From: Trueperaceae bacterium
GTDB taxonomy: Bacteria; Deinococcota; Deinococci; Deinococcales; Trueperaceae
NCBI GenBank assembly: GCA_030147925.1
Contig: JASBUK010000042.1
Span: forward strand, 1-64,000
DNA: 64,000 bases
Reading direction: 5' to 3'
Shown here: positions 1 to 64,000 of the stretch, in pieces
How positions within the stretch are numbered: position 1 is the stretch's first letter
Layout: every line of letters begins with the position of its first letter
Position numbers and translations under genes: made by a program
The notes under the pieces: generated by a model
Seen by the model: the letters and a program-made list of their open reading frames with translations, nothing else
The model's database searches: none
What the model was told of the DNA's origin: nothing

Positions 1-16
1 GAGGGCGTCAGAAAAG
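1..16 (+). repeat. IS left terminal inverted repeat
   Basis: Outer end of the IS; 13 of 16 positions match the reverse complement of 865-880, with the first nine (GAGGGCGTC) identical. Confidence 0.75.
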
Positions 17-23
17 GATTGAA

Positions 24-811
24 TCAAGAAAGTTTGGCTAACCTAGCTAGCATTAAACGTACCATAGCAGCGTAGATAAAAGCTTCACTGGATGCAGGTA
101 GGTGTTCATAGTCTTTGCTATGACGTCTATAACGGCAAATCCAAGCGAAAGTGCGTTTAACGACCCACCTGCGAGGTAAGACTTTGAAGCTGCGAAGTCC
201 TTTAAGCATGGCAAGTTGTTCGGGTGGGAGTTCTTGTCCCTTGGGAAGCCAGAAGCCTCGGATGCCCGCGTAGGCGTGCTGCACGACTTCGATAGTCCAG
301 CCCAAAGTACCCTCAACCCACTCCTGAAAGGTGCGCTTGTAGCCGCCATCGATGAATACACTGAAGTGCCCTTGTAAGCCCTCAAGGAGCTGCTTACCAC
401 CCGCTGGGTCGCTGACGTTGGCAGCAAGTACCAGCACGCTTAGCACAAACCCTTGCATGTCGACGAGTAGATGTCGCCTCCGCCCTTTGACCTTCTTGCC
501 GCTGTCATAGCCTTTGACGCCGCCCGCCCCGCCTGAATCCGAAGCTGCTCGCGTAACTGCCGATTCATCTCTTGCCACACCCCCTCGATACGCCAGTTGC
601 GAAAGTAGTCCTAGACGGTTTTCCACTTCGGCAGATCATGAGGCATCATGCGCCAAGCACAACCGCCACGCAAGATGTAGAAGATGCCATTGAGTATTTC
701 TCGTATGTCCACCGAGCGCGGACGTCCACCGGGCTTGACTGCTGGAATCAAGGGCTCGAGAATGGTCCACTCGCTATCACTTAGGTCACTCGGGTATGCT
801 GTTCGTGTCAT
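24..811 (-). pseudogene. IS5-family transposase, broken
   Basis: Begins at 811 with the N-terminal DUF4096-type domain (SDLSDSEWTILEPLIP, then RGGCAWRMMPHDLP). A TAG stop at 611-613 interrupts this frame, yet typical transposase sequence (DYFRNWRIEGVW) continues past it in the same frame. Near 515-540 the homology jumps to another frame at GGVKGYDSGKKVKGR. The stretch that normally holds the first catalytic Asp (DSQSVK region) is missing there, so this is a deletion plus frameshift. The second Asp is kept (IDGGY), but the usual catalytic Glu in RRWVVERTFAW is Lys here (VVKRTFAW, codon AAA). Many IS427-type transposases use a programmed frameshift, so two frames alone would not prove decay. 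The stop, deletion and Glu-to-Lys change together do. Confidence 0.85.
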
Positions 812-864
812 CGCTTGAGCTTAAAATTTTGCTCGACCCGATGCCTTTTCTCCCTTTACTTGGA

Positions 865-880
865 CTTCCCAGACGCCCTC
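865..880 (-). repeat. IS right terminal inverted repeat
   Basis: Reverse complement reads GAGGGCGTCTGGGAAG and pairs with bases 1-16 at 13 of 16 positions. It marks the right boundary of the IS. Confidence 0.75.
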
Positions 881-896
881 TTAGACTGAACACAAG

Positions 897-1451
897 ATGC
901 TGCCGACTAACTATCGCCTAGGTGTCCGCGAGCGCTTAGGCAGTCTTAGGCTGGCGCTGCTGACCGTTCCTGGACGCAAGGCCTGGGGTCAAAGTTTATG
1001 GGTCTTTGGGCTTTTTTTAATTCTTGCTGTAGTCATTGGCGGACTTAGCGGTTTTTTGCGTTTAGAGCTTATGGTCGGCAGCTGGCGCGACTATGCCGTG
1101 CTGCTTGCTGTTTTGCTGATCACGCCCAGCTTGCTCGAAGAAGTTGTTTTTCGTGGTTTGCTCTTACCACATCCGCGTGAGGGCGCTTCGCGGCGGCAAA
1201 CTTTATCTTATGCCGCCGTGAGCTTGGGGATTTTTTTGGTCTGGCATCCTCTCAATGGCTGGCTTTTCCGCCCGGCAGTGCTGCCTCTTTTTGGCGACCC
1301 AATTTTTCTTAGCCTGGCGGCTTTGTTGGGCGGGGCCACCATGACTGCGTATTTGCGCTCGGCTTCTCTGTGGCCAGCGATCTTGTTGCACTGGCTCACG
1401 GTGGTGACCTGGATTGTCTTTTTTGGCGGTAGCTGCGCTTTGGGGGCTTGA
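897..1451 (+). CDS. CPBP-family intramembrane metalloprotease
   Basis: A 184-residue, strongly hydrophobic protein with the three CPBP (Abi/CAAX-like) motifs: EEVVFR at residues 81-86 (EExxxR), FLVWH at 113-117 (FxxxH) and a third conserved His at 165 (HWLTV). These residues bind the metal of the intramembrane protease in the Rce1-type family. About four or five membrane helices can be seen. Bacterial members often serve in bacteriocin immunity or processing, but the substrate cannot be read from sequence. The start lies 17 bases after the end of the IS and has no clear ribosome site, so expression may depend on the IS end. It is not obviously coupled to the next gene. Confidence 0.85.
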   Translation: MLPTNYRLGVRERLGSLRLALLTVPGRKAWGQSLWVFGLFLILAVVIGGLSGFLRLELMVGSWRDYAVLLAVLLITPSLLEEVVFRGLLLPHPREGASRRQTLSYAAVSLGIFLVWHPLNGWLFRPAVLPLFGDPIFLSLAALLGGATMTAYLRSASLWPAILLHWLTVVTWIVFFGGSCALGA

Positions 1452-1491
1452 TGGCTGATTTTGACAAAGATTTCAGAAAGACCCCGCTAGG

Positions 1492-1500
1492 TGATACGAT
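1492..1500 (+). promoter_or_regulatory. possible extended -10 promoter of the aldehyde dehydrogenase
   Basis: TGATACGAT fits an extended -10 (TGnTACGAT) 68 bases before the ATG. A TTGACA at 1461-1466 is too far upstream (28 bases) to be its -35. The gene's ribosome site AGGAGGG lies just before the ATG at 1568. Confidence 0.3.
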
Positions 1501-1567
1501 AAGGCGTAACCGCAGTATGCAAGAATTCATTCAGAATTTTTTATGTCAAAGATCTTAGGAGGGCATC

Positions 1568-3145
1568 ATGCCAGAAACCCTTAGCCGCAACTACGCCAAC
1601 CTTATTGGCGATCAAGAAGTCGTTAGCACCAAGAGCTTTGAGTCGCGGAGCTCGAGCAATCACACAGACATCATAGGTGTTTTCCCGGAAGCGGATAAAG
1701 CCCAGGTGCGTGCGGCTTGCCAACAAGCCCAAGAAGCCTTTGGGCGCTGGTCCAAAACCCCGGCACCCATCCGGGGTGAGCTGATTGGCAGTATTGGCGA
1801 GGCGCTGAGTCGCGAAAAAGAAGCGCTGAGCCGCCTGGTCACGCGCGAGATGGGCAAAACCTTAAAAGAAGCCCGGGGCAGCGTCCAGGAAGCCATTGAC
1901 ACTTGCCACTTCTTTCAGAGCGAGGGCCGTCGGCTCTATGGTCAGACAGTACCCTCAGAAATGCCCAACAAAGAACTGATGACCTATCGCCGACCACTGG
2001 GTGTGGTGGGTATTGTCACCGCCGGTAACTTTCCCATTGCCGTACCTAGCTGGAAGATCATCCCCGCACTGCTTACCGGCAATACCATCGTGTGGAAACC
2101 CTCAGAAGATGCCCCGGCGGTTGCCTATGCCTTTGCCAAGCTCATTGCGGAGGCCGGTGTGCCCGCCGGAGTGTTAAACGTGGTCTTTGGTGGCGGCAAG
2201 GATGCCGCCGGACAGTATCTAGTAGAGATGATGGACGAAGGCTTGCTGGATAAATTCGCCTTTACCGGCAGCACTGCGGTTGGTCGCTTAATCGGTGAGG
2301 TGGCCGGGCGCAATTTGTTGCACCCTACGCTCGAGCTCGGCGGTAAAAACCCGCTGGTGATCATGCGCGATGCCGATTTGGACAATGCCGTGTCCGGCGC
2401 TATCTTCTCGGCCTTTGCCACCGGGGGCCAGCGCTGCACCAGCGCGGGCAATATCATCATCGACGCATCTATTTACGACGCCTTCAAAACCCGTTTTTTA
2501 GAGGCCGTAAAAGCTATCAAAATTGCCGATCCGCTTGAACACGAAGACGTGTTCTACGGCCCCTTTATAAATCAGCGTTTCTTTGAGCGCTGGCTGTCTC
2601 ACTATGACTGGGGCCAGGAGGATGGCGCCACGCTGCTTTATGGCCAGGGGCGCATTAGCAACGACAACAAGCCTGCAGGCTTTAGTGGCGATGCTAGCGC
2701 GAGCTACTATGGCTGGCCCACCGTCTGGGAAAACGTAAAACCCGGTATGCGGCAATTCCAGCAGGAAGTCTTTGGCCCTACTATCAACTTAGTCAAGGTA
2801 AACGGCATCGCAGAAGCCATCGAAGCAGCCAATGCCGTCGATTATGGCCTCAGCTCGGCGATTTATACCAATCATCGCGAGTGGGCCTATCAATTTAAGG
2901 ATCAGATTGAGGCGGGCATGACCAGCATCAACAACACCACCAACGGCGCCGAAGCGCACATGCCCTTTGGCGGCGTTAAGGGTTCGGGCAACGGCACGCG
3001 TGAAAGCGGTGTCTGGGTGCTGGATAACTACACTTACTGGCACGGCGTCAACGATGACATCAGCGGCAAGTTACAGCTGGCTCAGATGGATACTGGCTAT
3101 ATAGGGGCCGGTTCAGAGGTCAGCGTCGGCAAACTTTTTGACTGA
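1568..3145 (+). CDS. NAD(P)-dependent aldehyde dehydrogenase
   Basis: A 525-residue soluble ALDH-superfamily enzyme that oxidises an aldehyde to its carboxylate. Signature residues are in place: Asn154 (TAGNFP), Lys177 in the cofactor site (VWKPSE), a Rossmann loop with FTGSTAVGR at 232-240, general-base Glu256 (LELGGK) and nucleophile Cys290 (GGQRCTSAG). The length is slightly above the usual 480-500. The overall pattern recalls ALDH7/semialdehyde dehydrogenase types, but the substrate cannot be assigned. A strong ribosome site (AGGAGGG) fixes the ATG at 1568. It appears to be a single-gene unit closed by the hairpin at 3167-3198, with the minus-strand manC gene converging on it. Confidence 0.93.
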   Translation: MPETLSRNYANLIGDQEVVSTKSFESRSSSNHTDIIGVFPEADKAQVRAACQQAQEAFGRWSKTPAPIRGELIGSIGEALSREKEALSRLVTREMGKTLKEARGSVQEAIDTCHFFQSEGRRLYGQTVPSEMPNKELMTYRRPLGVVGIVTAGNFPIAVPSWKIIPALLTGNTIVWKPSEDAPAVAYAFAKLIAEAGVPAGVLNVVFGGGKDAAGQYLVEMMDEGLLDKFAFTGSTAVGRLIGEVAGRNLLHPTLELGGKNPLVIMRDADLDNAVSGAIFSAFATGGQRCTSAGNIIIDASIYDAFKTRFLEAVKAIKIADPLEHEDVFYGPFINQRFFERWLSHYDWGQEDGATLLYGQGRISNDNKPAGFSGDASASYYGWPTVWENVKPGMRQFQQEVFGPTINLVKVNGIAEAIEAANAVDYGLSSAIYTNHREWAYQFKDQIEAGMTSINNTTNGAEAHMPFGGVKGSGNGTRESGVWVLDNYTYWHGVNDDISGKLQLAQMDTGYIGAGSEVSVGKLFD

Positions 3146-3166
3146 GAACATTTATTGAAACTTGTT

Positions 3167-3198
3167 CGGGATAGTGCCTAGCGCTATCCCGTTTTTTT
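3167..3198 (+). terminator. rho-independent terminator of the aldehyde dehydrogenase
   Basis: An 11-bp stem (3167-3177 with 3181-3191, one T-G wobble) with a 3-base loop and seven T residues at 3192-3198. It overlaps the last codons of the converging manC gene (stop at 3184-3186), so the 3' ends interlock. The minus strand has no T tract after the hairpin, so it acts mainly on the plus strand. Confidence 0.85.
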
Positions 3199-4230
3199 AC
3201 CCAAACGCGCATCCTCTAGTAGTTTCTTAATGTCTTGGGCGCGGTCTTTGCGCGTTACTAAAACCGTGTCGCCGCTTTTGGCAATCACCAAGTCTTCTAC
3301 GCCAATGGTTACAATCACGCTCTGCTCGTCTTCACAATAGATGATGTTGTTATGGCTATCTAAGTGAATGTGGTTGCCGCTCACGGTATTGGCTTCGCCG
3401 TTGCCCAGGTGACGCTCGACGGCTAGCCAGTCACCTAAGTCATCCCAGTCATAATCGGCAGGCACTACATAGGCCTTATCGGTTTTTTCCAGCACGGCAT
3501 AGTCGATGCTGATTTTTTTGAGCTTGGGGAAGACCTTAGCAATACGTCCTTGCCTAAAGGCGGGCTCGAGCTCTGCCATCAGCTCAGGAACATGCCGCTT
3601 TAGCTCGCTTAAGATAGTTTGGGTGTGCCACAGAAAAATACCGTTATTCCAGTAGTAGCCGCCTTGCGCCAGATAGCCTAAAGCCGTTGCTTCGTCGGGT
3701 TTTTCTACGAACCTGGCCACCTTAAAGCCGTCCGCTAGTGGTTCACCCGCCTGGATATAACCAAAACCGGTGGCCGGATAATGCGGTTTTATGCCCAGCG
3801 TGGTCAGACCATTAGTTTTTTGGGTCAATGTAAGCGCTTGACGCACGGCCTGCCCAAAGACCGGCACATTGCCCACGCGATGATCGGCGGTAAAAAGCCC
3901 CATGACGGCGTTATCAAAACGCGCACTTATCTCCAGCGCGGCTAGGGCCACAGCCGGGGCGGTGTCTCTACCCACGGGCTCGAGCAGTAGATTCTCTGTT
4001 GGTAAATCAGGGAGTTGCTGCCTTACCAAATCGGCATAGCGCTCGCCGGTGATGACAAAGACTTTATCCGCGCCGCCGCAAAGCGGCCAGAGCCTATCAA
4101 AGGTGGCTTGTAACAGAGTGCGCCCCCGGCGCTCTAAATCCAAAAACTGCTTGGGCTTATCTTCGGTGGAAATAGGCCAGAAACGCTGGCCGCGCCCCCC
4201 GGCCATGATGACGGCCACAAAATCTGACAT
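3184..4230 (-). CDS. manC: mannose-1-phosphate guanylyltransferase
   Basis: A 348-residue nucleotidyltransferase predicted to join GTP and mannose-1-phosphate to GDP-mannose, a donor for surface polysaccharide. The N-terminal motif MAGGRGQRFWP binds nucleotide. FVEKPD, the Trp-Asp-Asp WDDLGDW and an LLEPVGRDTAP-type stretch are all typical. It lacks the C-terminal phosphomannose isomerase domain of the long bifunctional ManC/AlgA enzymes. The open frame extends 32 codons upstream, but those residues are not family-like, and the ATG at 4230 follows AAGGGGG at normal spacing. It lies downstream of uppS in the same direction, and its 3' end overlaps the terminator of the converging gene. Confidence 0.9.
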   Translation of the reverse strand: MSDFVAVIMAGGRGQRFWPISTEDKPKQFLDLERRGRTLLQATFDRLWPLCGGADKVFVITGERYADLVRQQLPDLPTENLLLEPVGRDTAPAVALAALEISARFDNAVMGLFTADHRVGNVPVFGQAVRQALTLTQKTNGLTTLGIKPHYPATGFGYIQAGEPLADGFKVARFVEKPDEATALGYLAQGGYYWNNGIFLWHTQTILSELKRHVPELMAELEPAFRQGRIAKVFPKLKKISIDYAVLEKTDKAYVVPADYDWDDLGDWLAVERHLGNGEANTVSGNHIHLDSHNNIIYCEDEQSVIVTIGVEDLVIAKSGDTVLVTRKDRAQDIKKLLEDARLGKKTG

Positions 4231-4303
4231 GCTTACCCCCTTATACCAAATTGATTTAACAGCATCATAGTTTGAATCATCTAAGGATACGCTCTCATGC
4301 GCG

Positions 4304-4332
4304 GTTTTAATGCCACCTTGTGGCATTAAAAC
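4304..4332 (-). terminator. perfect hairpin between the prenyltransferase gene and manC
   Basis: A 12-bp perfect stem (4304-4315 with 4321-4332) around a 5-base loop, 11 bases after the stop of the prenyltransferase gene. The stem ends in A/T pairs, but no real T run follows on either strand. It may be a weak terminator or a transcript-stabilising hairpin that lowers read-through into manC. Confidence 0.45.
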
Positions 4333-4343
4333 GTCACTTTGTA

Positions 4344-5180
4344 TTATTTGCCAAAGCGCCGCTCACGCGCCTGAAAGCTGCGCAGCGCCCTGAGAAAATC
4401 AAGCTTGCGAAAACTTGGCCAAAAGGCGTCACAAAAATAATACTCGCTATAAGCCGCCTGCCACAGCAAAAAGCCCGATAAGCGCACTTCGCCACTAGTG
4501 CGAATGACAAAGTCGGGGTCGGGTGTTCCGGCTGTGTAGAGGTGCTTGCCAATCTCCTCGGCATCGAGGCTGTCAGCGACCCTTTCTAAACCCTGGCCCG
4601 TTTTGGCTTTTTCCCACAGAAGCTTGCGCACGGCATGGGTGATTTCCTCGCGGCCCCCGTAGCCCACCGCCACGTTTAGCAGCATCTTGTCATAGTGAGA
4701 AGTGACGTTTTCTAAGTGCCGCAAGGCATCTTGAACATCATCGGGAAAGTCGGCCATGTCGCCAATGAGTTTTACTCGCACGGCGTTTTTGTGCACCCTC
4801 GGATCGCTGGCCATTTCGCTGGCTTCTCTAGCAAAGAGCTCTAAGAGCTGGGAGACCTCCTGCGGGTCACGGTTGCGGTTTTCCGAGCTAAAGACCCACA
4901 GCGTAACATGGTTTATGCCAAGTTGCAGACACCACTCTAAAACTTCTCGCGCCTTATGTGCCCCTAACTCGTGGCCACTGGCAATGTCTACACCCAGGCT
5001 GCGGGCAAAGCGGCGGTTGCCGTCTAGGATGAGTCCTAAGTGTTTTGGTAGCGGACCGCCCAAGCTGACCGCACGCAGCAAGCGGCGTTCATAAAGCCAG
5101 TACAGAGGGTTAGTCAGCCATTGCCAAATGCTTAGTGCACGTTTGGCGGTAGGTATGGTGCGATTAATAGCAGGATTCAT
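4344..5180 (-). CDS. uppS: cis-prenyltransferase (undecaprenyl diphosphate synthase family)
   Basis: A 278-residue isoprenyl transferase that extends an allylic diphosphate with isopentenyl diphosphate. The product supplies the lipid carrier for wall and polysaccharide assembly. Visible family marks are LILDGNRRFARS near residue 50 (catalytic Asp in DGN), LWVFSSENRNR, GYGGREEI, and DFVIRTSGEVRLSGF with WQAAYSEYYF. The N-terminal extension with LYWLYERRL resembles actinobacterial short-chain Z-isoprenyl synthases, so product length is uncertain and the uppS symbol is only a family label. It lies between rfbB and manC on the same strand, so carrier lipid and sugar donors may be made together. 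Confidence 0.88.
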   Translation of the reverse strand: MNPAINRTIPTAKRALSIWQWLTNPLYWLYERRLLRAVSLGGPLPKHLGLILDGNRRFARSLGVDIASGHELGAHKAREVLEWCLQLGINHVTLWVFSSENRNRDPQEVSQLLELFAREASEMASDPRVHKNAVRVKLIGDMADFPDDVQDALRHLENVTSHYDKMLLNVAVGYGGREEITHAVRKLLWEKAKTGQGLERVADSLDAEEIGKHLYTAGTPDPDFVIRTSGEVRLSGFLLWQAAYSEYYFCDAFWPSFRKLDFLRALRSFQARERRFGK

Positions 5181-5282
5181 AGCTCAAGAGTATTTTTCTG
5201 ATTTCTAGCATAGCTGCATATACTTAAGCTAGCATGAGTCTAGCTAAAAGCATACAGCAGTGGGATTGTTTTGAATGAAAAG

Positions 5283-6329
5283 TTAGTGTGTGGTCAGACG
5301 CTGTCCATATTGCAATTGATAATAATCACGATAAGCACCACTTTTTACATGCCGCCACCAGTCCTGATTATCGACATACCACTGCACCGTCTCCTCTAAC
5401 GCCTCAGGCCAGCTCGAGCGAGTCGGTTCCCAGCCCAATTCCCGTTTGATCTTCTCAGCGTCAATGGCATAGCGCCGGTCATGACCGAGCCGGTCAGCCA
5501 CGTATTCAATCATTTCCGGCCCCTGGCCCATGATTTGCAAGATGGCCTGGGTCAGCTCTAAATTTGAACGCTCGTTGTTGCCGCCGATATTGTATACCTC
5601 GCCGCTTTGCCCCTTTTCCAGCACGGTAAGAATCGCTTCGCAGTGGTCGAGCACGTGCAGCCAATCGCGGACGTTTTTACCGTCACCGTAAAGCGGTACT
5701 TTCTTACCCTCTAACAAATTGGTGACAAAGAGCGGAATGACTTTTTCAGGAAACTGATAGGCGCCAAAATTGTTTGAGCAGCGGGTAATCAGCGCGTCCA
5801 GCCCAAAAGTTTCGTGATAAGACTGTACTAGTAGATCCGAAGCTGCTTTGCTGGCGGCATAGGGGCTGTTGGGTTTGATAGGACTTTCTTCGTGGAATTT
5901 AAGCTCCGGCTTATCCAGCGGCAGCGAGCCATAGACTTCATCGGTGCTGACATGCACCAGGCGCTTATCCTGCCCGCTGCTGCGCAAGGCATCGAGCAGG
6001 GTCTGCGTGCCCATGACATTGCTCTTAACAAAAGGACGGGCGTCAATAATTGAGCGATCCACGTGGCTTTCAGCAGCAAAATGCACCACCGCATCACATT
6101 CTTTTAACAAGTCCTCTAATAACTGGCGATCATTGATGTCCCCATGGACAAAACGGTAGCGCTCATCAGCCTCAATAGCGCTCAAGTTTTCTAGATTGCC
6201 CGAATAAGAAAGACAATCTAAGTTGATAACACTTACTGGGCGTGTTGCTAAAACAAAATGGATAAAGTTTGAGCCGATAAAACCAGCACCGCCGGTGACG
6301 AGTAATTTTTTGAATGTCTGTATGCTCAT
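5283..6329 (-). CDS. rfbB: dTDP-glucose 4,6-dehydratase
   Basis: A 348-residue SDR-family enzyme for the second step of dTDP-L-rhamnose synthesis. The NAD-binding TGGAGFIGSNF is at the N-terminus. Catalytic STDEVYG, HFAAESHVDRS and the YAASKAASD Tyr-Lys pair follow, then TRCSNNFGAYQFPEK and RDWLHVLDHC, all diagnostic for RmlB. A strong AAAGGAGGGG site precedes the ATG at 6329. The other three rhamnose genes lie upstream on the same strand, separated from this one by a toxin-antitoxin pair. Confidence 0.96.
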   Translation of the reverse strand: MSIQTFKKLLVTGGAGFIGSNFIHFVLATRPVSVINLDCLSYSGNLENLSAIEADERYRFVHGDINDRQLLEDLLKECDAVVHFAAESHVDRSIIDARPFVKSNVMGTQTLLDALRSSGQDKRLVHVSTDEVYGSLPLDKPELKFHEESPIKPNSPYAASKAASDLLVQSYHETFGLDALITRCSNNFGAYQFPEKVIPLFVTNLLEGKKVPLYGDGKNVRDWLHVLDHCEAILTVLEKGQSGEVYNIGGNNERSNLELTQAILQIMGQGPEMIEYVADRLGHDRRYAIDAEKIKRELGWEPTRSSWPEALEETVQWYVDNQDWWRHVKSGAYRDYYQLQYGQRLTTH

Positions 6330-6366
6330 TTTCCCCTCCTTTAGAGATGAACCTTCTCGATTTATT

Positions 6367-6738
6367 TCATACCAGCGGCAATGCCTGAGCAGGTATTGCC
6401 AAACTCAGTAACTTCTTGTCGTTAGTAAGCAGCATACAGTCATAAACCTGGGCTGTGGCTGCAATTATGGCATCAGGCAGCTTAAGCTTATGCTCTTTGC
6501 GGAGCTGGATGCTCGCTTCGCGCACTTTGGGGTTCAGATCAACCAGAAAAACATCGGTCAAAAAAGCACGAATATAGGTCTCCTCGGTATTACTGAGATT
6601 GGGATAGGACAGCAGTTCTATTTCACTAATGACCGAAACGTAATAGTTACCCTTTGGTATAGAGCTGGCTACTTTACCGCCCAGAAAGTACAAGATGGTG
6701 TTGGTATCCAAAAGAAAGCGGGATTTGCTCAAGGCCAC
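6367..6738 (-). CDS. PIN-domain toxin (VapC-like)
   Basis: A 123-residue PIN-domain protein, a predicted Mg-dependent RNase toxin. The N-terminal FLLDTNTILYFL supplies the first conserved Asp, VISEIELLSYP a central Glu, KLPDAIIAATA the third acidic site, and LLTNDKKL the C-terminal Asp motif. The length matches VapC. Its start overlaps the end of the upstream antitoxin gene by 10 bases, the usual coupled arrangement. The pair lies between rfbC and rfbB in the rhamnose cluster and runs in the same direction, so it may share their transcript. The target RNA is unknown. Confidence 0.87.
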   Translation of the reverse strand: MALSKSRFLLDTNTILYFLGGKVASSIPKGNYYVSVISEIELLSYPNLSNTEETYIRAFLTDVFLVDLNPKVREASIQLRKEHKLKLPDAIIAATAQVYDCMLLTNDKKLLSLAIPAQALPLV

Positions 6739-6941
6739 TCGCTACGGATTTCATATTGGAATTCCAGGGGGTCTTCGCTTAGCTTGATTACCCCGGCGTA
6801 ACGGTTAATATCCACTTCATCCGCCAAGTGCTTTTCTGCGGTCAGCAGCCTCTCGATTTCCTGCCAATCCTGATAGTCAATGATAACGGCAGTTGGGTTC
6901 ATTTGCTCGTCTAGGATAATTTTCTTTTTGATCGTTCGCAT
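6729..6941 (-). CDS. antitoxin of the VapC-like toxin
   Basis: A 70-residue protein directly upstream of and overlapping the PIN toxin. It contains AVIIDYQDWQEIERLL, a pattern common in Phd/RelB-like antitoxins, and an acidic C-terminal tail (LSEDPLEFQYEI) likely to wrap the toxin. No clear DNA-binding ribbon can be assigned by eye. The antitoxin call rests mostly on position and size. Confidence 0.75.
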   Translation of the reverse strand: MRTIKKKIILDEQMNPTAVIIDYQDWQEIERLLTAEKHLADEVDINRYAGVIKLSEDPLEFQYEIRSEWP

Positions 6942-6996
6942 CTTTATACCTTTTGCCTCAACTGACTTGATTATAGAGCTGAGTTATGAATTTGTG

Positions 6997-7533
6997 CTAG
7001 CCACGGTCCTCATCCCAAAGTTCCACCCCGAAATAATCCCAGGGCAGGCGGCCTTCATTGGGTTTTGTGGGGTTGAACTGCTGATCCATGCCATAAAGCA
7101 GCAGCGCCCCTTGCGGCCCTGCTTGATAGCCGTGGGCTATGCCTGCCGGAATGTAAAGCTGCATGGGTTCCTCGCCGCTTAAGATTACTTGTCTTTTAAC
7201 ACCTTCACTGCTTGACCCGGCGCGACAATCGACCAGCCAGACTTTTAGCTGACCCTGGATGACCGTCCACAGCTCGTTTTGCGGTTCGTTAGGGTGCAGG
7301 TGAAAGGCATTGATGCGCCCCGGTGCTGCCTGCGAGACACTTAGTTGCCGCAACTCAAAGTCTGTGGGCAGGTTTTCGGCCTGACCTTTGCCAAGACGCA
7401 GATACTCCATAAAAAAGCCGTTGTCGCTGCGTCTTTTCTTAAGTTTATGTAGCCAGACCCCGGAAATTTGTGGGGCTGCCGGGTATTCCTGAAAACTTAG
7501 GTTTTGGCTAATCTCAGCAGAGAGCTTGGTCAC
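6997..7533 (-). CDS. rfbC: dTDP-4-dehydrorhamnose 3,5-epimerase-like protein
   Basis: A 178-residue cupin of the RmlC family, third step of dTDP-L-rhamnose synthesis. The core holds NAFHLHPNEPQNELW with the catalytic His, VIQGQLKVWLVDCR, and QLYIPAGIAHGYQ. The sequence is more divergent than its neighbours (typical RmlC has RGxHxQ rather than this HLHPNE form), so an RmlC-like sugar epimerase with another substrate is possible. It starts at GTG 7533 with AAGGA upstream and overlaps the end of rfbD by 20 bases, so the two are likely translated in a coupled way. Confidence 0.82.
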   Translation of the reverse strand: MTKLSAEISQNLSFQEYPAAPQISGVWLHKLKKRRSDNGFFMEYLRLGKGQAENLPTDFELRQLSVSQAAPGRINAFHLHPNEPQNELWTVIQGQLKVWLVDCRAGSSSEGVKRQVILSGEEPMQLYIPAGIAHGYQAGPQGALLLYGMDQQFNPTKPNEGRLPWDYFGVELWDEDRG

Positions 7534-8257
7534 GGGTCGGTCCTTTGCTTAGTTTTGGCTCGAGCTTCTGCCAGCGCTCAATATTGAGGCTGATATCATC
7601 CGGCAGAGCTACACCAGCGTCTATCTTTGAACCAGCCTTAACCTCTGGGTTACGCTTTCTCGCCAGTTCAAAAACCGTCTTGCGCTCGGTGGCGATATGC
7701 AGTGTATCAAAGGTAATGTGCTCATGACAGCGAATGGCCAGCGCAATTTTCGGTGCAATTATATCTATGTAATCCTGGCTGGTATAAACATCTTCAAAAG
7801 CTAGCGGGTAAGGCCAGGCAGCAGGGCGAAAGCTGCTACGAATAATCAGATGATGCCGGGCTGAGCGGGCGATTTCTTCGGCTACTAATTTGCTAAGCGC
7901 GTAGTAATTTCTAACCGGCCCCGGCGGCTCATCCTCGTGGTAGTCACCCTTATCACCCCAAAAGACGTAATCGGTGGAGATATGGATTAGTTTGGCTTCT
8001 CCCAAAGCCCTGACCAAGTGGCGGGTACCGCCCACGTTGCTGCGCCAGCAGTCCTGTTTGTGGCTCTCTGCACCTTTTACATCGGTATAGGCTGCCGCGT
8101 GAACCACCAATTCCGGTTGATATTTCTCTAGCGCTTGCCCGACGCTGCGCTCATCCGTGATATCCAGCTCGGCCCTGGCCGGGGCTATGATGCCGGGTAA
8201 GAGCTTGCGTAATTCCGTGCCCAGGCGACCCGAGCCACCAGTTAATAATAATTTCAC
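7514..8257 (-). CDS. rfbD: dTDP-4-dehydrorhamnose reductase
   Basis: A 247-residue SDR enzyme that performs the NADPH reduction giving dTDP-L-rhamnose. Motifs: LLTGGSGRLGTEL at the N-terminus, VVHAAAYTDVKGAE, HISTDYVFWGDKG and YYALSKLVAEE (catalytic Tyr-Lys). It is somewhat shorter than the usual 280-300 residues. The open frame allows a start at 8287, but the GTG at 8257 gives a 4-base GTGA overlap with the stop of the HEPN gene and begins right at the Rossmann strand, so it is preferred. Coupling to a toxin-antitoxin gene upstream and rfbC downstream is unusual for rfbD. Confidence 0.9.
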   Translation of the reverse strand: MKLLLTGGSGRLGTELRKLLPGIIAPARAELDITDERSVGQALEKYQPELVVHAAAYTDVKGAESHKQDCWRSNVGGTRHLVRALGEAKLIHISTDYVFWGDKGDYHEDEPPGPVRNYYALSKLVAEEIARSARHHLIIRSSFRPAAWPYPLAFEDVYTSQDYIDIIAPKIALAIRCHEHITFDTLHIATERKTVFELARKRNPEVKAGSKIDAGVALPDDISLNIERWQKLEPKLSKGPTRDQALC

Positions 8258-8649
8258 TGTAGCCGGGTCTCCATTGCGCTTAGCCAATTTGTCATTAAGC
8301 CTGCATAGCGCTCAAGTCGGGCGAAAATCTGCTCGGCCAAAACTTCATTATAGGTGTGAACCGTCAGGTTGCGGTCATCTACCATTGCTATAGCCAGGCG
8401 TGTTTCCTGTTCAGTCAGGACCCCTACTTGCATACAAGCCCGTATAACCCCTTTGGGTGAGCCGGGCTCGAGCCCTTCTGCCTGTCGCAAATACATCTGG
8501 GCGGCTTTCCACAATGCTTCAAAACTATATTCAAAACGCTGGATGGCCGCGTCGCGCACGATTTTTGACGGTGCTTGTACCAGGGGTAGCTCGAGCAAGG
8601 TATCGAGTGCTTTACGAGCAATCCTCAGTCGTTCACGACTTCTTTCCAT
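8254..8649 (-). CDS. HEPN protein of an MntA/HepT-type pair
   Basis: A 131-residue helical protein of the nucleotidyltransferase-substrate-binding (HI0074-like) HEPN group. Near the C-terminus RNLTVHTY matches the RX4HXY motif of HepT RNase toxins, and the central QRFEYSFEALWKAAQ is typical. Related HepT toxins are silenced by AMP addition from the partner MntA. The gene overlaps mntA upstream by 25 bases and rfbD downstream by 4 bases. The pair is therefore locked into the translation chain of the rhamnose genes, where it may have been captured or may act as a stability device. Activity is inferred from the motif. Confidence 0.83.
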   Translation of the reverse strand: MERSRERLRIARKALDTLLELPLVQAPSKIVRDAAIQRFEYSFEALWKAAQMYLRQAEGLEPGSPKGVIRACMQVGVLTEQETRLAIAMVDDRNLTVHTYNEVLAEQIFARLERYAGLMTNWLSAMETRLQ

Positions 8650-8963
8650 AATATCCCTTCGGTCAGCACCCGTTGCCTAAAAGCCTCATCGGTGGTGCTT
8701 AAGTCCACCAATTCCACCGGGTAAGGAATCGTGCTCTGATAAAGCATCTCACGAATGTCGCCTAACAAGCCTAGCGGCAGAGGTTTTTGCGGCCAGATAG
8801 CCACATCGATGTCCGAAGCCCGCCCAGCTTCGCCACTGACCCAGGAACCATAAAAATAAATTTTTGCCGCCTGGTCCTGTAAACCACGCTGCACAATTTT
8901 TGCCACCTCAGAAAGCAGTGCCATAGTATTCGACTTAAGAGATGAGTTTGTCATACTCGTCAT
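8625..8963 (-). CDS. minor nucleotidyltransferase (MntA-like antitoxin)
   Basis: A 112-residue protein with the minimal nucleotidyltransferase signature: GSWVSGEAGRASDIDVAIW gives GSX10DXD with the two metal-binding Asp. In MntA/HepT systems this enzyme adds AMP groups to a Tyr of the HEPN toxin. The start is uncertain: ATG 8963 is taken, but a second ATG 39 bases later (MALLSEV) is possible, and no strong ribosome site is seen. It overlaps the HEPN gene by 25 bases and sits between rfbA and rfbD. Confidence 0.85.
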   Translation of the reverse strand: MTSMTNSSLKSNTMALLSEVAKIVQRGLQDQAAKIYFYGSWVSGEAGRASDIDVAIWPQKPLPLGLLGDIREMLYQSTIPYPVELVDLSTTDEAFRQRVLTEGILWKEVVND

Positions 8964-9030
8964 GGCCTTGCCAATGACTCAGCCGTCCAACTTGATCTTA
9001 AGAAGCCGTTTGCGTTCATAATTACGACAC

Positions 9031-9900
9031 TTAACCCTGAGCTAAGAGCTCGAGCAAATAACTACCATAGCCGCTTTTCTCCAGAGGCCTAGCAAGCGCC
9101 TCGAGCTCGCCAGCACTAATCCAGCCCTGCCGGTAGGCAATTTCTTCGAGACAGGCAATCTTAAGCCCTTGGCGCTGCTCGACCGTTTCGACGAAGTTGC
9201 AAGCCTGCAACAGCGATTCGTGTGTACCGGTGTCCAACCAGGCCATGCCGCGCCCCATCAGCTCAACCTGCAATTGCCCCCGCTCTAAATAAACCTTGTT
9301 GACATCGGTAATCTCATATTCGCCTCGCGCCGAAGGGCGCAGGTTTTGCACGATGTCCAGCACACTGTTGTCATAAAAATAAAGCCCCGTTACCGCATAG
9401 TGCGATTTGGGTTTGGTCGGTTTTTCCTCAATGCTTATGGCTTGGCCTGCGGCATCAAACTCCACGACCCCATAACGCTCGGGGTCACGCACGTAATAAC
9501 CAAAGACCGTAGCGCCCTGCCCGTTGGCCGCCGCGCGTTTTAGGTGCTGCCCAAAGCTCTGGCCAAAGAAGATATTATCCCCCAAAATCAGGCAAACCGA
9601 ATCTTTGCCGACAAAATCCCGCCCGATCATAAAGGCCTGCGCCAATCCTTCGGGTTTGGCTTGCTCGGCATAACTAAATGACAAACCCCACTGCGAGCCG
9701 TCACCAAGCAAACGCTCGAAATTTGGGCGGTCTTGTGGGGTAGAAATAATCAGGATTTCGCGGATGCCCGAAAGCATCAGAACCGAGATAGGGTAATAAA
9801 TCATCGGTTTGTCGTATATGGGTATGAGTTGTTTGCTGATAGCTTGTGTGGCAGGGTATAGGCGGGTTCCTGACCCCCCTGCAAGAACAATTCCCTTCAT
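9031..9900 (-). CDS. rfbA: glucose-1-phosphate thymidylyltransferase
   Basis: A 289-residue enzyme making dTDP-glucose from dTTP and glucose-1-phosphate, first step of dTDP-rhamnose synthesis. It begins [16 protein letters not shown] (nucleotide-binding motif) and continues with [43 protein letters not shown] and [11 protein letters not shown], all characteristic of RmlA. The length is standard. With rfbB, rfbC and rfbD it completes the pathway, although two toxin-antitoxin pairs now separate members of the set. Confidence 0.97.
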
Positions 9901-9921
9901 GGTGTTAGTCTAACATTTTGG

Positions 9922-12405
9922 CTAATGTGCTCCACGGCGTTTTAGCACTACCGAGGCTGTTTGCAACAGAATAATTACATCCCACCAGATTGACCAGTTG
10001 CGAACATAATGCGATTCCATTTCCAGCCGTTCTTCAAAAGTTACTTCGCTACGACCACTTACTTGCCAGTAGCCGGTCATACCAGGTTTGGCCTCCAGGA
10101 TAACGTCATCATAGCCAGACATTTCCTCACGCTCACGCACCATATAAGGCCGGGGGCCGATCAAGCTCATTTCACCAATCACTACGTTATAAAGCTGAGA
10201 TAGCTCATCTAAGCTATAGCGTCGCAAGAATCGTCCTGCTTTTGTGATGCGTGGATCGTTTTCCAGTTTGTGATAAAGTTCGTACTCGCGGCGAACTTCG
10301 GGATCATGCTGCATCATTTCCTGCAAGCGTTCATCGGCGTCTATATACATGCTGCGGAATTTCAAACACTTAAACGATTTGCCATTTTGCCCGATGCGCT
10401 CACTCCAGTAAAATGCCGACCCCTTACTGTCAAAACGAACCCACAGATAGATAGCCAGCAAGAACGGGAAGATTAACACGCCACCTAAAACGCTACCTAC
10501 TAAGTCAATGCTGCGTTTAATTAGTTTGTTAGCCCGGGAGTGTAAACCATTGCGAATTTCCAGGGCCAGTAAGCCATCTAAATTGCCGGTGATGACGTCT
10601 TCGGCAGGTAAGCCCGACATTTCGGGAACAAACTGTACGTATTTAAATGCCTGCCCTTTGTGACCAATTAGCTGAGCAAGAACTTGTTTAGAAACTGTGG
10701 GTATAGCCACAATGGCATGACGAATGTTTCTACTTCTGGCAAAGTCATCTGCTGCCATTAGGTTGCCCTGCACCTCAAGTTTAGCAAATTTTTGCCCTAG
10801 TTTATTCCCGTCGTCATCAAAAAACGCCACTGGATGCAAACCATCAAGCGGACTACGTAGTAGTGCAGCAGCTACCCGCTGGCCGGTTTTCCCTGCGCCC
10901 AAAATAAGTACGGGTCGGCCCCACAGCCCTAAGCGCAAGAGCAGGCGCTTGGCCAGCGCCCGACCAAGCGGCGTCAGCAGCATGCTAAAAATAATGGTCA
11001 AAAACAAGACAGAGCGGGGAACAGGCAGCTCGCGGTAAAAGAGCACCGAAGCGGCAATTAGGATAAGTCCGGCATAGGCTGAGCCCATCACCTGCTTGCG
11101 CAATTCTTGCGGTGCGGTGAGGCCATAGCCCGGGTAAAGCCCTTCTCGCCAGAACATGATGGGCCAGAGCAGCAGGGTATAGGCAATGATAGTGATTGAC
11201 ACCCGCAAGGGCGCTATCTCTGAAATACCGGGTAGCATGCCCAGCCAGCTCCGCAAACCCAGAGCCAATACAAAGGACATTAGCACTCCTAAAAAATCCA
11301 CTGCCGAGAGTGCCAGCCGCGTTCCCAGCTGGCGCTCGAGCGAATCCTCACTGCTTATGTTTTCACGATAGCTGGCTGATCGCCAACCTGCCACTGCCGC
11401 CAATGGATAGAGCACTCCACCGTAAAGCAGTGTGTAATCAAAGATATTGGCTATCAGCAATGCTCCCCAAACCAGCAAGAGAGCCGCATCCCGCTGACGC
11501 CAGGCTGCTTGCCCTAGTGCCAGCAGTAGCAAGAACAAACCCCCCAAACCAAGCCAGCCCCGCTCAAACAGCATTTGCAAGGGGAGGTTGTGCGCGTGGG
11601 TAGGACTATTTCCTTCGTTTAGAGGTCTGTTGTTTTGATAATAAACCTCAAAGTTGTCTTGCCCCCAGCCCCAGAGCGGTTTTTCCTGAACTCCCTGCCA
11701 GGCGGCTTGCCAGTAAGAAGTCAGACCTGGTCTCGCCGTATCGTTGGCAAAAATTGTTGCTGCCGTGCTGCTGCGCGGCAAACCTCCGGCTAGCATCAGT
11801 GCTAACAAAGCCACCTCAAGAATGCGGTTATAACGTGTGCGTGGCAAGTTTATAAACAGCAAGCCAAAGGCCACTAGACTCCAGGCTATGATCAGCTCGA
11901 GCCTTCCCGAGAGCAACACACCCACCGCAGAAAGTATCAGACTGCCCAGCCTGAGCCCACCACGTGGCGCCATTATGGCAATGAGTACACCCAAAACAAA
12001 GACGGTGTGACCATAAAGCCCAACATTGGCCCAGGGCAAAACCCCAACAATAGGAGCAGGCAACCAACCCAAGAGCACCACTACCGCAAGACCGGCCAGC
12101 AAGCCCAAACCAAGCAGTGACGACCTTAGGGCAGGATGCTTGCGCGAATGCAGTTCTGCAAAGGTGCGGTAGATAAGCCAGGGTGCTAAGACCTGTAAAA
12201 AGCCAAAAAGAAATCCCCCCAATCCCTGTTGTACTGCCAAGGGTAAGGCTAATAAGAGCGCTGCTACTGCCCACAACAGATCAGAACGCTTAAGTGACCA
12301 ACGCGCCGCCAGAAAAAACAACAGGCCCGCAAAGGGGCCATAGGCGGGTAAAAAGGCAAAGCCAAAACCCAAAGCAAAAGCTGCGCCACTGGTTAAAAAC
12401 GTCAT
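9922..12405 (-). CDS. fused O-antigen ligase/polymerase-like and WbaP-type phosphoglycosyltransferase
   Basis: One open frame of 827 residues with two halves. Residues 1-345 form a Wzy/WaaL-type membrane protein: about ten helices with a periplasmic loop holding GWGQDNFEVYY and THAHNLPLQMLFERG, typical of the Wzy_C domain. Residues about 365-827 form a complete WbaP-like polyprenyl-phosphate hexose-1-phosphate transferase: four helices, a Rossmann-like domain (ILGAGKTGQR at 501-510), one further helix, then the catalytic domain with FRSMYIDADERL (Asp691-Glu692), LRRYSLDELSQ, MSLIGPRPY and KPGMTGYWQVSGR. It would start glycan assembly on undecaprenyl phosphate and polymerise or ligate the product. 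No stop or frameshift appears at the join. The usual form is two separate proteins. Confidence 0.9.
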   Translation of the reverse strand: MTFLTSGAAFALGFGFAFLPAYGPFAGLLFFLAARWSLKRSDLLWAVAALLLALPLAVQQGLGGFLFGFLQVLAPWLIYRTFAELHSRKHPALRSSLLGLGLLAGLAVVVLLGWLPAPIVGVLPWANVGLYGHTVFVLGVLIAIMAPRGGLRLGSLILSAVGVLLSGRLELIIAWSLVAFGLLFINLPRTRYNRILEVALLALMLAGGLPRSSTAATIFANDTARPGLTSYWQAAWQGVQEKPLWGWGQDNFEVYYQNNRPLNEGNSPTHAHNLPLQMLFERGWLGLGGLFLLLLALGQAAWRQRDAALLLVWGALLIANIFDYTLLYGGVLYPLAAVAGWRSASYRENISSEDSLERQLGTRLALSAVDFLGVLMSFVLALGLRSWLGMLPGISEIAPLRVSITIIAYTLLLWPIMFWREGLYPGYGLTAPQELRKQVMGSAYAGLILIAASVLFYRELPVPRSVLFLTIIFSMLLTPLGRALAKRLLLRLGLWGRPVLILGAGKTGQRVAAALLRSPLDGLHPVAFFDDDGNKLGQKFAKLEVQGNLMAADDFARSRNIRHAIVAIPTVSKQVLAQLIGHKGQAFKYVQFVPEMSGLPAEDVITGNLDGLLALEIRNGLHSRANKLIKRSIDLVGSVLGGVLIFPFLLAIYLWVRFDSKGSAFYWSERIGQNGKSFKCLKFRSMYIDADERLQEMMQHDPEVRREYELYHKLENDPRITKAGRFLRRYSLDELSQLYNVVIGEMSLIGPRPYMVREREEMSGYDDVILEAKPGMTGYWQVSGRSEVTFEERLEMESHYVRNWSIWWDVIILLQTASVVLKRRGAH

Positions 12406-12531
12406 GATCTTGTCCCTAAATAAAAGAAATCTGCCCCAAACATATCGCTCCTATTATGACTTATCAGAAGAATAAAATGATACCTTTTTCGGTAACCTGT
12501 GAGGGTGTTCCCGCCATTAGCTTAATCACGG

Positions 12532-14436
12532 TTATGGCACATTTAATGGCTGTGCAGGCTCAATCGGTTGCTCAGTATTCTCTTTGGCAAGGCCTTGATT
12601 ACGCAGGCTGTTCATACCTAAAATAAGCGGAAAGAGCACTCCGGCATAAAAGAAAGTGTAGTCAAAAATGTTCATGATAAGTACTGGAATAATCAGAGCC
12701 AGACCGTGCCAACGCCCCCAGCGCCACGCTAGATAAACAAAGCCACCGGTGAGCCAAATAATAGCCAACAAACCAGTAACACCATAGCTGACAGCAAACT
12801 GGAGCCAGAGATTATGCGCGTGGGCAACTATTTCTCCACTTGGTACACCTGTAGCTTCTATGTATTTTGCAAACTGAGACGCATTAACACCCGTGAGTCG
12901 ATATGCTTTGAAGGTGTCCCACGCAGTAGCCCATATAGTTCTTCTGAGTATCTGTGTTTTGGTATCAATACTGCTTACTCTGCCCAAATCTTCAGCTTCA
13001 AAAGAGGCTAGGATGGATATTCCTAGTATCATAACAATACCTAGAAGAACTAAACTTTGCCTAAGCCTTCCTTTTTGCACAAAACTCAAGTAGAGCAACC
13101 AAGTAAAACCTAGAATTAGTGATAGCCAAGCGGTCCGAGAACCAGTCATCCACACAACTGGCAGCGATAGGAAAATTACACCTAAGGCCGGTAGAAGATA
13201 GTTTCGTGATGCGAGAGACAAAAATGCTATCAAACCCAGAACGGCAACTGAATGCCCTGCAAGGTTGGCATGTGGAAAAAAATAACGTTGACGAAATTGA
13301 CTAAGAGGTTGGGGGGGGGAGACTGTCAAGCGTTCTTGAGTGACTGCTGATTTAATTTCAAAATTTTGGATCCTAAGGAATTTGATACTATTGTTTGTTT
13401 CCTTACCTAAGTGGAATCTCACTATGATATAGGAGGCTGACTGATTTAGTTTTATCGGTATGATAAAACGTTGGATTTCATTTGTGGGCACAAATCCACT
13501 TGCTGCAAGCCGTTTAATGCGTCCGTTAGCGTCCAAAGTGGAAATAGAGATATAAGGGCTTGCAGGGATAAGCGGTGCAAGTTGTTGCCAGGCTTGACCA
13601 TTTTTAATGAATAACTTGACATTACGAACATCAAAGCTTAGACCTGCAAAATTAGTAAGATCCAAATAAACTGTATTAGAGTTAACCTCTTCAGGTACAG
13701 TCCAAACCAAATCAAATGTTTTCCAGCGACTCTCTAGTGACACAGATAAACACTTTTTCCCTCGGTTGTCGATTTCGGCATATCCAGCGATTAACATGAT
13801 TCCACGACAACCCTCAGGATTAACCTCCTGGGATGCACGCATCTGGAGAGAAGCTCTAAAAGTCCTGCCTCCTGCCGGATAACCAAGCTCGAAGCTCCGT
13901 CTAAGGCGGGGATTTCCATTAGATGGAGTGATGACACGTGTAAAAAGCTGCCCGTTTTCTATATAAGGTTCTAGTTGATAATCCGGATGATTGCGGAGCC
14001 AATCCCAGTCTTGGACTACTTGCCCCTTCTCTATTTTGGCATCAAAATCTAAAATAACGGATTCAGTAGGCTTAGATGTTTGCCATACACGTAATCCTTG
14101 ATTGGGGACATCATAGGTTAGTAATTGATTGACGATTTTCGTAGAGCTTAAATCAGTGGTGCCATCCCATACATAGGCAGATAAACGCCATGCAGCAATA
14201 CCAATAAAAAAGGTGATTACAAGTAACATGACTAAAGCATTAACGGTGAGTCTTGGATATTTTATTAAAACAATTGAAGCCCCAACAAATACTACTCCTA
14301 ATAGCATTTGTCCCATTGCCTCTAAAACTCTGACATCATTTTTTATGAGGTAGCGAAAGGCAAAAAGGATAAAAGGAATGCCCCATAGCCAAAGCCACGG
14401 TGAAATGATGGGGGATAATTTATTAAAATTTCGCAT
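12532..14436 (-). CDS. O-antigen ligase-family membrane protein with large extracytoplasmic insert
   Basis: About 634 residues. Three N-terminal helices are followed by about 300 hydrophilic, beta-rich residues (92-395), then helices ending in a Wzy_C-like domain with TGSRTAWLSLI, AHAHNLWLQFAVSYG and IFDYTFFYAGVLFP. The last motif closely matches the ligase half of the next gene (IFDYTLLYGGVLYP), so the two are paralogues. The insert, with stretches such as RTFRASLQMRA and KTFDLVWTVP, looks like a carbohydrate-binding beta-sandwich, but no family can be named by eye. It may hold the acceptor or the growing glycan. The base composition is AT-richer than the fused gene downstream. The ATG at 14436 is preferred over the TTG just before it. 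Confidence 0.83.
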   Translation of the reverse strand: MRNFNKLSPIISPWLWLWGIPFILFAFRYLIKNDVRVLEAMGQMLLGVVFVGASIVLIKYPRLTVNALVMLLVITFFIGIAAWRLSAYVWDGTTDLSSTKIVNQLLTYDVPNQGLRVWQTSKPTESVILDFDAKIEKGQVVQDWDWLRNHPDYQLEPYIENGQLFTRVITPSNGNPRLRRSFELGYPAGGRTFRASLQMRASQEVNPEGCRGIMLIAGYAEIDNRGKKCLSVSLESRWKTFDLVWTVPEEVNSNTVYLDLTNFAGLSFDVRNVKLFIKNGQAWQQLAPLIPASPYISISTLDANGRIKRLAASGFVPTNEIQRFIIPIKLNQSASYIIVRFHLGKETNNSIKFLRIQNFEIKSAVTQERLTVSPPQPLSQFRQRYFFPHANLAGHSVAVLGLIAFLSLASRNYLLPALGVIFLSLPVVWMTGSRTAWLSLILGFTWLLYLSFVQKGRLRQSLVLLGIVMILGISILASFEAEDLGRVSSIDTKTQILRRTIWATAWDTFKAYRLTGVNASQFAKYIEATGVPSGEIVAHAHNLWLQFAVSYGVTGLLAIIWLTGGFVYLAWRWGRWHGLALIIPVLIMNIFDYTFFYAGVLFPLILGMNSLRNQGLAKENTEQPIEPAQPLNVP

Positions 14437-14502
14437 CAATCGTGCCCAAAACTATCCTTAAGTTATTTGAGTAACTGAGGTTTGTCGCAATACAATATAG
14501 AC

Positions 14503-15630
14503 TTAAAAGTTGACTTTTAGCCTATTGAGAAGGCCAACTCGTTGTTTTTGAAGTATATCTATGAATAGTGCTTCGTGCTGATCTATAATCTTTTTCCACG
14601 AGTAAATTTCCCTGATTTTTAGCATATTACTTTTGATCTTTTCAAGATTATTGGTTTTAGATAGATTATCAATTGCCTTGGTAACATCCTCAACACTATC
14701 AAAGTAAAAAGCATCATTTTGTAGAATTGACTTATTAAATATGTTGTTGTGGGCGCAAATAAATGCTCTCGAGGCCATAGCCTCGAGTAAGGATGGATTT
14801 GTACCACCAACACTGTGGCCGTGAAAGTATAGTTGCGAATAATATCTTAGATTGTTAAGGACATCAATATCATAAATGCCACCTAAGAACTGAAAATGCT
14901 TTGCTGGGAAAGTTTGTTTTAGGTAGTGTCCATACTTTGTGTCATGATTGCCAATGATCAGCAGTGGAATTTTTTTGCGGCTGTACATAGCACCGGTTAA
15001 AATTGTTTCGATATTATTTTCAGGTTCCAGTCTTGCTACAAGCATATGGTATTTGTAAGGCTTTAATTGATAATCTAACAACACATTTTCGTTAGGTGTG
15101 TCAAAGCAGCTAGCGCCATAAGGAATATAGGTTGAATCAACTTGGTATGTTGATTGTAAATATTCCTGAATGCCATAAGAATCAGATATTAAAAAACCAC
15201 TATTTTGGACTGCTAATTTTTCTGCAAATCTCAAAAAAGATTTGACATGTTTACGATACTTTGTTCTTTTCCATTCAAGTCCGTCCATGTTGGTGACGAC
15301 AAGTGCTTTTTTAGAGTGGAGCTTAAAAAAAAGTGAACTGCTAGTATAGCCAAGCTGAAAAATAATATCAAAGCTGTGCTTGCGTGTATCTAGAACTGAT
15401 AAAAAATCATAGATAAACTGTCCGGCTGTCCCTAGTTTATACTCTGGATCAAAAACCTTTTTTATCCTAACCCCTTGATAGGCTGACTTTTTAAAAGGAT
15501 GATTATGAGGGTTATAAACAGTTACTGAGTGACCTCTTTGTGCTAGTCCCACTGACAAATACTCTGCAAATTGCTCAAAACCACCATAGTTATTGGGAAT
15601 ACCTCTTGTACCAAGAATGGCTATATTCAT
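14503..15630 (-). CDS. rhamnosyltransferase-like GT4 protein (DUF1972 type)
   Basis: A 375-residue glycosyltransferase. The N-terminal domain begins MNIAILGTRGIPNNYGGFE, the hallmark of the DUF1972 group that includes Cps2T-type beta-1,4-rhamnosyltransferases. The C-terminal half is a GT-B nucleotide-sugar domain with VARLEPENNIETIL and HSVGGTNPSLLEAMAS. The enzyme should act on the cytoplasmic face of the membrane, adding rhamnose from the dTDP-rhamnose made by the rfb genes. It overlaps the upstream glycosyltransferase by 4 bases. The acceptor is unknown, and the sugar assignment is by family only. Confidence 0.87.
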   Translation of the reverse strand: MNIAILGTRGIPNNYGGFEQFAEYLSVGLAQRGHSVTVYNPHNHPFKKSAYQGVRIKKVFDPEYKLGTAGQFIYDFLSVLDTRKHSFDIIFQLGYTSSSLFFKLHSKKALVVTNMDGLEWKRTKYRKHVKSFLRFAEKLAVQNSGFLISDSYGIQEYLQSTYQVDSTYIPYGASCFDTPNENVLLDYQLKPYKYHMLVARLEPENNIETILTGAMYSRKKIPLLIIGNHDTKYGHYLKQTFPAKHFQFLGGIYDIDVLNNLRYYSQLYFHGHSVGGTNPSLLEAMASRAFICAHNNIFNKSILQNDAFYFDSVEDVTKAIDNLSKTNNLEKIKSNMLKIREIYSWKKIIDQHEALFIDILQKQRVGLLNRLKVNF

Positions 15631-16751
15631 TGGTCAGCCTCTAAATCCAGCGTAGCAAAGATGCTGAGGAAGTTTTTGGCGTACACGTCTAAGGTAAATT
15701 TTTCATGGAAAGTTTTTTTGGCATCATAACCCATTGCTATAAGTTGTGAGCGATTATCTAGCATGTAATGTAACTTAGTTGTGAGGTCAGATACATCTCC
15801 TGGCTTAAACAAAAGGCCATTTTTTTCATGGTCAACAATTTCGCTTAATCCTCCATGATTGGCTGCCAGTACAGGTTTGCCCAAACTCATACCCTCAATG
15901 GCGACACGACCAAAGGGCTCGGGTTTAGTCGAAGGAACAACTACAACATCACTCCAAAGATAATGTTCCTGCGGTGACTGACTAAAAGGATAGAGTTGGA
16001 TAGTGTCTTGAAGATCAAGAGAGGCAATTTGTTCGACTAAGGTGTGCTTAAGATCTTCATTACCTTCAAAAACGTCACCCACATACCTGACGCTTAGTTG
16101 CGCTTTGCGTTCTGATAATAGTCCAAGGCTCTCAGTGAGTAAGGAATGACCTTTCCAGGTGTTAATTCTGCCAATGAGTAAGAGTTTTAAGGCATCGTTT
16201 TTAGGTGTGAAATGCTCCTGTGGAGATTCAAAACCTTTAACACCGTTTAGCACACGGTAGGTTCTTTTATTACTAATAAGCATAAATGCCTTACGGGTAC
16301 TCTCTGAATTAAAAATAAGCACGGCTTTGCTAAACAAGAGGATAAGTGAAAAAACAAATTTTACCAAGCCTGCCGAGGGGATTTCTCTAATATGAACCAC
16401 TGTAGCAGAAGGTATAAAGCGAGACGCCAAAATGAAATCTACAACAACTACGGTATTGATGTAAACAAGATCATAACCTTTGGAAAATCTCACGGCTTGT
16501 CTTGTTTTTTGAAGCGTTTTCCAGAGGCCTTGCAATGGCCTTTTGACATCTTTAGATTTTACAATTCCCAAATCGACAATTTGAATGCTGACATCTAAGG
16601 CCTGAAGTTCAGTAATAATGGCACCTTCTTTTGGTAATAGAATATCAATGTCAGCATTAGGATAATTGTCTCTTAAGAGCTTTACCGAACTGATAAAACT
16701 TCTGTCTGAACCATAAAGCTCAAAGCCTTGATGGACGCAAAGTATTTTCAT
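15627..16751 (-). CDS. glycosyltransferase family 4
   Basis: A 374-residue GT-B fold enzyme. The N-terminus MKILCVHQGFELYGSDRS and the C-terminal nucleotide-sugar site (LLIGRINTWKGHSLL, then VVPSTKPEPFGRVAIEGMS and EIVDHEKNGLLF with the EX7E pattern) place it in GT4. It likely adds one sugar of the repeat unit in the cytoplasm. It is one base from the acyltransferase upstream and overlaps the DUF1972 enzyme by 4 bases. Donor and linkage cannot be inferred. Confidence 0.88.
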   Translation of the reverse strand: MKILCVHQGFELYGSDRSFISSVKLLRDNYPNADIDILLPKEGAIITELQALDVSIQIVDLGIVKSKDVKRPLQGLWKTLQKTRQAVRFSKGYDLVYINTVVVVDFILASRFIPSATVVHIREIPSAGLVKFVFSLILLFSKAVLIFNSESTRKAFMLISNKRTYRVLNGVKGFESPQEHFTPKNDALKLLLIGRINTWKGHSLLTESLGLLSERKAQLSVRYVGDVFEGNEDLKHTLVEQIASLDLQDTIQLYPFSQSPQEHYLWSDVVVVPSTKPEPFGRVAIEGMSLGKPVLAANHGGLSEIVDHEKNGLLFKPGDVSDLTTKLHYMLDNRSQLIAMGYDAKKTFHEKFTLDVYAKNFLSIFATLDLEADQ

Positions 16752-16752
16752 T

Positions 16753-17445
16753 TTATCTTTGTCCTATGACCTTGGCAGGGTTTCCAACAGCGATCGAATT
16801 TTCAGGAATATCTTTGGTGACAACTGAACCCGCACCAATTACACAATTGTCACCAATAGTAACACCAGCTAAGACAGTGACTTTTGCCCCAAGCCAGCAG
16901 TTTTTCCCAATTTTTATTTCTTTTCGCGTAGTACCTTGAAGACGAATTAACTCCTCTGGATTTGAAATATTGTGGTTTTCTGGATGAAGACTCAAATACT
17001 GTCCAATGATTGTATTAGCACCGATTTCAACTCCCCCAGAACCACCAATGTTTGAAAATGATCCCAAACCAACATTATCCCCGAAACGGATATGACTTCC
17101 TAAATGTGCGAAATTGGCTGAAACTACTAATCGTGAAAATGAACCAATATGAACATTCTTCCCCAGAGAAATTCCGAACTTACCAAGACCATCAATTAAC
17201 ACATAGTCACCAATGTAAGTCCAGTCCGATATGTCAATAAAAGATAAGTGTTTCAGTTTAACTCCCCGCCCCAAAAATAATAACTTCGGCTTTTTGAACG
17301 AAAAAATAATCCTAAAACCTCTAAGCAACTGATATGATTTTTCAAATATGAGCTTGATGAGTATCCAGGCATTAATATTCTCATCAAAACGAAACTCTTT
17401 GTTTTTTTCTAGATGAATTATTGCCTCAAAGAACTTCTTGATCAT
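16753..17445 (-). CDS. hexapeptide-repeat O-acyltransferase
   Basis: A 230-residue left-handed beta-helix protein. Repeats run from about residue 75, with [20 protein letters not shown] (active-site His region), [19 protein letters not shown] and the C-terminal [12 protein letters not shown] cap typical of maltose/galactoside acetyltransferase relatives. It probably acetylates a sugar from acetyl-CoA. The N-terminal 70 residues are basic and aromatic and may attach to the membrane. It overlaps the upstream GT2 gene by 4 bases. A second member of this family lies at 20658-21254. Confidence 0.87.
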
Positions 17446-18296
17446 AAAGTGTTTTTTATCCTCAAAATGCCTATGCCAATTAACAAAAAGCGAATATCGT
17501 GGGACTTGGAAGACTCTTTGATAGAGGCTCCGAGAATGTATAGGCGAATCAGCAAACTTTTGAAAAAGTTTTTCTCATGTAGTATTTTCCAAGAGTATAT
17601 CTTATCTTGAAACCTAAACAGCCTTTTTTTTGTCCCTTCGCTAGGATCTAATAAAGCAGATTCGTGCTTAAAGGTATAATCGATAACACAGAGCTCTGTT
17701 TTGTGTTGAGCATAAGTAAGCATGAAGTGGGTATCAATGCCATACAATTTCAATCGTTCATCATAGCCTGGAAAGAGATCTTTAAGGTAATCAAATTTAA
17801 TCACCATTCCACTGTTTATTGCCAATAGGCTCTTGGATCTTAAGACTCCAGTAGTTCGCTTGGTCCAATACTTACCTTTTATATATTTATAGCTTCCAGG
17901 GCTGATAATAGTGTCATTAGATAAAACTAAGGGTAGAAAGAGAGAAATGTCTGGATATGCTTTAATGGTTTTTAATAATTCTGCAAAGAACATAGGTTCA
18001 AAAGAGGAGTCCTGATCCAAAATTAATAAGTAATCAAAATCATCATGTGTGCTAATAACCCTATTATAGATCTTAGATAAAGCTATGTTTTGCGGAGTAT
18101 GCTTATACTCAAAGTCATCAACAAACTGCAAGTGCTGAGGGTCAGCAGCTTGTAACTCAGGACTATTATCCCAAAGAAGCAATTTTGAGTTAGATAAGTA
18201 TGCCCTACTTTTCTGTAATGAAGCTATTGTTTTTGATAAACTCCATTTAGTCTTATAAAGTACTGTAATAATTAGAAAACGTGGGGGTTTATTCAT
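17442..18296 (-). CDS. glycosyltransferase family 2
   Basis: About 284 residues. The GT-A core shows [26 protein letters not shown] and [11 protein letters not shown], the last giving the metal-binding Asp motif. This form (LDQD) occurs in RfbF-like rhamnosyltransferases. A C-terminal amphipathic stretch may touch the membrane. The open frame reaches a TTG at 18308, but the ATG at 18296 overlaps the wzy stop by 8 bases and is the likelier start. The next gene follows with a 4-base overlap. Confidence 0.85.
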
Positions 18297-19644
18297 ACTG
18301 ATGCCCAAATGATTGCAACTCTAAGTACTTGGATGTCAATTTTTTTCCTTGGTGTTGAGTTTTGTAGATGGAGACACTGGAGATGAGAGGAAAAAGGTAA
18401 AATAAGAAATAATTCACAGATCCTGCCGTATGTTGAAAAGTAAATACATATAACATAACTAGAATATAAACTAGAGAAAATTTGACGAAAAATCTCGCCA
18501 AAGGGTTACTTCCTGGCTTCTTAAGCTGGGAATAGCTCCTTGCAAGCCTACTAATGACTATGTAGAAGAAGTAGAGAAAAAGTAAAGTGGCTGTACCAAA
18601 GGTCAAGAATATATAAATATAAAAAGAATCGAATCTAGCCGTGTAGCTACCAAGACCCGATCCCAGAACAGACAGGTTTTTAAATAGATAGCTATACTGA
18701 TCAAGTCTGCCTATAGAGGACGCATCATTTAAAAAGCCTCCTAAGATAATATACATAAATGAAAATGCAATAGTAAGTATTGGAAGGATAAATGAAAATT
18801 TATATAAGAGCCGAACCCTTGAAGACAAAGAATAGGAAAGAAATAACCCAAGTATTAGGATAATGAACCCAGTACGTACATTAGTTGTATATAAAGCAAA
18901 AACAGTCAAGAAGAACAATATTAGGTATAAAAGATTCTTTCTCACAAAGAAATAGTTGATAATAAAGATTGAGAAGAAGCCCAAAAACAGAGAGTAGTCA
19001 AGCGCAGAAATAAAAATACTAGCTACTCTTAACTCTCCATTCCTAATAAACTGATTTGCTAGTAAATGTGCAACCAATTCTGGACTTTGCTCAGGATTTT
19101 GTTCTAGCTTCAACTCTAATAACTGCTCATAGCGCCATGTTTTTGTATAGTCACCATCGAACGTGAAAAATTCGTAAAAACCAAATGCCATGATCAATAT
19201 AGCTAAAAAAATATAAGCATTAATCAACAATTTAAATTTAATTTCTTTTGCCTGAATTACTGAAACTAACAGAAATGATAGTATCATTGGTAACAAAAGA
19301 ATTCTTAAGTCTTTTAGAGCTTCTGAGAGTGGAACACTAGAAATAAAAATACCAATCACAGATAAACTTAAGAAAATAGCAAAAACCTGAATATCAAAAA
19401 TACCTATAGTCTGTTTTTTGATGTGTTTAAAGGTAACGGCTAAGAGCAGAAAAATAAGGAGCACTTCAAGAAAGGTTTTGGATAAGGTTATGTCTATAGC
19501 CAGCCAATCTTCAAGTTGTAAAAATATAAAGTCGTAAAGAAGCAAATACAGCAGCACCAGAAGTACCAGGACAAACCTGCTTTTTCTGAAAAACAGTAAA
19601 AAGGAACTAGTAAAATAAACAGTTAAAAAAATGAGATTTGTCAT
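18289..19644 (-). CDS. Wzy-like polysaccharide polymerase
   Basis: A 451-residue integral membrane protein with about 11-12 hydrophobic helices and one larger extracytoplasmic segment near residues 160-205. The C-terminal part has ASSIGRLDQYSYLF and SVLGSGLGSYTARF, the pattern of Wzy_C/O-antigen polymerase proteins (large loop followed by a GxGxG-like turn). It would polymerise repeat units outside the membrane. This is the third Wzy/WaaL-class protein in the cluster, so one probably polymerises and another ligates. Such proteins diverge fast, and the call rests on topology and context. The gene is very AT-rich. Confidence 0.8.
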   Translation of the reverse strand: MTNLIFLTVYFTSSFLLFFRKSRFVLVLLVLLYLLLYDFIFLQLEDWLAIDITLSKTFLEVLLIFLLLAVTFKHIKKQTIGIFDIQVFAIFLSLSVIGIFISSVPLSEALKDLRILLLPMILSFLLVSVIQAKEIKFKLLINAYIFLAILIMAFGFYEFFTFDGDYTKTWRYEQLLELKLEQNPEQSPELVAHLLANQFIRNGELRVASIFISALDYSLFLGFFSIFIINYFFVRKNLLYLILFFLTVFALYTTNVRTGFIILILGLFLSYSLSSRVRLLYKFSFILPILTIAFSFMYIILGGFLNDASSIGRLDQYSYLFKNLSVLGSGLGSYTARFDSFYIYIFLTFGTATLLFLYFFYIVISRLARSYSQLKKPGSNPLARFFVKFSLVYILVMLYVFTFQHTAGSVNYFLFYLFPLISSVSIYKTQHQGKKLTSKYLELQSFGHQYE

Positions 19645-19710
19645 CGAAAAACCTTTATTGGGTGCAGTAACAAAACTGTTATGATTGTGTCATGCAGTAA
19701 CGCTGAATGA

Positions 19711-20661
19711 TCATGAAGGTTTGTATTCCTGGGTTGTCTCTAACAATTGACTGGCTAAGTTAGTATCAGGTTGATAGAGGCTATCTGACCAGGGTGCTTT
19801 AGTGTTAAAAAGTTTATTAAGGGTTTGAGTGTCGTGGATGTAATGCTGTTTTATTTTTCGAACTACTTCGGGTGCATATGCTTCAACGGCCACTTCATCT
19901 TTGATTGTGTTCCACTGCTCAAACCAGTAACGCAGGGGTATGCGCTGTCTTTGCGGTAAAAGATGCCAAAGTTTAATAAGTGGGCTGTTTTTAACGCGCT
20001 TACGAAAATCAGGCAGTTTTCTTTTTAGACCACCCTGATGAAATTTTTTACCTATGCCATTAGGATAGATCTCTTTAAGCCCGAGAAACTGATAGATACG
20101 CATCATGACTTCTTTAGGCCGCTCAGCTAAATCTTTTGTAAAGAGTATAAGTAGTTGCTGTTTTGGAAATACCTCGAGATAGTGTTGCAAGATGCGCCCG
20201 TATTCACCCCAAATGATGTAGCTATTGGTTTCTGTGGGGTGTGCTCTGGCAAGCTCAAGTTCATCGGGTTGCAAAAGTTGATCCACCAAAGCTTCTAGGG
20301 GTCTTAATTCACGCTGGCGTTTAATGTTCATCTTATAGTGCGAAAAGACTCGATCAATAGGGCTCCTGAGAATTGCAATAAGCTTTGCATCTGGACATTG
20401 TTGATAAATCCTATTTGGAGTTCCCTGATGATACATGTACTGTGGTGTCGCTGTTCCCCATTGTTTTTCTGTTGCAGCCCCTCGAAAGTATTCGTCTACA
20501 TACCATGCCCAACCTTGATTATATACATCTTTATCATGAAAAAAGGGTGCTTCTTTACTGGTAGGCATGTATACATTGGGGTGTTGAGACAAATGTTTGT
20601 AAAGGGTTGTAGTTCCTGACTTTTGGGCACCAATAATAAAAAAATCCAGATGTGTTTTCAT
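19711..20661 (-). CDS. PAPS-dependent carbohydrate sulfotransferase
   Basis: A 316-residue sulfotransferase. The 5'-phosphosulfate loop is at the N-terminus (FFIIGAQKSGTTTLYKHL) and the 3'-phosphate-binding segment follows at about residue 100 (AILRSPIDRVFSHYKM). The KEAPFFHD stretch is also typical of the heparan-sulfotransferase-like group. It should transfer sulfate from PAPS to a sugar hydroxyl of the exported glycan. cysNC, cysD and cysQ, which make PAPS and remove PAP, lie a few genes upstream, supporting a dedicated sulfation line. It overlaps the upstream acyltransferase by 4 bases. Confidence 0.9.
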   Translation of the reverse strand: MKTHLDFFIIGAQKSGTTTLYKHLSQHPNVYMPTSKEAPFFHDKDVYNQGWAWYVDEYFRGAATEKQWGTATPQYMYHQGTPNRIYQQCPDAKLIAILRSPIDRVFSHYKMNIKRQRELRPLEALVDQLLQPDELELARAHPTETNSYIIWGEYGRILQHYLEVFPKQQLLILFTKDLAERPKEVMMRIYQFLGLKEIYPNGIGKKFHQGGLKRKLPDFRKRVKNSPLIKLWHLLPQRQRIPLRYWFEQWNTIKDEVAVEAYAPEVVRKIKQHYIHDTQTLNKLFNTKAPWSDSLYQPDTNLASQLLETTQEYKPS

Positions 20662-21254
20662 TTGTCACGCTTTCCAATAACTTTAGCAGGTACACCTGCG
20701 ACCACAGCGTACTCGGGAATGTCTTTTGTGACAACTGCACCTGCGGCAATAATTGCCCCCTTACCTACGTTTATACCTTTCAGGATAGAAACACCGTGTC
20801 CAATCCAGACATCATCATGAATGATAACAGGCATAGTGGTAATGCCCTGTTTTTGTATGGATCTTGACATATCCTGGTAGTTGTGATCGGTATCACGAAT
20901 GGTCACGGCATCAGCAATTAACACATTCTTGCCAATGGTAATGGATTCATTTGAACCAAACACACAAAAGGCATTACAAAATGAGCCCTGACCAAAACTT
21001 ATGGTTCCTGAACCCTTAAAAATACTGTATTCGCCGACAAAATTTCCACCCTCGAGGATGACTTTTAATTTATTACCCTGGGATAGTAGTGGATGCACAA
21101 TCACACCCTTATGAATAAAACAGCGCTTTCCAACACGAAAAAAAGGGAAATACTTTAGCAATGCTATGAGTGTATGAAAGCGTCTTCTCACAGCAGTAAA
21201 AAGTCGCCAATATATTTTCAAAAAGGGAGAAAGGGGCACATTAATAGGTTTCAT
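20658..21254 (-). CDS. hexapeptide-repeat O-acyltransferase
   Basis: A 198-residue left-handed beta-helix acyltransferase. ADAVTIRDTDHNYQDMS carries the usual catalytic His. VWIGHGVSILKGINVGKGA and the C-terminal YAVVAGVPAKVIGKR cap follow. It probably adds acetyl or a related group to a sugar of the repeat unit. It overlaps wzx upstream and the sulfotransferase downstream by 4 bases each, so all three are likely translated in series. Confidence 0.88.
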   Translation of the reverse strand: MKPINVPLSPFLKIYWRLFTAVRRRFHTLIALLKYFPFFRVGKRCFIHKGVIVHPLLSQGNKLKVILEGGNFVGEYSIFKGSGTISFGQGSFCNAFCVFGSNESITIGKNVLIADAVTIRDTDHNYQDMSRSIQKQGITTMPVIIHDDVWIGHGVSILKGINVGKGAIIAAGAVVTKDIPEYAVVAGVPAKVIGKRDK

Positions 21255-22612
21255 AAAGACCTTCTTTGTTGGGTAACTTTACTATATCTTCCAAAAATAT
21301 GGGCATCAATGCCCACGATGCGTCGCACATAAATGGCTGCCACAATAGTGGCGAATGAGGTTGAGAAAGCTGTTGCTAAAGCTGCACCTTCTAAACTCCA
21401 CACGGGAATTAAAATACTGTTCATAATAACATTTGTCATGGCAGATACACCTATAATGTTTCTCAATACTTTTTCGTGACCTGTCATGACAAGCACCTGT
21501 CCTACTGAACCTGTTGAGACATTAATAAATTGCCCCAATGACAAAATAGCTAAGGCTCTAGAGCCACGTACAAACTCTTGACCAAAAAGACCAAGAACAC
21601 TGGAGGGAAAAATTATATAGATAACTAAAATGACAGTTGCAACTAGGGTCATTAACCTAGTTGCAACAATAACAGTGCGAGTGAGATTAGATAAATCCCC
21701 ATTTTTCCAAAAAACAGCAATTTTAGGTGATAAGATGCTGTTAAAGGCTGCCAACACAAAACTTACCAACAGCGAGAGCCGTGTAATGATCCCATAAACG
21801 CCTACATCAGAAGAAGTCTGAAAAATTCCTAGCATCGTAATGTCCGTGTAATTATTAATAATGTTCATGGACGCCACTAAAAACAATGGCAAACTGGTGG
21901 ACAATAGTGTTCTGGCACTGAATTTACCTTTTAAGCTGCGAATATGGGGTAGAGCTCGCCACACTAAGTAAAAGGCAATACACCAAGTGATAACGGTGGC
22001 GAAAACATAGGCTGTGACTATCTTGATAACGGTAACTGGAACAAACAAAGACAATATACCAACTGACGTCACCAGGATAACAGGCACCATAGCCGTTTGA
22101 ATAAGACTGGCAGTTCCTACACGTTTTAGCCCATTGAGGGTTTGTGCCTGTAATATAGCTAAGCTAAAGGGAAGGATAGCTAGTGCCATAATTTTCAGTG
22201 ACAGATTTAGCTCGGGCTCCTTAAAAACCAATAAGGCAATAGGGCGGCTAAGCAAAAAGACACTGATGGCGACTATCCCCGAAGCTATAAGTGCTAGCTT
22301 ACGGCTTTGCTTTATTACGCCAGCGACACTGTTCCAATCTTTACTATCACTATTCGTTGCAACGAAGCGCAAAACAACATTGTCGAGACCTAGACGACCT
22401 GCAACCGTAGCCAAGGTAACAACTGACAGGGCTAAAAAATAGATACCTGCACCATTAGCGCCGATAAGCCGTGCAATCAGGAGATTGAGAATAAAGCCAA
22501 AGCCTGCACCAAAGATACGTGACACAAAGGCCAAGGAAGAGCCTCGAATAATCTCTCTAAGATGGGAATCAAACCACGGCACAACGGGGATACGTACAAA
22601 CGAAAATTTCAT
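21251..22612 (-). CDS. Wzx-like polysaccharide flippase
   Basis: A 453-residue MATE/MVF-type membrane protein with about 12-14 helices, beginning near IIRGSSLAFVSRIFGAGFGF, a typical polysaccharide-transporter N-terminus. It should flip undecaprenyl-linked repeat units to the outer face before Wzy acts. An upstream start at 22642 exists, but the ATG at 22612 forms an exact 4-base ATGA overlap with the stop of the UGDH/CysC chimera. Its translation therefore probably depends on ribosomes finishing that reading frame. It is the only Wzx candidate in the window. Confidence 0.88.
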   Translation of the reverse strand: MKFSFVRIPVVPWFDSHLREIIRGSSLAFVSRIFGAGFGFILNLLIARLIGANGAGIYFLALSVVTLATVAGRLGLDNVVLRFVATNSDSKDWNSVAGVIKQSRKLALIASGIVAISVFLLSRPIALLVFKEPELNLSLKIMALAILPFSLAILQAQTLNGLKRVGTASLIQTAMVPVILVTSVGILSLFVPVTVIKIVTAYVFATVITWCIAFYLVWRALPHIRSLKGKFSARTLLSTSLPLFLVASMNIINNYTDITMLGIFQTSSDVGVYGIITRLSLLVSFVLAAFNSILSPKIAVFWKNGDLSNLTRTVIVATRLMTLVATVILVIYIIFPSSVLGLFGQEFVRGSRALAILSLGQFINVSTGSVGQVLVMTGHEKVLRNIIGVSAMTNVIMNSILIPVWSLEGAALATAFSTSFATIVAAIYVRRIVGIDAHIFGRYSKVTQQRRSL

Positions 22613-23265
22613 AAATTGATATGTTGAACAGCTTTTAAGCATTTTTGCTCAAAACACTTATCAATGTTTGTCTCCCTTGTTTTAAGAACGGCCTTAGGCT
22701 TACAGAGCTGCTCATAAGGTGTACCAATTCCCATGAAATTATTGATTTCACCCGATCTGGCTTTGCCACAAAGATCTTTAGGGAGACGCTCTTCACAAAC
22801 CTCTAAAAGTGTTTTTACAAAGACTTTAATAAACTTACTCTCCGTCAAAAGCTCCCTAATAATATTCCTTATAGGCACAGTGGATTTATTGACCACTACC
22901 AGTTTGGCATCGGCCCGAATACAAGCAGCCACTTCTTTAGCGGCAGCATCGACATAGCGCAAATCGGCGTCGCCATTATCTTTGGTGGGAGTGCCCACGG
23001 CAATGAGTACCACGCCTTCACCGCGTAAGGGTGGGATGGTATCAGAAAAGCTCAGTTTATCTTTAGTTTCGTCAAGTAGTTCCTTTAGACCTGGTTCATG
23101 AATAGTGGGAATACCAGCTTTTAGACTTTTGATGATAGCCGGATTTTTATCAACGCATGTTATCATTGCCTGCTCTATACTCTCTACCTTAAGGGGATCA
23201 TCAAGGTGCTCCTGTAGGATGATATTTTTAAGCTTACTCCACGCTATTTTTATTGCCTGATTCAC
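22609..23265 (-). pseudogene. chimeric relic: UDP-sugar dehydrogenase piece joined to APS-kinase tail
   Basis: An intact 218-residue frame made of parts of two unrelated enzymes. Residues about 36-131 match the N-terminal domain of UDP-glucose 6-dehydrogenase (CVDKNPAIIKSLKAG, IHEPGLKELL, VVLIAVGTPTKDNG, LVVVNKSTVP) but lack the leading GxGxxG NAD loop and the catalytic Cys domain. Residues about 132-207 match the C-terminal third of APS kinase (FIKVFVKTLLEVCEER, ARSGEINNFMGI, PYEQLCKPK) without its P-loop. The same segment occurs intact in cysNC next door. Neither half can be catalytic. The GTG start at 23265 has a GGGAGGC site, and the stop overlaps wzx by 4 bases, so the frame may be kept only for translational coupling. 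Confidence 0.82.
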
Positions 23266-23270
23266 TATCT

Positions 23271-23302
23271 GCCTCCCACAAAAACTAGTGCAAAACTAAC
23301 AT
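23271..23302 (-). repeat. leader repeat, copy 1
   Basis: A 32-base block matching 27299-27330 at 26 of 32 positions. On the minus strand it ends in GGGAGGC, which serves as ribosome site for the chimeric relic 6 bases on. It runs in the same orientation as copy 2 and is probably a duplicated promoter/leader. Confidence 0.6.
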
Positions 23303-23378
23303 GGCCTCAAGAACGGAGGTCAGGGCAGCGTTGAGTACCCGGTGTGGGCAGTTGTTACGGGAACTTCGGTGAATATCA

Positions 23379-23480
23379 TTACGTATAATCTAACTTTTCT
23401 TGTTGAATTTGCTGTAGACCGGTAAAGCTTAACATTACTTCCTCAATACCTTCCTGTAAGCGGCAGGGGGGTTTCCAGGC
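23379..23480 (-). pseudogene. C-terminal stub of a sugar-nucleotide epimerase/dehydratase (tentative)
   Basis: A 33-codon stretch reading AWKPPCRLQEGIEEVMLSF and ending at TAA 23379-23381. This resembles the last helix of extended-SDR sugar epimerases (LGWKPxxSLEEGI). A stop codon directly precedes it, so nothing functional is left. It lies in the 230-base gap between cysNC and the chimeric relic and is best read as debris from a former nucleotide-sugar gene. The match is short and was made by eye. Confidence 0.4.
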
Positions 23481-23495
23481 TTATGTTAGCTGAGG

Positions 23496-25424
23496 TCATT
23501 TAGCTCCGTTAGCGAGCATGTTACTGCTTACGAGGAAGCCAATTATTTTTTCTACACATTCCTCTACCGTGTCTCGCTCGGTATAGAGGATGATTTCTGG
23601 TTTGCTGGGCGGCTCATAGGGGCTGTCTATACCGGTGAAGTTCTTGATTTCCCCTTGCCGTGCCCTGGCGTATAACCCCTTGGGATCACGCTGTTCACAG
23701 ACTTCTAGAGGGGTGTCTACAAAGACTTCGATGAATTCGCCTTCCGGTATTAGCGCCCGAACCAGGTTACGATCGCTCCTAAAGGGGCTGATAAAAGCGG
23801 TGAGCACAATAAGACCGGCATCGACAAAAAGTTTGGCGGACTCGCCAATGCGGCGAATGTTTTCCACCCGGTCTTCATCACTAAAACCAAGATCTTTATT
23901 CAGGCCGTGGCGCACATTGTCGCCGTCTAGCAAGTAGCTGTGATGGCCCATTTGAAAGAGGCGGTATTCCAAAGCGTTGGAGATAGTAGACTTGCCGGAA
24001 CCGGAGAGACCGGTAAACCAGAGGATGCAAGGCTTTTGACTCTTTTGGTTGGCACGTTCTTGCTTGCTGACCTGGTGTTCGTGCCAGATCACGTTGACAG
24101 CTTTATCAAGCATAGGGGCTTTGGCGCTTTTGGTGATCATGCCGGCTCCAACCGTGGCGTTGCTTAAGCGGTCAATGATGATAAAGCTGCCGGTAGCGGC
24201 TGAGCTGCTATAAGGGTCAAAGGGAACAGCCTGGGTGAGGCTGAGTTTGCACAGGGCAATTTCATTGAGGTGCAGTGTGCTGGCCTCGGCGTGTTCTAAA
24301 GTGTTGACATCTATTTTGTGCTGGATGCGCTCGATAATGCCGGGGCTGAGTTTGGGGCCGAGTTTTATGTCATATTGTTTGCCGGGAAGCATAGGGGTTT
24401 GCGACATCCAGACAATGTTGGCGTCAAAGCTGTTGCCTACACTGGGGGCGTTATCAGGGTGGCTGAGCATATCGCCGCGACTGATGTCGATCTCGTCGGT
24501 CAGGGTGACGGTGACAGCCAATGGGGGTTCGGCCTCGCTCAGTTCGCCGTCAAAAGTAATGATGGATTTTACGGTGCTGGTTTGACGCGAAGGGAGCACC
24601 ATGACCTTGTCACCTTTGCGAATAACCCCGGCGGCGACGGTGCCGCAAAAGCCACGGAAGTTATGACTAGGGCGGTTGACGTATTGGATGGGCAGACGCA
24701 TGTCACTGAGATTGCGGTCACTGGTTATCTCGATATGCTCTAGGGTATGCATCAGCGTTTCACCCTGATACCAGGGGGTATGTTCGCTTATCTTGACTAC
24801 GTTGTCGCCTTTTAGCGCTGAGATGGGAATAAAGCGCAAGTCCTGAGTGGGCAGGTTTTGCATAAACGCCCGATAGTCTTGCTCGATTTGTTTATAAACA
24901 TCCTGGCTATAATCAACCAGATCCATCTTGTTGATGGCGATGATGATGTGTTTGATGCCCAGCAGCGAAGCAATGAAGCTATGGCGTTTGGTTTGAGTTT
25001 GTACCCCGTTGCGGGCGTCGATCAGGATGATGGCCAAGTTGGCAGTGGAGGCGCCGGTGGCCATATTGCGGGTGTATTGCTCGTGGCCGGGAGTGTCGGC
25101 AATTATGAACTTACGTTTTTCCGTCGAGAAATAGCGGTAGGCTACATCGATGGTTATGCCCTGTTCACGTTCTGATTGCAGGCCGTCTACCAGCAGAGCC
25201 AAGTCCATCCCGTCGCCGGTAGTACCAAACTTACCGCTGTCGTTTTTTACGGCGGCAAGTTGATCTTCATAGATCATTTTTGAGTCGTGCAGCAAACGGC
25301 CAATTAGAGTGCTTTTACCGTCGTCAACGCTGCCGCAGGTGATAAAGCGCAGCAGTTCTTTTTGCTCGTGTTGCTTTAGGTAGCTGTGGATGTCTTTATG
25401 GATGAGTTCGGATTGATGGGACAT
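23496..25424 (-). CDS. cysNC: sulfate adenylyltransferase subunit 1 / adenylylsulfate kinase (CysN/CysC fusion)
   Basis: A 642-residue bifunctional enzyme. The N-terminal translation-factor-like GTPase has [24 protein letters not shown] and NKMD and drives APS formation together with CysD. Beta-barrel domains follow to about residue 450. The C-terminal APS kinase (464-642) has P-loop GLSGSGKST at 472-480, [15 protein letters not shown] and [16 protein letters not shown], giving PAPS. The ATG overlaps the cysD stop by one base (TAATG). No PAPS or APS reductase and no sulfate transporter lies nearby, so the PAPS made here more likely feeds the sulfotransferase than cysteine synthesis. Confidence 0.96.
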
Positions 25425-26332
25425 TAAAAGTACCCTTGCTTTTTCTTTTCTTCCATGGAGCCGGCCTGGTCAAAGTCGATGAGGCGGCCCTGGCGTTCGG
25501 AATTTTTGGCTAGCAGCATTTCCTGGATGATGTCAGGCAGAGTTGTGGCGTTGGAGACGACGGCCCCGGAGAGCGGGTAGCAGCCGAGGGTACGAAAGCG
25601 CACCATTTCCAGGCTGGGCTTTTCGCCGGATTTTAATTGCATGCGCTCGTCATCGACCATAATCTTTACACCTTCACGTTCGACGATGGGACGCTCCTTG
25701 GCAAAATACAGCGGCACAATAGGGATGTCTTCTAGGTGGATGTACTGCCAGACATCCAGTTCCGTCCAGTTGGACAGTGGGAAGACACGAATGCTCTCGC
25801 CCTTCCTGACTTTACCGTTGTAAACATTCCAGAGCTCAGGGCGCTGATTTTTGGGGTCCCAGCGGTGGTGCTGGTCGCGAAAGGAGTAAACGCGCTCTTT
25901 AGCGCGGGATTTTTCCTCGTCGCGGCGGGCGCCGCCAAAGGCCGCATCGAACTTGTATTTGTCAAGCGCTTGTTTGAGCGCTTCGGTCTTCATGATGTCG
26001 GTGTAGATTTTGCTGCCATGGGTAAAGGGGGTGACGCCCTGTTTAACGCCTTCTTGGTTGGTATAAACGATTAGCTCCAAGCCGAGTTTTTTGATATAGG
26101 CGTCGCGAAAGCTAATCATGTCGCGGAACTTCCAGGTGGTGTCGACATGCATGAGCGGGAAAGGCAGCTTGCCCGGATAAAAAGCCTTCATGGCCAAGTG
26201 CAACATCACCGAGGAGTCTTTGCCAATAGAGTAGAGCATGACGGGGTTGTCAAACTCCGCGGCGACTTCGCGAATGATATGGATGCTTTCGGCCTCAAGC
26301 TGTTTTAGGTGTGTCAAGCGGTGATTTGTCAT
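25424..26332 (-). CDS. cysD: sulfate adenylyltransferase subunit 2
   Basis: A 302-residue PP-loop ATP pyrophosphatase that forms APS from ATP and sulfate. [20 protein letters not shown] holds the SxGKDS pyrophosphate loop. [27 protein letters not shown] and [16 protein letters not shown] are diagnostic of CysD. The C-terminus ([12 protein letters not shown]) is the standard ending. The gene is joined to cysNC by a 1-base overlap and to cysQ by a one-base gap, so the three form an operon. Confidence 0.97.
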
Positions 26333-26333
26333 C

Positions 26334-27179
26334 TTAGTCCTTTTGATTAGCTCGGGGCTTGTGCTGCTGAATATATGATAACCAGACCCCCGATGAGCTG
26401 ACGATAAAAAATGGATTAAGCAGGGAATCTTTGTGATTGTAGCGCAAAGATTCGCCAGAACCTATATTTAGCACAGAACCACCGGCCTCTTCAATGACGC
26501 ATTGCGCAGCGGCGGTGTCCCACTCCATAGTGGGGCCAAAACGGGGATAGAGATGCGCCCGGCCCTCGGCGACTAAGCAGAACTTTAGGGAACTGCCAAC
26601 GGAGAGGAGCTGGATATTGGGGAATGTTGCTTTTAGCCGCGTTAGAAAAAGCTCGGTCTCGGGCCCGGCATGCGAGCGGCTGGCGACAATGTTTAAGCTG
26701 CCTTGCTGGTAATCCTGCACGCTAATGCGAGTTGTCTGTCCTTCTGAGGTAGTTTTGAAGGCGCCAAGAGATTTGGCCGCCACATAACTGACATCCAAGA
26801 CTGGAGCGTGTACGACCCCGAGAACGGGCTGATTGTTGTGTATCAGAGCGATATTGACGGTGAATTCGCCATTTCGCTTGATGAATTCCTTGGTGCCGTC
26901 AAGTGGATCGACGAGCCAGAATGTCGTCCAGTTTTGACGCTCGCTAAAAGGAAGATGCTGGGATTCTTCCGAAAGCACCGGAATATCCGGGCTCAGCTCT
27001 TTTAATTGCTTGACAATATGCCGGTGCGAAGCTAAATCGGCAAGAGTTAAGGGCGACTCATCTGCCTTATAGCTAATATTTAGTTCCGTTTTAGCATAGA
27101 CCTCTAAAATAGCCCGACCGGCTTCCTGGGCGATGATTTTAACGCGTGGTAAGAATCTTTCGAGTGTAGTTATATCCAT
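26334..27179 (-). CDS. cysQ: 3'(2'),5'-bisphosphate nucleotidase
   Basis: A 281-residue member of the inositol-monophosphatase superfamily that hydrolyses PAP, the inhibitory by-product of sulfotransferases, to AMP. Metal-binding motifs: [29 protein letters not shown] (DPLDGT) and [17 protein letters not shown]. It is first in the cysQ-cysD-cysNC unit. The presence of PAP removal beside PAPS synthesis supports a sulfotransfer role for the module. Confidence 0.94.
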
Positions 27180-27298
27180 AGAAATTCCTTGTTAAACGGC
27201 TTTGGCGGGTATTGGCAAGCGGTGGCTATATATGCCAGACGAAATAGAAGTTTTGCATGTCTAGGATTTTGTTTTTATAAGCAGTTTGCCTGAAAGCC

Positions 27299-27330
27299 GC
27301 CTCCCGTAAAAACTTGTGTAAGGCTAACAT
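27299..27330 (-). repeat. leader repeat, copy 2
   Basis: A partner of 23271-23302 (26 of 32 identical), about 120 bases upstream of the cysQ start and in the same orientation. A few bases beyond the block (TCAGGCAA) are also shared. The rest of the 265-base gap 27180-27444 shows no open frame that resembles a protein. It includes one GCTCGAGC near 27350. Confidence 0.6.
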
Positions 27331-27444
27331 AAATTTGAGCCTGGGGGCTCGAGCCTATAGGCATACACAAAGGATCACTTTGGTATAGCCAAATCCCCAG
27401 CGGTTAGCTGGTTCACTGACTGGGTTTAGAAGGGCAATAGACGA

Positions 27445-27933
27445 TTAAGCACCGTTCTCCAAATCGTCTAACTGTGTTAAGAATCTTTCGACCTGTTCGT
27501 TGACCTCTACAGCCGCCTTTTTAAAGCGCTTGGCAACCAGGCGCTCGCGCTCCCAATCAAGTTCGAAGGTGTAGATATGGCGATAAACATGGCGAAAACC
27601 GCGAAAGTCGTCGAGTAGACGATAGAGCGCTTCGTCGATAACGGCTGGGCGGTATCCGGCTATGTCGAGCTTCATGCGTTTTAAGAGGTCGGCATGCCAA
27701 CTGTCAGGATTTAGATCATTTTCGAAGAAGCGGGCGATGTTTGTAAAGATGTTCTCGCAGCCGTTGTAGAAGTTATGCAGATAGTAGCCGATGGCGGCAC
27801 GATCAAAGAAGGGCACCTCCTCGGCTGGTTTATCGAGCATGTTTGCGATGTCGTCAAAGGCCTCGCTTAGCTTAGCGATTTTGCCTAGCTCATCACGGAT
27901 ATCGGCTTTAAGTAGGGCGATGTTAGGCTTCAT
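27445..27933 (-). CDS. HepT-like HEPN protein
   Basis: A 162-residue helical protein paired with the nucleotidyltransferase upstream. RHVYRHIY fits the RX4HXY motif of HepT RNase toxins, and YLHNFYNGCENIFTNIARFFE and LLDDFRGFRHVYRH are typical of the group. The open frame extends far upstream, but those codons lie antisense-like inside the partner gene. The ATG at 27933 overlaps the partner stop region by 11 bases and begins at the first family-like residues (MKPNIALLKADI). This is the second of three such pairs in the window. Confidence 0.83.
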   Translation of the reverse strand: MKPNIALLKADIRDELGKIAKLSEAFDDIANMLDKPAEEVPFFDRAAIGYYLHNFYNGCENIFTNIARFFENDLNPDSWHADLLKRMKLDIAGYRPAVIDEALYRLLDDFRGFRHVYRHIYTFELDWERERLVAKRFKKAAVEVNEQVERFLTQLDDLENGA

Positions 27934-28270
27934 AGATGATCTCGCCACGCTTGATGATTTTGTCGACGAAGCCTGGCTCGTCGTCTTGGGTGTAGAGCTC
28001 GACGGGGAGCTTAAGGGTTTGCTCGAGCTCGTGCTTGAAGTCCCAGTATCTTTTTGCGGGAAGCGGCATGACCAAAAGGTCGACATCGGACTGTTGATTG
28101 CTGCGGTTTTCGGCCAGTGAGCCAAAGAGGATGGCCTTGCTGATGCCATAGGCCTTGAATACTTTAGGGGCACAGGACAAGACCTGAGCCTTGCGCTTGG
28201 CATGATCAAGCCGCTCTTGCTGTTCCTCTAAGCGCCAGCGTTCTTTTAGTTTGTCGAACATCCCGCTCAT
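27923..28270 (-). CDS. minimal nucleotidyltransferase (MntA-like)
   Basis: A 115-residue protein with ILFGSLAENRSNQQSDVDLLV, the GSX10DXD nucleotidyltransferase motif, and a downstream acidic strand (VELYTQ). About 35 basic, helical residues precede the core and are not usual for MntA. It should modify or neutralise the overlapping HEPN partner. It is tandem with the third pair, 40 bases away. Confidence 0.85.
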   Translation of the reverse strand: MSGMFDKLKERWRLEEQQERLDHAKRKAQVLSCAPKVFKAYGISKAILFGSLAENRSNQQSDVDLLVMPLPAKRYWDFKHELEQTLKLPVELYTQDDEPGFVDKIIKRGEIIYEA

Positions 28271-28310
28271 ATAGCTATATTGTAAGCCATGAGCTTGTGA
28301 CGCTTTGGCT

Positions 28311-28697
28311 TTATTCAGGCGCTGACCTGGGTTTGAGTTGCTTCCATACCCAAATTAGTTCGGCGAGCAGCGTTTTGGCAAAGCGGGTGTTTTGATGTTT
28401 AAGGTCTTGCCATTCTGATTCGGTGTAGACGAGGGCTTCGGTCGGTACGGGAAGCTCCTCGAGGGGCCAGTCGAGGTTACGGCGTTCGCGAGATAGCTCT
28501 GTATCTTTGATGATAACAATAAGGTCCAGATCGCTGCCGACGCCATGCTTGCCGGTAGCATAGGAGCCGAAGTAGCCAACGGCGAGGACTTCTGGGTGAC
28601 TCTTCCGTAGTCTTTCGGCCCATTGCTTTAGCGCGCTTTGAACCTCTTTAAGTGTCGGCCAGATGATGATGGACGAAGTTGAAGATTTAACGGGCAT
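28311..28697 (-). CDS. minimal nucleotidyltransferase of a HEPN/MNT pair
   Basis: A 128-residue protein with VGYFGSYATGKHGVGSDLDL (GSX10DXD) and a longer C-terminal part than the other two copies (WPLEELPVPTEALVYTESEW). It follows its HEPN partner by 14 bases. Gene order is HEPN first, the reverse of the other two pairs, so it belongs to a different subgroup rather than being a tandem duplicate. Confidence 0.85.
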   Translation of the reverse strand: MPVKSSTSSIIIWPTLKEVQSALKQWAERLRKSHPEVLAVGYFGSYATGKHGVGSDLDLIVIIKDTELSRERRNLDWPLEELPVPTEALVYTESEWQDLKHQNTRFAKTLLAELIWVWKQLKPRSAPE

Positions 28698-28711
28698 ATT
28701 CGACTGCCTCC

Positions 28712-29044
28712 TTAGCTTTGTAGAGATCCGTAGTGCTCAAATGGAGCGCCTTCGCTGTGGCTGTTCGGGTAGCGGGTGGGGATGTAGAAGTTGTCAAGCA
28801 CCCGGGCTTTTTGCCTTAACTGATCAGGGACATTGATGATTGGGGGGAGTTCGGTCAAGAGCCGCGCAACGACATGACCCCAGGCTTCTTGCGCATAGGA
28901 GAGGTGCAGCGCCTTCACGGCCTTTTCTGCTGCTTGGTGGGCGGCAAAGCATGCCCACTCGTGGCGGTCGGCATCGCGCGAGGCCTGGGCTTGTGCGAGG
29001 TCGCGCCCGGCTTGTTTTAGCCAGTCGCCGGCACGGTTTGGCAT
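28712..29044 (-). CDS. HEPN-domain protein
   Basis: A 110-residue HEPN protein of the COG2250-like type. EWACFAAHQAAEKAVKAL is the core helix, and ARVLDNFYIPTRYPNS the second conserved block. The C-terminus is shorter than in many relatives and diverges after GAPFEHYG. No clear RX4H is present, so RNase activity is doubtful. The pair may act as a binding or regulatory module. It lies just upstream of its nucleotidyltransferase partner. Confidence 0.8.
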   Translation of the reverse strand: MPNRAGDWLKQAGRDLAQAQASRDADRHEWACFAAHQAAEKAVKALHLSYAQEAWGHVVARLLTELPPIINVPDQLRQKARVLDNFYIPTRYPNSHSEGAPFEHYGSLQS

Positions 29045-29081
29045 AGCCTAATCATAACGCAGGGTTGCTTAGAGGGGTTGC

Positions 29082-29210
29082 TTAGAGCGTGGCTTCGAAC
29101 CCCTGTTCGCGTGCCAATAACTGGCAAAGCTTCCAGGCGACTTCGAAACTGAGTTCAAAACGCAAAATAGCTGAATCCCCGCTTATATCGCTCTTGGCTT
29201 GCTCGAGCAC
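29082..29210 (-). pseudogene. stub of a fourth HEPN gene
   Basis: A 42-codon frame (GTG 29210 to TAA 29082) reading SAILRFELSFEVAWKLCQLL and AREQGFE. This matches the central helix of the HI0074-like HEPN family seen at 8254-8649 (QRFEYSFEALWKAAQ). The N-terminal part and the RX4H region are gone. It starts in a GT-rich intergenic motif that recurs near 53.9, 58.4 and 59.7 kb. It indicates repeated arrival and loss of these pairs here. Confidence 0.65.
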
Positions 29211-29241
29211 AGCTCCCCACCACCTACCAACCACTCACCGC

Positions 29242-30609
29242 TTACTTAGCGACCAGTTCCTCGGGGTAGAGCTCATCCACGACTAAGTTTGCTTTTGCTG
29301 GTTTTCCAGTCGGCCCGGCGACCGCTTCGCGCAAGAAGACATAGAGCATTGCCAGCATGGCGCCAAGAACTAAAGCCAGGGCGGTATTGAGCGTTCGGCG
29401 GGGGCCTACGGCTTCGGTGGGTACTGAGGCCCGGTTAAGGATGCGGGCGTTGCTGGGGGTCAGCTCGGTGACGTAGGCGATGATGGGCTGCAGCGCGGCT
29501 ACGTCGTCATAGGCGCTGCGGGCGTTATCAAGCTCACGTGTAAGCTGGTTGCGCTCTTGATCCAAGGCGGCAATTTGTCCCTGCAGCGTGTTGGTTTGGT
29601 TTTGGTAGTCCTGCATTTGGCTGCCAAGGGTTTGTTCCTGGGCTTTAAGGCCGCTTAAATTGATGATTTCCTGGCGCAGTTCGCTTTGGTTGAGCAGGCT
29701 GATGATGTTTAGGTTATCGCTTTGACTGCGCAGAATATAGGTGATTTCTGCCAGACGTGGGCTTTGGATTTCACTATTTTCAAGTTGTCTCTCTTGGGAC
29801 TGGAAAAGCTCGAGCTGGGCAATGAGCGCTTCGCGGTCTGCTGGGCTGAGGCGGATGCTGTTTTGCTCATCTGCTTGCAGTTGGGTGATCAGCGCATCAC
29901 GCTTAGCCTCTGCGCTGGCAATATCGCGTTTTAGCTGGTTTAGGTCAGCCTCGCCTTGGGCAATTTGCTGCGTTAGGCCTTTTAAGCGGGCGCTTAAGAC
30001 CTCGCCATTGTCTTGTTCCTGGAATTCGCGCCAGCTTTGCTCAACTTTGGCAAGTTCAGTTTCTAAGCGAGCAAGTTCGGCAGCGGTGGTGCTATTGACT
30101 GGGTTTAGGCTGGCCAATAGCGAGCTGCGCACGGTTTCTAAGGTGGTCTCGGCCCAGGCGTCGGCCAGGGTGGCGGCCAGTTCGGGGTCGGAGTTTTTAA
30201 CCTGATGCGTTACCGAAAGAGGCACTATCTGATCGGGACGCTGTGGCCCTAGGAGTTTGTTTACGTTGCCGCTACTAAGCAGCTTACTGGCGCTAAGTTC
30301 GGTTTGTGGGACGCGACTCAGGGCATTTTCTAAAACTGCGCGGCTATTGGCTAGGGTTTCGTAGGCTTCAAAAGACACCTCGTTGCTGGGGTTTAAGTTG
30401 AGATTACTAGGCCCCTGGACGCGAACCGGCGGCGGAGTGATCAGCACGGTAGTTTCCGCTTCAAAAACAGGTGGCAGAAATGAGCTGACAATAAAAGTGA
30501 GCGCCCCGGCGACAAGGGCGACGGCAGCGATTATAGGCAGCCCCTTTTTTAAAATGAGATAGAGGTCGCGCAAGGAGATTTCGTCGTTGTGCTGGCTGGT
30601 TTCGTCCAT
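29242..30609 (-). CDS. Wzz-type polysaccharide chain-length regulator
   Basis: About 455 residues. A short cytoplasmic N-terminus (SLRDLYLILKKGLPIIAA) leads into membrane helix 1. A Wzz-like domain follows (FEAETTVLITPP), then a long periplasmic coiled coil at about 180-385 rich in Gln, Glu and Leu, a second helix (LNTALALVLGAMLAMLYVF) preceded by the Pro-rich NRASVPTEAVGPRR, and a short tail. It belongs to the polysaccharide co-polymerase class. No tyrosine-kinase domain is attached, and none is visible nearby. TTG 30621 would sit one base from the GAGG site, so ATG 30609 is preferred. It probably sets the chain length of the product of the cluster to its left. Confidence 0.9.
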   Translation of the reverse strand: MDETSQHNDEISLRDLYLILKKGLPIIAAVALVAGALTFIVSSFLPPVFEAETTVLITPPPVRVQGPSNLNLNPSNEVSFEAYETLANSRAVLENALSRVPQTELSASKLLSSGNVNKLLGPQRPDQIVPLSVTHQVKNSDPELAATLADAWAETTLETVRSSLLASLNPVNSTTAAELARLETELAKVEQSWREFQEQDNGEVLSARLKGLTQQIAQGEADLNQLKRDIASAEAKRDALITQLQADEQNSIRLSPADREALIAQLELFQSQERQLENSEIQSPRLAEITYILRSQSDNLNIISLLNQSELRQEIINLSGLKAQEQTLGSQMQDYQNQTNTLQGQIAALDQERNQLTRELDNARSAYDDVAALQPIIAYVTELTPSNARILNRASVPTEAVGPRRTLNTALALVLGAMLAMLYVFLREAVAGPTGKPAKANLVVDELYPEELVAK

Positions 30610-30727
30610 GAGTTTATTCAAACCTCGAATTAGATTGCTGCTAAGCTGTGATTTAACCCGTTAGGGTGCTTTAGGCAGTATAGCAACGCTGGCTTTTCTG
30701 AGAATGTGAACTATTAGGGGCGAAGAT

Positions 30728-31747
30728 TTAGGCGGTCCTTTTTATCAAGCCTTCGTGCTCGAGCTGCATAATTTGCGGTTTTAGCTCCTCTAATTGTAAT
30801 TTCAGGCGGCTGGCCAATTCTTCGATGCTGCGACTTTGGCTCAGTTGTGTCAAGAGTTCTCGACCCTTGTTATCCAGGCTGTCCTGAAAGGCCATGGCCA
30901 GTTCGGTCATGGGATTTAAGGCGTCGCGTCCGCGCAAGGTGAGTTGATAGCAATATGTTTCCCAGTCGGGCGGTTCGTTGGGGAGCGTCAGGCTGGGGCT
31001 GTTTTGGCAGGGGGCGTAGCGGTTGCTTTTGCCGCGCAGCTCTACAGGAATCTGTAGATAAGCCTTGCCCTCTTGATAGTAGGTATAGCCTTCCTCAGAG
31101 GCTTCCAGGCCGCTAAAGTCGGCAGGGGGTTTGGCCTCATTGCCGACAACCAAATCCAGGGCGAGGCCGAGTAAGCTGGCGACAAGCTGGGGCTCGAGCC
31201 TGCGCAAATCGAGCTGTATTTCACTATGTAAACAACTGCGGTAGATGGCCCGCAAGGCGTTTTGGCCGCTGCGCTCTTGCGTTTCGGTCTCAAATTGCGC
31301 AAAGCCTATGCGGCCTTTAAGAAAAAGAACCACGCCGCGCCGCTTATCGTCTTCTAGGCTGAGGCTACCGCTAAAGCTCTGCTCGGCTAGGTGCTTGAGC
31401 AGCGCCCTAAAGTCAAGACTGGCTGCACTTAAGCTGCTGCCCGATAAGCCTGGTAGGGCGCGCAAAAGAGCTAAGCTGCTGGCCGGAAAACGACTGGGAA
31501 GCTGGGGCAGTTTGGCGGCTTCGTGTGGTTGAAAGTGAAAGCCCTGGTCTTGCTGGCTCAGCTCGGGGCCGAGACCGAGTTTAAAGCTGGCGCTGGCCCG
31601 ACCCTGGTTTAGCAGCAGCAGCAAGCTGCCCCGGTCCTGCTCGAGCAGCAAAGTGCCGGAGCAGTTCAGCTTTTCAAAGCTTTGCAGCAAGGCTGCCCCG
31701 GAGAGCATGCCGCTGTGTCCGCTGATACCCTTTTCTTCCGGCCTCAT
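30728..31747 (-). CDS. PATAN/DUF4388-like domain protein
   Basis: About 339 residues. Two short repeats look like PATAN/DUF4388 units: CSGTLLLEQDRGSLLLLLNQ near the N-terminus and FSGSLSLEDDKRRGVVLFLK about 110 residues later. Both have the SGxLxLE...G..xLxFxxGR layout. The C-terminal 60 residues form a helical, winged-helix-like segment (IEELASRLKLQLEELKPQ). Such proteins are often linked to two-component or motility regulation, but no partner is encoded beside it. The ATG at 31747 overlaps the Nudix stop by 4 bases (ATGA). An earlier start at 31783 is less likely. Confidence 0.65.
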   Translation of the reverse strand: MRPEEKGISGHSGMLSGAALLQSFEKLNCSGTLLLEQDRGSLLLLLNQGRASASFKLGLGPELSQQDQGFHFQPHEAAKLPQLPSRFPASSLALLRALPGLSGSSLSAASLDFRALLKHLAEQSFSGSLSLEDDKRRGVVLFLKGRIGFAQFETETQERSGQNALRAIYRSCLHSEIQLDLRRLEPQLVASLLGLALDLVVGNEAKPPADFSGLEASEEGYTYYQEGKAYLQIPVELRGKSNRYAPCQNSPSLTLPNEPPDWETYCYQLTLRGRDALNPMTELAMAFQDSLDNKGRELLTQLSQSRSIEELASRLKLQLEELKPQIMQLEHEGLIKRTA

Positions 31748-32181
31748 GGCTGCACCGCTCGAGCCTGATATTCTTGCCACCACTTAAGCATTGCTGTTAA
31801 GAGCCTCCGGTCTTCGGCAAAACTGAGGTTTTCAAGCACCTGTTCTGGCGTAAAAAAGCCACCTTCGGGGAATAGCGCTTCGCGCAGTCGAGGTTTATCC
31901 ACTTCGCTAAGGAAGGCAAACCAGTAGATGATACGAGCCTCCTGACGATCGTTGACATAGCTGGTTGTCAGTATAAAGTCTTTTTCCGGACAGGTGACGT
32001 GTAGACCGGCTTCTTCTTCGACTTCGCGCAGGGCGGCTTCTAACTTGCTTTCGCCGGGGTCGATGTGCCCCTTGGGAAAGACCCAGTGGCCGCTGGCGCG
32101 ACCAAGCAATAAAACTTCGCCTTTGTGGTTAAAGACAACGCCACCGGCACCCGGGATAGCTTGTTTTTCAGTCTGCGCCAT
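31744..32181 (-). CDS. Nudix hydrolase
   Basis: A 145-residue protein with a complete Nudix box GHIDPGESKLEAALREVEEE followed by AGL (GX5EX7REUXEEXGU). It hydrolyses a nucleoside diphosphate linked to another group. GAGGVVFNHKGEVLLLGR and HWVFPKGH are typical of the Ap4A/NTP-cleaning branch, but the substrate is not certain. It overlaps the photolyase-like gene upstream by 14 bases and the PATAN gene downstream by 4. Confidence 0.93.
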   Translation of the reverse strand: MAQTEKQAIPGAGGVVFNHKGEVLLLGRASGHWVFPKGHIDPGESKLEAALREVEEEAGLHVTCPEKDFILTTSYVNDRQEARIIYWFAFLSEVDKPRLREALFPEGGFFTPEQVLENLSFAEDRRLLTAMLKWWQEYQARAVQP

Positions 32182-32848
32182 CTAAAACTCCTAAAAAGGC
32201 GCTCTGGTTTAACGCTTCAATTAGTTGAGGATTAAAGACGCAGCATTGCCGCGGGCTTAACAAGCCTAGCTTAAGCGCGTCTTGCAGCAAAGCGTTACTG
32301 GCTGGAGCTTTCTTAAGCAATTCGAAAAGCTCAGTTTCACCCCAGGGCTTTGCTTTGGGTAGGGGCTGGCCCGGCAAGGGATGGCCGCTTAACGAGGCCG
32401 GTGCCGCTAAGGCGTTTGCTGTGCCGGGCGGGTTTACCTTTACCGGCAACTCGAAAACAAGCACGCCAAAACCCCAGAGCTCGAGCTCTGCGCGAGCGGC
32501 CTTAAGTAAGTCCATGCCCACAGTATCGGCTCGAGCCTGCACATAAACATAGTCGGCTCGAGCGTCGCGGGCGGCGTCTACCACCAGTTGCTCACTGTCC
32601 CCTTTTAGATAAGTGAGCGAGCTACCCAGCCGCAGATAATCACGCGCCAAAGCCCGGACGGCGCTCTCGTAGCCCGGATGTTGGCTAAGGGGGTCACGCT
32701 CGTCGTGGAGAACCAGCGGAAACACGGCTCGAGCCTCGCTTGATGCGGCGATAAGAGCGCTGTGGTCTTGCAAGCGCAAATTGCCGAGATGCCAGACAAG
32801 CACCCGTTCACAAACTCTTGGGCCGGGCTGGTCGGGTCTCAAAGTCAT
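32168..32848 (-). CDS. stand-alone photolyase N-terminal (alpha/beta) domain protein
   Basis: A 226-residue protein matching only the antenna-binding Rossmann-like domain of DNA photolyases: RVLVWHLGNLRLQDHSALI, VFPLVLHDERDP, a YESAVRALARDYLRLGSSL-type stretch and ADYVYVQARADTVG. The FAD-binding helical domain (another 250-300 residues) is absent, and the frame ends normally about 50 residues after a Pro/Ala-rich linker. No remnant of that domain is seen downstream, where the Nudix gene overlaps by 14 bases. Light-driven DNA repair is unlikely from this protein alone. It may bind a cofactor for another protein or be a truncated gene. Confidence 0.8.
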   Translation of the reverse strand: MTLRPDQPGPRVCERVLVWHLGNLRLQDHSALIAASSEARAVFPLVLHDERDPLSQHPGYESAVRALARDYLRLGSSLTYLKGDSEQLVVDAARDARADYVYVQARADTVGMDLLKAARAELELWGFGVLVFELPVKVNPPGTANALAAPASLSGHPLPGQPLPKAKPWGETELFELLKKAPASNALLQDALKLGLLSPRQCCVFNPQLIEALNQSAFLGVLDGAD

Positions 32849-32892
32849 GGCGTTATGCTATCAAAGAGAGCCGACTAAACTCAGCTATGCGC

Positions 32893-34449
32893 TTACCTTC
32901 GGGCCAGGGCGCCGCCACTGTCAAAGAAATTGCTGATGCCGTTGGCAAGGGCGGTGGCCAGTTTTTCCTGATAAGCTGCCGTGCCGAGCTTTTCACCTTC
33001 TTCGGGGTTACTGACAAAACCCACTTCTACCAAAATGGCCGGGATGCGGGCGTTTTTGATGACATAAAAGACGTTTTGCCTGACTCCCCGGTCACGTGCG
33101 CCCGTAGCGCCAACAAGCTGCTCTTGCACGTGCTCGGCTAAGTTGAGGCTAAAACGCAGTTGGTCTTCGCGCAGGATGTCGCCGGCGATGCTGTTGGCCA
33201 CTTCCTGAGCCTGCCGGGTGAGTTCTTCACCTATAGCGCCGCCACCGTTTTCAGTAATGGCAATATCTATTTGACTGTCATTTAAGGATTGACCAAAGAC
33301 CCAGGTCTCGATGCCGTTGGCCTTGCGGTCAGGAGCTGAGTTGGCGTGAATGGAGACAAAGACATTGCGTTCGGTGGTGGCAAAGCGGGCGCGCTCCGCC
33401 AGGGTTAAAAAGACATCGTCGTCACGAGTCAAAATCACGTCCATGCCCTGGCTTTCCAGCAAGTCCCGGATTTTTAAGGCAATGGCCAGCGCCACCTCGT
33501 CCTCGCCGACAAAGCCCTGGGCGCCACCGTCATTACCACCGTGACCGGCGTCTATTACCACCGTGGGTTTTAGGCCCGCAGGCAGGCGCACGGCGGCCAC
33601 CTGTGGGGGCAAGGGTGTGTCCAGGGCTCGGACGCTGTCACCGCTGAGTTTTGGCCCAAAGTCAATATAAAGCACGTCGTTAGGTCTTTCCGGGCTTGCC
33701 GCTAAAAAACCAAGCCGATAGCCCTGACCGTCGGCACTAAGAGGATGTTGCGTGTTGATGACGAGTGTTAGCTGACCGCCACGTTCCTCAAAACTGACGC
33801 CGCTGATATTGGGGTCTTGCTGGTCATAGCCAAATTCGCTTGCCTGCATACCGGGCAGACCTATTACCATGCTGTTTTCGGCGGCGGCAATATCGTAGTT
33901 GCTACCGCTGGGCAGATCGAGGGCGACCCGGGTGTAGTCGTCATGTAAGGCGATGCGTGGTGGCGAAATTTGTGTGGGATAAGTTTGCGGGTTGGTATAG
34001 ACCATGACCACCCGGTTTTGGGCGTCCCATTCACTTTCGTCGCCAAAGGCTTTCACCAGAGGGCTAATGGGGACATAGCTGGTGTTGTTTATCAAAATAG
34101 CCATGGGGCTGTCGATGTTGCGACCATTGGCATTAAGGACACCGGGACGTTTTTCCAGACCTGTAACGATGTCGGCGGTGGCAGCCAGGCTTACGGTAGT
34201 GTTGCCGCGCCGAAAAACAAGTAGCTGTTTAGCCGCATCAAAGCGTAGTTCGGCGCCCAGGCCGAGGGCAAACTCGCTGGCTAAGGCAAAGGCGTTTTGA
34301 TTGTCCCCCTGGGCGATAAAATAAAAAGGCCCGCTGCTGTCTGCTAGAATCTCACCGTCAACGGCCAGAAAGTTATAGCGCTCTTGAGCTGAACTTAAGC
34401 TCAGCAATAAAAATAATAGACAAAATAAGACGACGAGGCTCTTTTTCAT
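32893..34449 (-). CDS. N-acetylmuramoyl-L-alanine amidase (amidase_3)
   Basis: About 518 residues, exported. The signal peptide KKSLVVLFCLLFLLLSLSSA is followed by two copper-amine-oxidase-N-like/AMIN-like domains to about residue 290, then the zinc amidase: VVIDAGHGGNDGGAQG (His, Glu ligands), VFVSIHANSAP (second His) and IPAILVEVGFVSNPEE (catalytic Glu). It cleaves the bond between MurNAc and the peptide stem in cell separation or wall turnover. A frame start at 34503 would put 18 charged residues before the signal, so ATG 34449 is preferred. Confidence 0.92.
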   Translation of the reverse strand: MKKSLVVLFCLLFLLLSLSSAQERYNFLAVDGEILADSSGPFYFIAQGDNQNAFALASEFALGLGAELRFDAAKQLLVFRRGNTTVSLAATADIVTGLEKRPGVLNANGRNIDSPMAILINNTSYVPISPLVKAFGDESEWDAQNRVVMVYTNPQTYPTQISPPRIALHDDYTRVALDLPSGSNYDIAAAENSMVIGLPGMQASEFGYDQQDPNISGVSFEERGGQLTLVINTQHPLSADGQGYRLGFLAASPERPNDVLYIDFGPKLSGDSVRALDTPLPPQVAAVRLPAGLKPTVVIDAGHGGNDGGAQGFVGEDEVALAIALKIRDLLESQGMDVILTRDDDVFLTLAERARFATTERNVFVSIHANSAPDRKANGIETWVFGQSLNDSQIDIAITENGGGAIGEELTRQAQEVANSIAGDILREDQLRFSLNLAEHVQEQLVGATGARDRGVRQNVFYVIKNARIPAILVEVGFVSNPEEGEKLGTAAYQEKLATALANGISNFFDSGGALARR

Positions 34450-34503
34450 TCTGTTAGTGAGTCTAGCACGTTGCTTTTGGCTGCTTGCTGAGAATTTCGC
34501 CAT

Positions 34504-34858
34504 TTAGGTGTTTCGATTAGTTAATCTTCGCTTATTGTGAAGTTCTTCACCTCAAGGAATGGGGCAGATAGATGGTTTTGTGTACCAACTGCTGTAAGTC
34601 CCAGATTGCAGAAAAACCAGCTGGGATTTAGCACCTGCTGTAGCGTTAAAGAGCCTGACTTGGGCCAAAGACATTTATTGAGCTAAAAGGTCAAGCAGGC
34701 CTCTATTGTTTTGCTGTTCGCTTGCGTTACTATTAAAGGCGGATGAAAGCTTTTACTGATTGTTACGACTTAATGGATACTGCCGGTCAAGACAGTGATC
34801 TCGCTGTCTTGCGAGTTGGCAGCCAGGCTTTAAGGCCTGCTAAGAGAGGAGAAGGTCT
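34504..34858 (+). promoter_or_regulatory. 355-base leader region before the nuo operon
   Basis: No convincing gene is seen here. A weak promoter-like pair TTGTTT (34706-34711) and TACTAT (34728-34733) with a 16-base spacer lies about 130 bases before nuoA. A hairpin of about 8-9 bp around 34790-34810 (GACAGTGATCTCGCTGTC) lies in the presumed 5' leader. The nuoA ribosome site is GAGAGGAG. A 45-codon frame starting near 34743 overlaps the nuoA start but resembles nothing known. Confidence 0.35.
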
Positions 34859-35233
34859 GTGGATTATGCGCTCGAGCTAAGCGGCGCGCTTTATATTGCC
34901 TTGTTTGCACTGATAGGCATCGCCATAGTATTTGTCACACTGGGGATGTCCCGCATGATTGCGCCGCATAACATTACACCCGGTAAGCTGGCCATTTACG
35001 AATGCGGTGAAATTCCCAGCCGGGGCACGGATGTGCAGTTTAACGTCAACTATTATCTTTTTGCCATCATGTTTGTCATCTTTGATGTCGAGGTGGCCTT
35101 TTTCTTTCCCTGGGCGGTAGCTTTTGACGCTCTGGGGATTTATGGCGTGGTGGCGGTGGCGCTATTTTTGCTGCTGCTTTTAGACGGCCTGATTTACGCC
35201 TGGACGAAAGGAGTCCTTAAGTGGGTTTATTAG
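34859..35233 (+). CDS. nuoA: NADH-quinone oxidoreductase subunit A
   Basis: A 124-residue membrane subunit with three helices. The conserved segment [14 protein letters not shown] (the YECG motif on the quinone-side loop) and the acidic [16 protein letters not shown] are present. It starts at GTG 34859 after GAGAGGAG and overlaps nuoB by 13 bases. It opens an 11-gene complex I operon. Confidence 0.96.
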
Positions 35234-35769
35234 GCAGTGACCGTAGGCCTGACAATATTATTTTGGGTAAGCTTGATGACCTTATCAACTTAGCGCGCAG
35301 CCGCAGCATGTGGCCCTTAACTTTTGGCATTGCCTGCTGCGCTATTGAAATGATGAACTCCAGCGCCCCCCGTTATGATGCCGATCGCTTTGGCTTTTTT
35401 TATCGCAACACCCCCCGCCAGGCCGATATCATGATCGTCTCGGGGACGGTGAATAAGAAGATGGGCAAGCGTGTACGCACGCTTTATGAACAGATGGCCG
35501 AGCCCAAGTGGGTCATTTCCATGGGTGCCTGCGCCAACCAGGGTGGACCCTTTAGGCAGGGTTACAGCGTGGTGGAAGGCGTGGATAAAATCGTGCCGGT
35601 AGATGTTTATGTGCCGGGTTGCCCGCCGCGCCCCGAAGCGCTCTTGCAAGCGATGCTTTTGCTCCGTGACAAAGTCGCCGACCCCGAGAAGCGCTATATC
35701 CCTGGCACCCTGATGGAAGCCGATTTTGACGTTTTGGCCGAACCGGGTAAAGACGGACGCAGTCTGTGA
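35221..35769 (+). CDS. nuoB: NADH-quinone oxidoreductase subunit B
   Basis: A 182-residue peripheral subunit that carries iron-sulfur cluster N2, the last carrier before quinone. The four cysteine ligands are visible: Cys39-Cys40 ([10 protein letters not shown]), Cys104 (MGACANQGG) and Cys134 ([11 protein letters not shown]). The start is GTG 35221, inside nuoA. The arrangement and length are standard. Confidence 0.97.
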
Positions 35770-35777
35770 GGTGAACC

Positions 35778-36644
35778 GTGAGCACTGAAGCTGCTATCAA
35801 TCTTGAAGACTTGCCCACCTTGCGCCAGCAGACCATCTGCGGCGAAAAAGTTTATCAACTGGAAGACCCAACAGCCTACCGCCAGCTCTGTGAGCGTCTC
35901 TTAGCCGCTGGTTATGATTTTCCGCAGTGCCTTAGTGGTGTAGATATGGAATACGGTTTGCGCACGGTGCTGCATTTGCGCCGCTTAAGTGACCAGGCCG
36001 AGCTAACCTTGTGGCTGGATGTTCCTTATGACCGGCCTCATGTTCCTAGTGTGAGCGACCTCTGGGGCGGTGTTGATTGGCATGAGCGCGAAGCCTATGA
36101 CTTAGTGGGCATTCACTACGACGGCCACGAGGATTTGCGGCGCATTTTGCTAGAAGATCACTGGACAATCCACCCCTTGCAGCGCCGCTATGACACAGGT
36201 GGTTACCTGATTCCCGACTGGCAAGCCAAGCCCTGGCCGGACTGGGATGCTATCGCCAAAGAAAAGGAAGAAGCGGCACGCAAAGCGGCTGAGGCAGCGG
36301 AAAAACGTGCTGCCGCCGCCAAAGCTAAGGCCGCTAAAGCTGTAAAACCCAAAGAGGGCGAAGGGGGCGCTAAAAAACCCCCTCTTAGCGAGGTAAAAAA
36401 GACAAGCGATCAAGTGGCAAAGCCCAAAGCGGCACAAACAGCCGACGACCTGACCAAAATCAAGGGTATCGGTGCGCACTATGTGGCCTTGTTAAAAGAA
36501 CAGGGCATTACGCGTTTTGAGCAGTTGGCCAATTTGAGTGATGATGAGGCCAAGCGACTGGAAGAAAAAATGAATTTCAAGGACCGTATTGCCCGCGAGC
36601 AGTGGCGCGAGCAGGCTCGAGCCTTGCAGGAGGGTAAGTCATGA
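35778..36644 (+). CDS. nuoC: NADH-quinone oxidoreductase subunit C with C-terminal helix-hairpin-helix domain
   Basis: A 288-residue protein. Residues 1-145 are normal NuoC (30-kDa subunit) with VDWHEREAYDLVGIHYDGH and DLRRILLEDHW. It continues with a Lys/Ala/Glu-rich, probably helical or disordered linker (155-220). The last part is a compact domain (221-286) starting DDLTKIKGIGAHYVALLKEQ, with FEQLANLSDDEAKRLEE and RIAREQWREQA. This resembles the H3TH/HHH-type domain known as a tail on NuoE or NuoF and on ribosomal L21 in other bacteria. Its role is unknown, perhaps docking. The start is GTG 35778, and the stop overlaps nuoD by 4 bases. Confidence 0.93.
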   Translation: MSTEAAINLEDLPTLRQQTICGEKVYQLEDPTAYRQLCERLLAAGYDFPQCLSGVDMEYGLRTVLHLRRLSDQAELTLWLDVPYDRPHVPSVSDLWGGVDWHEREAYDLVGIHYDGHEDLRRILLEDHWTIHPLQRRYDTGGYLIPDWQAKPWPDWDAIAKEKEEAARKAAEAAEKRAAAAKAKAAKAVKPKEGEGGAKKPPLSEVKKTSDQVAKPKAAQTADDLTKIKGIGAHYVALLKEQGITRFEQLANLSDDEAKRLEEKMNFKDRIAREQWREQARALQEGKS

Positions 36645-37789
36645 GCATACCGGCGGCATTGATGACTGGGCCTACGGTGCTCGAGCCGGTAGTAGGTAAG
36701 ACCGATGAAATGATCGTCAACCTAGGGCCGCAGCACCCGGCGACCCACGGCGTCTTACAGATTGTTTTAGGGGTTGATGGTGAGCGCGTTACCCGCGCAG
36801 TACCGCATATTGGCTTTTTGCACCGCAATCACGAAAAGATTGAAGAGTCACGCAGTTACGCCCAGGTGATTCCCTATCTGGACCGTATGGATTATGTTTC
36901 GGGCTTGCAAAATGAACTGCCTTACTGCCTGGCGGTCGAAGATTTGGCGGGTTTAGAAGTGCCCGAGCGGGCTAAATACATCCGCACGGCCATGTTTGAA
37001 TTCAACCGCATCATCAGCCACCTGGTCTGGGTGGGTACCTATATGCTCGATTTGGGGGCTATCACGCCGTTTTTGTACGCCTTTCGTGACCGGGAAATGG
37101 CGCTTGACATCATAGAGCGCACCACCGGTGGGCGCATGCTGCCTAACTACTTTACTTTTGGTGGTGTCAGGCGTGATGTTCACCCTAAGTTCTGGCAAGA
37201 CTTACTGGACTTTCTCGATTATTTTGAGAAGGTAGTGCCCGAATACGAAACGCTGACCGTGGACGCCCCCGTGTTTCAGGCACGCTCGGTGGGTGTTGGC
37301 CTGCTGAGTCAGGAACTTGCTGTTAACCACGGCATCAGCGGGCCCAATTTGCGCGCTTCCGGGGTGGCCCATGACCTGCGCAAAGACCAGCCCTATGACG
37401 CCTATCCCGAACTGGATTTCTCAGTGATCACCCGTGATGAAGGTGATGTCTGGGCACGCTCTAAGGTACGTATGGATGAGATTTATCAGAGCATCGACCT
37501 AATCAGGCAGTGCGCCGAACTAGCGCCACGCAGCGGTCCTTATCTGGCACGTGGCCGGGTCAAGATTGAAGCGGGAGAGCAGCGCTACCGCGCCGCAGAA
37601 ATAAGCCGGGGTCAGCTTGGTGTCTATATTCACAGCGATGGTGGCACCGGGCCCTACCGCTCCAAACACCGCAGCCCCAGCTTTGTGAACTTGCAGATAA
37701 TTCCCGATCTTTTTATAGGTCAGAAATTCAGCGATGTGATTGCTATTTTAGGTTCAATCGACATCGTACTCGGGGAGGTGGATCGCTAA
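36641..37789 (+). CDS. nuoD: NADH-quinone oxidoreductase subunit D
   Basis: A 382-residue 49-kDa-type subunit that forms the quinone pocket with NuoB. The N-terminus has LGPQHPATHGVLQIVLG and VPHIGFLHRNHEK, including the conserved His and Tyr of the quinone site. FEFNRIISHLVWVGTYMLD, DPYDAYPELDF-type and C-terminal IVLGEVDR blocks follow. The ATG overlaps the nuoC stop by 4 bases, and the stop overlaps nuoH by one base. Confidence 0.97.
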   Translation: MSIPAALMTGPTVLEPVVGKTDEMIVNLGPQHPATHGVLQIVLGVDGERVTRAVPHIGFLHRNHEKIEESRSYAQVIPYLDRMDYVSGLQNELPYCLAVEDLAGLEVPERAKYIRTAMFEFNRIISHLVWVGTYMLDLGAITPFLYAFRDREMALDIIERTTGGRMLPNYFTFGGVRRDVHPKFWQDLLDFLDYFEKVVPEYETLTVDAPVFQARSVGVGLLSQELAVNHGISGPNLRASGVAHDLRKDQPYDAYPELDFSVITRDEGDVWARSKVRMDEIYQSIDLIRQCAELAPRSGPYLARGRVKIEAGEQRYRAAEISRGQLGVYIHSDGGTGPYRSKHRSPSFVNLQIIPDLFIGQKFSDVIAILGSIDIVLGEVDR

Positions 37790-39069
37790 TGGCGCTAAGT
37801 TCTGATAAGCGTTCGCAGCTTAAGCGCATTCCCATTCCCGAGGATCGCCACTTTAAGCCCCAGTTGGTAGGTTACAACCCCAAGACCCCTAATCGCTTAG
37901 CAGAGGTGCTGGCTCACAGTTTGCTTTATTTTGTCTTTGTAGGCCTGCTGTTGCTTATTTATGGCGTTTTGCCCTGGCTCTTTAAGTTGCCCGGTTCACC
38001 GCTGGCCTCAGGTGGCAGCTTTACCACTACCGGGGCGGTGCTTTATGGCATTTTGGCGGCGGTGCTGAGCTTTTTGGTGGCGGCAGTCGCCGCGCTCATT
38101 CTCATTTTGGTGCTGCGCAAATACTTAGGGTTGGTGCAAAACCGCTATGGCCCTATGCATAACGGGCCGGCGGGGGCATTTCAGACTATTGCCGATGCCG
38201 TGAAGATGGTAGCCAAAGAGGACTTTGTGCCCGGCAAGGCCGATGCGCTGGTCTTTACCTTGGCGCCCTTGATGGTTTTTGTTTCGGCCTTTTTGCTCTT
38301 GACCATCATTCCCTTTGCGCCTGGTTGGGTGCTGGCTAATCTAAATGTCGGCCTGCTGTTTATTGTTGCCGCCGGAACTATTGGCGCTTATGGCGTGCTG
38401 GTTGGCGGCTGGAGCATCAACAACAAATTCGGCCTCCTAGGAGGTTTGCGGGCAGCGGCCCAACTGGTCAGCTATGAGATTCCGCTGTCCATTTCCTTGC
38501 TTACCGTGGCCGTTTGGGTGGGCAGTCTCAACCTGATGGACATTGTCGAGGCGCAAAAGCTCTGGTGGACGGCGATTCCCTTGCTGATATCCGCTGCTGT
38601 TTATCTGATTGCCAGCTTAGCCGAGATCAAGATGACTCCTTTTGACTTGCCCGAAGCCGAGTCGGAGTTGGTAGCGGGCTTTAACACCGAGTACTCGGGT
38701 ATGCGCTTTGGTTTTTTCTTTGTGGCCGAATTTGCCGAGCTGTTTTTGTTGCCGGCTATAGCAGTGGTGCTCTTTTTTGGTGGTTACTACCAGCCACTGG
38801 CGGGTTTTTGGGATTTTGCGGACGTGCTAAGGGGCTTAGGGGCCGAAGGTTCGACCTTAAACCAGTTTGGCGGCCTGCTGGCCTCTGCTTATGGCATGCT
38901 GTGGTTTTTGCTCAAAACGGCGCTGCTCTCCTATCTAGTGATATGGGTGCGCGCCACGCTGCCACGCTTTCGGGATGACCAACTGATGGAACTTTGCTGG
39001 AAAGTCCTGATTCCGCTGTCACTGATTGGTTTGGCTGTGGCCGTTATTTTGCGATTGGTCTTTAAATAA
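37789..39069 (+). CDS. nuoH: NADH-quinone oxidoreductase subunit H
   Basis: A 426-residue membrane subunit with eight or nine helices that links the quinone pocket to the proton pumps. NRYGPMHNGPAGAFQTIADA, DLPEAESELVAGFNTEYSG and RATLPRFRDDQLMELCWK are diagnostic. The first 55 residues are longer and more charged than usual (KRIPIPEDRHFKPQLVGYN) before the first helix. The start overlaps nuoD by one base. A 40-base gap follows before nuoI. Confidence 0.97.
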   Translation: MALSSDKRSQLKRIPIPEDRHFKPQLVGYNPKTPNRLAEVLAHSLLYFVFVGLLLLIYGVLPWLFKLPGSPLASGGSFTTTGAVLYGILAAVLSFLVAAVAALILILVLRKYLGLVQNRYGPMHNGPAGAFQTIADAVKMVAKEDFVPGKADALVFTLAPLMVFVSAFLLLTIIPFAPGWVLANLNVGLLFIVAAGTIGAYGVLVGGWSINNKFGLLGGLRAAAQLVSYEIPLSISLLTVAVWVGSLNLMDIVEAQKLWWTAIPLLISAAVYLIASLAEIKMTPFDLPEAESELVAGFNTEYSGMRFGFFFVAEFAELFLLPAIAVVLFFGGYYQPLAGFWDFADVLRGLGAEGSTLNQFGGLLASAYGMLWFLLKTALLSYLVIWVRATLPRFRDDQLMELCWKVLIPLSLIGLAVAVILRLVFK

Positions 39070-39109
39070 ATTTTGTTTTGGCAGTTAAAAGTTTGGAGGT
39101 TTGCTAAGC

Positions 39110-39682
39110 GTGAATTTGATTACCGAAGCCGCTAAAGCCCTGCGTGACATCGGCAAGGGGATGGCTGTGGTAAGTCGAGCAGCTGAAAAGGGGAAACACA
39201 CTAATCTTTACCCCTTTGAAATGCCGGAGATACCCCCGGTTTCCTGTCAGTCGCTGGCACTTATTATCGAAGCGGATGGCACGGATCGTTGTGTGTCTTG
39301 TTTGGCTTGTGAAAAGGTGTGCCCCAGCCAGGTGATTACCATAGAGCGGACGCGCAACCCCGAAGGTAAAGGTTTTGTCCTAGAGCGTTTCGATATTGAT
39401 TTAGTTAACTGCATGTACTGTGCCGCTTGTGTCGAGGCCTGTCCGGTGAGCGCTATCGTTACTATTCAGGACTTTGAATTATCAACCTATGATTTACAAA
39501 CGCTCAAGGCGGATAAGGCCTTTTTAGATGAGCAGGGGCGGCGGGCCAAGCAATGGTACAGCCCCAAACTGGGTGTGGAATATCGTAATGAGCAAGGTGA
39601 GATTCAGGTTGCGCCGCTTGAGCAGCAGCCTGGTGGTGAAGCGGAGTTACTTAAGCAAGCTGATAAAGAAAGTGACAACTGA
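39110..39682 (+). CDS. nuoI: NADH-quinone oxidoreductase subunit I
   Basis: A 190-residue ferredoxin-like subunit holding clusters N6a and N6b. Two CxxCxxCxxxCP motifs are clear: CVSCLACEKVCP and CMYCAACVEACP. TTG 39101 would lie one base from the GGAGG site, so GTG 39110 with a 10-base spacing is chosen. The C-terminal 45 residues are longer and more polar than in short NuoI proteins. The stop overlaps nuoJ by one base. Confidence 0.96.
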   Translation: MNLITEAAKALRDIGKGMAVVSRAAEKGKHTNLYPFEMPEIPPVSCQSLALIIEADGTDRCVSCLACEKVCPSQVITIERTRNPEGKGFVLERFDIDLVNCMYCAACVEACPVSAIVTIQDFELSTYDLQTLKADKAFLDEQGRRAKQWYSPKLGVEYRNEQGEIQVAPLEQQPGGEAELLKQADKESDN

Positions 39683-40296
39683 TGGAAGCCTTTGCCCCCA
39701 ATGTGCTGGCTTTTTATCTGATATCCGCCGTGGCGATAATTTTGGCAATCTTAGCCGTTACCACCGCCAATCTGGTCCGGGCGGCGCTGGCGCTGGCCTT
39801 TGGCTTTTTTAGCTTAGCCGGGATTTTCTGGCTTCTGGGTTCACCCTTTGTGGCGGTCTTGCAACTGGTGGTCAATGCCGGGGCTATTCCCATCGTGACC
39901 ATCTTTATCGTCATGATGACCCAGTCGCGTTTTTCTCAACTCAGAAATCCACTTTTCGCCGCAGTAGCACTCTTAGTAGCCATTCCGCTTTTGATTGCGG
40001 CTTTTAGCTTCTTCCCTTCACCGGCTACTACCGCCTTGACCCAGACCACACCGCTGACGGTGGAGGCGCTGGGCGTGGAGTTGCTCAGCCAGCGCGGGGC
40101 GGAAGTCACGCTTAGTAGCGGTGAGACCATGACGGTGCAGGCCGGTACTATCCTGGCCTTTGAGGTTACGGCCATCATTCTCTTAGTAGCCTTTGTCGGT
40201 TCGATTATTTTAGCGCGGCGCGAGAGTCTGATTCTAAAGCTTGAGTCCGGGAGTAAGCCAGCCGCCGAGGGGAAAGCAGCCGATGCTGACGCTTAA
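39682..40296 (+). CDS. nuoJ: NADH-quinone oxidoreductase subunit J
   Basis: A 204-residue membrane subunit with five helices. LQLVVNAGAIPIVTIFIVMMT matches the conserved third helix of NuoJ, with its pi-bulge region, although the usual Glu/Tyr pattern there (LVYVGAIxVLF) is partly replaced. It lies between nuoI and nuoK with overlaps on both sides (1 and 14 bases). Confidence 0.92.
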   Translation: MEAFAPNVLAFYLISAVAIILAILAVTTANLVRAALALAFGFFSLAGIFWLLGSPFVAVLQLVVNAGAIPIVTIFIVMMTQSRFSQLRNPLFAAVALLVAIPLLIAAFSFFPSPATTALTQTTPLTVEALGVELLSQRGAEVTLSSGETMTVQAGTILAFEVTAIILLVAFVGSIILARRESLILKLESGSKPAAEGKAADADA

Positions 40297-40585
40297 TCAC
40301 TTTCTCGCCCTGGGGGCGATTCTTTTTGCTATCGGTCTTTATGGCCTGCTCTCGCGGCGCAATTTAGTGGCGATTTTGATGTCGGTAGAAATTTTGCTCA
40401 ATGCCATTTTGGTAAACGTTGTGGCCATTGCCCGCTTTAACGACCAGGCGCAAGGGGATGTGTTTGCCCTCTTTATCATTGCCATTGCCGCCGCCGAGGT
40501 GGCGGTGGGTTTAGCGCTGTTTCTCAATGTTTTCCGCTTAAATGGTGTGGCTACGGTAGACCCCTTGCGGAGGATGAAAGAGTGA
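40283..40585 (+). CDS. nuoK: NADH-quinone oxidoreductase subunit K
   Basis: A 100-residue, three-helix subunit. NLVAILMSVEILLNAILVN and FIIAIAAAEVAVGLALFL carry the two conserved membrane Glu residues of the proton path. ATG 40283 gives the normal NuoK length. The longer frame from 40241 reads 14 unrelated residues inside nuoJ. The end overlaps nuoL by 4 bases (GTGA). Confidence 0.96.
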   Translation: MLTLNHFLALGAILFAIGLYGLLSRRNLVAILMSVEILLNAILVNVVAIARFNDQAQGDVFALFIIAIAAAEVAVGLALFLNVFRLNGVATVDPLRRMKE

Positions 40586-42759
40586 ATCCCTTGTCATATG
40601 CCTATTTAATTCCGCTCTTACCGGCGCTGGGTTTTTTACTAAATATGCTCTTTGGCTATCGCCTGGGTAAGCGCGGCGGTGCTTATCTGAGTGTGGGCTT
40701 ACTGCTGACTTCTACCTTGCTGGCTACCGCGCTGCTCTTACAGGTGCGCCAGGCTGCCCCTGTCTGGGACAAAGCTGCCGTATTTGAGGTGCTGGAGGCC
40801 GAAGAAGCCCTGCCGCCTTTAGAAGAGGTACTTAGCGAAGCCAAGGCCATGGGGGCCAGCCGAGAACGTGTTGAAGCGCTCGAAGCCGAAATTGCCCTGG
40901 CAGAGGAGAAGCTTACAGAGCTCGAGCACGAAGCGCTCATACGTGAGCCAGCGGCGGATTTTCCCTTCAGTTCCGAAACCCCCTGGATAACTATTGCCGG
41001 CGAGCAGGGTATTCCCTTTGGCTTTTTGCTAGACCCTTTTGCCGCCCTGATGGTCTTTATGGTTTCGCTGGTTTCGCTGCTGATTCACCTGTTTTCGGTT
41101 GAATACATGGCTGGTGAGGAGCGCTACCCGACCTTTTTTGCTTACATAAGCCTTTTTGCCGCCGCTATGCTGGGCATGGTAATGAGCAGAAACCTCTTTT
41201 TGCTCTTGCTCTTTTGGGAGCTAATGGGCGTGATGAGCTATCTGCTTATTGGCTTTTTCTACAAAAAGGTCTCCGCTCAGCAAGCCATGAAAAAAGCCTT
41301 TCTGGTCACCAAACTTGCTGATTTGGGTTTGCTGGTAGGGATATTCTGGATCTACCGCGCCTTTGGCACACTTGATCTGTTGGCCATCGGCGAGCTGGCC
41401 CCGGGGCTCCTAGCGGGCTCAGCCGGGGTGGCTACGGGCATTGGCTTATTACTCTTTTTAGGCGCCATGGGCAAGTCGGCGCAGTTCCCGCTACATGTCT
41501 GGCTCTTAGACGCTATGGAAGGCCCTACCCCGGTTTCGGCGATGATTCACGCCGCTACTATGGTGGCCGCCGGGGTTTACTTAATGGCTCGAGCCTATCC
41601 CATTCTGGAAATGGGTAACGCCCTGCCGCTGATTGCCTGGGTAGGTGGACTCACCGCACTGTTTGCCGCGGCCTTGGCTCCGGCCTTTGCCGATATCAAG
41701 AAGATTCTGGCCTGGTCTACCGTTTCACAACTCGGCTTTATGTTTTTAGGCTTGGGCGCTTTTGGCTGGATTGCCGCCATTTTTCACTTGGTGGCTCACG
41801 CTTTTTTCAAGTCTTTGCTGTTCCTGGGTTCGGGTTCGATGATTCACGGTTCGGGTACGCAAGACATCTTTGCGATGAATCAACTTAAAAAATACATGCC
41901 TTCTACCCGCTGGACCTTTATTATCGGCGGTTTGTCATTGGCAGGCGTTTTCCCCTTTGCTGGTTTCTGGTCAAAAGACGAGATTTTGCTGGCCGTTAAA
42001 AATGCGCTGTCGGTGAACGGCGGCTATGGTTTGTTGTTGCTAATTGGCTACGCGGCTTCCTTTTTGACCGCGCTGTACATCAGCCGGACCTATCTGATTG
42101 CCTTTGAGCAGGCCAAACGGCCCTCACCCTGGCAAGCGGCCAAATGGAATCAAGGTGGACTGGGCGTGCTGAACATGAGTGCCGAAGACTTAGCCCAGGA
42201 TGCTGAATACGATCATCACGATACGCATGACACGCCACATGAGTCTGGTTGGCATATCACCACGGCCTTGTGGGTTTTGGCTATCAGCGCCACGGTCTTT
42301 GGCATCATTGGCAGCCCCTTTACCGGCAATGCTTTGCAAGGCTTTGTCTATCGGGGCATCGTGCCGGAGCTCGAGCCCTTAAGCGCGCAGTGGCTGGGTT
42401 TTATCGTTAGTACTTTGGTGGCCCTAAGCGGCATCACCTTAGCTTATCTGCTTTACGGCAATGCCCGGCTTAAACTGCAAGCTCCTCAGCTACTTACCCA
42501 GCTCTTGCAACAGCGTTTTTACTTAGATCAGGCCTACTACTTTTTTGCAGCCGGGCCACTGACCAGACTGGCCAAGCCGCTGGCCTGGTTTGACCGGCGC
42601 ATCATTGACGCACTGGTGGATTTTCTCGCCTGGTTGGTAGCAATTGTCGGCGACGCGCTAAGGAGGGTGCAAACCGGCAGGCTCGAGCATTACGCCTGGA
42701 CGATGGCCGCTGCGGCGGTGGTACTCTTACTGGCGCTTAGCTTCGGAGGGCAATTATGA
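40582..42759 (+). CDS. nuoL: NADH-quinone oxidoreductase subunit L with unusual N-terminal insert
   Basis: A 725-residue antiporter-like proton-pump subunit ending in the lateral helix. Core motifs: FWELMGVMSYLLIGF (helix Glu), GAMGKSAQFPLHVWLLDAMEGPTPVSA-type (central Lys) and HLVAHAFFKSLLFLGSGS. Two oddities: residues about 65-135, in the first outside loop, contain an acidic coiled-coil-like stretch (ASRERVEALEAEIALAEEKL), where normal NuoL has only a short loop, and a His-rich stretch DHHDTHDTPH lies before the C-terminal helices. The start is GTG 40582, overlapping nuoK. The stop overlaps nuoM by 4 bases. Confidence 0.95.
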   Translation: MNPLSYAYLIPLLPALGFLLNMLFGYRLGKRGGAYLSVGLLLTSTLLATALLLQVRQAAPVWDKAAVFEVLEAEEALPPLEEVLSEAKAMGASRERVEALEAEIALAEEKLTELEHEALIREPAADFPFSSETPWITIAGEQGIPFGFLLDPFAALMVFMVSLVSLLIHLFSVEYMAGEERYPTFFAYISLFAAAMLGMVMSRNLFLLLLFWELMGVMSYLLIGFFYKKVSAQQAMKKAFLVTKLADLGLLVGIFWIYRAFGTLDLLAIGELAPGLLAGSAGVATGIGLLLFLGAMGKSAQFPLHVWLLDAMEGPTPVSAMIHAATMVAAGVYLMARAYPILEMGNALPLIAWVGGLTALFAAALAPAFADIKKILAWSTVSQLGFMFLGLGAFGWIAAIFHLVAHAFFKSLLFLGSGSMIHGSGTQDIFAMNQLKKYMPSTRWTFIIGGLSLAGVFPFAGFWSKDEILLAVKNALSVNGGYGLLLLIGYAASFLTALYISRTYLIAFEQAKRPSPWQAAKWNQGGLGVLNMSAEDLAQDAEYDHHDTHDTPHESGWHITTALWVLAISATVFGIIGSPFTGNALQGFVYRGIVPELEPLSAQWLGFIVSTLVALSGITLAYLLYGNARLKLQAPQLLTQLLQQRFYLDQAYYFFAAGPLTRLAKPLAWFDRRIIDALVDFLAWLVAIVGDALRRVQTGRLEHYAWTMAAAAVVLLLALSFGGQL

Positions 42760-44252
42760 TTTCGCTGCTTATCTTCCTCCCGCTGCTGGGCGCAGCCCTT
42801 ATGCCGCTCTTTCGTGAGCCCAAGGCCGGCAAGTGGCTGGCACTGCTTATTTCCGCGCTGACCACCCTGCTGTCTTTGGGGCTGTGGCTTGGCTACGACC
42901 TGACCCAGGGCGGCTTTCAGTATCTGCAAGAATTGCCCTGGATTCCCAGCTTAGGTATTAACTACATTGTGGCGCTCGACGGTCTGAGTTTGCCCTTTGT
43001 CTTTTTAACCGCGCTTTTAACCCTGGTTTCGGTCTTGGCAGAATGGCAGCGCGATGACAAGGGCTTTTTTGGCATGTTCTTGATGATGCAAGGCGCCCTG
43101 ATTGCAGTTTTTGTGGCGCTCGATCTGATCTTGTTCTTTATAGCTTTTGAGCTGGTGCTGATGCCGATGTTTTTCATAATCGGCATCTGGGGTTATGACC
43201 AGCGCCGTTATGCCGCGCTGAAGTTTTTGCTTTACTCCCTAATTGGCTCAGTCTTTTTGCTGCTGGCCATTTTAGCCACTGCCTTTATTGCTTCCGGTGG
43301 CGGAATGATTAGCTTTGACTACCGTTTGCTGCTGACGCAACTGCCGGCAATTGCCGCCGCCAAAGGCGTACTGCTGCTTATCAGTAGCGGCTTTTTAGTA
43401 GCATTTTTGATCAAACTCCCGGCTTTTCCGGTGCATACCTGGTTGCCCCACGCGCACACGCAGGCACCTACCGCCGGTTCCATCCTCTTAGCCGGGGTGC
43501 TGCTGAAAATGGGTGGCTACGGCATCATCCGTTTTAACTTGGCCTTATTCCCCGAGGCCATGTTGAGTTTACAGCCCTTTTTAGCTACGCTGGCTGTCAT
43601 TGGCATTCTCTACGGCGGCTATGTGGCGATGGGCCAGACCGACCTTAAAAAACTGGTAGCTTATTCCTCGGTTAACCACATGGGCTTTGTGCTTTTGGGC
43701 ATTGCTTCTCTTACGGCTTTTGGCGTGGGTGGCGCGGTTTATCAGATGGTGGCGCACGGTATCATCACCGGGCTGATGTTCATGTTAGTAGGTATGATGA
43801 GCCAGCGCACCCATACCCGCACCATTGCCGCCATGAAGGGCATGTACAGCGCTATGCCCGTGCTGGGTGGCCTGATGTGGCTGGCCATGCTCGGTGGAGC
43901 CGGTATCCCTGGCATGGCTGGCTTTATCGGTGAATTTCAGGCGCTTTTAGGTGCTTTTCAGAACCCGGCGACAGCGGTGTTTGCAGTCTTGAGTGTCTTT
44001 GGCATTTTGATAAACGGCGGTCTGATGCTCTGGACGATTCAGCGTGTTTTGCAAGGTGAACCGAGCGTGCAAATGCAGGAAAATTATGACCTTTACGATT
44101 TAAAAGGGCTCGAGCTGGCCGCGGCGGCCCCTTTGGTGGCCTTAGCTGTCCTGTGGGGTTTATGGCCGCCAAGCCTAAGCCCTTATATTGACCGGGCAGT
44201 GCAACCCGTGCTGGAACTGGTGACTAACGTGACGAAAGTAGCGGGTTTCTAA
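42756..44252 (+). CDS. nuoM: NADH-quinone oxidoreductase subunit M
   Basis: A 498-residue antiporter-like proton-pump subunit with about 14 helices. FELVLMPMFFIIGIWG, LIKLPAFPVHTWLPHAHTQA, KKLVAYSSVNHMGFVLLG and MVAHGIITGLMFMLVG are characteristic, including the membrane Glu, Lys and His of the proton path. It overlaps nuoL by 4 bases and is one base from nuoN. Confidence 0.97.
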   Translation: MISLLIFLPLLGAALMPLFREPKAGKWLALLISALTTLLSLGLWLGYDLTQGGFQYLQELPWIPSLGINYIVALDGLSLPFVFLTALLTLVSVLAEWQRDDKGFFGMFLMMQGALIAVFVALDLILFFIAFELVLMPMFFIIGIWGYDQRRYAALKFLLYSLIGSVFLLLAILATAFIASGGGMISFDYRLLLTQLPAIAAAKGVLLLISSGFLVAFLIKLPAFPVHTWLPHAHTQAPTAGSILLAGVLLKMGGYGIIRFNLALFPEAMLSLQPFLATLAVIGILYGGYVAMGQTDLKKLVAYSSVNHMGFVLLGIASLTAFGVGGAVYQMVAHGIITGLMFMLVGMMSQRTHTRTIAAMKGMYSAMPVLGGLMWLAMLGGAGIPGMAGFIGEFQALLGAFQNPATAVFAVLSVFGILINGGLMLWTIQRVLQGEPSVQMQENYDLYDLKGLELAAAAPLVALAVLWGLWPPSLSPYIDRAVQPVLELVTNVTKVAGF

Positions 44253-44253
44253 G

Positions 44254-45699
44254 ATGGTTTTTTCTTTAATTGCCCTTTTACTCCTGGCCTTGGGCGGCTC
44301 TATGACTCTGCTGTTTGCTACGGTGCTCGAGCGCAACCCCGTTATGACTGCAGGCGGCGGCTTAGGCGTGGCAGTTTTAGCCCTGATGTTCTTTGCACTT
44401 AGCTATGAGCAGCCAGGTGTGCTTTTGGGCATGTATCAACTAGGGGGACTCTCGGCCATCGGTGGGATGATTCTCAGCCTTATTGCCGCCTTGACCATTC
44501 TCGGTGTGATGGCCAACCCGCACAAATACCGTGCTGGTTTGTCAGAAATCTATGCGCTCATCCTCTTTACTGCTCTGGGCGGCACGTTGATGATTGGCGC
44601 CAATAACCTGTTGCTGCTTTATATCGGCATCGAGCTTTCCAGCTACAGCACCTATATCTTAGTCGGCTACTACCGGGACGAACGCTATAGCACCGAGGCC
44701 GCCACCAAGTACTTCGTGCTGGGCGCCCTGGCAAGCGCCCTTTTGCTCTATGGCATCAGCCTGCTCTTTGGCGCGGGAGGAGGTCTTTATTACGATCAGA
44801 TTGCCGCTACTTTGGCTGCCGCCGATACCCTGCCGGCACTGCTCTGGCCCGGCTTGGCTTTGCTGCTAGCTGGTTTTGGCTTTAAGCTGGCGCTGGTTCC
44901 CTTCCATGCCTGGACCCCGGACGCCTATCAGGGCGCGCCGACTATGGCCGCCGCCCTGCTCTCGGTTGGCCCCAAAGCCGGAGCGGTCATTGCTTTGGGC
45001 AATCTGCTGACCCAGGCTCTGGGGCTGGAGGCCATCAGCGGCGTCTGGCAACAGGCGCTTATCTGGTTGGCGGTACTGACTATGACCGTGGGTAATTTGC
45101 AGGCGCTTAACCAGCGCAACCTAAAACGTCTGCTGGGCTATTCTTCGGTGGCGCAACTTGGCACCATCATCGTTGGTCTGGCCGCCGGGACGCTGGCTGG
45201 TTTTCAGGCGGTGATTCTCTATGCCCTGGGTTACGCCTTTACCAATATCGGTGCTTTTACCAGCATTGCCGCGCTGCGTGATGCCGGAGTAGGGGAGGAA
45301 GTTGATGATTACGCCGGTTTGGGCAAACGTCAGCCGCAAGCCGCTCTGCTCTTTACCCTCTTTTTGCTAAGTTTGGCGGGTGTGCCGCTGTTAGCAGGCT
45401 TTGCCGGCAAGCTCTTTGTCTTTAAGAGTGCTGTAGATGCCGGGCTTATCGTATTAGCGACGATTGCCGTGCTCAACACGGTCATTGCCTACTTTTATTA
45501 CTTCCGCGTGATTGTCAAGATGTGGTTGCAACCGGCAGCCGATGAAGCTCAGCCTGTAAATGTCAACGCCATCGCCATGACGGCTTTAGCGCTTGGGGTG
45601 ATTGGCGTGCTGGTCATCGGCACCTTCCCCGGGCCGTTCTTAGAGGCGATTGCGACGGCGCTCGAGCCCTTAGGGGGACTGATTATCGTCGGGCGATGA
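44254..45699 (+). CDS. nuoN: NADH-quinone oxidoreductase subunit N
   Basis: A 481-residue antiporter-like proton-pump subunit. LLYIGIELSSYSTYILVGYY, FKLALVPFHAWTPDAYQGAP, LKRLLGYSSVAQLG and YALGYAFTNIGAF mark NuoN. It is the last gene of the operon, with the terminator at 45735-45768 following. No nuoE, nuoF or nuoG follows, so the electron-input module must be encoded elsewhere or replaced. Confidence 0.97.
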   Translation: MVFSLIALLLLALGGSMTLLFATVLERNPVMTAGGGLGVAVLALMFFALSYEQPGVLLGMYQLGGLSAIGGMILSLIAALTILGVMANPHKYRAGLSEIYALILFTALGGTLMIGANNLLLLYIGIELSSYSTYILVGYYRDERYSTEAATKYFVLGALASALLLYGISLLFGAGGGLYYDQIAATLAAADTLPALLWPGLALLLAGFGFKLALVPFHAWTPDAYQGAPTMAAALLSVGPKAGAVIALGNLLTQALGLEAISGVWQQALIWLAVLTMTVGNLQALNQRNLKRLLGYSSVAQLGTIIVGLAAGTLAGFQAVILYALGYAFTNIGAFTSIAALRDAGVGEEVDDYAGLGKRQPQAALLFTLFLLSLAGVPLLAGFAGKLFVFKSAVDAGLIVLATIAVLNTVIAYFYYFRVIVKMWLQPAADEAQPVNVNAIAMTALALGVIGVLVIGTFPGPFLEAIATALEPLGGLIIVGR

Positions 45700-45734
45700 T
45701 CTTTATTGCTCAACTCAAGACCCTAAATCATGCT

Positions 45735-45768
45735 TCACGGATGGTGTATTTGCCATCCGTGAGTTTTT
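45735..45768 (+). terminator. rho-independent terminator of the nuo operon
   Basis: A perfect 10-bp stem (45735-45744 with 45753-45762), 8-base loop, then GTTTTT. It lies 36 bases after the nuoN stop and just before the LarA-family gene. Confidence 0.88.
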
Positions 45769-45795
45769 CTAGTATTGCTGGGTTATGGTGGGGTT

Positions 45796-47067
45796 ATGGT
45801 TGACGGCGCGGGATTTGTAGGCAAAGGCTCGAGCACGCAAATTTTGCGCGAGGACGATGTTCGCGCCTTATTAGACGAGGCGTTTGCCGCTGCTGCTTTG
45901 GATGGTAAACGTGTCCTGGTCATTATTCCCGACAGTACCCGCACCGCGCCCATCCCGCTTATGTTCCGCTTACTTTATGAGCAACTGGCTAGGCGCGTAG
46001 ATCGGCTTGATTACTTGATTGCCTTAGGGACACATCCACCAATGACGGAGGCGGCAATTGACAGATTGGTCGGAGTTTCGAACCGAGAACGCGCCACACG
46101 CTATCCCAAGTCTCGGGTTTATAACCACCGCTGGGACCTACCCGACACTTTGCAGGCAATTGGCCATATCTCCAGCCGGGAGATGAGCCGACTCTCAGAG
46201 GGTTTGGTAGAACGGGGAACACCGATCACCATTAACAAGATGATCTTTGACTACGATCAATTGCTTATCCTCGGTCCGGTTTTCCCGCACGAAGTCGCCG
46301 GTTTTTCGGGGGGTGCCAAGTATCTTTTCCCGGGCGTCTCCGGGCGTGAAATTATCGATAGCTCACATTGGTTGGGGGCGCTGGCGACCAGCTATGACAC
46401 CATAGGCGTCAAGGACACCGCCGTCAGAAGACTGTTGCATCGTGCAGCTGAATTTGTTGTGGCTAGACAGCCGCTCACTTGTCTAAAACTGGTGATGAAA
46501 GGCCCGGCGCTTCACGGTCTTTTCATCGGTGACTACTTAAACGCCTGGAGTGCCGCGGCTGACTTATCCGCCGAACTTAATATCATCAGCAAACCCAGGC
46601 CGTTTAAGAGCGTGTTGTCCATGCCTGCGGAAATATACGATGACCTGTGGACCGCTGCTAAGGCCATGTATAAGACTGAGCCGGTGATTGCTGATGGGGG
46701 TGAGGTGATCATTTATGCGCCACAGATTAGAGAACTAAGCTTTTCGCATGGCGAGCTTATTCGCCAGGTTGGTTATCATGTGCGCGATTATTTTCTTAAA
46801 CAATGGGCCAGCTTCCAGGATATTTCCTGGGCAATTTTGGCGCACTCTACGCATGTAAAGGGTAAGGGTACTTTTGAAAACGGCGTCGAGACTCCGCGTA
46901 TTAAGGTCACGCTGGCTACCGGTATCCCCGAGGAGCTTTGTCATGAAGTCAAGCTCAGCTACCGGGATTACCGCGAGTTAAACCCTGCGGATTGGGCCGA
47001 GCGTGAGGAAGAGGGCTTATTGCTGGTCAGAAACGCGGGCGAGCACCTTTATCGTTTGGCAAAATGA
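45796..47067 (+). CDS. LarA-family (DUF2088) protein, lactate-racemase-like
   Basis: About 423 residues. It shows the LarA family marks IPDSTRTAPIPLMF, LIALGTHPPMTEAAI and PHEVAGFSGGAKYLFPG, the last containing the His that contacts the nickel-pincer cofactor in LarA. Members racemise or epimerise 2-hydroxy acids or sugar acids, so a sugar-acid substrate would fit the neighbouring catabolic operon, but this is inference. LarB/C/E cofactor genes are not in the window. The frame opens at TTG 45775, and ATG 45796 after GGTGGGG is preferred. Its last 41 bases overlap the converging alcohol dehydrogenase gene. Confidence 0.85.
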   Translation: MVDGAGFVGKGSSTQILREDDVRALLDEAFAAAALDGKRVLVIIPDSTRTAPIPLMFRLLYEQLARRVDRLDYLIALGTHPPMTEAAIDRLVGVSNRERATRYPKSRVYNHRWDLPDTLQAIGHISSREMSRLSEGLVERGTPITINKMIFDYDQLLILGPVFPHEVAGFSGGAKYLFPGVSGREIIDSSHWLGALATSYDTIGVKDTAVRRLLHRAAEFVVARQPLTCLKLVMKGPALHGLFIGDYLNAWSAAADLSAELNIISKPRPFKSVLSMPAEIYDDLWTAAKAMYKTEPVIADGGEVIIYAPQIRELSFSHGELIRQVGYHVRDYFLKQWASFQDISWAILAHSTHVKGKGTFENGVETPRIKVTLATGIPEELCHEVKLSYRDYRELNPADWAEREEEGLLLVRNAGEHLYRLAK

Positions 47068-48082
47068 GGACTTTCCCTGGCAAGCGTTTAAAAACATCAG
47101 CGAATGCTCTTTCCCAGGCGCTAAGTGGATAACTTGCCCCAACCAGGGCTTTTAGAGAAACAGCTTTAGAAGCTGCTAAGGCAATGGCTCGAGCCCAAGA
47201 ACTTGGCACGGTGGCAAAGCTGCCGCTAACGCTCAATTCTTTGTAGCACAACACGTCAAGGTCAAATGACAGCCGTTGGCCATATAAGCCCAATTGAATA
47301 TAATGCCCTGCCTTTTTGATGCTGCGCAGCAACAGGTCGGCAGCTAAAGCGGCGCCGGAACACTCGATCACCACGTCTGCGTTTTTTCCCAACAGTTCCA
47401 AGACCCGCCGAGCGTTTGTCTCCGGGTCGGCAGTGCTGGCCATAACCCAGTCTGCTTGCAAGCTTTGGGCCAGCGCCAGGCGCTCCTTGTCTGCGGCGGT
47501 TCCTATCATCATGACCTGGGCGCCTGCGGCTTTGGCCACTTGCAGGGCCAACAGGCCGATGGGGCCGGGGCCGGTGATGACGGCTAGATCGCCCGCCGTG
47601 ATGCTGCCTAGCTCGAGCACTCCCCTTACCACACAGGCCAAGGGCTCAATCAGGGCTGCTTCGGGAAAATCAAGGCTATCGGGTAAAGCATGAAGGTTGC
47701 TAGCAGGAACCAGCAGCTTCTCGGCAAAACCACCATCGACCATCGAACCGATTGAGTTACGCTGGCTGCACAAATTAGGCCGTCCGCTGCGGCAGTAGCT
47801 ACAGTGGCCACATACCGAGTAGTAGGTTTCGCTAACTACGCGCTGCCCCAATTCCCAGCCGCTGACCGCCTCGCCCAGTGCGGCTATTGTTCCCGCCACT
47901 TCGTGGCCTAACGTGACCGGCGGCTTAGAGCGATACTCGCCTTTAAGAATGTGTATGTCGGTGCCGCAGATGCCGGCAGCCGCCACGTTTAGCACAACCT
48001 GATCCGCTGCAGGCGTAGGCTCCGGCACCTCACACAGCTTAAGGTTTTGGTCGCTTTCGCTAAGTTTACGCAGTGCCAGCAT
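47027..48082 (-). CDS. zinc-dependent alcohol/polyol dehydrogenase
   Basis: A 351-residue medium-chain dehydrogenase. GICGTDIHILKGEY (catalytic Cys), LGHEVAGTI (catalytic His-Glu), CGHCSYCRSGRPNLC (structural zinc) and ITGPGPIGLLALQVAKAAG (NAD loop) are present. It resembles sorbitol/threonine dehydrogenases. It lies 22 bases downstream of the ABC permease, so it probably oxidises the imported polyol or its product. Its 3' end overlaps the LarA-family gene by 41 bases on the other strand. Confidence 0.92.
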   Translation of the reverse strand: MLALRKLSESDQNLKLCEVPEPTPAADQVVLNVAAAGICGTDIHILKGEYRSKPPVTLGHEVAGTIAALGEAVSGWELGQRVVSETYYSVCGHCSYCRSGRPNLCSQRNSIGSMVDGGFAEKLLVPASNLHALPDSLDFPEAALIEPLACVVRGVLELGSITAGDLAVITGPGPIGLLALQVAKAAGAQVMMIGTAADKERLALAQSLQADWVMASTADPETNARRVLELLGKNADVVIECSGAALAADLLLRSIKKAGHYIQLGLYGQRLSFDLDVLCYKELSVSGSFATVPSSWARAIALAASKAVSLKALVGASYPLSAWERAFADVFKRLPGKVLILPNDKGARPRF

Positions 48083-48104
48083 TAATTTACCTCCGGTTTT
48101 ACCC

Positions 48105-48983
48105 TCAGCCTTTGACGGCCCCCATGGTCAGCCCCGTGACGATGTAGCGCTGAATTGCCAGTGTCAACAAAATCACCGGCAGGGTGATGAGCACGGCGGC
48201 TGCACCCAGACCACCAAAATCAATTTGACCGTAACTGATGAAATTAAAAACCGCTACCGGCACCGTCTTGGTATTGGGGCCGGACAGCACCAGGCTGAAT
48301 AGAAACTGGTTCCAGCTAAAGATAAATGACAGGATGCTGGCCGCCACGATGCCTGGTGCAGATAGGGGCAGGATGATCTGGAAAAATGCCCCCAGGCGAC
48401 TGGCGCCATCTACAAAAGCCGCTTCTTCGAGCTCTATGGGTACTTCCTCAAAAAAGCTGATCATGATCCAGATAATCAGCGGCATGCCTACAATTAAGTG
48501 GGTGAGTGTGAGCGCCACATAGGTATCGATGAGCTTGAGCGCTCGAAAGGCGATATACCAGGGCACCAGATAAGTGATGTAAGGAGTTAGGCGGGCCACC
48601 AATATGGCCAGGGCCAGCCCGTTTTGCTTAAAGCGGGCAATGGAATAGGCCGCAGGTAATCCCAGCACAAGCCCTAGCCCGGTGGCCAGCGTGGCGACCA
48701 CCAGCGAGTTCCAGGTAAATTCCAGAAAGTTATTGCGGGCAATGACATTTTGATAATTGGCCAGCGTCGGCTTAAAAAACCACACCGGTATAGGGCTGGT
48801 GTTGTCAACCTGATTGCGGAAGCTGGTGAGCACCATCCAGTAAAAGGGAAAAAGCATGATGATGAGAACTATAGCCATCAGCAGATAGATGCCCAGAGTC
48901 TTCAGGCGCTTGGCGCGAAGCGCCTGAGCACGCTGCTGCTCGGTACTTAAAGGAGCTGAAGCCTTGACGACTTGCTGTTTCAT
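48105..48983 (-). CDS. ABC sugar transporter permease (MalG type)
   Basis: A 292-residue, six-helix membrane protein. The family loop for ATPase contact is EEAAFVDGASRLGAFFQIILP (EAAxxDGAxxxxxFxxIxLP). A hydrophilic N-terminus of about 30 residues precedes the first helix. It overlaps the MalF-type gene by 4 bases. No ATPase gene is in the operon, so it likely uses a shared MsmK/UgpC-like ATPase from elsewhere. Confidence 0.94.
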   Translation of the reverse strand: MKQQVVKASAPLSTEQQRAQALRAKRLKTLGIYLLMAIVLIIMLFPFYWMVLTSFRNQVDNTSPIPVWFFKPTLANYQNVIARNNFLEFTWNSLVVATLATGLGLVLGLPAAYSIARFKQNGLALAILVARLTPYITYLVPWYIAFRALKLIDTYVALTLTHLIVGMPLIIWIMISFFEEVPIELEEAAFVDGASRLGAFFQIILPLSAPGIVAASILSFIFSWNQFLFSLVLSGPNTKTVPVAVFNFISYGQIDFGGLGAAAVLITLPVILLTLAIQRYIVTGLTMGAVKG

Positions 48984-49849
48984 GTTGAGCGCCTCGTCAG
49001 ATTAAGCAAGACGGCTACCCCCAGCACCACAAAGAGCAGGAAGATAAGCAGCGTGGCCGAATAACCCGCCCTAAAAAACTCAAAGCCCGATCTGAAGGCA
49101 AAAACATTGAGGGTTTCCGAAGCTGTGCCCGGCCCCCCTTGGGTGATTACATAGATGATGTCAAAGGTCTTGAGCGCGTCGATGCTGCGCAAGATCAGGG
49201 CAATGACAATAGCTGCGCGTATGCTGGGCAGGGTTATATGCCAAAAGCTTTGCCAGCCGCTGGCGCCATCGATACGGGCGGCCTCATAATACTCGATGGG
49301 TACGCCTTGTAGCGCCGCTAAGAGGATGAGCGCCACCATGGGCGTCCACTCCCAGATGTCAACGATAACCAGCGAGGGAATAACCAGATTGGCATCGGCC
49401 ACCCACAGGGAGCGTGGCAGACTGAGACTTTCCAAAAAATAATTGAGTACTCCGAGGCTGGGGTTAAACATGAGCGCCCAGATCAGCGCAATAGCTACGG
49501 GTGTGGCAACCATGGGCAAGAGGATGATGGTCCTGACCAGACCCTTGCCGGGAAACTCACGATTAAAGAGCACGGCAACCGCCAAGCCAAAGACAAGCTG
49601 GAGAGGGACGGCTAAAGCCGTAAAGTAAAAAGTGTTTTTTATGCCGTTCCAGAAGCGCCAGTCGGTCAGAACATTCTGGTAATTTTCCAGGCCGATAAAG
49701 CGTGGTCGACCAGAGATAAACCAGTCGTAGGTCGACAGCACGAAGTTTGCCAGTACCGGGCCGACTATGAGTAATAACAGCGCCAGAATCGCCGGTAACG
49801 GGAAGAGCCAATAGGCGTATTTATCGAAAAAGTTAGCGGCGCGTTTCAT
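48980..49849 (-). CDS. ABC sugar transporter permease (MalF type)
   Basis: A 289-residue, six-helix permease with YYEAARIDGASGWQSFWHITLP, the EAA loop, and the usual N-terminal WLFPLPAILALLLLIVGP helix. It pairs with the MalG-type subunit. It is separated from the binding-protein gene by a 125-base gap that holds a strong hairpin, a common way to make more binding protein than permease. Confidence 0.94.
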   Translation of the reverse strand: MKRAANFFDKYAYWLFPLPAILALLLLIVGPVLANFVLSTYDWFISGRPRFIGLENYQNVLTDWRFWNGIKNTFYFTALAVPLQLVFGLAVAVLFNREFPGKGLVRTIILLPMVATPVAIALIWALMFNPSLGVLNYFLESLSLPRSLWVADANLVIPSLVIVDIWEWTPMVALILLAALQGVPIEYYEAARIDGASGWQSFWHITLPSIRAAIVIALILRSIDALKTFDIIYVITQGGPGTASETLNVFAFRSGFEFFRAGYSATLLIFLLFVVLGVAVLLNLTRRST

Positions 49850-49921
49850 CTGATATTGGAACGGGAAATAAGTTTCAGCATTAGATTCCTTGAACTTGGC
49901 TTCAATATCTTAATGATAAAG

Positions 49922-49953
49922 CCTGCCGGGCTCTTTGGCTCGAGCCCGGCAGG
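49922..49953 (-). terminator. strong intercistronic hairpin in the sugar operon
   Basis: A 12-bp perfect GC-rich stem (49922-49933 with 49942-49953) with an 8-base loop. It lies 22 bases after the binding-protein stop on the minus strand and is followed only by CTTTATC. It probably acts as a partial terminator or 3'-end stabiliser that raises binding protein over permease. One GCTCGAGC copy lies at its loop and stem edge. Confidence 0.6.
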
Positions 49954-49974
49954 AGTTTACTAAGCTAAGCAGTC

Positions 49975-51270
49975 TTACTGCTGTGAACGGGCGACAATTT
50001 CATCCATTTCTCCAGCGGCACGCTCGAGCGCCGACTTTATGTCACGACCCTGTAAAGCGGCCACAATTGCCTGACCGTAAGCGTCACGCACTTCCGGTAC
50101 GGGTATCACAGGGGGGTTCCACAGGGGGCTACCTACGGCAAATGACTCTTGTGAGGCGGCAATCCAGTCGGCTGGAGCCATGGTTTGAAACTCTTCGTTT
50201 TCCCAAGAGGATTGGCGAGCTGCCGGTACTCCGGCCAGTGCGGCTTTGAGCTGATTTTCTTTGGACAAGGCCCACTGGATAAAGTACCAGGCGGCACCAG
50301 GATTTTCCGAAGCGTGGTTGACGCTTAAGCCCCAGACCAGCACTACTGGCTTGCGCCCAGCGGGTCCGGCGGGAATAGGCGCATAGCCCACGTTTTCGCG
50401 CACGACGTCAATGGCCTGATCGGGGTCTTGCATAATCGAGCGGAAGACATTGGCGTCGAAGATCATAGCTGCTTGCCCCTGGGCAAAAAGACTGGTTACT
50501 TCCGGCCAGGACATATTGGTCACGCCCGGTGGGCCGTAGTTGCGCAACAGGTCGGCATAGAAGGCCAAAGCTTCCTGGCTGGCTTCGCTGGCTAAGGCCG
50601 AGCTACCATCTTCGTTTAACCAGGTGCCGCCAAAGGACATCAGGAAGTTGACGATTTGGCTGGTAGCCGAAGCGCCCTTGCCACGCATGGCAAAGCCTGC
50701 TACGTTACCCTGGTTTAGCTTTTCGGCATAGGCCCGCAGTTCCTCCATGGTTTGTGGTGGGCCGTCAAAACCTGCGGCGGCCAGCAAGTCTTTGCGATAA
50801 AAGAGCAGGCTTGATTCGATTTGCAGCGGCAAGCCGTAAAGCCGACCGTCATTGTAGAAGGTATCGATAGCGCCACCAAAGAAATCTTCTAAGTCAAGAT
50901 CGGGGTTGGTCAGGCTCGGGTCATTGACAAAGTCGTCAAGGTAGCTAGCCCAGTTAGCGCCAAGGTATTGCGCGCCGACCTGCCCCGGCATGATCATATA
51001 GCCGTCTAAGGTGCTGGCTCCGCTGCTCACTTCCAGCAGACGCCGCTGACGGAACTGATCTTCCGGGAATATTTCCAGAGTGACATCTATACCGGTGAGC
51101 TCTTCAAACTCAGGAATCAGTGGCTCGATAAAGTTAGTGAAAGGGTGACGGTTCATCAGAAAGCGAATATTTGTGCCCTCGAATTGCCGCCAGTCAAATT
51201 GCTGGGCGCTGCTAAGACCAAACGTCACTACGATGAGCAGAGCGAGAGCGAGCTTAAGGCTTCGTTTCAT
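49975..51270 (-). CDS. ABC sugar-binding protein
   Basis: A 431-residue family-1 extracellular solute-binding protein. The signal peptide ends near LSSAQQ with no lipobox Cys, so it is a free periplasmic or secreted protein rather than a lipoprotein. IEPLIPEFEELTGIDVTLEI, KDLLAAAGFDGPPQTMEE and LFAQGQAAMIFDANV are typical. The sugar bound cannot be told. The gene context (kinase, polyol dehydrogenase, RpiR regulator) suggests a polyol or sugar acid. Confidence 0.94.
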   Translation of the reverse strand: MKRSLKLALALLIVVTFGLSSAQQFDWRQFEGTNIRFLMNRHPFTNFIEPLIPEFEELTGIDVTLEIFPEDQFRQRRLLEVSSGASTLDGYMIMPGQVGAQYLGANWASYLDDFVNDPSLTNPDLDLEDFFGGAIDTFYNDGRLYGLPLQIESSLLFYRKDLLAAAGFDGPPQTMEELRAYAEKLNQGNVAGFAMRGKGASATSQIVNFLMSFGGTWLNEDGSSALASEASQEALAFYADLLRNYGPPGVTNMSWPEVTSLFAQGQAAMIFDANVFRSIMQDPDQAIDVVRENVGYAPIPAGPAGRKPVVLVWGLSVNHASENPGAAWYFIQWALSKENQLKAALAGVPAARQSSWENEEFQTMAPADWIAASQESFAVGSPLWNPPVIPVPEVRDAYGQAIVAALQGRDIKSALERAAGEMDEIVARSQQ

Positions 51271-51384
51271 GCGGATTCCTCCCTGCTTTGTGGCCCAAAG
51301 TTGCTACCATCAAGATAAGTCACACTTTGCACCTTGCCTGAAATTTTATTTCACTTAAAAGTCTACTTTTCTGCACAACTGCTG

Positions 51385-52845
51385 TCAAGTAATATTTATT
51401 TTTTCATAGAGCAAGCGATAAAGACACTGCTGCTTAAGCCGCGCTGCGTAGTAGAGCCGATGCCTGTTGTCATCCGGCAGAACTGGCTTGTCCCAGGCGC
51501 TTATCTGGGGCTTCATGCCAAGGTCATGCGCCATATAAAAAGCCACGCCACGGCTGCTTACCTCGGTATCTGTAACTAGCAGGACAGGTTTTAAGAGCAC
51601 GTCGGCGAGAATCTGTTGCCAGGCTGCTGAAGCGAGTAAGGCCCCGCCGCTGGCAATAACGCGGGAGCTGGCCGGCAATCTATCCACGACTTCCGCCAAA
51701 CGGTAAGCAATGGCCTCGAGCCAAGCTTGCACAATCTCGGCAGGATTTGTCTCCTGACGCAGGCCAAGGATGCTAGCGCTGGCCTGAGAATGCCAGCCGG
51801 GGGAACGTTCACCTTTTAGAAAGGGCAATACGGTGAGGCCGTGAGCGGCAGGGGGTAAGCTGGCTAGCTGTTGCTCGAGCACCGTCGGAGCCGGTAGTTG
51901 CAGCCTGTTTCGCAGCCAAGCAAAGCTGCTACCACCCTCACTCAAAGCCCCGCCCACTAAGCTGTAAGAACGGTTGATACGGTACGCCCATAGACCACTT
52001 GGCCGCACTGCCGTACCCGCTAGACTAAGGCGGGCCGCGCTGGTAGAACCAATAGTTATGACCAGGTTTTCAGGATCAAAGCCGCCACTACCCAGATTGG
52101 CCGCGGCGCCATCTCCCAGCGAGCGGTAAAAAACAGCCTTTTTGAGCACAGGCCAGTGCTGTGACCACGGTGATCTTAGCCCCTGCACGGTTTGATTGGC
52201 GTCTACCAGTTCCGGAAGTTGTCTGCTGAGAGATAAACCCAGCAGCTTGATAAGCTCGGGACTCCAGCGCAAATTATGGCGATCTAACAAACCGCTCCAG
52301 GAGGCCACCGAATAGCTCAGGGGCTGTGGATAGCCAAACCAGTGATTATAGAGCAGGGTGCTCAGGTCACACCACTGCGCCACCTTGGCCACGGTTTGGG
52401 GTTGTGTTTGGGCCAGATGGCTGAGCTGTGCCGGCCAATAGGCAGTGTGCAGCGGACAGCCGGTCTGGTTTTCAATAGCCTCCAGCGATGTTCCCAGTTC
52501 ATCTTTGAGGTTTTTTACCGCTTCGTGGCTGCGCGTATCGGCGTAGCTGATGATGGGGGTGAGCGCTTGTCCCTGGGCGTCAAGTCCGACCAGGCTGCCA
52601 ACGAGTGTAGCCACGCCCACAGCCACAATTTGTTGCTGTGGAGGCAGTAGGGTCAAGACTTCATCGATAACCTTGACTACGTCGTTTAGCAAGGTAGTGG
52701 GATCGAGAACTTCTTGCCCGTCGTCGTATTGCCAGTGCTGCGGGGCTCGAGCCGTCAGGCCGGGAACAGGTGAGGAGTCAAGGCGATGCAAACTTGCCCG
52801 GATGCTCGAGCTGCCGATATCAAGAACCAGAAAAAGGTCTTTCAC
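51385..52845 (-). CDS. FGGY-family carbohydrate kinase
   Basis: A 486-residue ATP-dependent sugar/polyol kinase. LVLDIGSSSIRASL at the N-terminus is the phosphate-1 loop, GDGAAANLGSGG and VITIGSTSAAR the second ATP site, and VIASGGALLASAAWQQILAD the adenosine motif. The pattern leans to gluconate/xylulose-type kinases. The start overlaps the regulator gene by 4 bases, so the two are co-translated. The product would be the first phosphorylated intermediate of the imported sugar. Confidence 0.92.
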   Translation of the reverse strand: MKDLFLVLDIGSSSIRASLHRLDSSPVPGLTARAPQHWQYDDGQEVLDPTTLLNDVVKVIDEVLTLLPPQQQIVAVGVATLVGSLVGLDAQGQALTPIISYADTRSHEAVKNLKDELGTSLEAIENQTGCPLHTAYWPAQLSHLAQTQPQTVAKVAQWCDLSTLLYNHWFGYPQPLSYSVASWSGLLDRHNLRWSPELIKLLGLSLSRQLPELVDANQTVQGLRSPWSQHWPVLKKAVFYRSLGDGAAANLGSGGFDPENLVITIGSTSAARLSLAGTAVRPSGLWAYRINRSYSLVGGALSEGGSSFAWLRNRLQLPAPTVLEQQLASLPPAAHGLTVLPFLKGERSPGWHSQASASILGLRQETNPAEIVQAWLEAIAYRLAEVVDRLPASSRVIASGGALLASAAWQQILADVLLKPVLLVTDTEVSSRGVAFYMAHDLGMKPQISAWDKPVLPDDNRHRLYYAARLKQQCLYRLLYEKINIT

Positions 52846-53720
52846 AGACGTTTGTTATTTAGGGCCTTGCGGGCGCGGCTGAGCATTTCTGCGGACTGAG
52901 GTTGTCGCGCTAGATAGACCGAGATCATCAGCGCGTCAATGAGCGCGAGTTGGGCTATGCGTGAGGCAATCGCTTCGCTGCGGTAATTTGTTTCCGGCGA
53001 GAGGGTGGAGAGCAGCACATCGGCAAATTTATGCAGAGGTGAACGCCCGTAATGCGTAATGGCAATAATAGCTGCTCCGGATTCCTTGGCCAGACTGGCC
53101 GCCTCTAAGACATCGCGGCTCGAGCCCGAATGCGAGATGATAACCACGACATCACCGGGTTTGAGCACCGCACAAATTTGCGCGGCATTATGCCCGTCTA
53201 AAGCAGCATTGACCGGCAGGCCTAAGCGAATGAATTTGTGGTAGGCATCCATCGCCACGATGCCGGAACCACCCGAACCGATAAACTCGATGCGCGCGGC
53301 CTGGGCCAGCAGTTCTACCGCATGATTGAGCGCCGCTTCGTCAATGGCCTGTTTGGTGTCCTTTAGCGTCGTCACGGAAACGTCAAAAACCGCCGCTAAA
53401 ACCGCCCCCGGTGGATCATGAGGAGAAATATCCCGGTCAAGGCTTTGATCTGGCAGTGACAGCGTTTGCGAGAGCTGAATCTTAAAATCCTGATAGCCCT
53501 TGTAGCCGAGTTCCTGAAATAGCCGGACGATGCTGGCCTCGCTGGCCCCGGCCAACTCCGCTAATTCAGTAACCGAGAGGTAGATGACTTCCTCGGCGTG
53601 GTTAAGCACATAGTCGATGACCTTTTGTCTGGCCGGGCCTACTTTGCTGCGAACACGCTCGAGCTTTTGCAGGGCGACCGATTGCCGGTACTGAGGTCGC
53701 TGGCTGATGTTTTCTCTCAT
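52842..53720 (-). CDS. RpiR/MurR-family transcriptional regulator
   Basis: A 292-residue regulator. An N-terminal helix-turn-helix (YLSVTELAELAGASEASIVR, then LGYKGYQDFK) is followed by a SIS sugar-phosphate-binding domain with EFIGSGGSGIVAMDAYHKF and DVVVIISHSGSSRDVLEAA. It likely senses a phosphosugar made by the kinase downstream and controls this operon. The inverted repeat at 53786-53806 lies about 65 bases upstream and is a candidate operator. Confidence 0.93.
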   Translation of the reverse strand: MRENISQRPQYRQSVALQKLERVRSKVGPARQKVIDYVLNHAEEVIYLSVTELAELAGASEASIVRLFQELGYKGYQDFKIQLSQTLSLPDQSLDRDISPHDPPGAVLAAVFDVSVTTLKDTKQAIDEAALNHAVELLAQAARIEFIGSGGSGIVAMDAYHKFIRLGLPVNAALDGHNAAQICAVLKPGDVVVIISHSGSSRDVLEAASLAKESGAAIIAITHYGRSPLHKFADVLLSTLSPETNYRSEAIASRIAQLALIDALMISVYLARQPQSAEMLSRARKALNNKRL

Positions 53721-53785
53721 CCTAATTCCTATTTATAGAATGCTGCTGCTGGCAACAACAAGCAACAGAGCTTGGTTCGTATATG

Positions 53786-53806
53786 ATATGAAATTTATCT
53801 TCATAT
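53786..53806 (-). promoter_or_regulatory. candidate operator upstream of the RpiR-type regulator
   Basis: A perfect 7-base inverted repeat ATATGAA / TTCATAT with a 7-base spacer, in an AT-rich stretch upstream of the operon. RpiR-family dimers bind such palindromes. The match to any known site is not claimed. Confidence 0.4.
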
Positions 53807-53870
53807 AACACTCTATAAAAGTGAAGATTTTAATGCAAGGCTCATGCACGCAGAAATTTTAGGTGAGGAC

Positions 53871-53958
53871 TAATACCGATTTCCTAAAAAGTTGGTAGTT
53901 TGTAGTTAGTGGTGGGTGATTAGTAGTTGGTGGTTTGTGGGAAAACCCTCTACTTTAC
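53871..53958 (+). repeat. GT-rich intergenic repeat, copy 1
   Basis: It shares TAATACC, CCTAAAAAGT, GGTAGTTTGT and GTTTGTGG-purine run-CCTCTACTTT blocks, in the same order, with 59698-59745. Here extra AGTTAGTGGTG-type GT-rich units are inserted in the middle. Shorter GT-rich traces occur near 58450 and, inverted, near 29215-29240. No protein is encoded. The rest of the 276-base gap 53721-53996 holds only the candidate operator. Confidence 0.6.
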
Positions 53959-53996
53959 ACTCTCTCCTCAACACACAATTTGGGACACCTTCAAAT

Positions 53997-55406
53997 TCAA
54001 ACGCTGACAACGGTACTTTTCTCAACGCCTGCCAAAGCCTGCTCGAGGTCTTCGATGATGTCTTTTGGATGCTCGGCGCCTATGCTTAGGCGAATCATGT
54101 TATCGGGAATATTGCTTAACTCTCGACCCTCTTCACCCTGCTGCTGGTGAGTGGAAATAGCCGGTATGGCGGCCACGCTTTTAATGCGCCCTAAGTCGGT
54201 GGCTCGCCAGATCATGCCCAGTCCGTCAAAGACGGCTCGAGCCGCTCTTACCCCACCTTTGACATTAAAACTCAGCAAATGACCAAAGCGGTTGACAGCG
54301 CTGCCATAATCATCTTCGCCATCGGCCAGCCACAGGTATTTAGCAGCGATTTCATGCCCCGGGCTGGCACTAAGACCAGGATAGTTAACGCTTTCAATTT
54401 GCGGGTGCTGGGCTAAAAACTCCGCGACTTTAAGGGCATTTTTGCTCATAAGATCGACGCGGCTGCGCAGGCTGCGCAAATCGTTAAGTATCATCAGCGC
54501 ACTAAAAGGGCTTAGCGAACTGCCGTGATCGCGCATGGGCAGCAGTTTGACATAGCTGGCAAAATCGGCCCTTAGCTCAGCGGGGCCAACGCGGCTGGGG
54601 ATATCCCGCCGGGAGACGATGGCTCCGGCGATAGCAAAGCCACTGGCGGCTAAGCATTTGCTTACTGAATGCACTACGATGTCTGCGCCATGTTGTAAAG
54701 GACGCATCAGCGCCGGTGTAGCTATGGTGCTGTCTACAATAAGCGGCAAGCCGTGCTGATGGGCCAAAGCTGCTAAAGCGGCAATGTCGAAAACCCCCAG
54801 ACCGGGGTTACTGGGCATTTCACCAAAAACAAAGCGGGTGTTGTTATCAATCTTGTCAGCCCACTCGTTTAAATCTAAAGGGTCACGCACCCAGCGCAGC
54901 TCTATGCCGCGTTCTTTAGCGTAGCGCTGGTTAAAAAGCATAAAGGTGCCGCCATAGCACTTGGCGCTGGCGACAATGTTCATGACCGTGTTTGACCCTT
55001 CTTGAGTTAAGAAGGGATTGGTGGCCATAAAAACCGCCGCCATGCCCGAACTGGTCATGCAAGCGCTGGTCTCGCCGGCAAAGCCATAACCTTCGAGTAG
55101 CGCTAAGGCTTGTTCTAAATAATGCAAGCCGGGGTTGGCTATGCGCGTATAAGCCCAGGCGGGCATGAGATAGGCCAGCGCCGCCTCCATGTGGTCGCTG
55201 TTTTCAAAATGCTGAGCGGGGCTTAAATAAGCAGGCTCAATAATGCTGCCCTGATTGGCCAGTGCCGCCTCCATGCCGTACAGTCCATGTACGGCAATGG
55301 TGTCGAACTTTTTTTGACGCATCTTGCTGCGGAGTGCGGCTTCGGCGCTGCTAAAAGCGGTGCCACGTTTTATATAAGCTTGCACGCCCGGACTGTTTTC
55401 GCTCAC
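53997..55406 (-). CDS. Cys/Met-metabolism PLP-dependent enzyme (gamma-synthase/lyase type)
   Basis: A 469-residue fold-type I enzyme. It shows YTRIANPGLHYLEQALALLEG, ACMTSSGMAAVF, VFGEMPSNPGLGVFD, LIVDSTIATPALMRPL and PLP-Lys250 in VVHSVSKCLAASG. It is longer than typical methionine gamma-lyase or O-acetylhomoserine sulfhydrylase because of about 50 extra N-terminal residues, so the reaction (lyase versus sulfhydrylase) is unsettled. It lies 12 bases downstream of the tyrosine phenol-lyase, which hints at joint amino-acid breakdown under the Lrp regulator upstream. Confidence 0.88.
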   Translation of the reverse strand: MSENSPGVQAYIKRGTAFSSAEAALRSKMRQKKFDTIAVHGLYGMEAALANQGSIIEPAYLSPAQHFENSDHMEAALAYLMPAWAYTRIANPGLHYLEQALALLEGYGFAGETSACMTSSGMAAVFMATNPFLTQEGSNTVMNIVASAKCYGGTFMLFNQRYAKERGIELRWVRDPLDLNEWADKIDNNTRFVFGEMPSNPGLGVFDIAALAALAHQHGLPLIVDSTIATPALMRPLQHGADIVVHSVSKCLAASGFAIAGAIVSRRDIPSRVGPAELRADFASYVKLLPMRDHGSSLSPFSALMILNDLRSLRSRVDLMSKNALKVAEFLAQHPQIESVNYPGLSASPGHEIAAKYLWLADGEDDYGSAVNRFGHLLSFNVKGGVRAARAVFDGLGMIWRATDLGRIKSVAAIPAISTHQQQGEEGRELSNIPDNMIRLSIGAEHPKDIIEDLEQALAGVEKSTVVSV

Positions 55407-55418
55407 GGCAAATCCTCC

Positions 55419-56849
<1,431 letters not shown>

Positions 56850-57326
56850 TTAAAGCGGTAGCGCCGTTTTGGCCTTGACTTCGCTTAAGACCACGCTGGT
56901 CTGAATGCGGGCAACACCGGGAATGGGGGTTAAGCACCTGACCACAAAGCGTTCTAGGTCTTCGCGGTTGTGCAGCACCACTTTGAGCAGATAATCGTGT
57001 TCACCGGTTAAGTGATAACACTCGAGCACTTCGGGTAGCTGGCGGATGGCTTCTCGAAAACTCTCGACTTGCTTTAGCTGATGTAGTTGCAGGTTCACCT
57101 CGATAAAGCAAAGCAAATCAAAACCGGCCTTATCACTATCGACCAAGGCCACGTACTGCCGGATGTAACCCTCCTCTTCAAGCCTTTTGACCCTGGCATG
57201 GGTGGCAGGAGGAGAGAGATTGACACGTCGAGCCAATTCGACATTGCTTAAGCGTGCCTGACTTTGCAGGCTGGTTAAGATGGCGCGATCAACCTCATCC
57301 AATAGGGCTGTATGGGAATTTTCCAA
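56850..57326 (-). CDS. Lrp/AsnC-family transcriptional regulator
   Basis: A 158-residue regulator. An N-terminal winged helix (LDEVDRAILTSLQSQARLS, NVELARRVNLSPPATHARV) is followed by a RAM/AsnC ligand domain (YHLTGEHDYLLKVVLHN). The start is TTG 57326 with AAGGGG upstream. It lies 13 bases before the tyrosine phenol-lyase gene and probably controls both lyases in response to an amino acid. A good promoter and an AT-rich region suited to Lrp binding lie just upstream. Confidence 0.94.
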   Translation of the reverse strand: MENSHTALLDEVDRAILTSLQSQARLSNVELARRVNLSPPATHARVKRLEEEGYIRQYVALVDSDKAGFDLLCFIEVNLQLHQLKQVESFREAIRQLPEVLECYHLTGEHDYLLKVVLHNREDLERFVVRCLTPIPGVARIQTSVVLSEVKAKTALPL

Positions 57327-57360
57327 GGTAAAAACCCCTTATTTACAAGTTATATTTGTG

Positions 57361-57389
57361 ATTATAAATAAAACACAAAATAAATGCAA
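57361..57389 (-). promoter_or_regulatory. sigma-70-type promoter of the Lrp/lyase operon
   Basis: On the minus strand a -35 TTGCAT (57389-57384), a 17-base spacer and a consensus -10 TATAAT (57366-57361) lie 35 bases before the Lrp start. The surrounding 57340-57425 stretch is strongly AT-rich with A-tracts, as at many Lrp-type targets. Confidence 0.75.
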
Positions 57390-57517
57390 ATAAAACCTAA
57401 TAATTGCAAAATTATCTTAATAATATCTTCGACTGGCAAAAGTCACAGCCTACCTGCTGCTTGACAGAGACCAAGGGAGAGGGGTTAGGCGTTTATGGCT
57501 AAGGAACTTGTTTTTAC

Positions 57518-57739
57518 TCAGCGATTGCCACTAGGCGGTTTCTTCGTAAAACAGCGTGATGACAAAGATATAATCGGGCGAATGCCCACCCATGGGGGAA
57601 TGTACTGCAAAGAACTATCAGCATCCAGATACTTAGCGTGACGGTGTTCGTTTAGCCAGCGGAAAAAGGCTTCTTTGGCCTGCGCTGCTGCCCGCGTGGC
57701 GGTGGGGCTTTCGCCGATAAACTGTTCTAGTTTGAACAT
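57518..57739 (-). CDS. small protein of unknown function
   Basis: 73 residues from ATG 57739, which follows AAAGGAGG. An earlier start at 57772 would bypass that site. The protein begins FKLEQFIGESPTATRAAA and has an N-terminal helix rich in Ala, Arg and Phe, then FFRWLNEHRHAKYL. I recognise no family. The strong ribosome site supports translation. It is followed by nothing on its strand for 190 bases. Confidence 0.5.
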   Translation of the reverse strand: MFKLEQFIGESPTATRAAAQAKEAFFRWLNEHRHAKYLDADSSLQYIPPWVGIRPIISLSSRCFTKKPPSGNR

Positions 57740-57784
57740 CACGCCTCCTTTATTAGTCGATGCTGTGCGCAAACAGGCCCTCGG

Positions 57785-57976
57785 CTAATTTTTGGGCGAG
57801 GCTTCCTCAATGCAGTACTGGTTGCGTTCTTTTTGCGGCGATGCCTGTAAAAGGCGGGTAACTAGCTGCGCGTATTCTTTGCTTTGGCAGTTGCGGATAA
57901 ACTCTTTGCCTGTTTTGCTTATGCAGTAGACGTCATAGCTTACTTGAAGTTTGCGGGCTCGAGCAGGATTGTTCAT
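57785..57976 (-). CDS. small protein of unknown function
   Basis: 63 residues from ATG 57976 after GGAGGATAAGC. It has a basic start (NNPARARKLQVSYDVYCIS) and a Cys-containing tail (NQYCIEEASPK). It lies 45 bases upstream of the other small gene on the same strand, so they may be transcribed together. No known motif is seen. Confidence 0.5.
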   Translation of the reverse strand: MNNPARARKLQVSYDVYCISKTGKEFIRNCQSKEYAQLVTRLLQASPQKERNQYCIEEASPKN

Positions 57977-58239
57977 GCTTATCCTCCAGATAACAGGCGG
58001 CGCAGCTTAAAACCCTGAGAAGTCTACCCGGCCAAGGCAGCTCCCCTAGTTTTATGCTAGAGCTATAATCTTTGTGTAGCTAGAGGCTTACGTCCCATTT
58101 TAAACACTGCTTTGTACTTCGGCGCTTATGCGTCTCATCACCATTGCTAATAAGCGTCTAAACTAACACTACAAGCAAAATGTATTTGTTCAAAAATTCG
58201 GGGTCGTAAATAGCCCTTATGGGGCGAAAGGAGTAAGAC

Positions 58240-58455
58240 ATGTCAGAGAGCGTGTATAAGCTTATCGAACTGGTCGGGACAAGCACCGAATCCTGGGAAA
58301 AAGCCGCTGCTGCTGCGGTTGAGCGAGCGGCAAAAAGCCTAGAAGATTTGCGTATTGCTGAAGTGGTCGAACTAGATATGCAGCTTGAAAATGGCAAGGT
58401 CGCAGCTTACCGGGCCAAGGTCAAAGTTTCGTTTAAATATCGAGATGAGGCGTGA
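58240..58455 (+). CDS. dodecin family flavin-binding protein
   Basis: 71 residues, matching dodecin in length and pattern: VYKLIELVGTSTESWEKAA at the start (beta strand, helix), IAEVVELDMQLENGKVAAYR in the middle (strands, with flavin contact in the paired strands) and VKVSFKY at the end. Dodecins form 12-subunit shells that store flavin. AAAGGAG precedes the ATG. A TATAAT at 58064-58069 upstream lacks a good -35. The rest of the 263-base gap upstream shows no gene. Confidence 0.9.
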   Translation: MSESVYKLIELVGTSTESWEKAAAAAVERAAKSLEDLRIAEVVELDMQLENGKVAAYRAKVKVSFKYRDEA

Positions 58456-58466
58456 GTAGTTGGTGG

Positions 58467-59552
58467 TTAGGAGGCTTTTGACCAGTTTACGGTCTCAGCC
58501 GGGGAGCGCTGAGCTATAATATGCTCCTGTTCGGCCAGAACTCTAAAAAAGGCGACAACGATTCGTGGGGAGAACCACTTTCCGCTTTGCCTTTGGACTT
58601 CTGCGACGGCTTTTTCCAGCGGCCAGGCTTCTTTGTAGGGTCGTTTGCTGATAAGGGTGTCAAAGACATCGGTAACGGCTACGATTTGCCCGATCAAGGG
58701 AATATCGTCGCCCTTAAGGCCACGGGGATAACCACTGCCATCAAAGCGTTCGTGATGCGACAAGGAGATTAGCTCCGCCATCTGCATAATATCGGAGTGA
58801 CCCTCGGCAAGCAGTTTGACGCCAATGTTAACGTGCGTTTTCATGACTTCAAATTCGCCCAAAGAAAGTTTGCCGGGCTTTAGCAATATTTCGTCGGGAA
58901 TGCCGATTTTACCGACGTCGTGCAGGGGCGCGGCGCGGCGGATAAGCTCTACTTCTTTGGGGGGCAAGCCCAGCTTTTGTGCCAGCAAGGCCGAAAGTTC
59001 GCCGACGCGTTGCGTATGCCTGCCGGTTTCATAGTCGCGGTATTCGGCAGCTAAGGCCAGGCGCTCCAAAATATCTAAGCGGGCGGCTTCTAATTCGATG
59101 GTGCGATCTTTAACACGCTCTTCGAGCAATTGATTGTTAGCTTGAAGCTCTAGGTGCAGACGGCGTGTTTCAAGCAGGTTGCGCAGGCGCAAGGTGATCT
59201 GCGCGGCCTTAAAAGGCTTGTTGAGAAAGTCTTTGGCGCCGCTGGATAATGCCTTTTTTTCCGCTTCCGGGCTGAGATCGGCGGTGAGAACCACGATGGG
59301 CAAATAGTGCTCTGTAGGAATGCGTTCGTTAAGCTGCTCGATTAAAGTAATGCCGTCTAGGTGCGGCATGTGCAAATCAATAAGGATCAGATCGGGTTCA
59401 AAACTTTCAAAATGATAGAGAACCTGCCGCGGATCGCTGGTGCCCTGCAAATTATCAAAACCCGCTCGCGTCAGTAAGCGCTCGAGCAAAATCAGGTTGA
59501 CCTCTTCGTCGTCAACAACTAAGATTCTCGCGTTTTCAATGCCCTTGTTCAT
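58467..59552 (-). CDS. response regulator with HD-GYP output domain
   Basis: 361 residues. A receiver domain with phosphorylation Asp59 (LILIDLHMPHLDG) and VVDDEEVN is followed by a coiled-coil linker (LLEERVKDRTIELEAA). An HD-GYP phosphodiesterase comes next, with HDVGKIGIPDEILLKPG, LSHHERFDGSGYPRGL and VTDVFDTLISKRPYKEA. It should break down cyclic di-GMP when phosphorylated. The frame opens at 59588, but ATG 59552 follows GAGGGG and starts at the receiver domain. No histidine kinase is adjacent. The GYP motif is intact. Confidence 0.94.
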   Translation of the reverse strand: MNKGIENARILVVDDEEVNLILLERLLTRAGFDNLQGTSDPRQVLYHFESFEPDLILIDLHMPHLDGITLIEQLNERIPTEHYLPIVVLTADLSPEAEKKALSSGAKDFLNKPFKAAQITLRLRNLLETRRLHLELQANNQLLEERVKDRTIELEAARLDILERLALAAEYRDYETGRHTQRVGELSALLAQKLGLPPKEVELIRRAAPLHDVGKIGIPDEILLKPGKLSLGEFEVMKTHVNIGVKLLAEGHSDIMQMAELISLSHHERFDGSGYPRGLKGDDIPLIGQIVAVTDVFDTLISKRPYKEAWPLEKAVAEVQRQSGKWFSPRIVVAFFRVLAEQEHIIAQRSPAETVNWSKAS

Positions 59553-59697
59553 CAGTGACCCCTCATCGTTATGGCAGCAAATGAGCAAACGTCTTTACAA
59601 AAAATAATCTAGCAGCTTCGAACTTACAGATTTCTTACTTACTTGCTTAAATGTCATTTAGGGGGATTCTCACGTCTGTTTTTAAATAAGACACAGC

Positions 59698-59745
59698 TAA
59701 TACCTAAAAAGTAGGTAGTTTGTGGAAAAAAACCTCTACTTTCCC
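59698..59745 (+). repeat. GT-rich intergenic repeat, copy 2
   Basis: It matches the blocks at 53871-53958 (TAATACC, CCTAAAAAGT, GGTAGTTTGTGG, CCTCTACTTT). The rest of the 309-base gap 59553-59861 is AT-rich, contains a long pyrimidine stretch (about 59741-59790) and no gene I can support. Confidence 0.6.
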
Positions 59746-59861
59746 CTTTTTTCTTTCCACTTTCTACCCACTGCTTTCTACTTTAAGAGCCACTGTGAAA
59801 AATCCCATCCTTTGAGCTTGTTCACGGCGCTTTGTTTGGCAAACTGTTAAACTTTTCTAGC

Positions 59862-60860
59862 ATGGCGCATTTTCGAAAAGACCCCTTTGGTCCGGCCTGG
59901 GTTATCATTTCGCCCGAACGCGGTCTGGAAGCCTCGGATTTCGGAAGTGTTCGTCACCATGACTCGACTTGCCCGCTTTGTCCGGGTTCTGAAGCCTCCA
60001 GCCGGGAAATTCGTGCTCTGCGTCCTAGCGCTTCGCCGACGAACAGCCCGGACTGGCGTTTGCGAGTGATAGAAAACCCTGCTGCCCTGCTGTACCCTAA
60101 GAACTTTGAGCAACAAGGTGTCGAGCTTTTTAAGCAAGCGCCAAGCAGCGGTTATCAGGAAATTATCATTGAACACCCGCAGCACCAAATGCTGCTGGAC
60201 AATATGCCGCTCGAGCACCTGGTCGATTTACTTAAGCTCTACCGGGACAGGCTCGAGCATCTGTCTGAGCAGCCGGATGTCAAACACGTACAGATTACCC
60301 GCAACGTAGGGGCCGTTGCCGGGGCGGTTTACGAGCACCCACACGCGCAAGTTCTGGCCTTGCCGGTTAGTAATCGCTGGGTTAATGAAGAACTTAACGC
60401 TGCACAGAGCTATTTTGACAAGCATGGAAGCTGTCTTTTTTGCGATGTGATTCAAGCGGAGATTAACGGGCGCGAACGCATCATCAGTTATAACCAAAGC
60501 TTCATTGCCTTAGCGCCCTATGCCTCAAAAACGCCCTTTGAAACCTGGATTTTGCCGCGTCAGCACGGCGGCGCTTTTAGCCTTCAGGCCAGCAATACCC
60601 TGCCGCTTTTAGCCGAGTTGCTGCAAGCGCTGCTTCGGGCAATGAACGCCGCGCTGGATTATCCACCCTACAACATGATTTTTCACAGCTTGCCAGTCAA
60701 TGATAATAAGAACTATCACTGGCATATCGAGATTTTGCCACGCCTGACCAAGCAAGCTGGTTTTGATTGGGGCAGTGGTTTTTACATAAACCCCACGGCT
60801 CCAGAGGATGCGGTGCGCTTTTTGCGTGCTACCCTGGCTTTACAGGAGGTGGGGGCATGA
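59862..60860 (+). CDS. GalT-like nucleotidyltransferase (hexose-1-phosphate uridylyltransferase family)
   Basis: 332 residues from ATG 59862. RKDPFGPAWVIISPERG and CPLCPGSE (zinc-type Cys pair) at the N-terminus, the HIT-like EHPHAQVLALP (His-Pro-His-Ala-Gln, nucleotidylated His) and YHWHIEILPR near the end place it in the GalT/ADP-glucose phosphorylase group. The donor sugar is not certain. No ribosome site precedes the ATG. A TTG 30 bases earlier extends the frame but is not family-like. The stop overlaps the FtsB-like gene by 4 bases. Confidence 0.88.
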   Translation: MAHFRKDPFGPAWVIISPERGLEASDFGSVRHHDSTCPLCPGSEASSREIRALRPSASPTNSPDWRLRVIENPAALLYPKNFEQQGVELFKQAPSSGYQEIIIEHPQHQMLLDNMPLEHLVDLLKLYRDRLEHLSEQPDVKHVQITRNVGAVAGAVYEHPHAQVLALPVSNRWVNEELNAAQSYFDKHGSCLFCDVIQAEINGRERIISYNQSFIALAPYASKTPFETWILPRQHGGAFSLQASNTLPLLAELLQALLRAMNAALDYPPYNMIFHSLPVNDNKNYHWHIEILPRLTKQAGFDWGSGFYINPTAPEDAVRFLRATLALQEVGA

Positions 60861-61222
60861 CCGGCAGACTCAGGTCAACTACCGCGACGGGCAAGGCCAA
60901 GAAGGTCAGCGCCAAAACTTCGCGTAGCAAGAAAAAAACACCGACATTAAGCCGTGGCGCCAGCACTCTTTTTATAATCATTGCCCTGGTTGGAGGGCTT
61001 CAGGCGCTGCTCATGATCGGCATCGAGGCCAATCGCTGGTTGCGCAGCCAGCGTGAGATCAGCCGTCTGGAGGCCGATATTCGCGGGCTTAAGCAAGAAG
61101 CGGCGGAGCTAGAAGCCATCATTGCGCACAAAGATGACGCGCAATATCGAGAACAATTGGCGCGGTTGCAGGGTTTTGTCTATCCGGACGAAAACCTGTT
61201 TGTGACCTCGCCAAGACGATAA
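60857..61222 (+). CDS. FtsB/DivIC-like septum-formation protein
   Basis: 121 residues. A long basic cytoplasmic N-terminus of about 38 residues (Lys/Arg/Ser/Thr-rich) leads into a single helix (STLFIIIALVGGLQALLMI). A coiled coil follows (ISRLEADIRGLKQEAAELEA), then a C-terminal GFVYPDENLF that is typical of the DivIC/FtsB family's conserved tail. It probably joins the FtsQLB-type division complex. AGGAGGT precedes the ATG, which overlaps the GalT-like stop as ATGA. Confidence 0.78.
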   Translation: MTGRLRSTTATGKAKKVSAKTSRSKKKTPTLSRGASTLFIIIALVGGLQALLMIGIEANRWLRSQREISRLEADIRGLKQEAAELEAIIAHKDDAQYREQLARLQGFVYPDENLFVTSPRR

Positions 61223-61328
61223 ACAAAAAATATCTGAGTCCTTTGCTGGGGGCGTTTGCAGCTTCAAACTGTTGTCGGCTGGGTATTCTGGATACTACTG
61301 AATTATTGCTACCGAGAGGAGTATATCT

Positions 61329-62894
61329 GTGTCCGACGATACGATTGCCTGGATGAACGAGCTCACCGCCGAGATGGAAGAACGCCGCAAACGCATTGAG
61401 CGTGGTGGTGGCGAAGCCCGTATCAAAAAACAGCACGACGCCAATAAGATGACGGCCAGAGAGCGCATTGATTATCTGCTGGATGAGGGTTCATTTGTAG
61501 AACTGGGTGTGTTTACCGAACACTTGGGCGGCGACATGATGAAGGGTGTCGAAGCGCCGGGCGAAGGTGTGGTGGCCGGCTATGGCCAGATTGACGGGCG
61601 CACGGTCTTCATATTCAGTCAGGATTTTACGGTTCTAGGGGGCAGCTTAGGCAAGATGCACGCCCAAAAGATTGCCAAAGTGATGGATTTGGCCGTAAAA
61701 ACCGGCGCGCCGATTATCGGTCTTAACGACTCGGCTGGGGCGCGTATTCAAGAAGGCGTGGATTCACTTTCAGGCTACGGCGAGGTCTTTTACCGCAATG
61801 CCATCTATTCGGGTGTGGTGCCGCAGATAAGCGCAATTTTGGGGCCTTGCGCGGGTGGGGCTGTTTACAGCCCGGCGATTACCGACTTTGTGCTGATGAG
61901 CCGGGGCTCCTCTTATATGTTTATCACCGGGCCGGAAGTGATCAAATCGGTCACTAAAGAGGAAGTAAGCTTTGAGGAACTCGGTGGGGCGGATGTACAC
62001 AATCGCAAGTCGGGTGTGGCTCACCTTGAGGCGGAAGGCGATCAGGCAGTGCTCGAGCTCATCCGTGAACTGCTTTCTTACCTGCCCCAATCCGCTAAGG
62101 AAAAACCTCCGCTGCTAAATAGCCGTGATCCGGTAAACCGGGAAACTCCAGAAGTGCTCAGCATCGTGCATCCAGACCAGCGTCGGCCCTATCACATGCA
62201 CGAAGTCATCAAGGTGATGGTGGACGATCAGCACTTTTTTGAAATCCAACCCGAGTTTGCCAAAAACATCATTTGTGGCTTCGCCCACTTAGGTGGACAG
62301 TCTGTAGGCATTGTCGCCAATAATCCTCGCTTTATGGCGGGTACTCTAAACATCGACGCTTCGGACAAGGCCGCCCGGTTTATCCGCACCTGCGACTGCT
62401 TCAATATTCCTATTCTCACCTTTGTAGATGTAACGGGCTTTTTGCCCGGTGTGGCCCAGGAACACAGTGGCATAATCCGCCACGGCGCCAAGATGCTTTA
62501 CGCCTATGCCGAAGCCAGCGTGCCCAAAATCACCCTGATTACCCGCAAAAGCTATGGAGGCGCTTATCTGGCCATGAACTCGCGCGATATGGGCGCCGAT
62601 GTAGTCCTGGCCTGGCCGACTTCCGCTGTGGCGGTAATGGGTGCAGAAGGAGCGGCCAATATCATCTACCGGCGCGAGATTAATAGCTCCGATAACCCCG
62701 AAGCGATACGCGCCGCTAAAATTGCCGAATACAAGAAAAATTTTGACAATCCTTACTCGGCAGCAGCGCGAGGCTACATAGATGACGTGATTGACCCCAA
62801 AGACACCCGCAGACAGCTAATTAGGCATCTGCGTATGCTTAGCGACAAAACCGAATCCCGGCCTTATAAAAAACACGGTAATATTCCGCTTTAA
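61329..62894 (+). CDS. acyl-CoA carboxylase, carboxyltransferase beta subunit
   Basis: 521 residues, of the propionyl-CoA/methylmalonyl-CoA carboxyltransferase family. GEGVVAGYGQIDGRTVFIFS, GLNDSAGARIQEGVDSLSGY and LGPCAGGAVYSPAITDF mark the N-half acyl-CoA site. FLPGVAQEHSGIIRHGAKML and AVMGAEGAANIIYR are in the C-half. GTG 61329 follows GAGAGGAG. No biotin carboxylase or biotin carrier gene is next to it, so those must come from elsewhere (or it forms part of a decarboxylase). The acyl-CoA substrate is not certain, with propionyl-CoA the default. Confidence 0.93.
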   Translation: MSDDTIAWMNELTAEMEERRKRIERGGGEARIKKQHDANKMTARERIDYLLDEGSFVELGVFTEHLGGDMMKGVEAPGEGVVAGYGQIDGRTVFIFSQDFTVLGGSLGKMHAQKIAKVMDLAVKTGAPIIGLNDSAGARIQEGVDSLSGYGEVFYRNAIYSGVVPQISAILGPCAGGAVYSPAITDFVLMSRGSSYMFITGPEVIKSVTKEEVSFEELGGADVHNRKSGVAHLEAEGDQAVLELIRELLSYLPQSAKEKPPLLNSRDPVNRETPEVLSIVHPDQRRPYHMHEVIKVMVDDQHFFEIQPEFAKNIICGFAHLGGQSVGIVANNPRFMAGTLNIDASDKAARFIRTCDCFNIPILTFVDVTGFLPGVAQEHSGIIRHGAKMLYAYAEASVPKITLITRKSYGGAYLAMNSRDMGADVVLAWPTSAVAVMGAEGAANIIYRREINSSDNPEAIRAAKIAEYKKNFDNPYSAAARGYIDDVIDPKDTRRQLIRHLRMLSDKTESRPYKKHGNIPL

Positions 62895-62897
62895 GTA

Positions 62898-63266
62898 ATG
62901 ACTAACTCTCTAAAATTTCGCATGTTTAAACCCGGGCAAGACTTTCCGTCTTACGTTGCTTGCTTGAATGCCATTTGCGGTCACAAAGGCATCTCTCAAG
63001 AAATTATGAAAGTTGAGCTAACACCCATTCCGTTTAAAAGCCGAATTAACTTCGGCTTTTTAATGCGAGTGGAACGAGGAGAATCGGACCGAGTGCCTTT
63101 CATAACGCTTAAGGAATTAATCGGATTCAACATAAAAGAGCAAATCAATATGTTGTCTGAGTTTGACTTTGAGACCGCTCTTTTTGTTGCCGAGATTGGG
63201 AACAAAATTGTCCGATTTGAGCTTGAAGAACACGAATTAGGCTATGCTCTGCTTATCGAATCGTGA
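62898..63266 (+). CDS. conserved-looking hypothetical protein
   Basis: 122 residues, no family recognised. It is mixed alpha/beta, with an N-terminal KFRMFKPGQDFPSYVACL, a central VERGESDRVPFITLKELI and a Glu-rich end (VRFELEEHELGYALLI). It starts 3 bases after the carboxylase stop with no separate ribosome site, so it would depend on the upstream gene. The base composition is more AT-rich than the carboxylase. The pattern of an intact frame over its whole length supports coding, but nothing more. Confidence 0.5.
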   Translation: MTNSLKFRMFKPGQDFPSYVACLNAICGHKGISQEIMKVELTPIPFKSRINFGFLMRVERGESDRVPFITLKELIGFNIKEQINMLSEFDFETALFVAEIGNKIVRFELEEHELGYALLIES

Positions 63267-63294
63267 AAAAAGGCTTTGGTTACGTCTTGGCGTT

Positions 63295-64000
<706 letters not shown>

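Follow-up and report, generated by a model that had tools for sequence, protein, structure and literature searches.

A Wzy_C-family membrane protein fused to a WbaP-type phosphoglycosyl transferase in the Trueperaceae

Priming enzymes, Wzy_C proteins and described fusions

Large phosphoglycosyl transferases (PGTs) of the WbaP type (TIGR03022; 8T53, 9S7S) combine a four-helix membrane bundle, a PF13727 domain and a PF02397 core with an Asp-Glu pair. The protein analyzed here has the same parts and matches these enzymes from the first helix to the C-terminus, but it carries a complete Wzy_C membrane protein before the N-terminus of the PGT. With WaaL, the O-oligosaccharyltransferases and Wzy (PF04932; 7TPG, 9RMK) it shares a Wzy_C domain and an HxH active-site signature. 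Unlike those proteins, it is C-terminally continuous with a PGT, its relatives bear a domain similar to that of a GTA spike fibre in the extracytoplasmic loop, and the copy studied here is without arginines equivalent to R191 and R265 of WaaL.

Bifunctional monoPGTs (Bi-PGTs) form a recognized class, whose PGT core is joined to functional domains (PMC10942596). The present protein resembles them in having an extra domain fused to a PGT and differs in that this partner is a predicted polytopic enzyme of the periplasmic face, joined to a full large PGT. No description of a Wzy_C-PGT fusion was found in the literature searched, which included few subscription papers and did not extend to the PGT-fusion survey of O'Toole et al. 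(2021); priority for the architecture is not certain. Deletions of WbaP alter O-antigen chain length, and according to a 2023 study experimental evidence is lacking for a priming enzyme complexed with the flippase, polymerase or ligase machinery (PMC10030265). A fusion maintained across a family constitutes evolutionary evidence linking the start and the finish of the pathway functionally.

One open frame and its distribution across the Trueperaceae

The window, a stretch of 64,000 nucleotides analyzed as a whole, belongs to a member of the Trueperaceae (Deinococcota) from a genus other than that of Truepera radiovictrix. The first-pass annotation had described one uninterrupted frame of 827 codons holding both proteins, and this was borne out on the minus strand, with the following features (window coordinates).

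9922–12405, minus strand: fused gene, Wzy_C-family half and WbaP-type large PGT half (ATG start, 827 aa, one open frame)
11368–12405, minus strand: ligase/polymerase-like multi-pass membrane half, residues 1–346 (Pfam, structure-profile match, hydropathy)
11539–11940, minus strand: Wzy_C (PF04932), residues 156–289 (Pfam)
11590–11598, minus strand: H270-A-H272, the Wzy_C active-site signature (alignment to HAHN of WaaL)
11332–11379, minus strand: linker joining the halves, residues 343–358 (no conserved internal start codon)
9925–11340, minus strand: WbaP-type large PGT half, residues 356–827 (TIGR03022, WbaP structures)
10675–11106, minus strand: CoA_binding_3/DUF domain (PF13727) of the large PGT, residues 434–577 (Pfam)
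9940–10518, minus strand: Bac_transf (PF02397) catalytic domain, residues 630–822 (Pfam)
10204–10209, minus strand: catalytic Asp733-Glu734 (alignment of fusions)

The window protein is a single-chain fusion of a Wzy_C-family protein and a WbaP-type priming enzyme. Its Pfam matches cover positions 3–147 of the 149 in the Wzy_C profile (E 6e-16; 59 bits vs a cut-off of 31.7) and the whole of Bac_transf (1–179 of 179; E 4e-62, above cut-off), and PF13727 scores 36 bits against a cut-off of 25. The NCBIfam model for the WbaP subfamily, TIGR03022, covers residues 368–826 with 453.5 bits (cut-off 403), and residues 356–827 align end to end with solved WbaP structures. Both D733-E734 and the histidines H270 and H272 are invariant in an alignment of 15 fusions, comprising the window copy and 14 complete relatives of 1014–1094 aa. 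The complete glycosylphosphotransferase with an Asp-Glu pair reported by the first-pass annotation is thereby upheld. A profile built from the N-halves matches WaaL (7TPG) and an oligosaccharyltransferase (9RMK) in the loop that bears the HxH motif. Members of the Wzy_C family have about 12 transmembrane helices and a large periplasmic loop; hydropathy is compatible with a multi-pass N-half, to which the four helices of the large-PGT bundle succeed, and an AlphaFold model built from the single sequence was uninformative (mean pLDDT 42). Of the two halves, the priming one appears intact and the ligase one altered. Judged by its predicted domains, the protein is a Bi-PGT, with an additional, putatively functional domain fused to a PGT in one chain.

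A frame crossing the junction was found in 20 of 39 Trueperaceae genomes, some of these frames being cut by contig ends, and in 14 of the 17 genera. The carriers include the closed, single-contig chromosome of T. radiovictrix, where the fusion is a 1060-aa ORF; its 3,260,398 bp are the size published for strain RQ-24T (PMC3072082). That two neighboring genes were joined by an assembly or frameshift artefact could draw on the division of the window genome into 151 contigs, but the recurrence of the frame in these 20 genomes and 14 genera, closed isolate genome included, and the similar length of the linker among the aligned fusions make an artefact scarcely credible. No stop or frameshift lies near residues 345–365 of the window sequence. 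A separate WbaP produced from an internal start was likewise rejected, since the linkers of the relatives share no position at which an internal start codon recurs. In nearly half of the family genomes, the single-contig genome G007 among them, no fused frame appears, and the fusion is therefore not indispensable. Genome G016 was rejected as an unfused family member, because the first part of its "stand-alone" WbaP frame is antitoxin-like and the frame then crosses a run of N, which makes it uninformative.

Beyond the family, no fusion was found in 72 other Deinococcota genomes, where the WbaP-type enzyme, if present, is solo and mostly encoded by frames of about 480–550 aa. No match crossed the junction in 340 further genomes (with scoring limited to two candidates in each, and including two Deinococcota counted above), or in a junction-profile search of 391 genomes, in which a few ligase frames of 600–780 aa were not opened; this wider scan of about 730 distant genomes is a sample, less complete than the family scan. 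The long PGT frames that were opened outside the family encode GT2-PGT fusions, GT4-PGT fusions or a PGT alone, and candidate G042 was rejected as a fusion, consisting of two adjacent genes. No record of a plasmid collection covered 80% of the fusion query, the best match being a stand-alone wbaP; a scan of a genome contig collection with the fusion gave one distant PGT only, and matches among viral contigs were confined to the PGT half. The architecture, which the first-pass annotation had called unusual, is rare and conserved across one family, the Trueperaceae. Other bifunctional PGTs encountered in the survey, of the GT2-PGT and GT4-PGT kinds, lie at L057 1027–3429, L058 933–3134, L060 2034–4544 and L062 1205–3349.

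Maximum-likelihood trees, one per half, address the history of the fusion. The fused WbaP halves form one clade (bootstrap 94) and the fused ligase halves form another (90), which also takes in G035_C58, a long-branch and poorly delimited unfused frame, and has as its sister the unfused 531-aa ligase of G017. Solo ligases fall in a separate clade, together with the ligase next to WbaP in the outgroup genome G040. Both trees recover a clade of the window copy with T. radiovictrix (G012) and G021, as well as the same eight-member clade; deeper branches disagree between the two and are weakly supported. The grouping of the fused halves in both trees favors a single fusion event in the ancestor of the Trueperaceae, or of most of them, with subsequent inheritance as a unit.

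Loss and retention in the ligase half

Comparison with the relatives singles out two positions in the N-half of the window copy.

11899–11901, minus strand: L169, aligned with WaaL R191; Arg in 9 of 14 relatives (alignment, structure-profile match)
11719–11787, minus strand: residues 207–229, the site at which relatives carry an extra beta-rich extracytoplasmic domain of about 200 aa (alignment)

This extra domain, overlooked by the first-pass annotation, is present in all 14 complete relatives and absent from the copy in the 151-contig window assembly. It matches NF048003, a GTA/phage head-spike fibre domain, with 36.8 bits in T. radiovictrix and 47.6 in G002 (cut-off 36), and two relatives give weak matches to CBM_4_9 and Laminin_G_3; from these matches it is likely to be a carbohydrate-binding beta domain. 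At its C-terminal end stands an arginine, aligned with WaaL R265 and found in 14 of 14 relatives, in place of which the window copy has L228, so that the arginines aligned with R191 and R265 are both missing. The Wzy_C protein that had been described as complete is so over the length of the profile, but not when set against its relatives, from which it differs by a domain and two arginines. With its shortened extracytoplasmic loop, the window variant offers a built-in natural comparison.

The residues H133, H270, H272 and R282 are retained in the N-half, whose divergence, measured against that of the C-half (ratio 0.92), is within the range of the relatives (0.82–1.01). On this ratio, relaxed decay of the window N-half is rejected overall, and the conserved residues together with the ordinary divergence indicate a half that is altered rather than simply decaying. 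For PglS, a relative of these ligases, it has been proposed that arginines guide Und-PP and coordinate it, with a histidine acting as the base (PMC12800693). The change of two conserved arginines and the missing extracytoplasmic domain thus render the activity of the window ligase half doubtful. The missing arginines weaken the case for canonical ligase catalysis in this copy, not that for homology to the Wzy_C family.

Genomic context and proposed function

The fusion lies among genes for glycan assembly, three of which are listed here.

12532–14439, minus strand: unfused Wzy_C-family ligase/polymerase, 635 aa, directly upstream of the fusion (Pfam)
9031–9900, minus strand: glucose-1-phosphate thymidylyltransferase of the RmlA type, immediately downstream (synteny with T. 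radiovictrix and G021)
4344–5180, minus strand: undecaprenyl diphosphate synthase of the UppS type (synteny with the fusion seen in relatives)

The window, T. radiovictrix and G021 have one gene order in common, namely unfused ligase, fusion, rmlA, rmlD, rmlC, rmlB and uppS; manC comes next after uppS in the first two and was not recognized in the G021 stretch, and in other relatives the fusion neighbors uppS and/or manC. The fusion and the adjoining ligase, which keeps the GSR, Arg(-4) and HAHN motifs, are the only Wzy_C genes found in the window genome, and its two PGT genes are the fusion and a small PGT (208-aa frame) elsewhere, with no other large PGT. The cluster further encodes glycosyltransferases (one a Cps2T-like rhamnosyltransferase), acetyltransferases, a sulfotransferase, Wzx, a Wzz/GNVR co-polymerase and genes for PAPS supply. 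A large extracytoplasmic region of the unfused ligase (about residues 85–360) precedes its Wzy_C domain; in the fused relatives, by contrast, the extra domain sits within the Wzy_C loop itself.

We regard it as fairly probable that the fusion is a lineage-specific bifunctional PGT that tethers the loading of undecaprenyl phosphate (Und-P) to the periplasmic transfer of Und-PP-linked glycan, and we infer its topology, both activities and the coupling of the halves. The hydropathy of the N-half fits many helices with an extracytoplasmic loop and a cytosolic end, followed by the PGT bundle. This would place the active sites of the halves on opposite faces of the membrane, in line with the first-pass annotation. 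Fusion would have placed a Wzy_C-family Und-PP-glycan transferase ahead of a WbaP-type large PGT. At the cytosolic face, the C-half would load Und-P with hexose-1-phosphate, which enzymes of the WbaP subfamily take from UDP-hexose, and thereby initiate the repeat unit of the Wzx/Wzy-type, rhamnose-containing glycan that appears to be encoded around the fusion. The N-half, with a predicted active site on the periplasmic face, would belong to the class that moves the flipped Und-PP-glycan to an acceptor or a growing chain, and the tether would hold both ends of the carrier-lipid cycle together. In the window organism, transfer by the N-half may be reduced or altered, and the adjacent unfused ligase could carry that step. 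More tentatively, one chain might both load the undecaprenyl carrier at the cytosolic face and unload the finished glycan at the periplasmic face, closing the Und-P cycle; if true, such a chain would serve as a natural "Rosetta stone", evidence for priming and periplasmic transfer enzymes in one complex. As a single purifiable chain, the fusion lends itself to tests of coupling, local carrier recycling and stoichiometry.

The altered arginines give the window copy a serious rival explanation, in which its ligase half has little or no catalytic activity and acts as a scaffold. It would anchor or dock the priming enzyme at the membrane complex of Wzx, polymerase and co-polymerase, leaving the chemistry to the adjoining unfused ligase. 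The loss of both arginines and of the domain of about 200 aa, the canonical motifs of the neighboring ligase and the lack of the R191-equivalent arginine in 5 of the 14 relatives as well all point in this direction. Yet H270, H272, R282 and H133 are retained, the N-half is not diverging faster relative to the C-half, and R168 or R225 might replace the lost arginines. We judge a scaffold less likely than not. Another reading takes the Wzy_C half for a repeat-unit polymerase rather than a ligase, in which case the fusion would couple initiation to polymerization. The Wzy_C family (PF04932) spans both polymerases and ligases, and a Wzz-like co-polymerase is present in the cluster; against this, the multi-pass protein at 18289–19644 could itself be Wzy, and the best matches among solved structures are an oligosaccharyltransferase and WaaL, neither point being decisive. 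We consider a polymerase unlikely, and "O-antigen ligase" is used here as a family name only, since the Wzy_C half of the window protein may polymerize glycan or ligate it to lipid or protein.

Base composition also differs along the locus. The fusion gene has about 51% G+C, as is usual for the window, while the adjoining region from about 12 to 24 kb has 34–45%, which assigns the fusion to the conserved portion of the locus. The multi-pass protein mentioned above (451 aa; 18289–19644, minus strand) has no Pfam or NCBIfam match and is a candidate repeat-unit polymerase. The sulfotransferase and homologues of CysNC, CysD and CysQ, at 19711–20661 and 23496–27179 (minus strand), suggest a sulfated polysaccharide. 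Between them, a chimeric ORF at 22609–23265 (minus strand) joins an N-terminal UDP-sugar dehydrogenase fragment to a C-terminal APS-kinase fragment and looks like decayed remnants. Transposase-like fragments in two overlapping frames lie at the window edge (24–626, minus strand).
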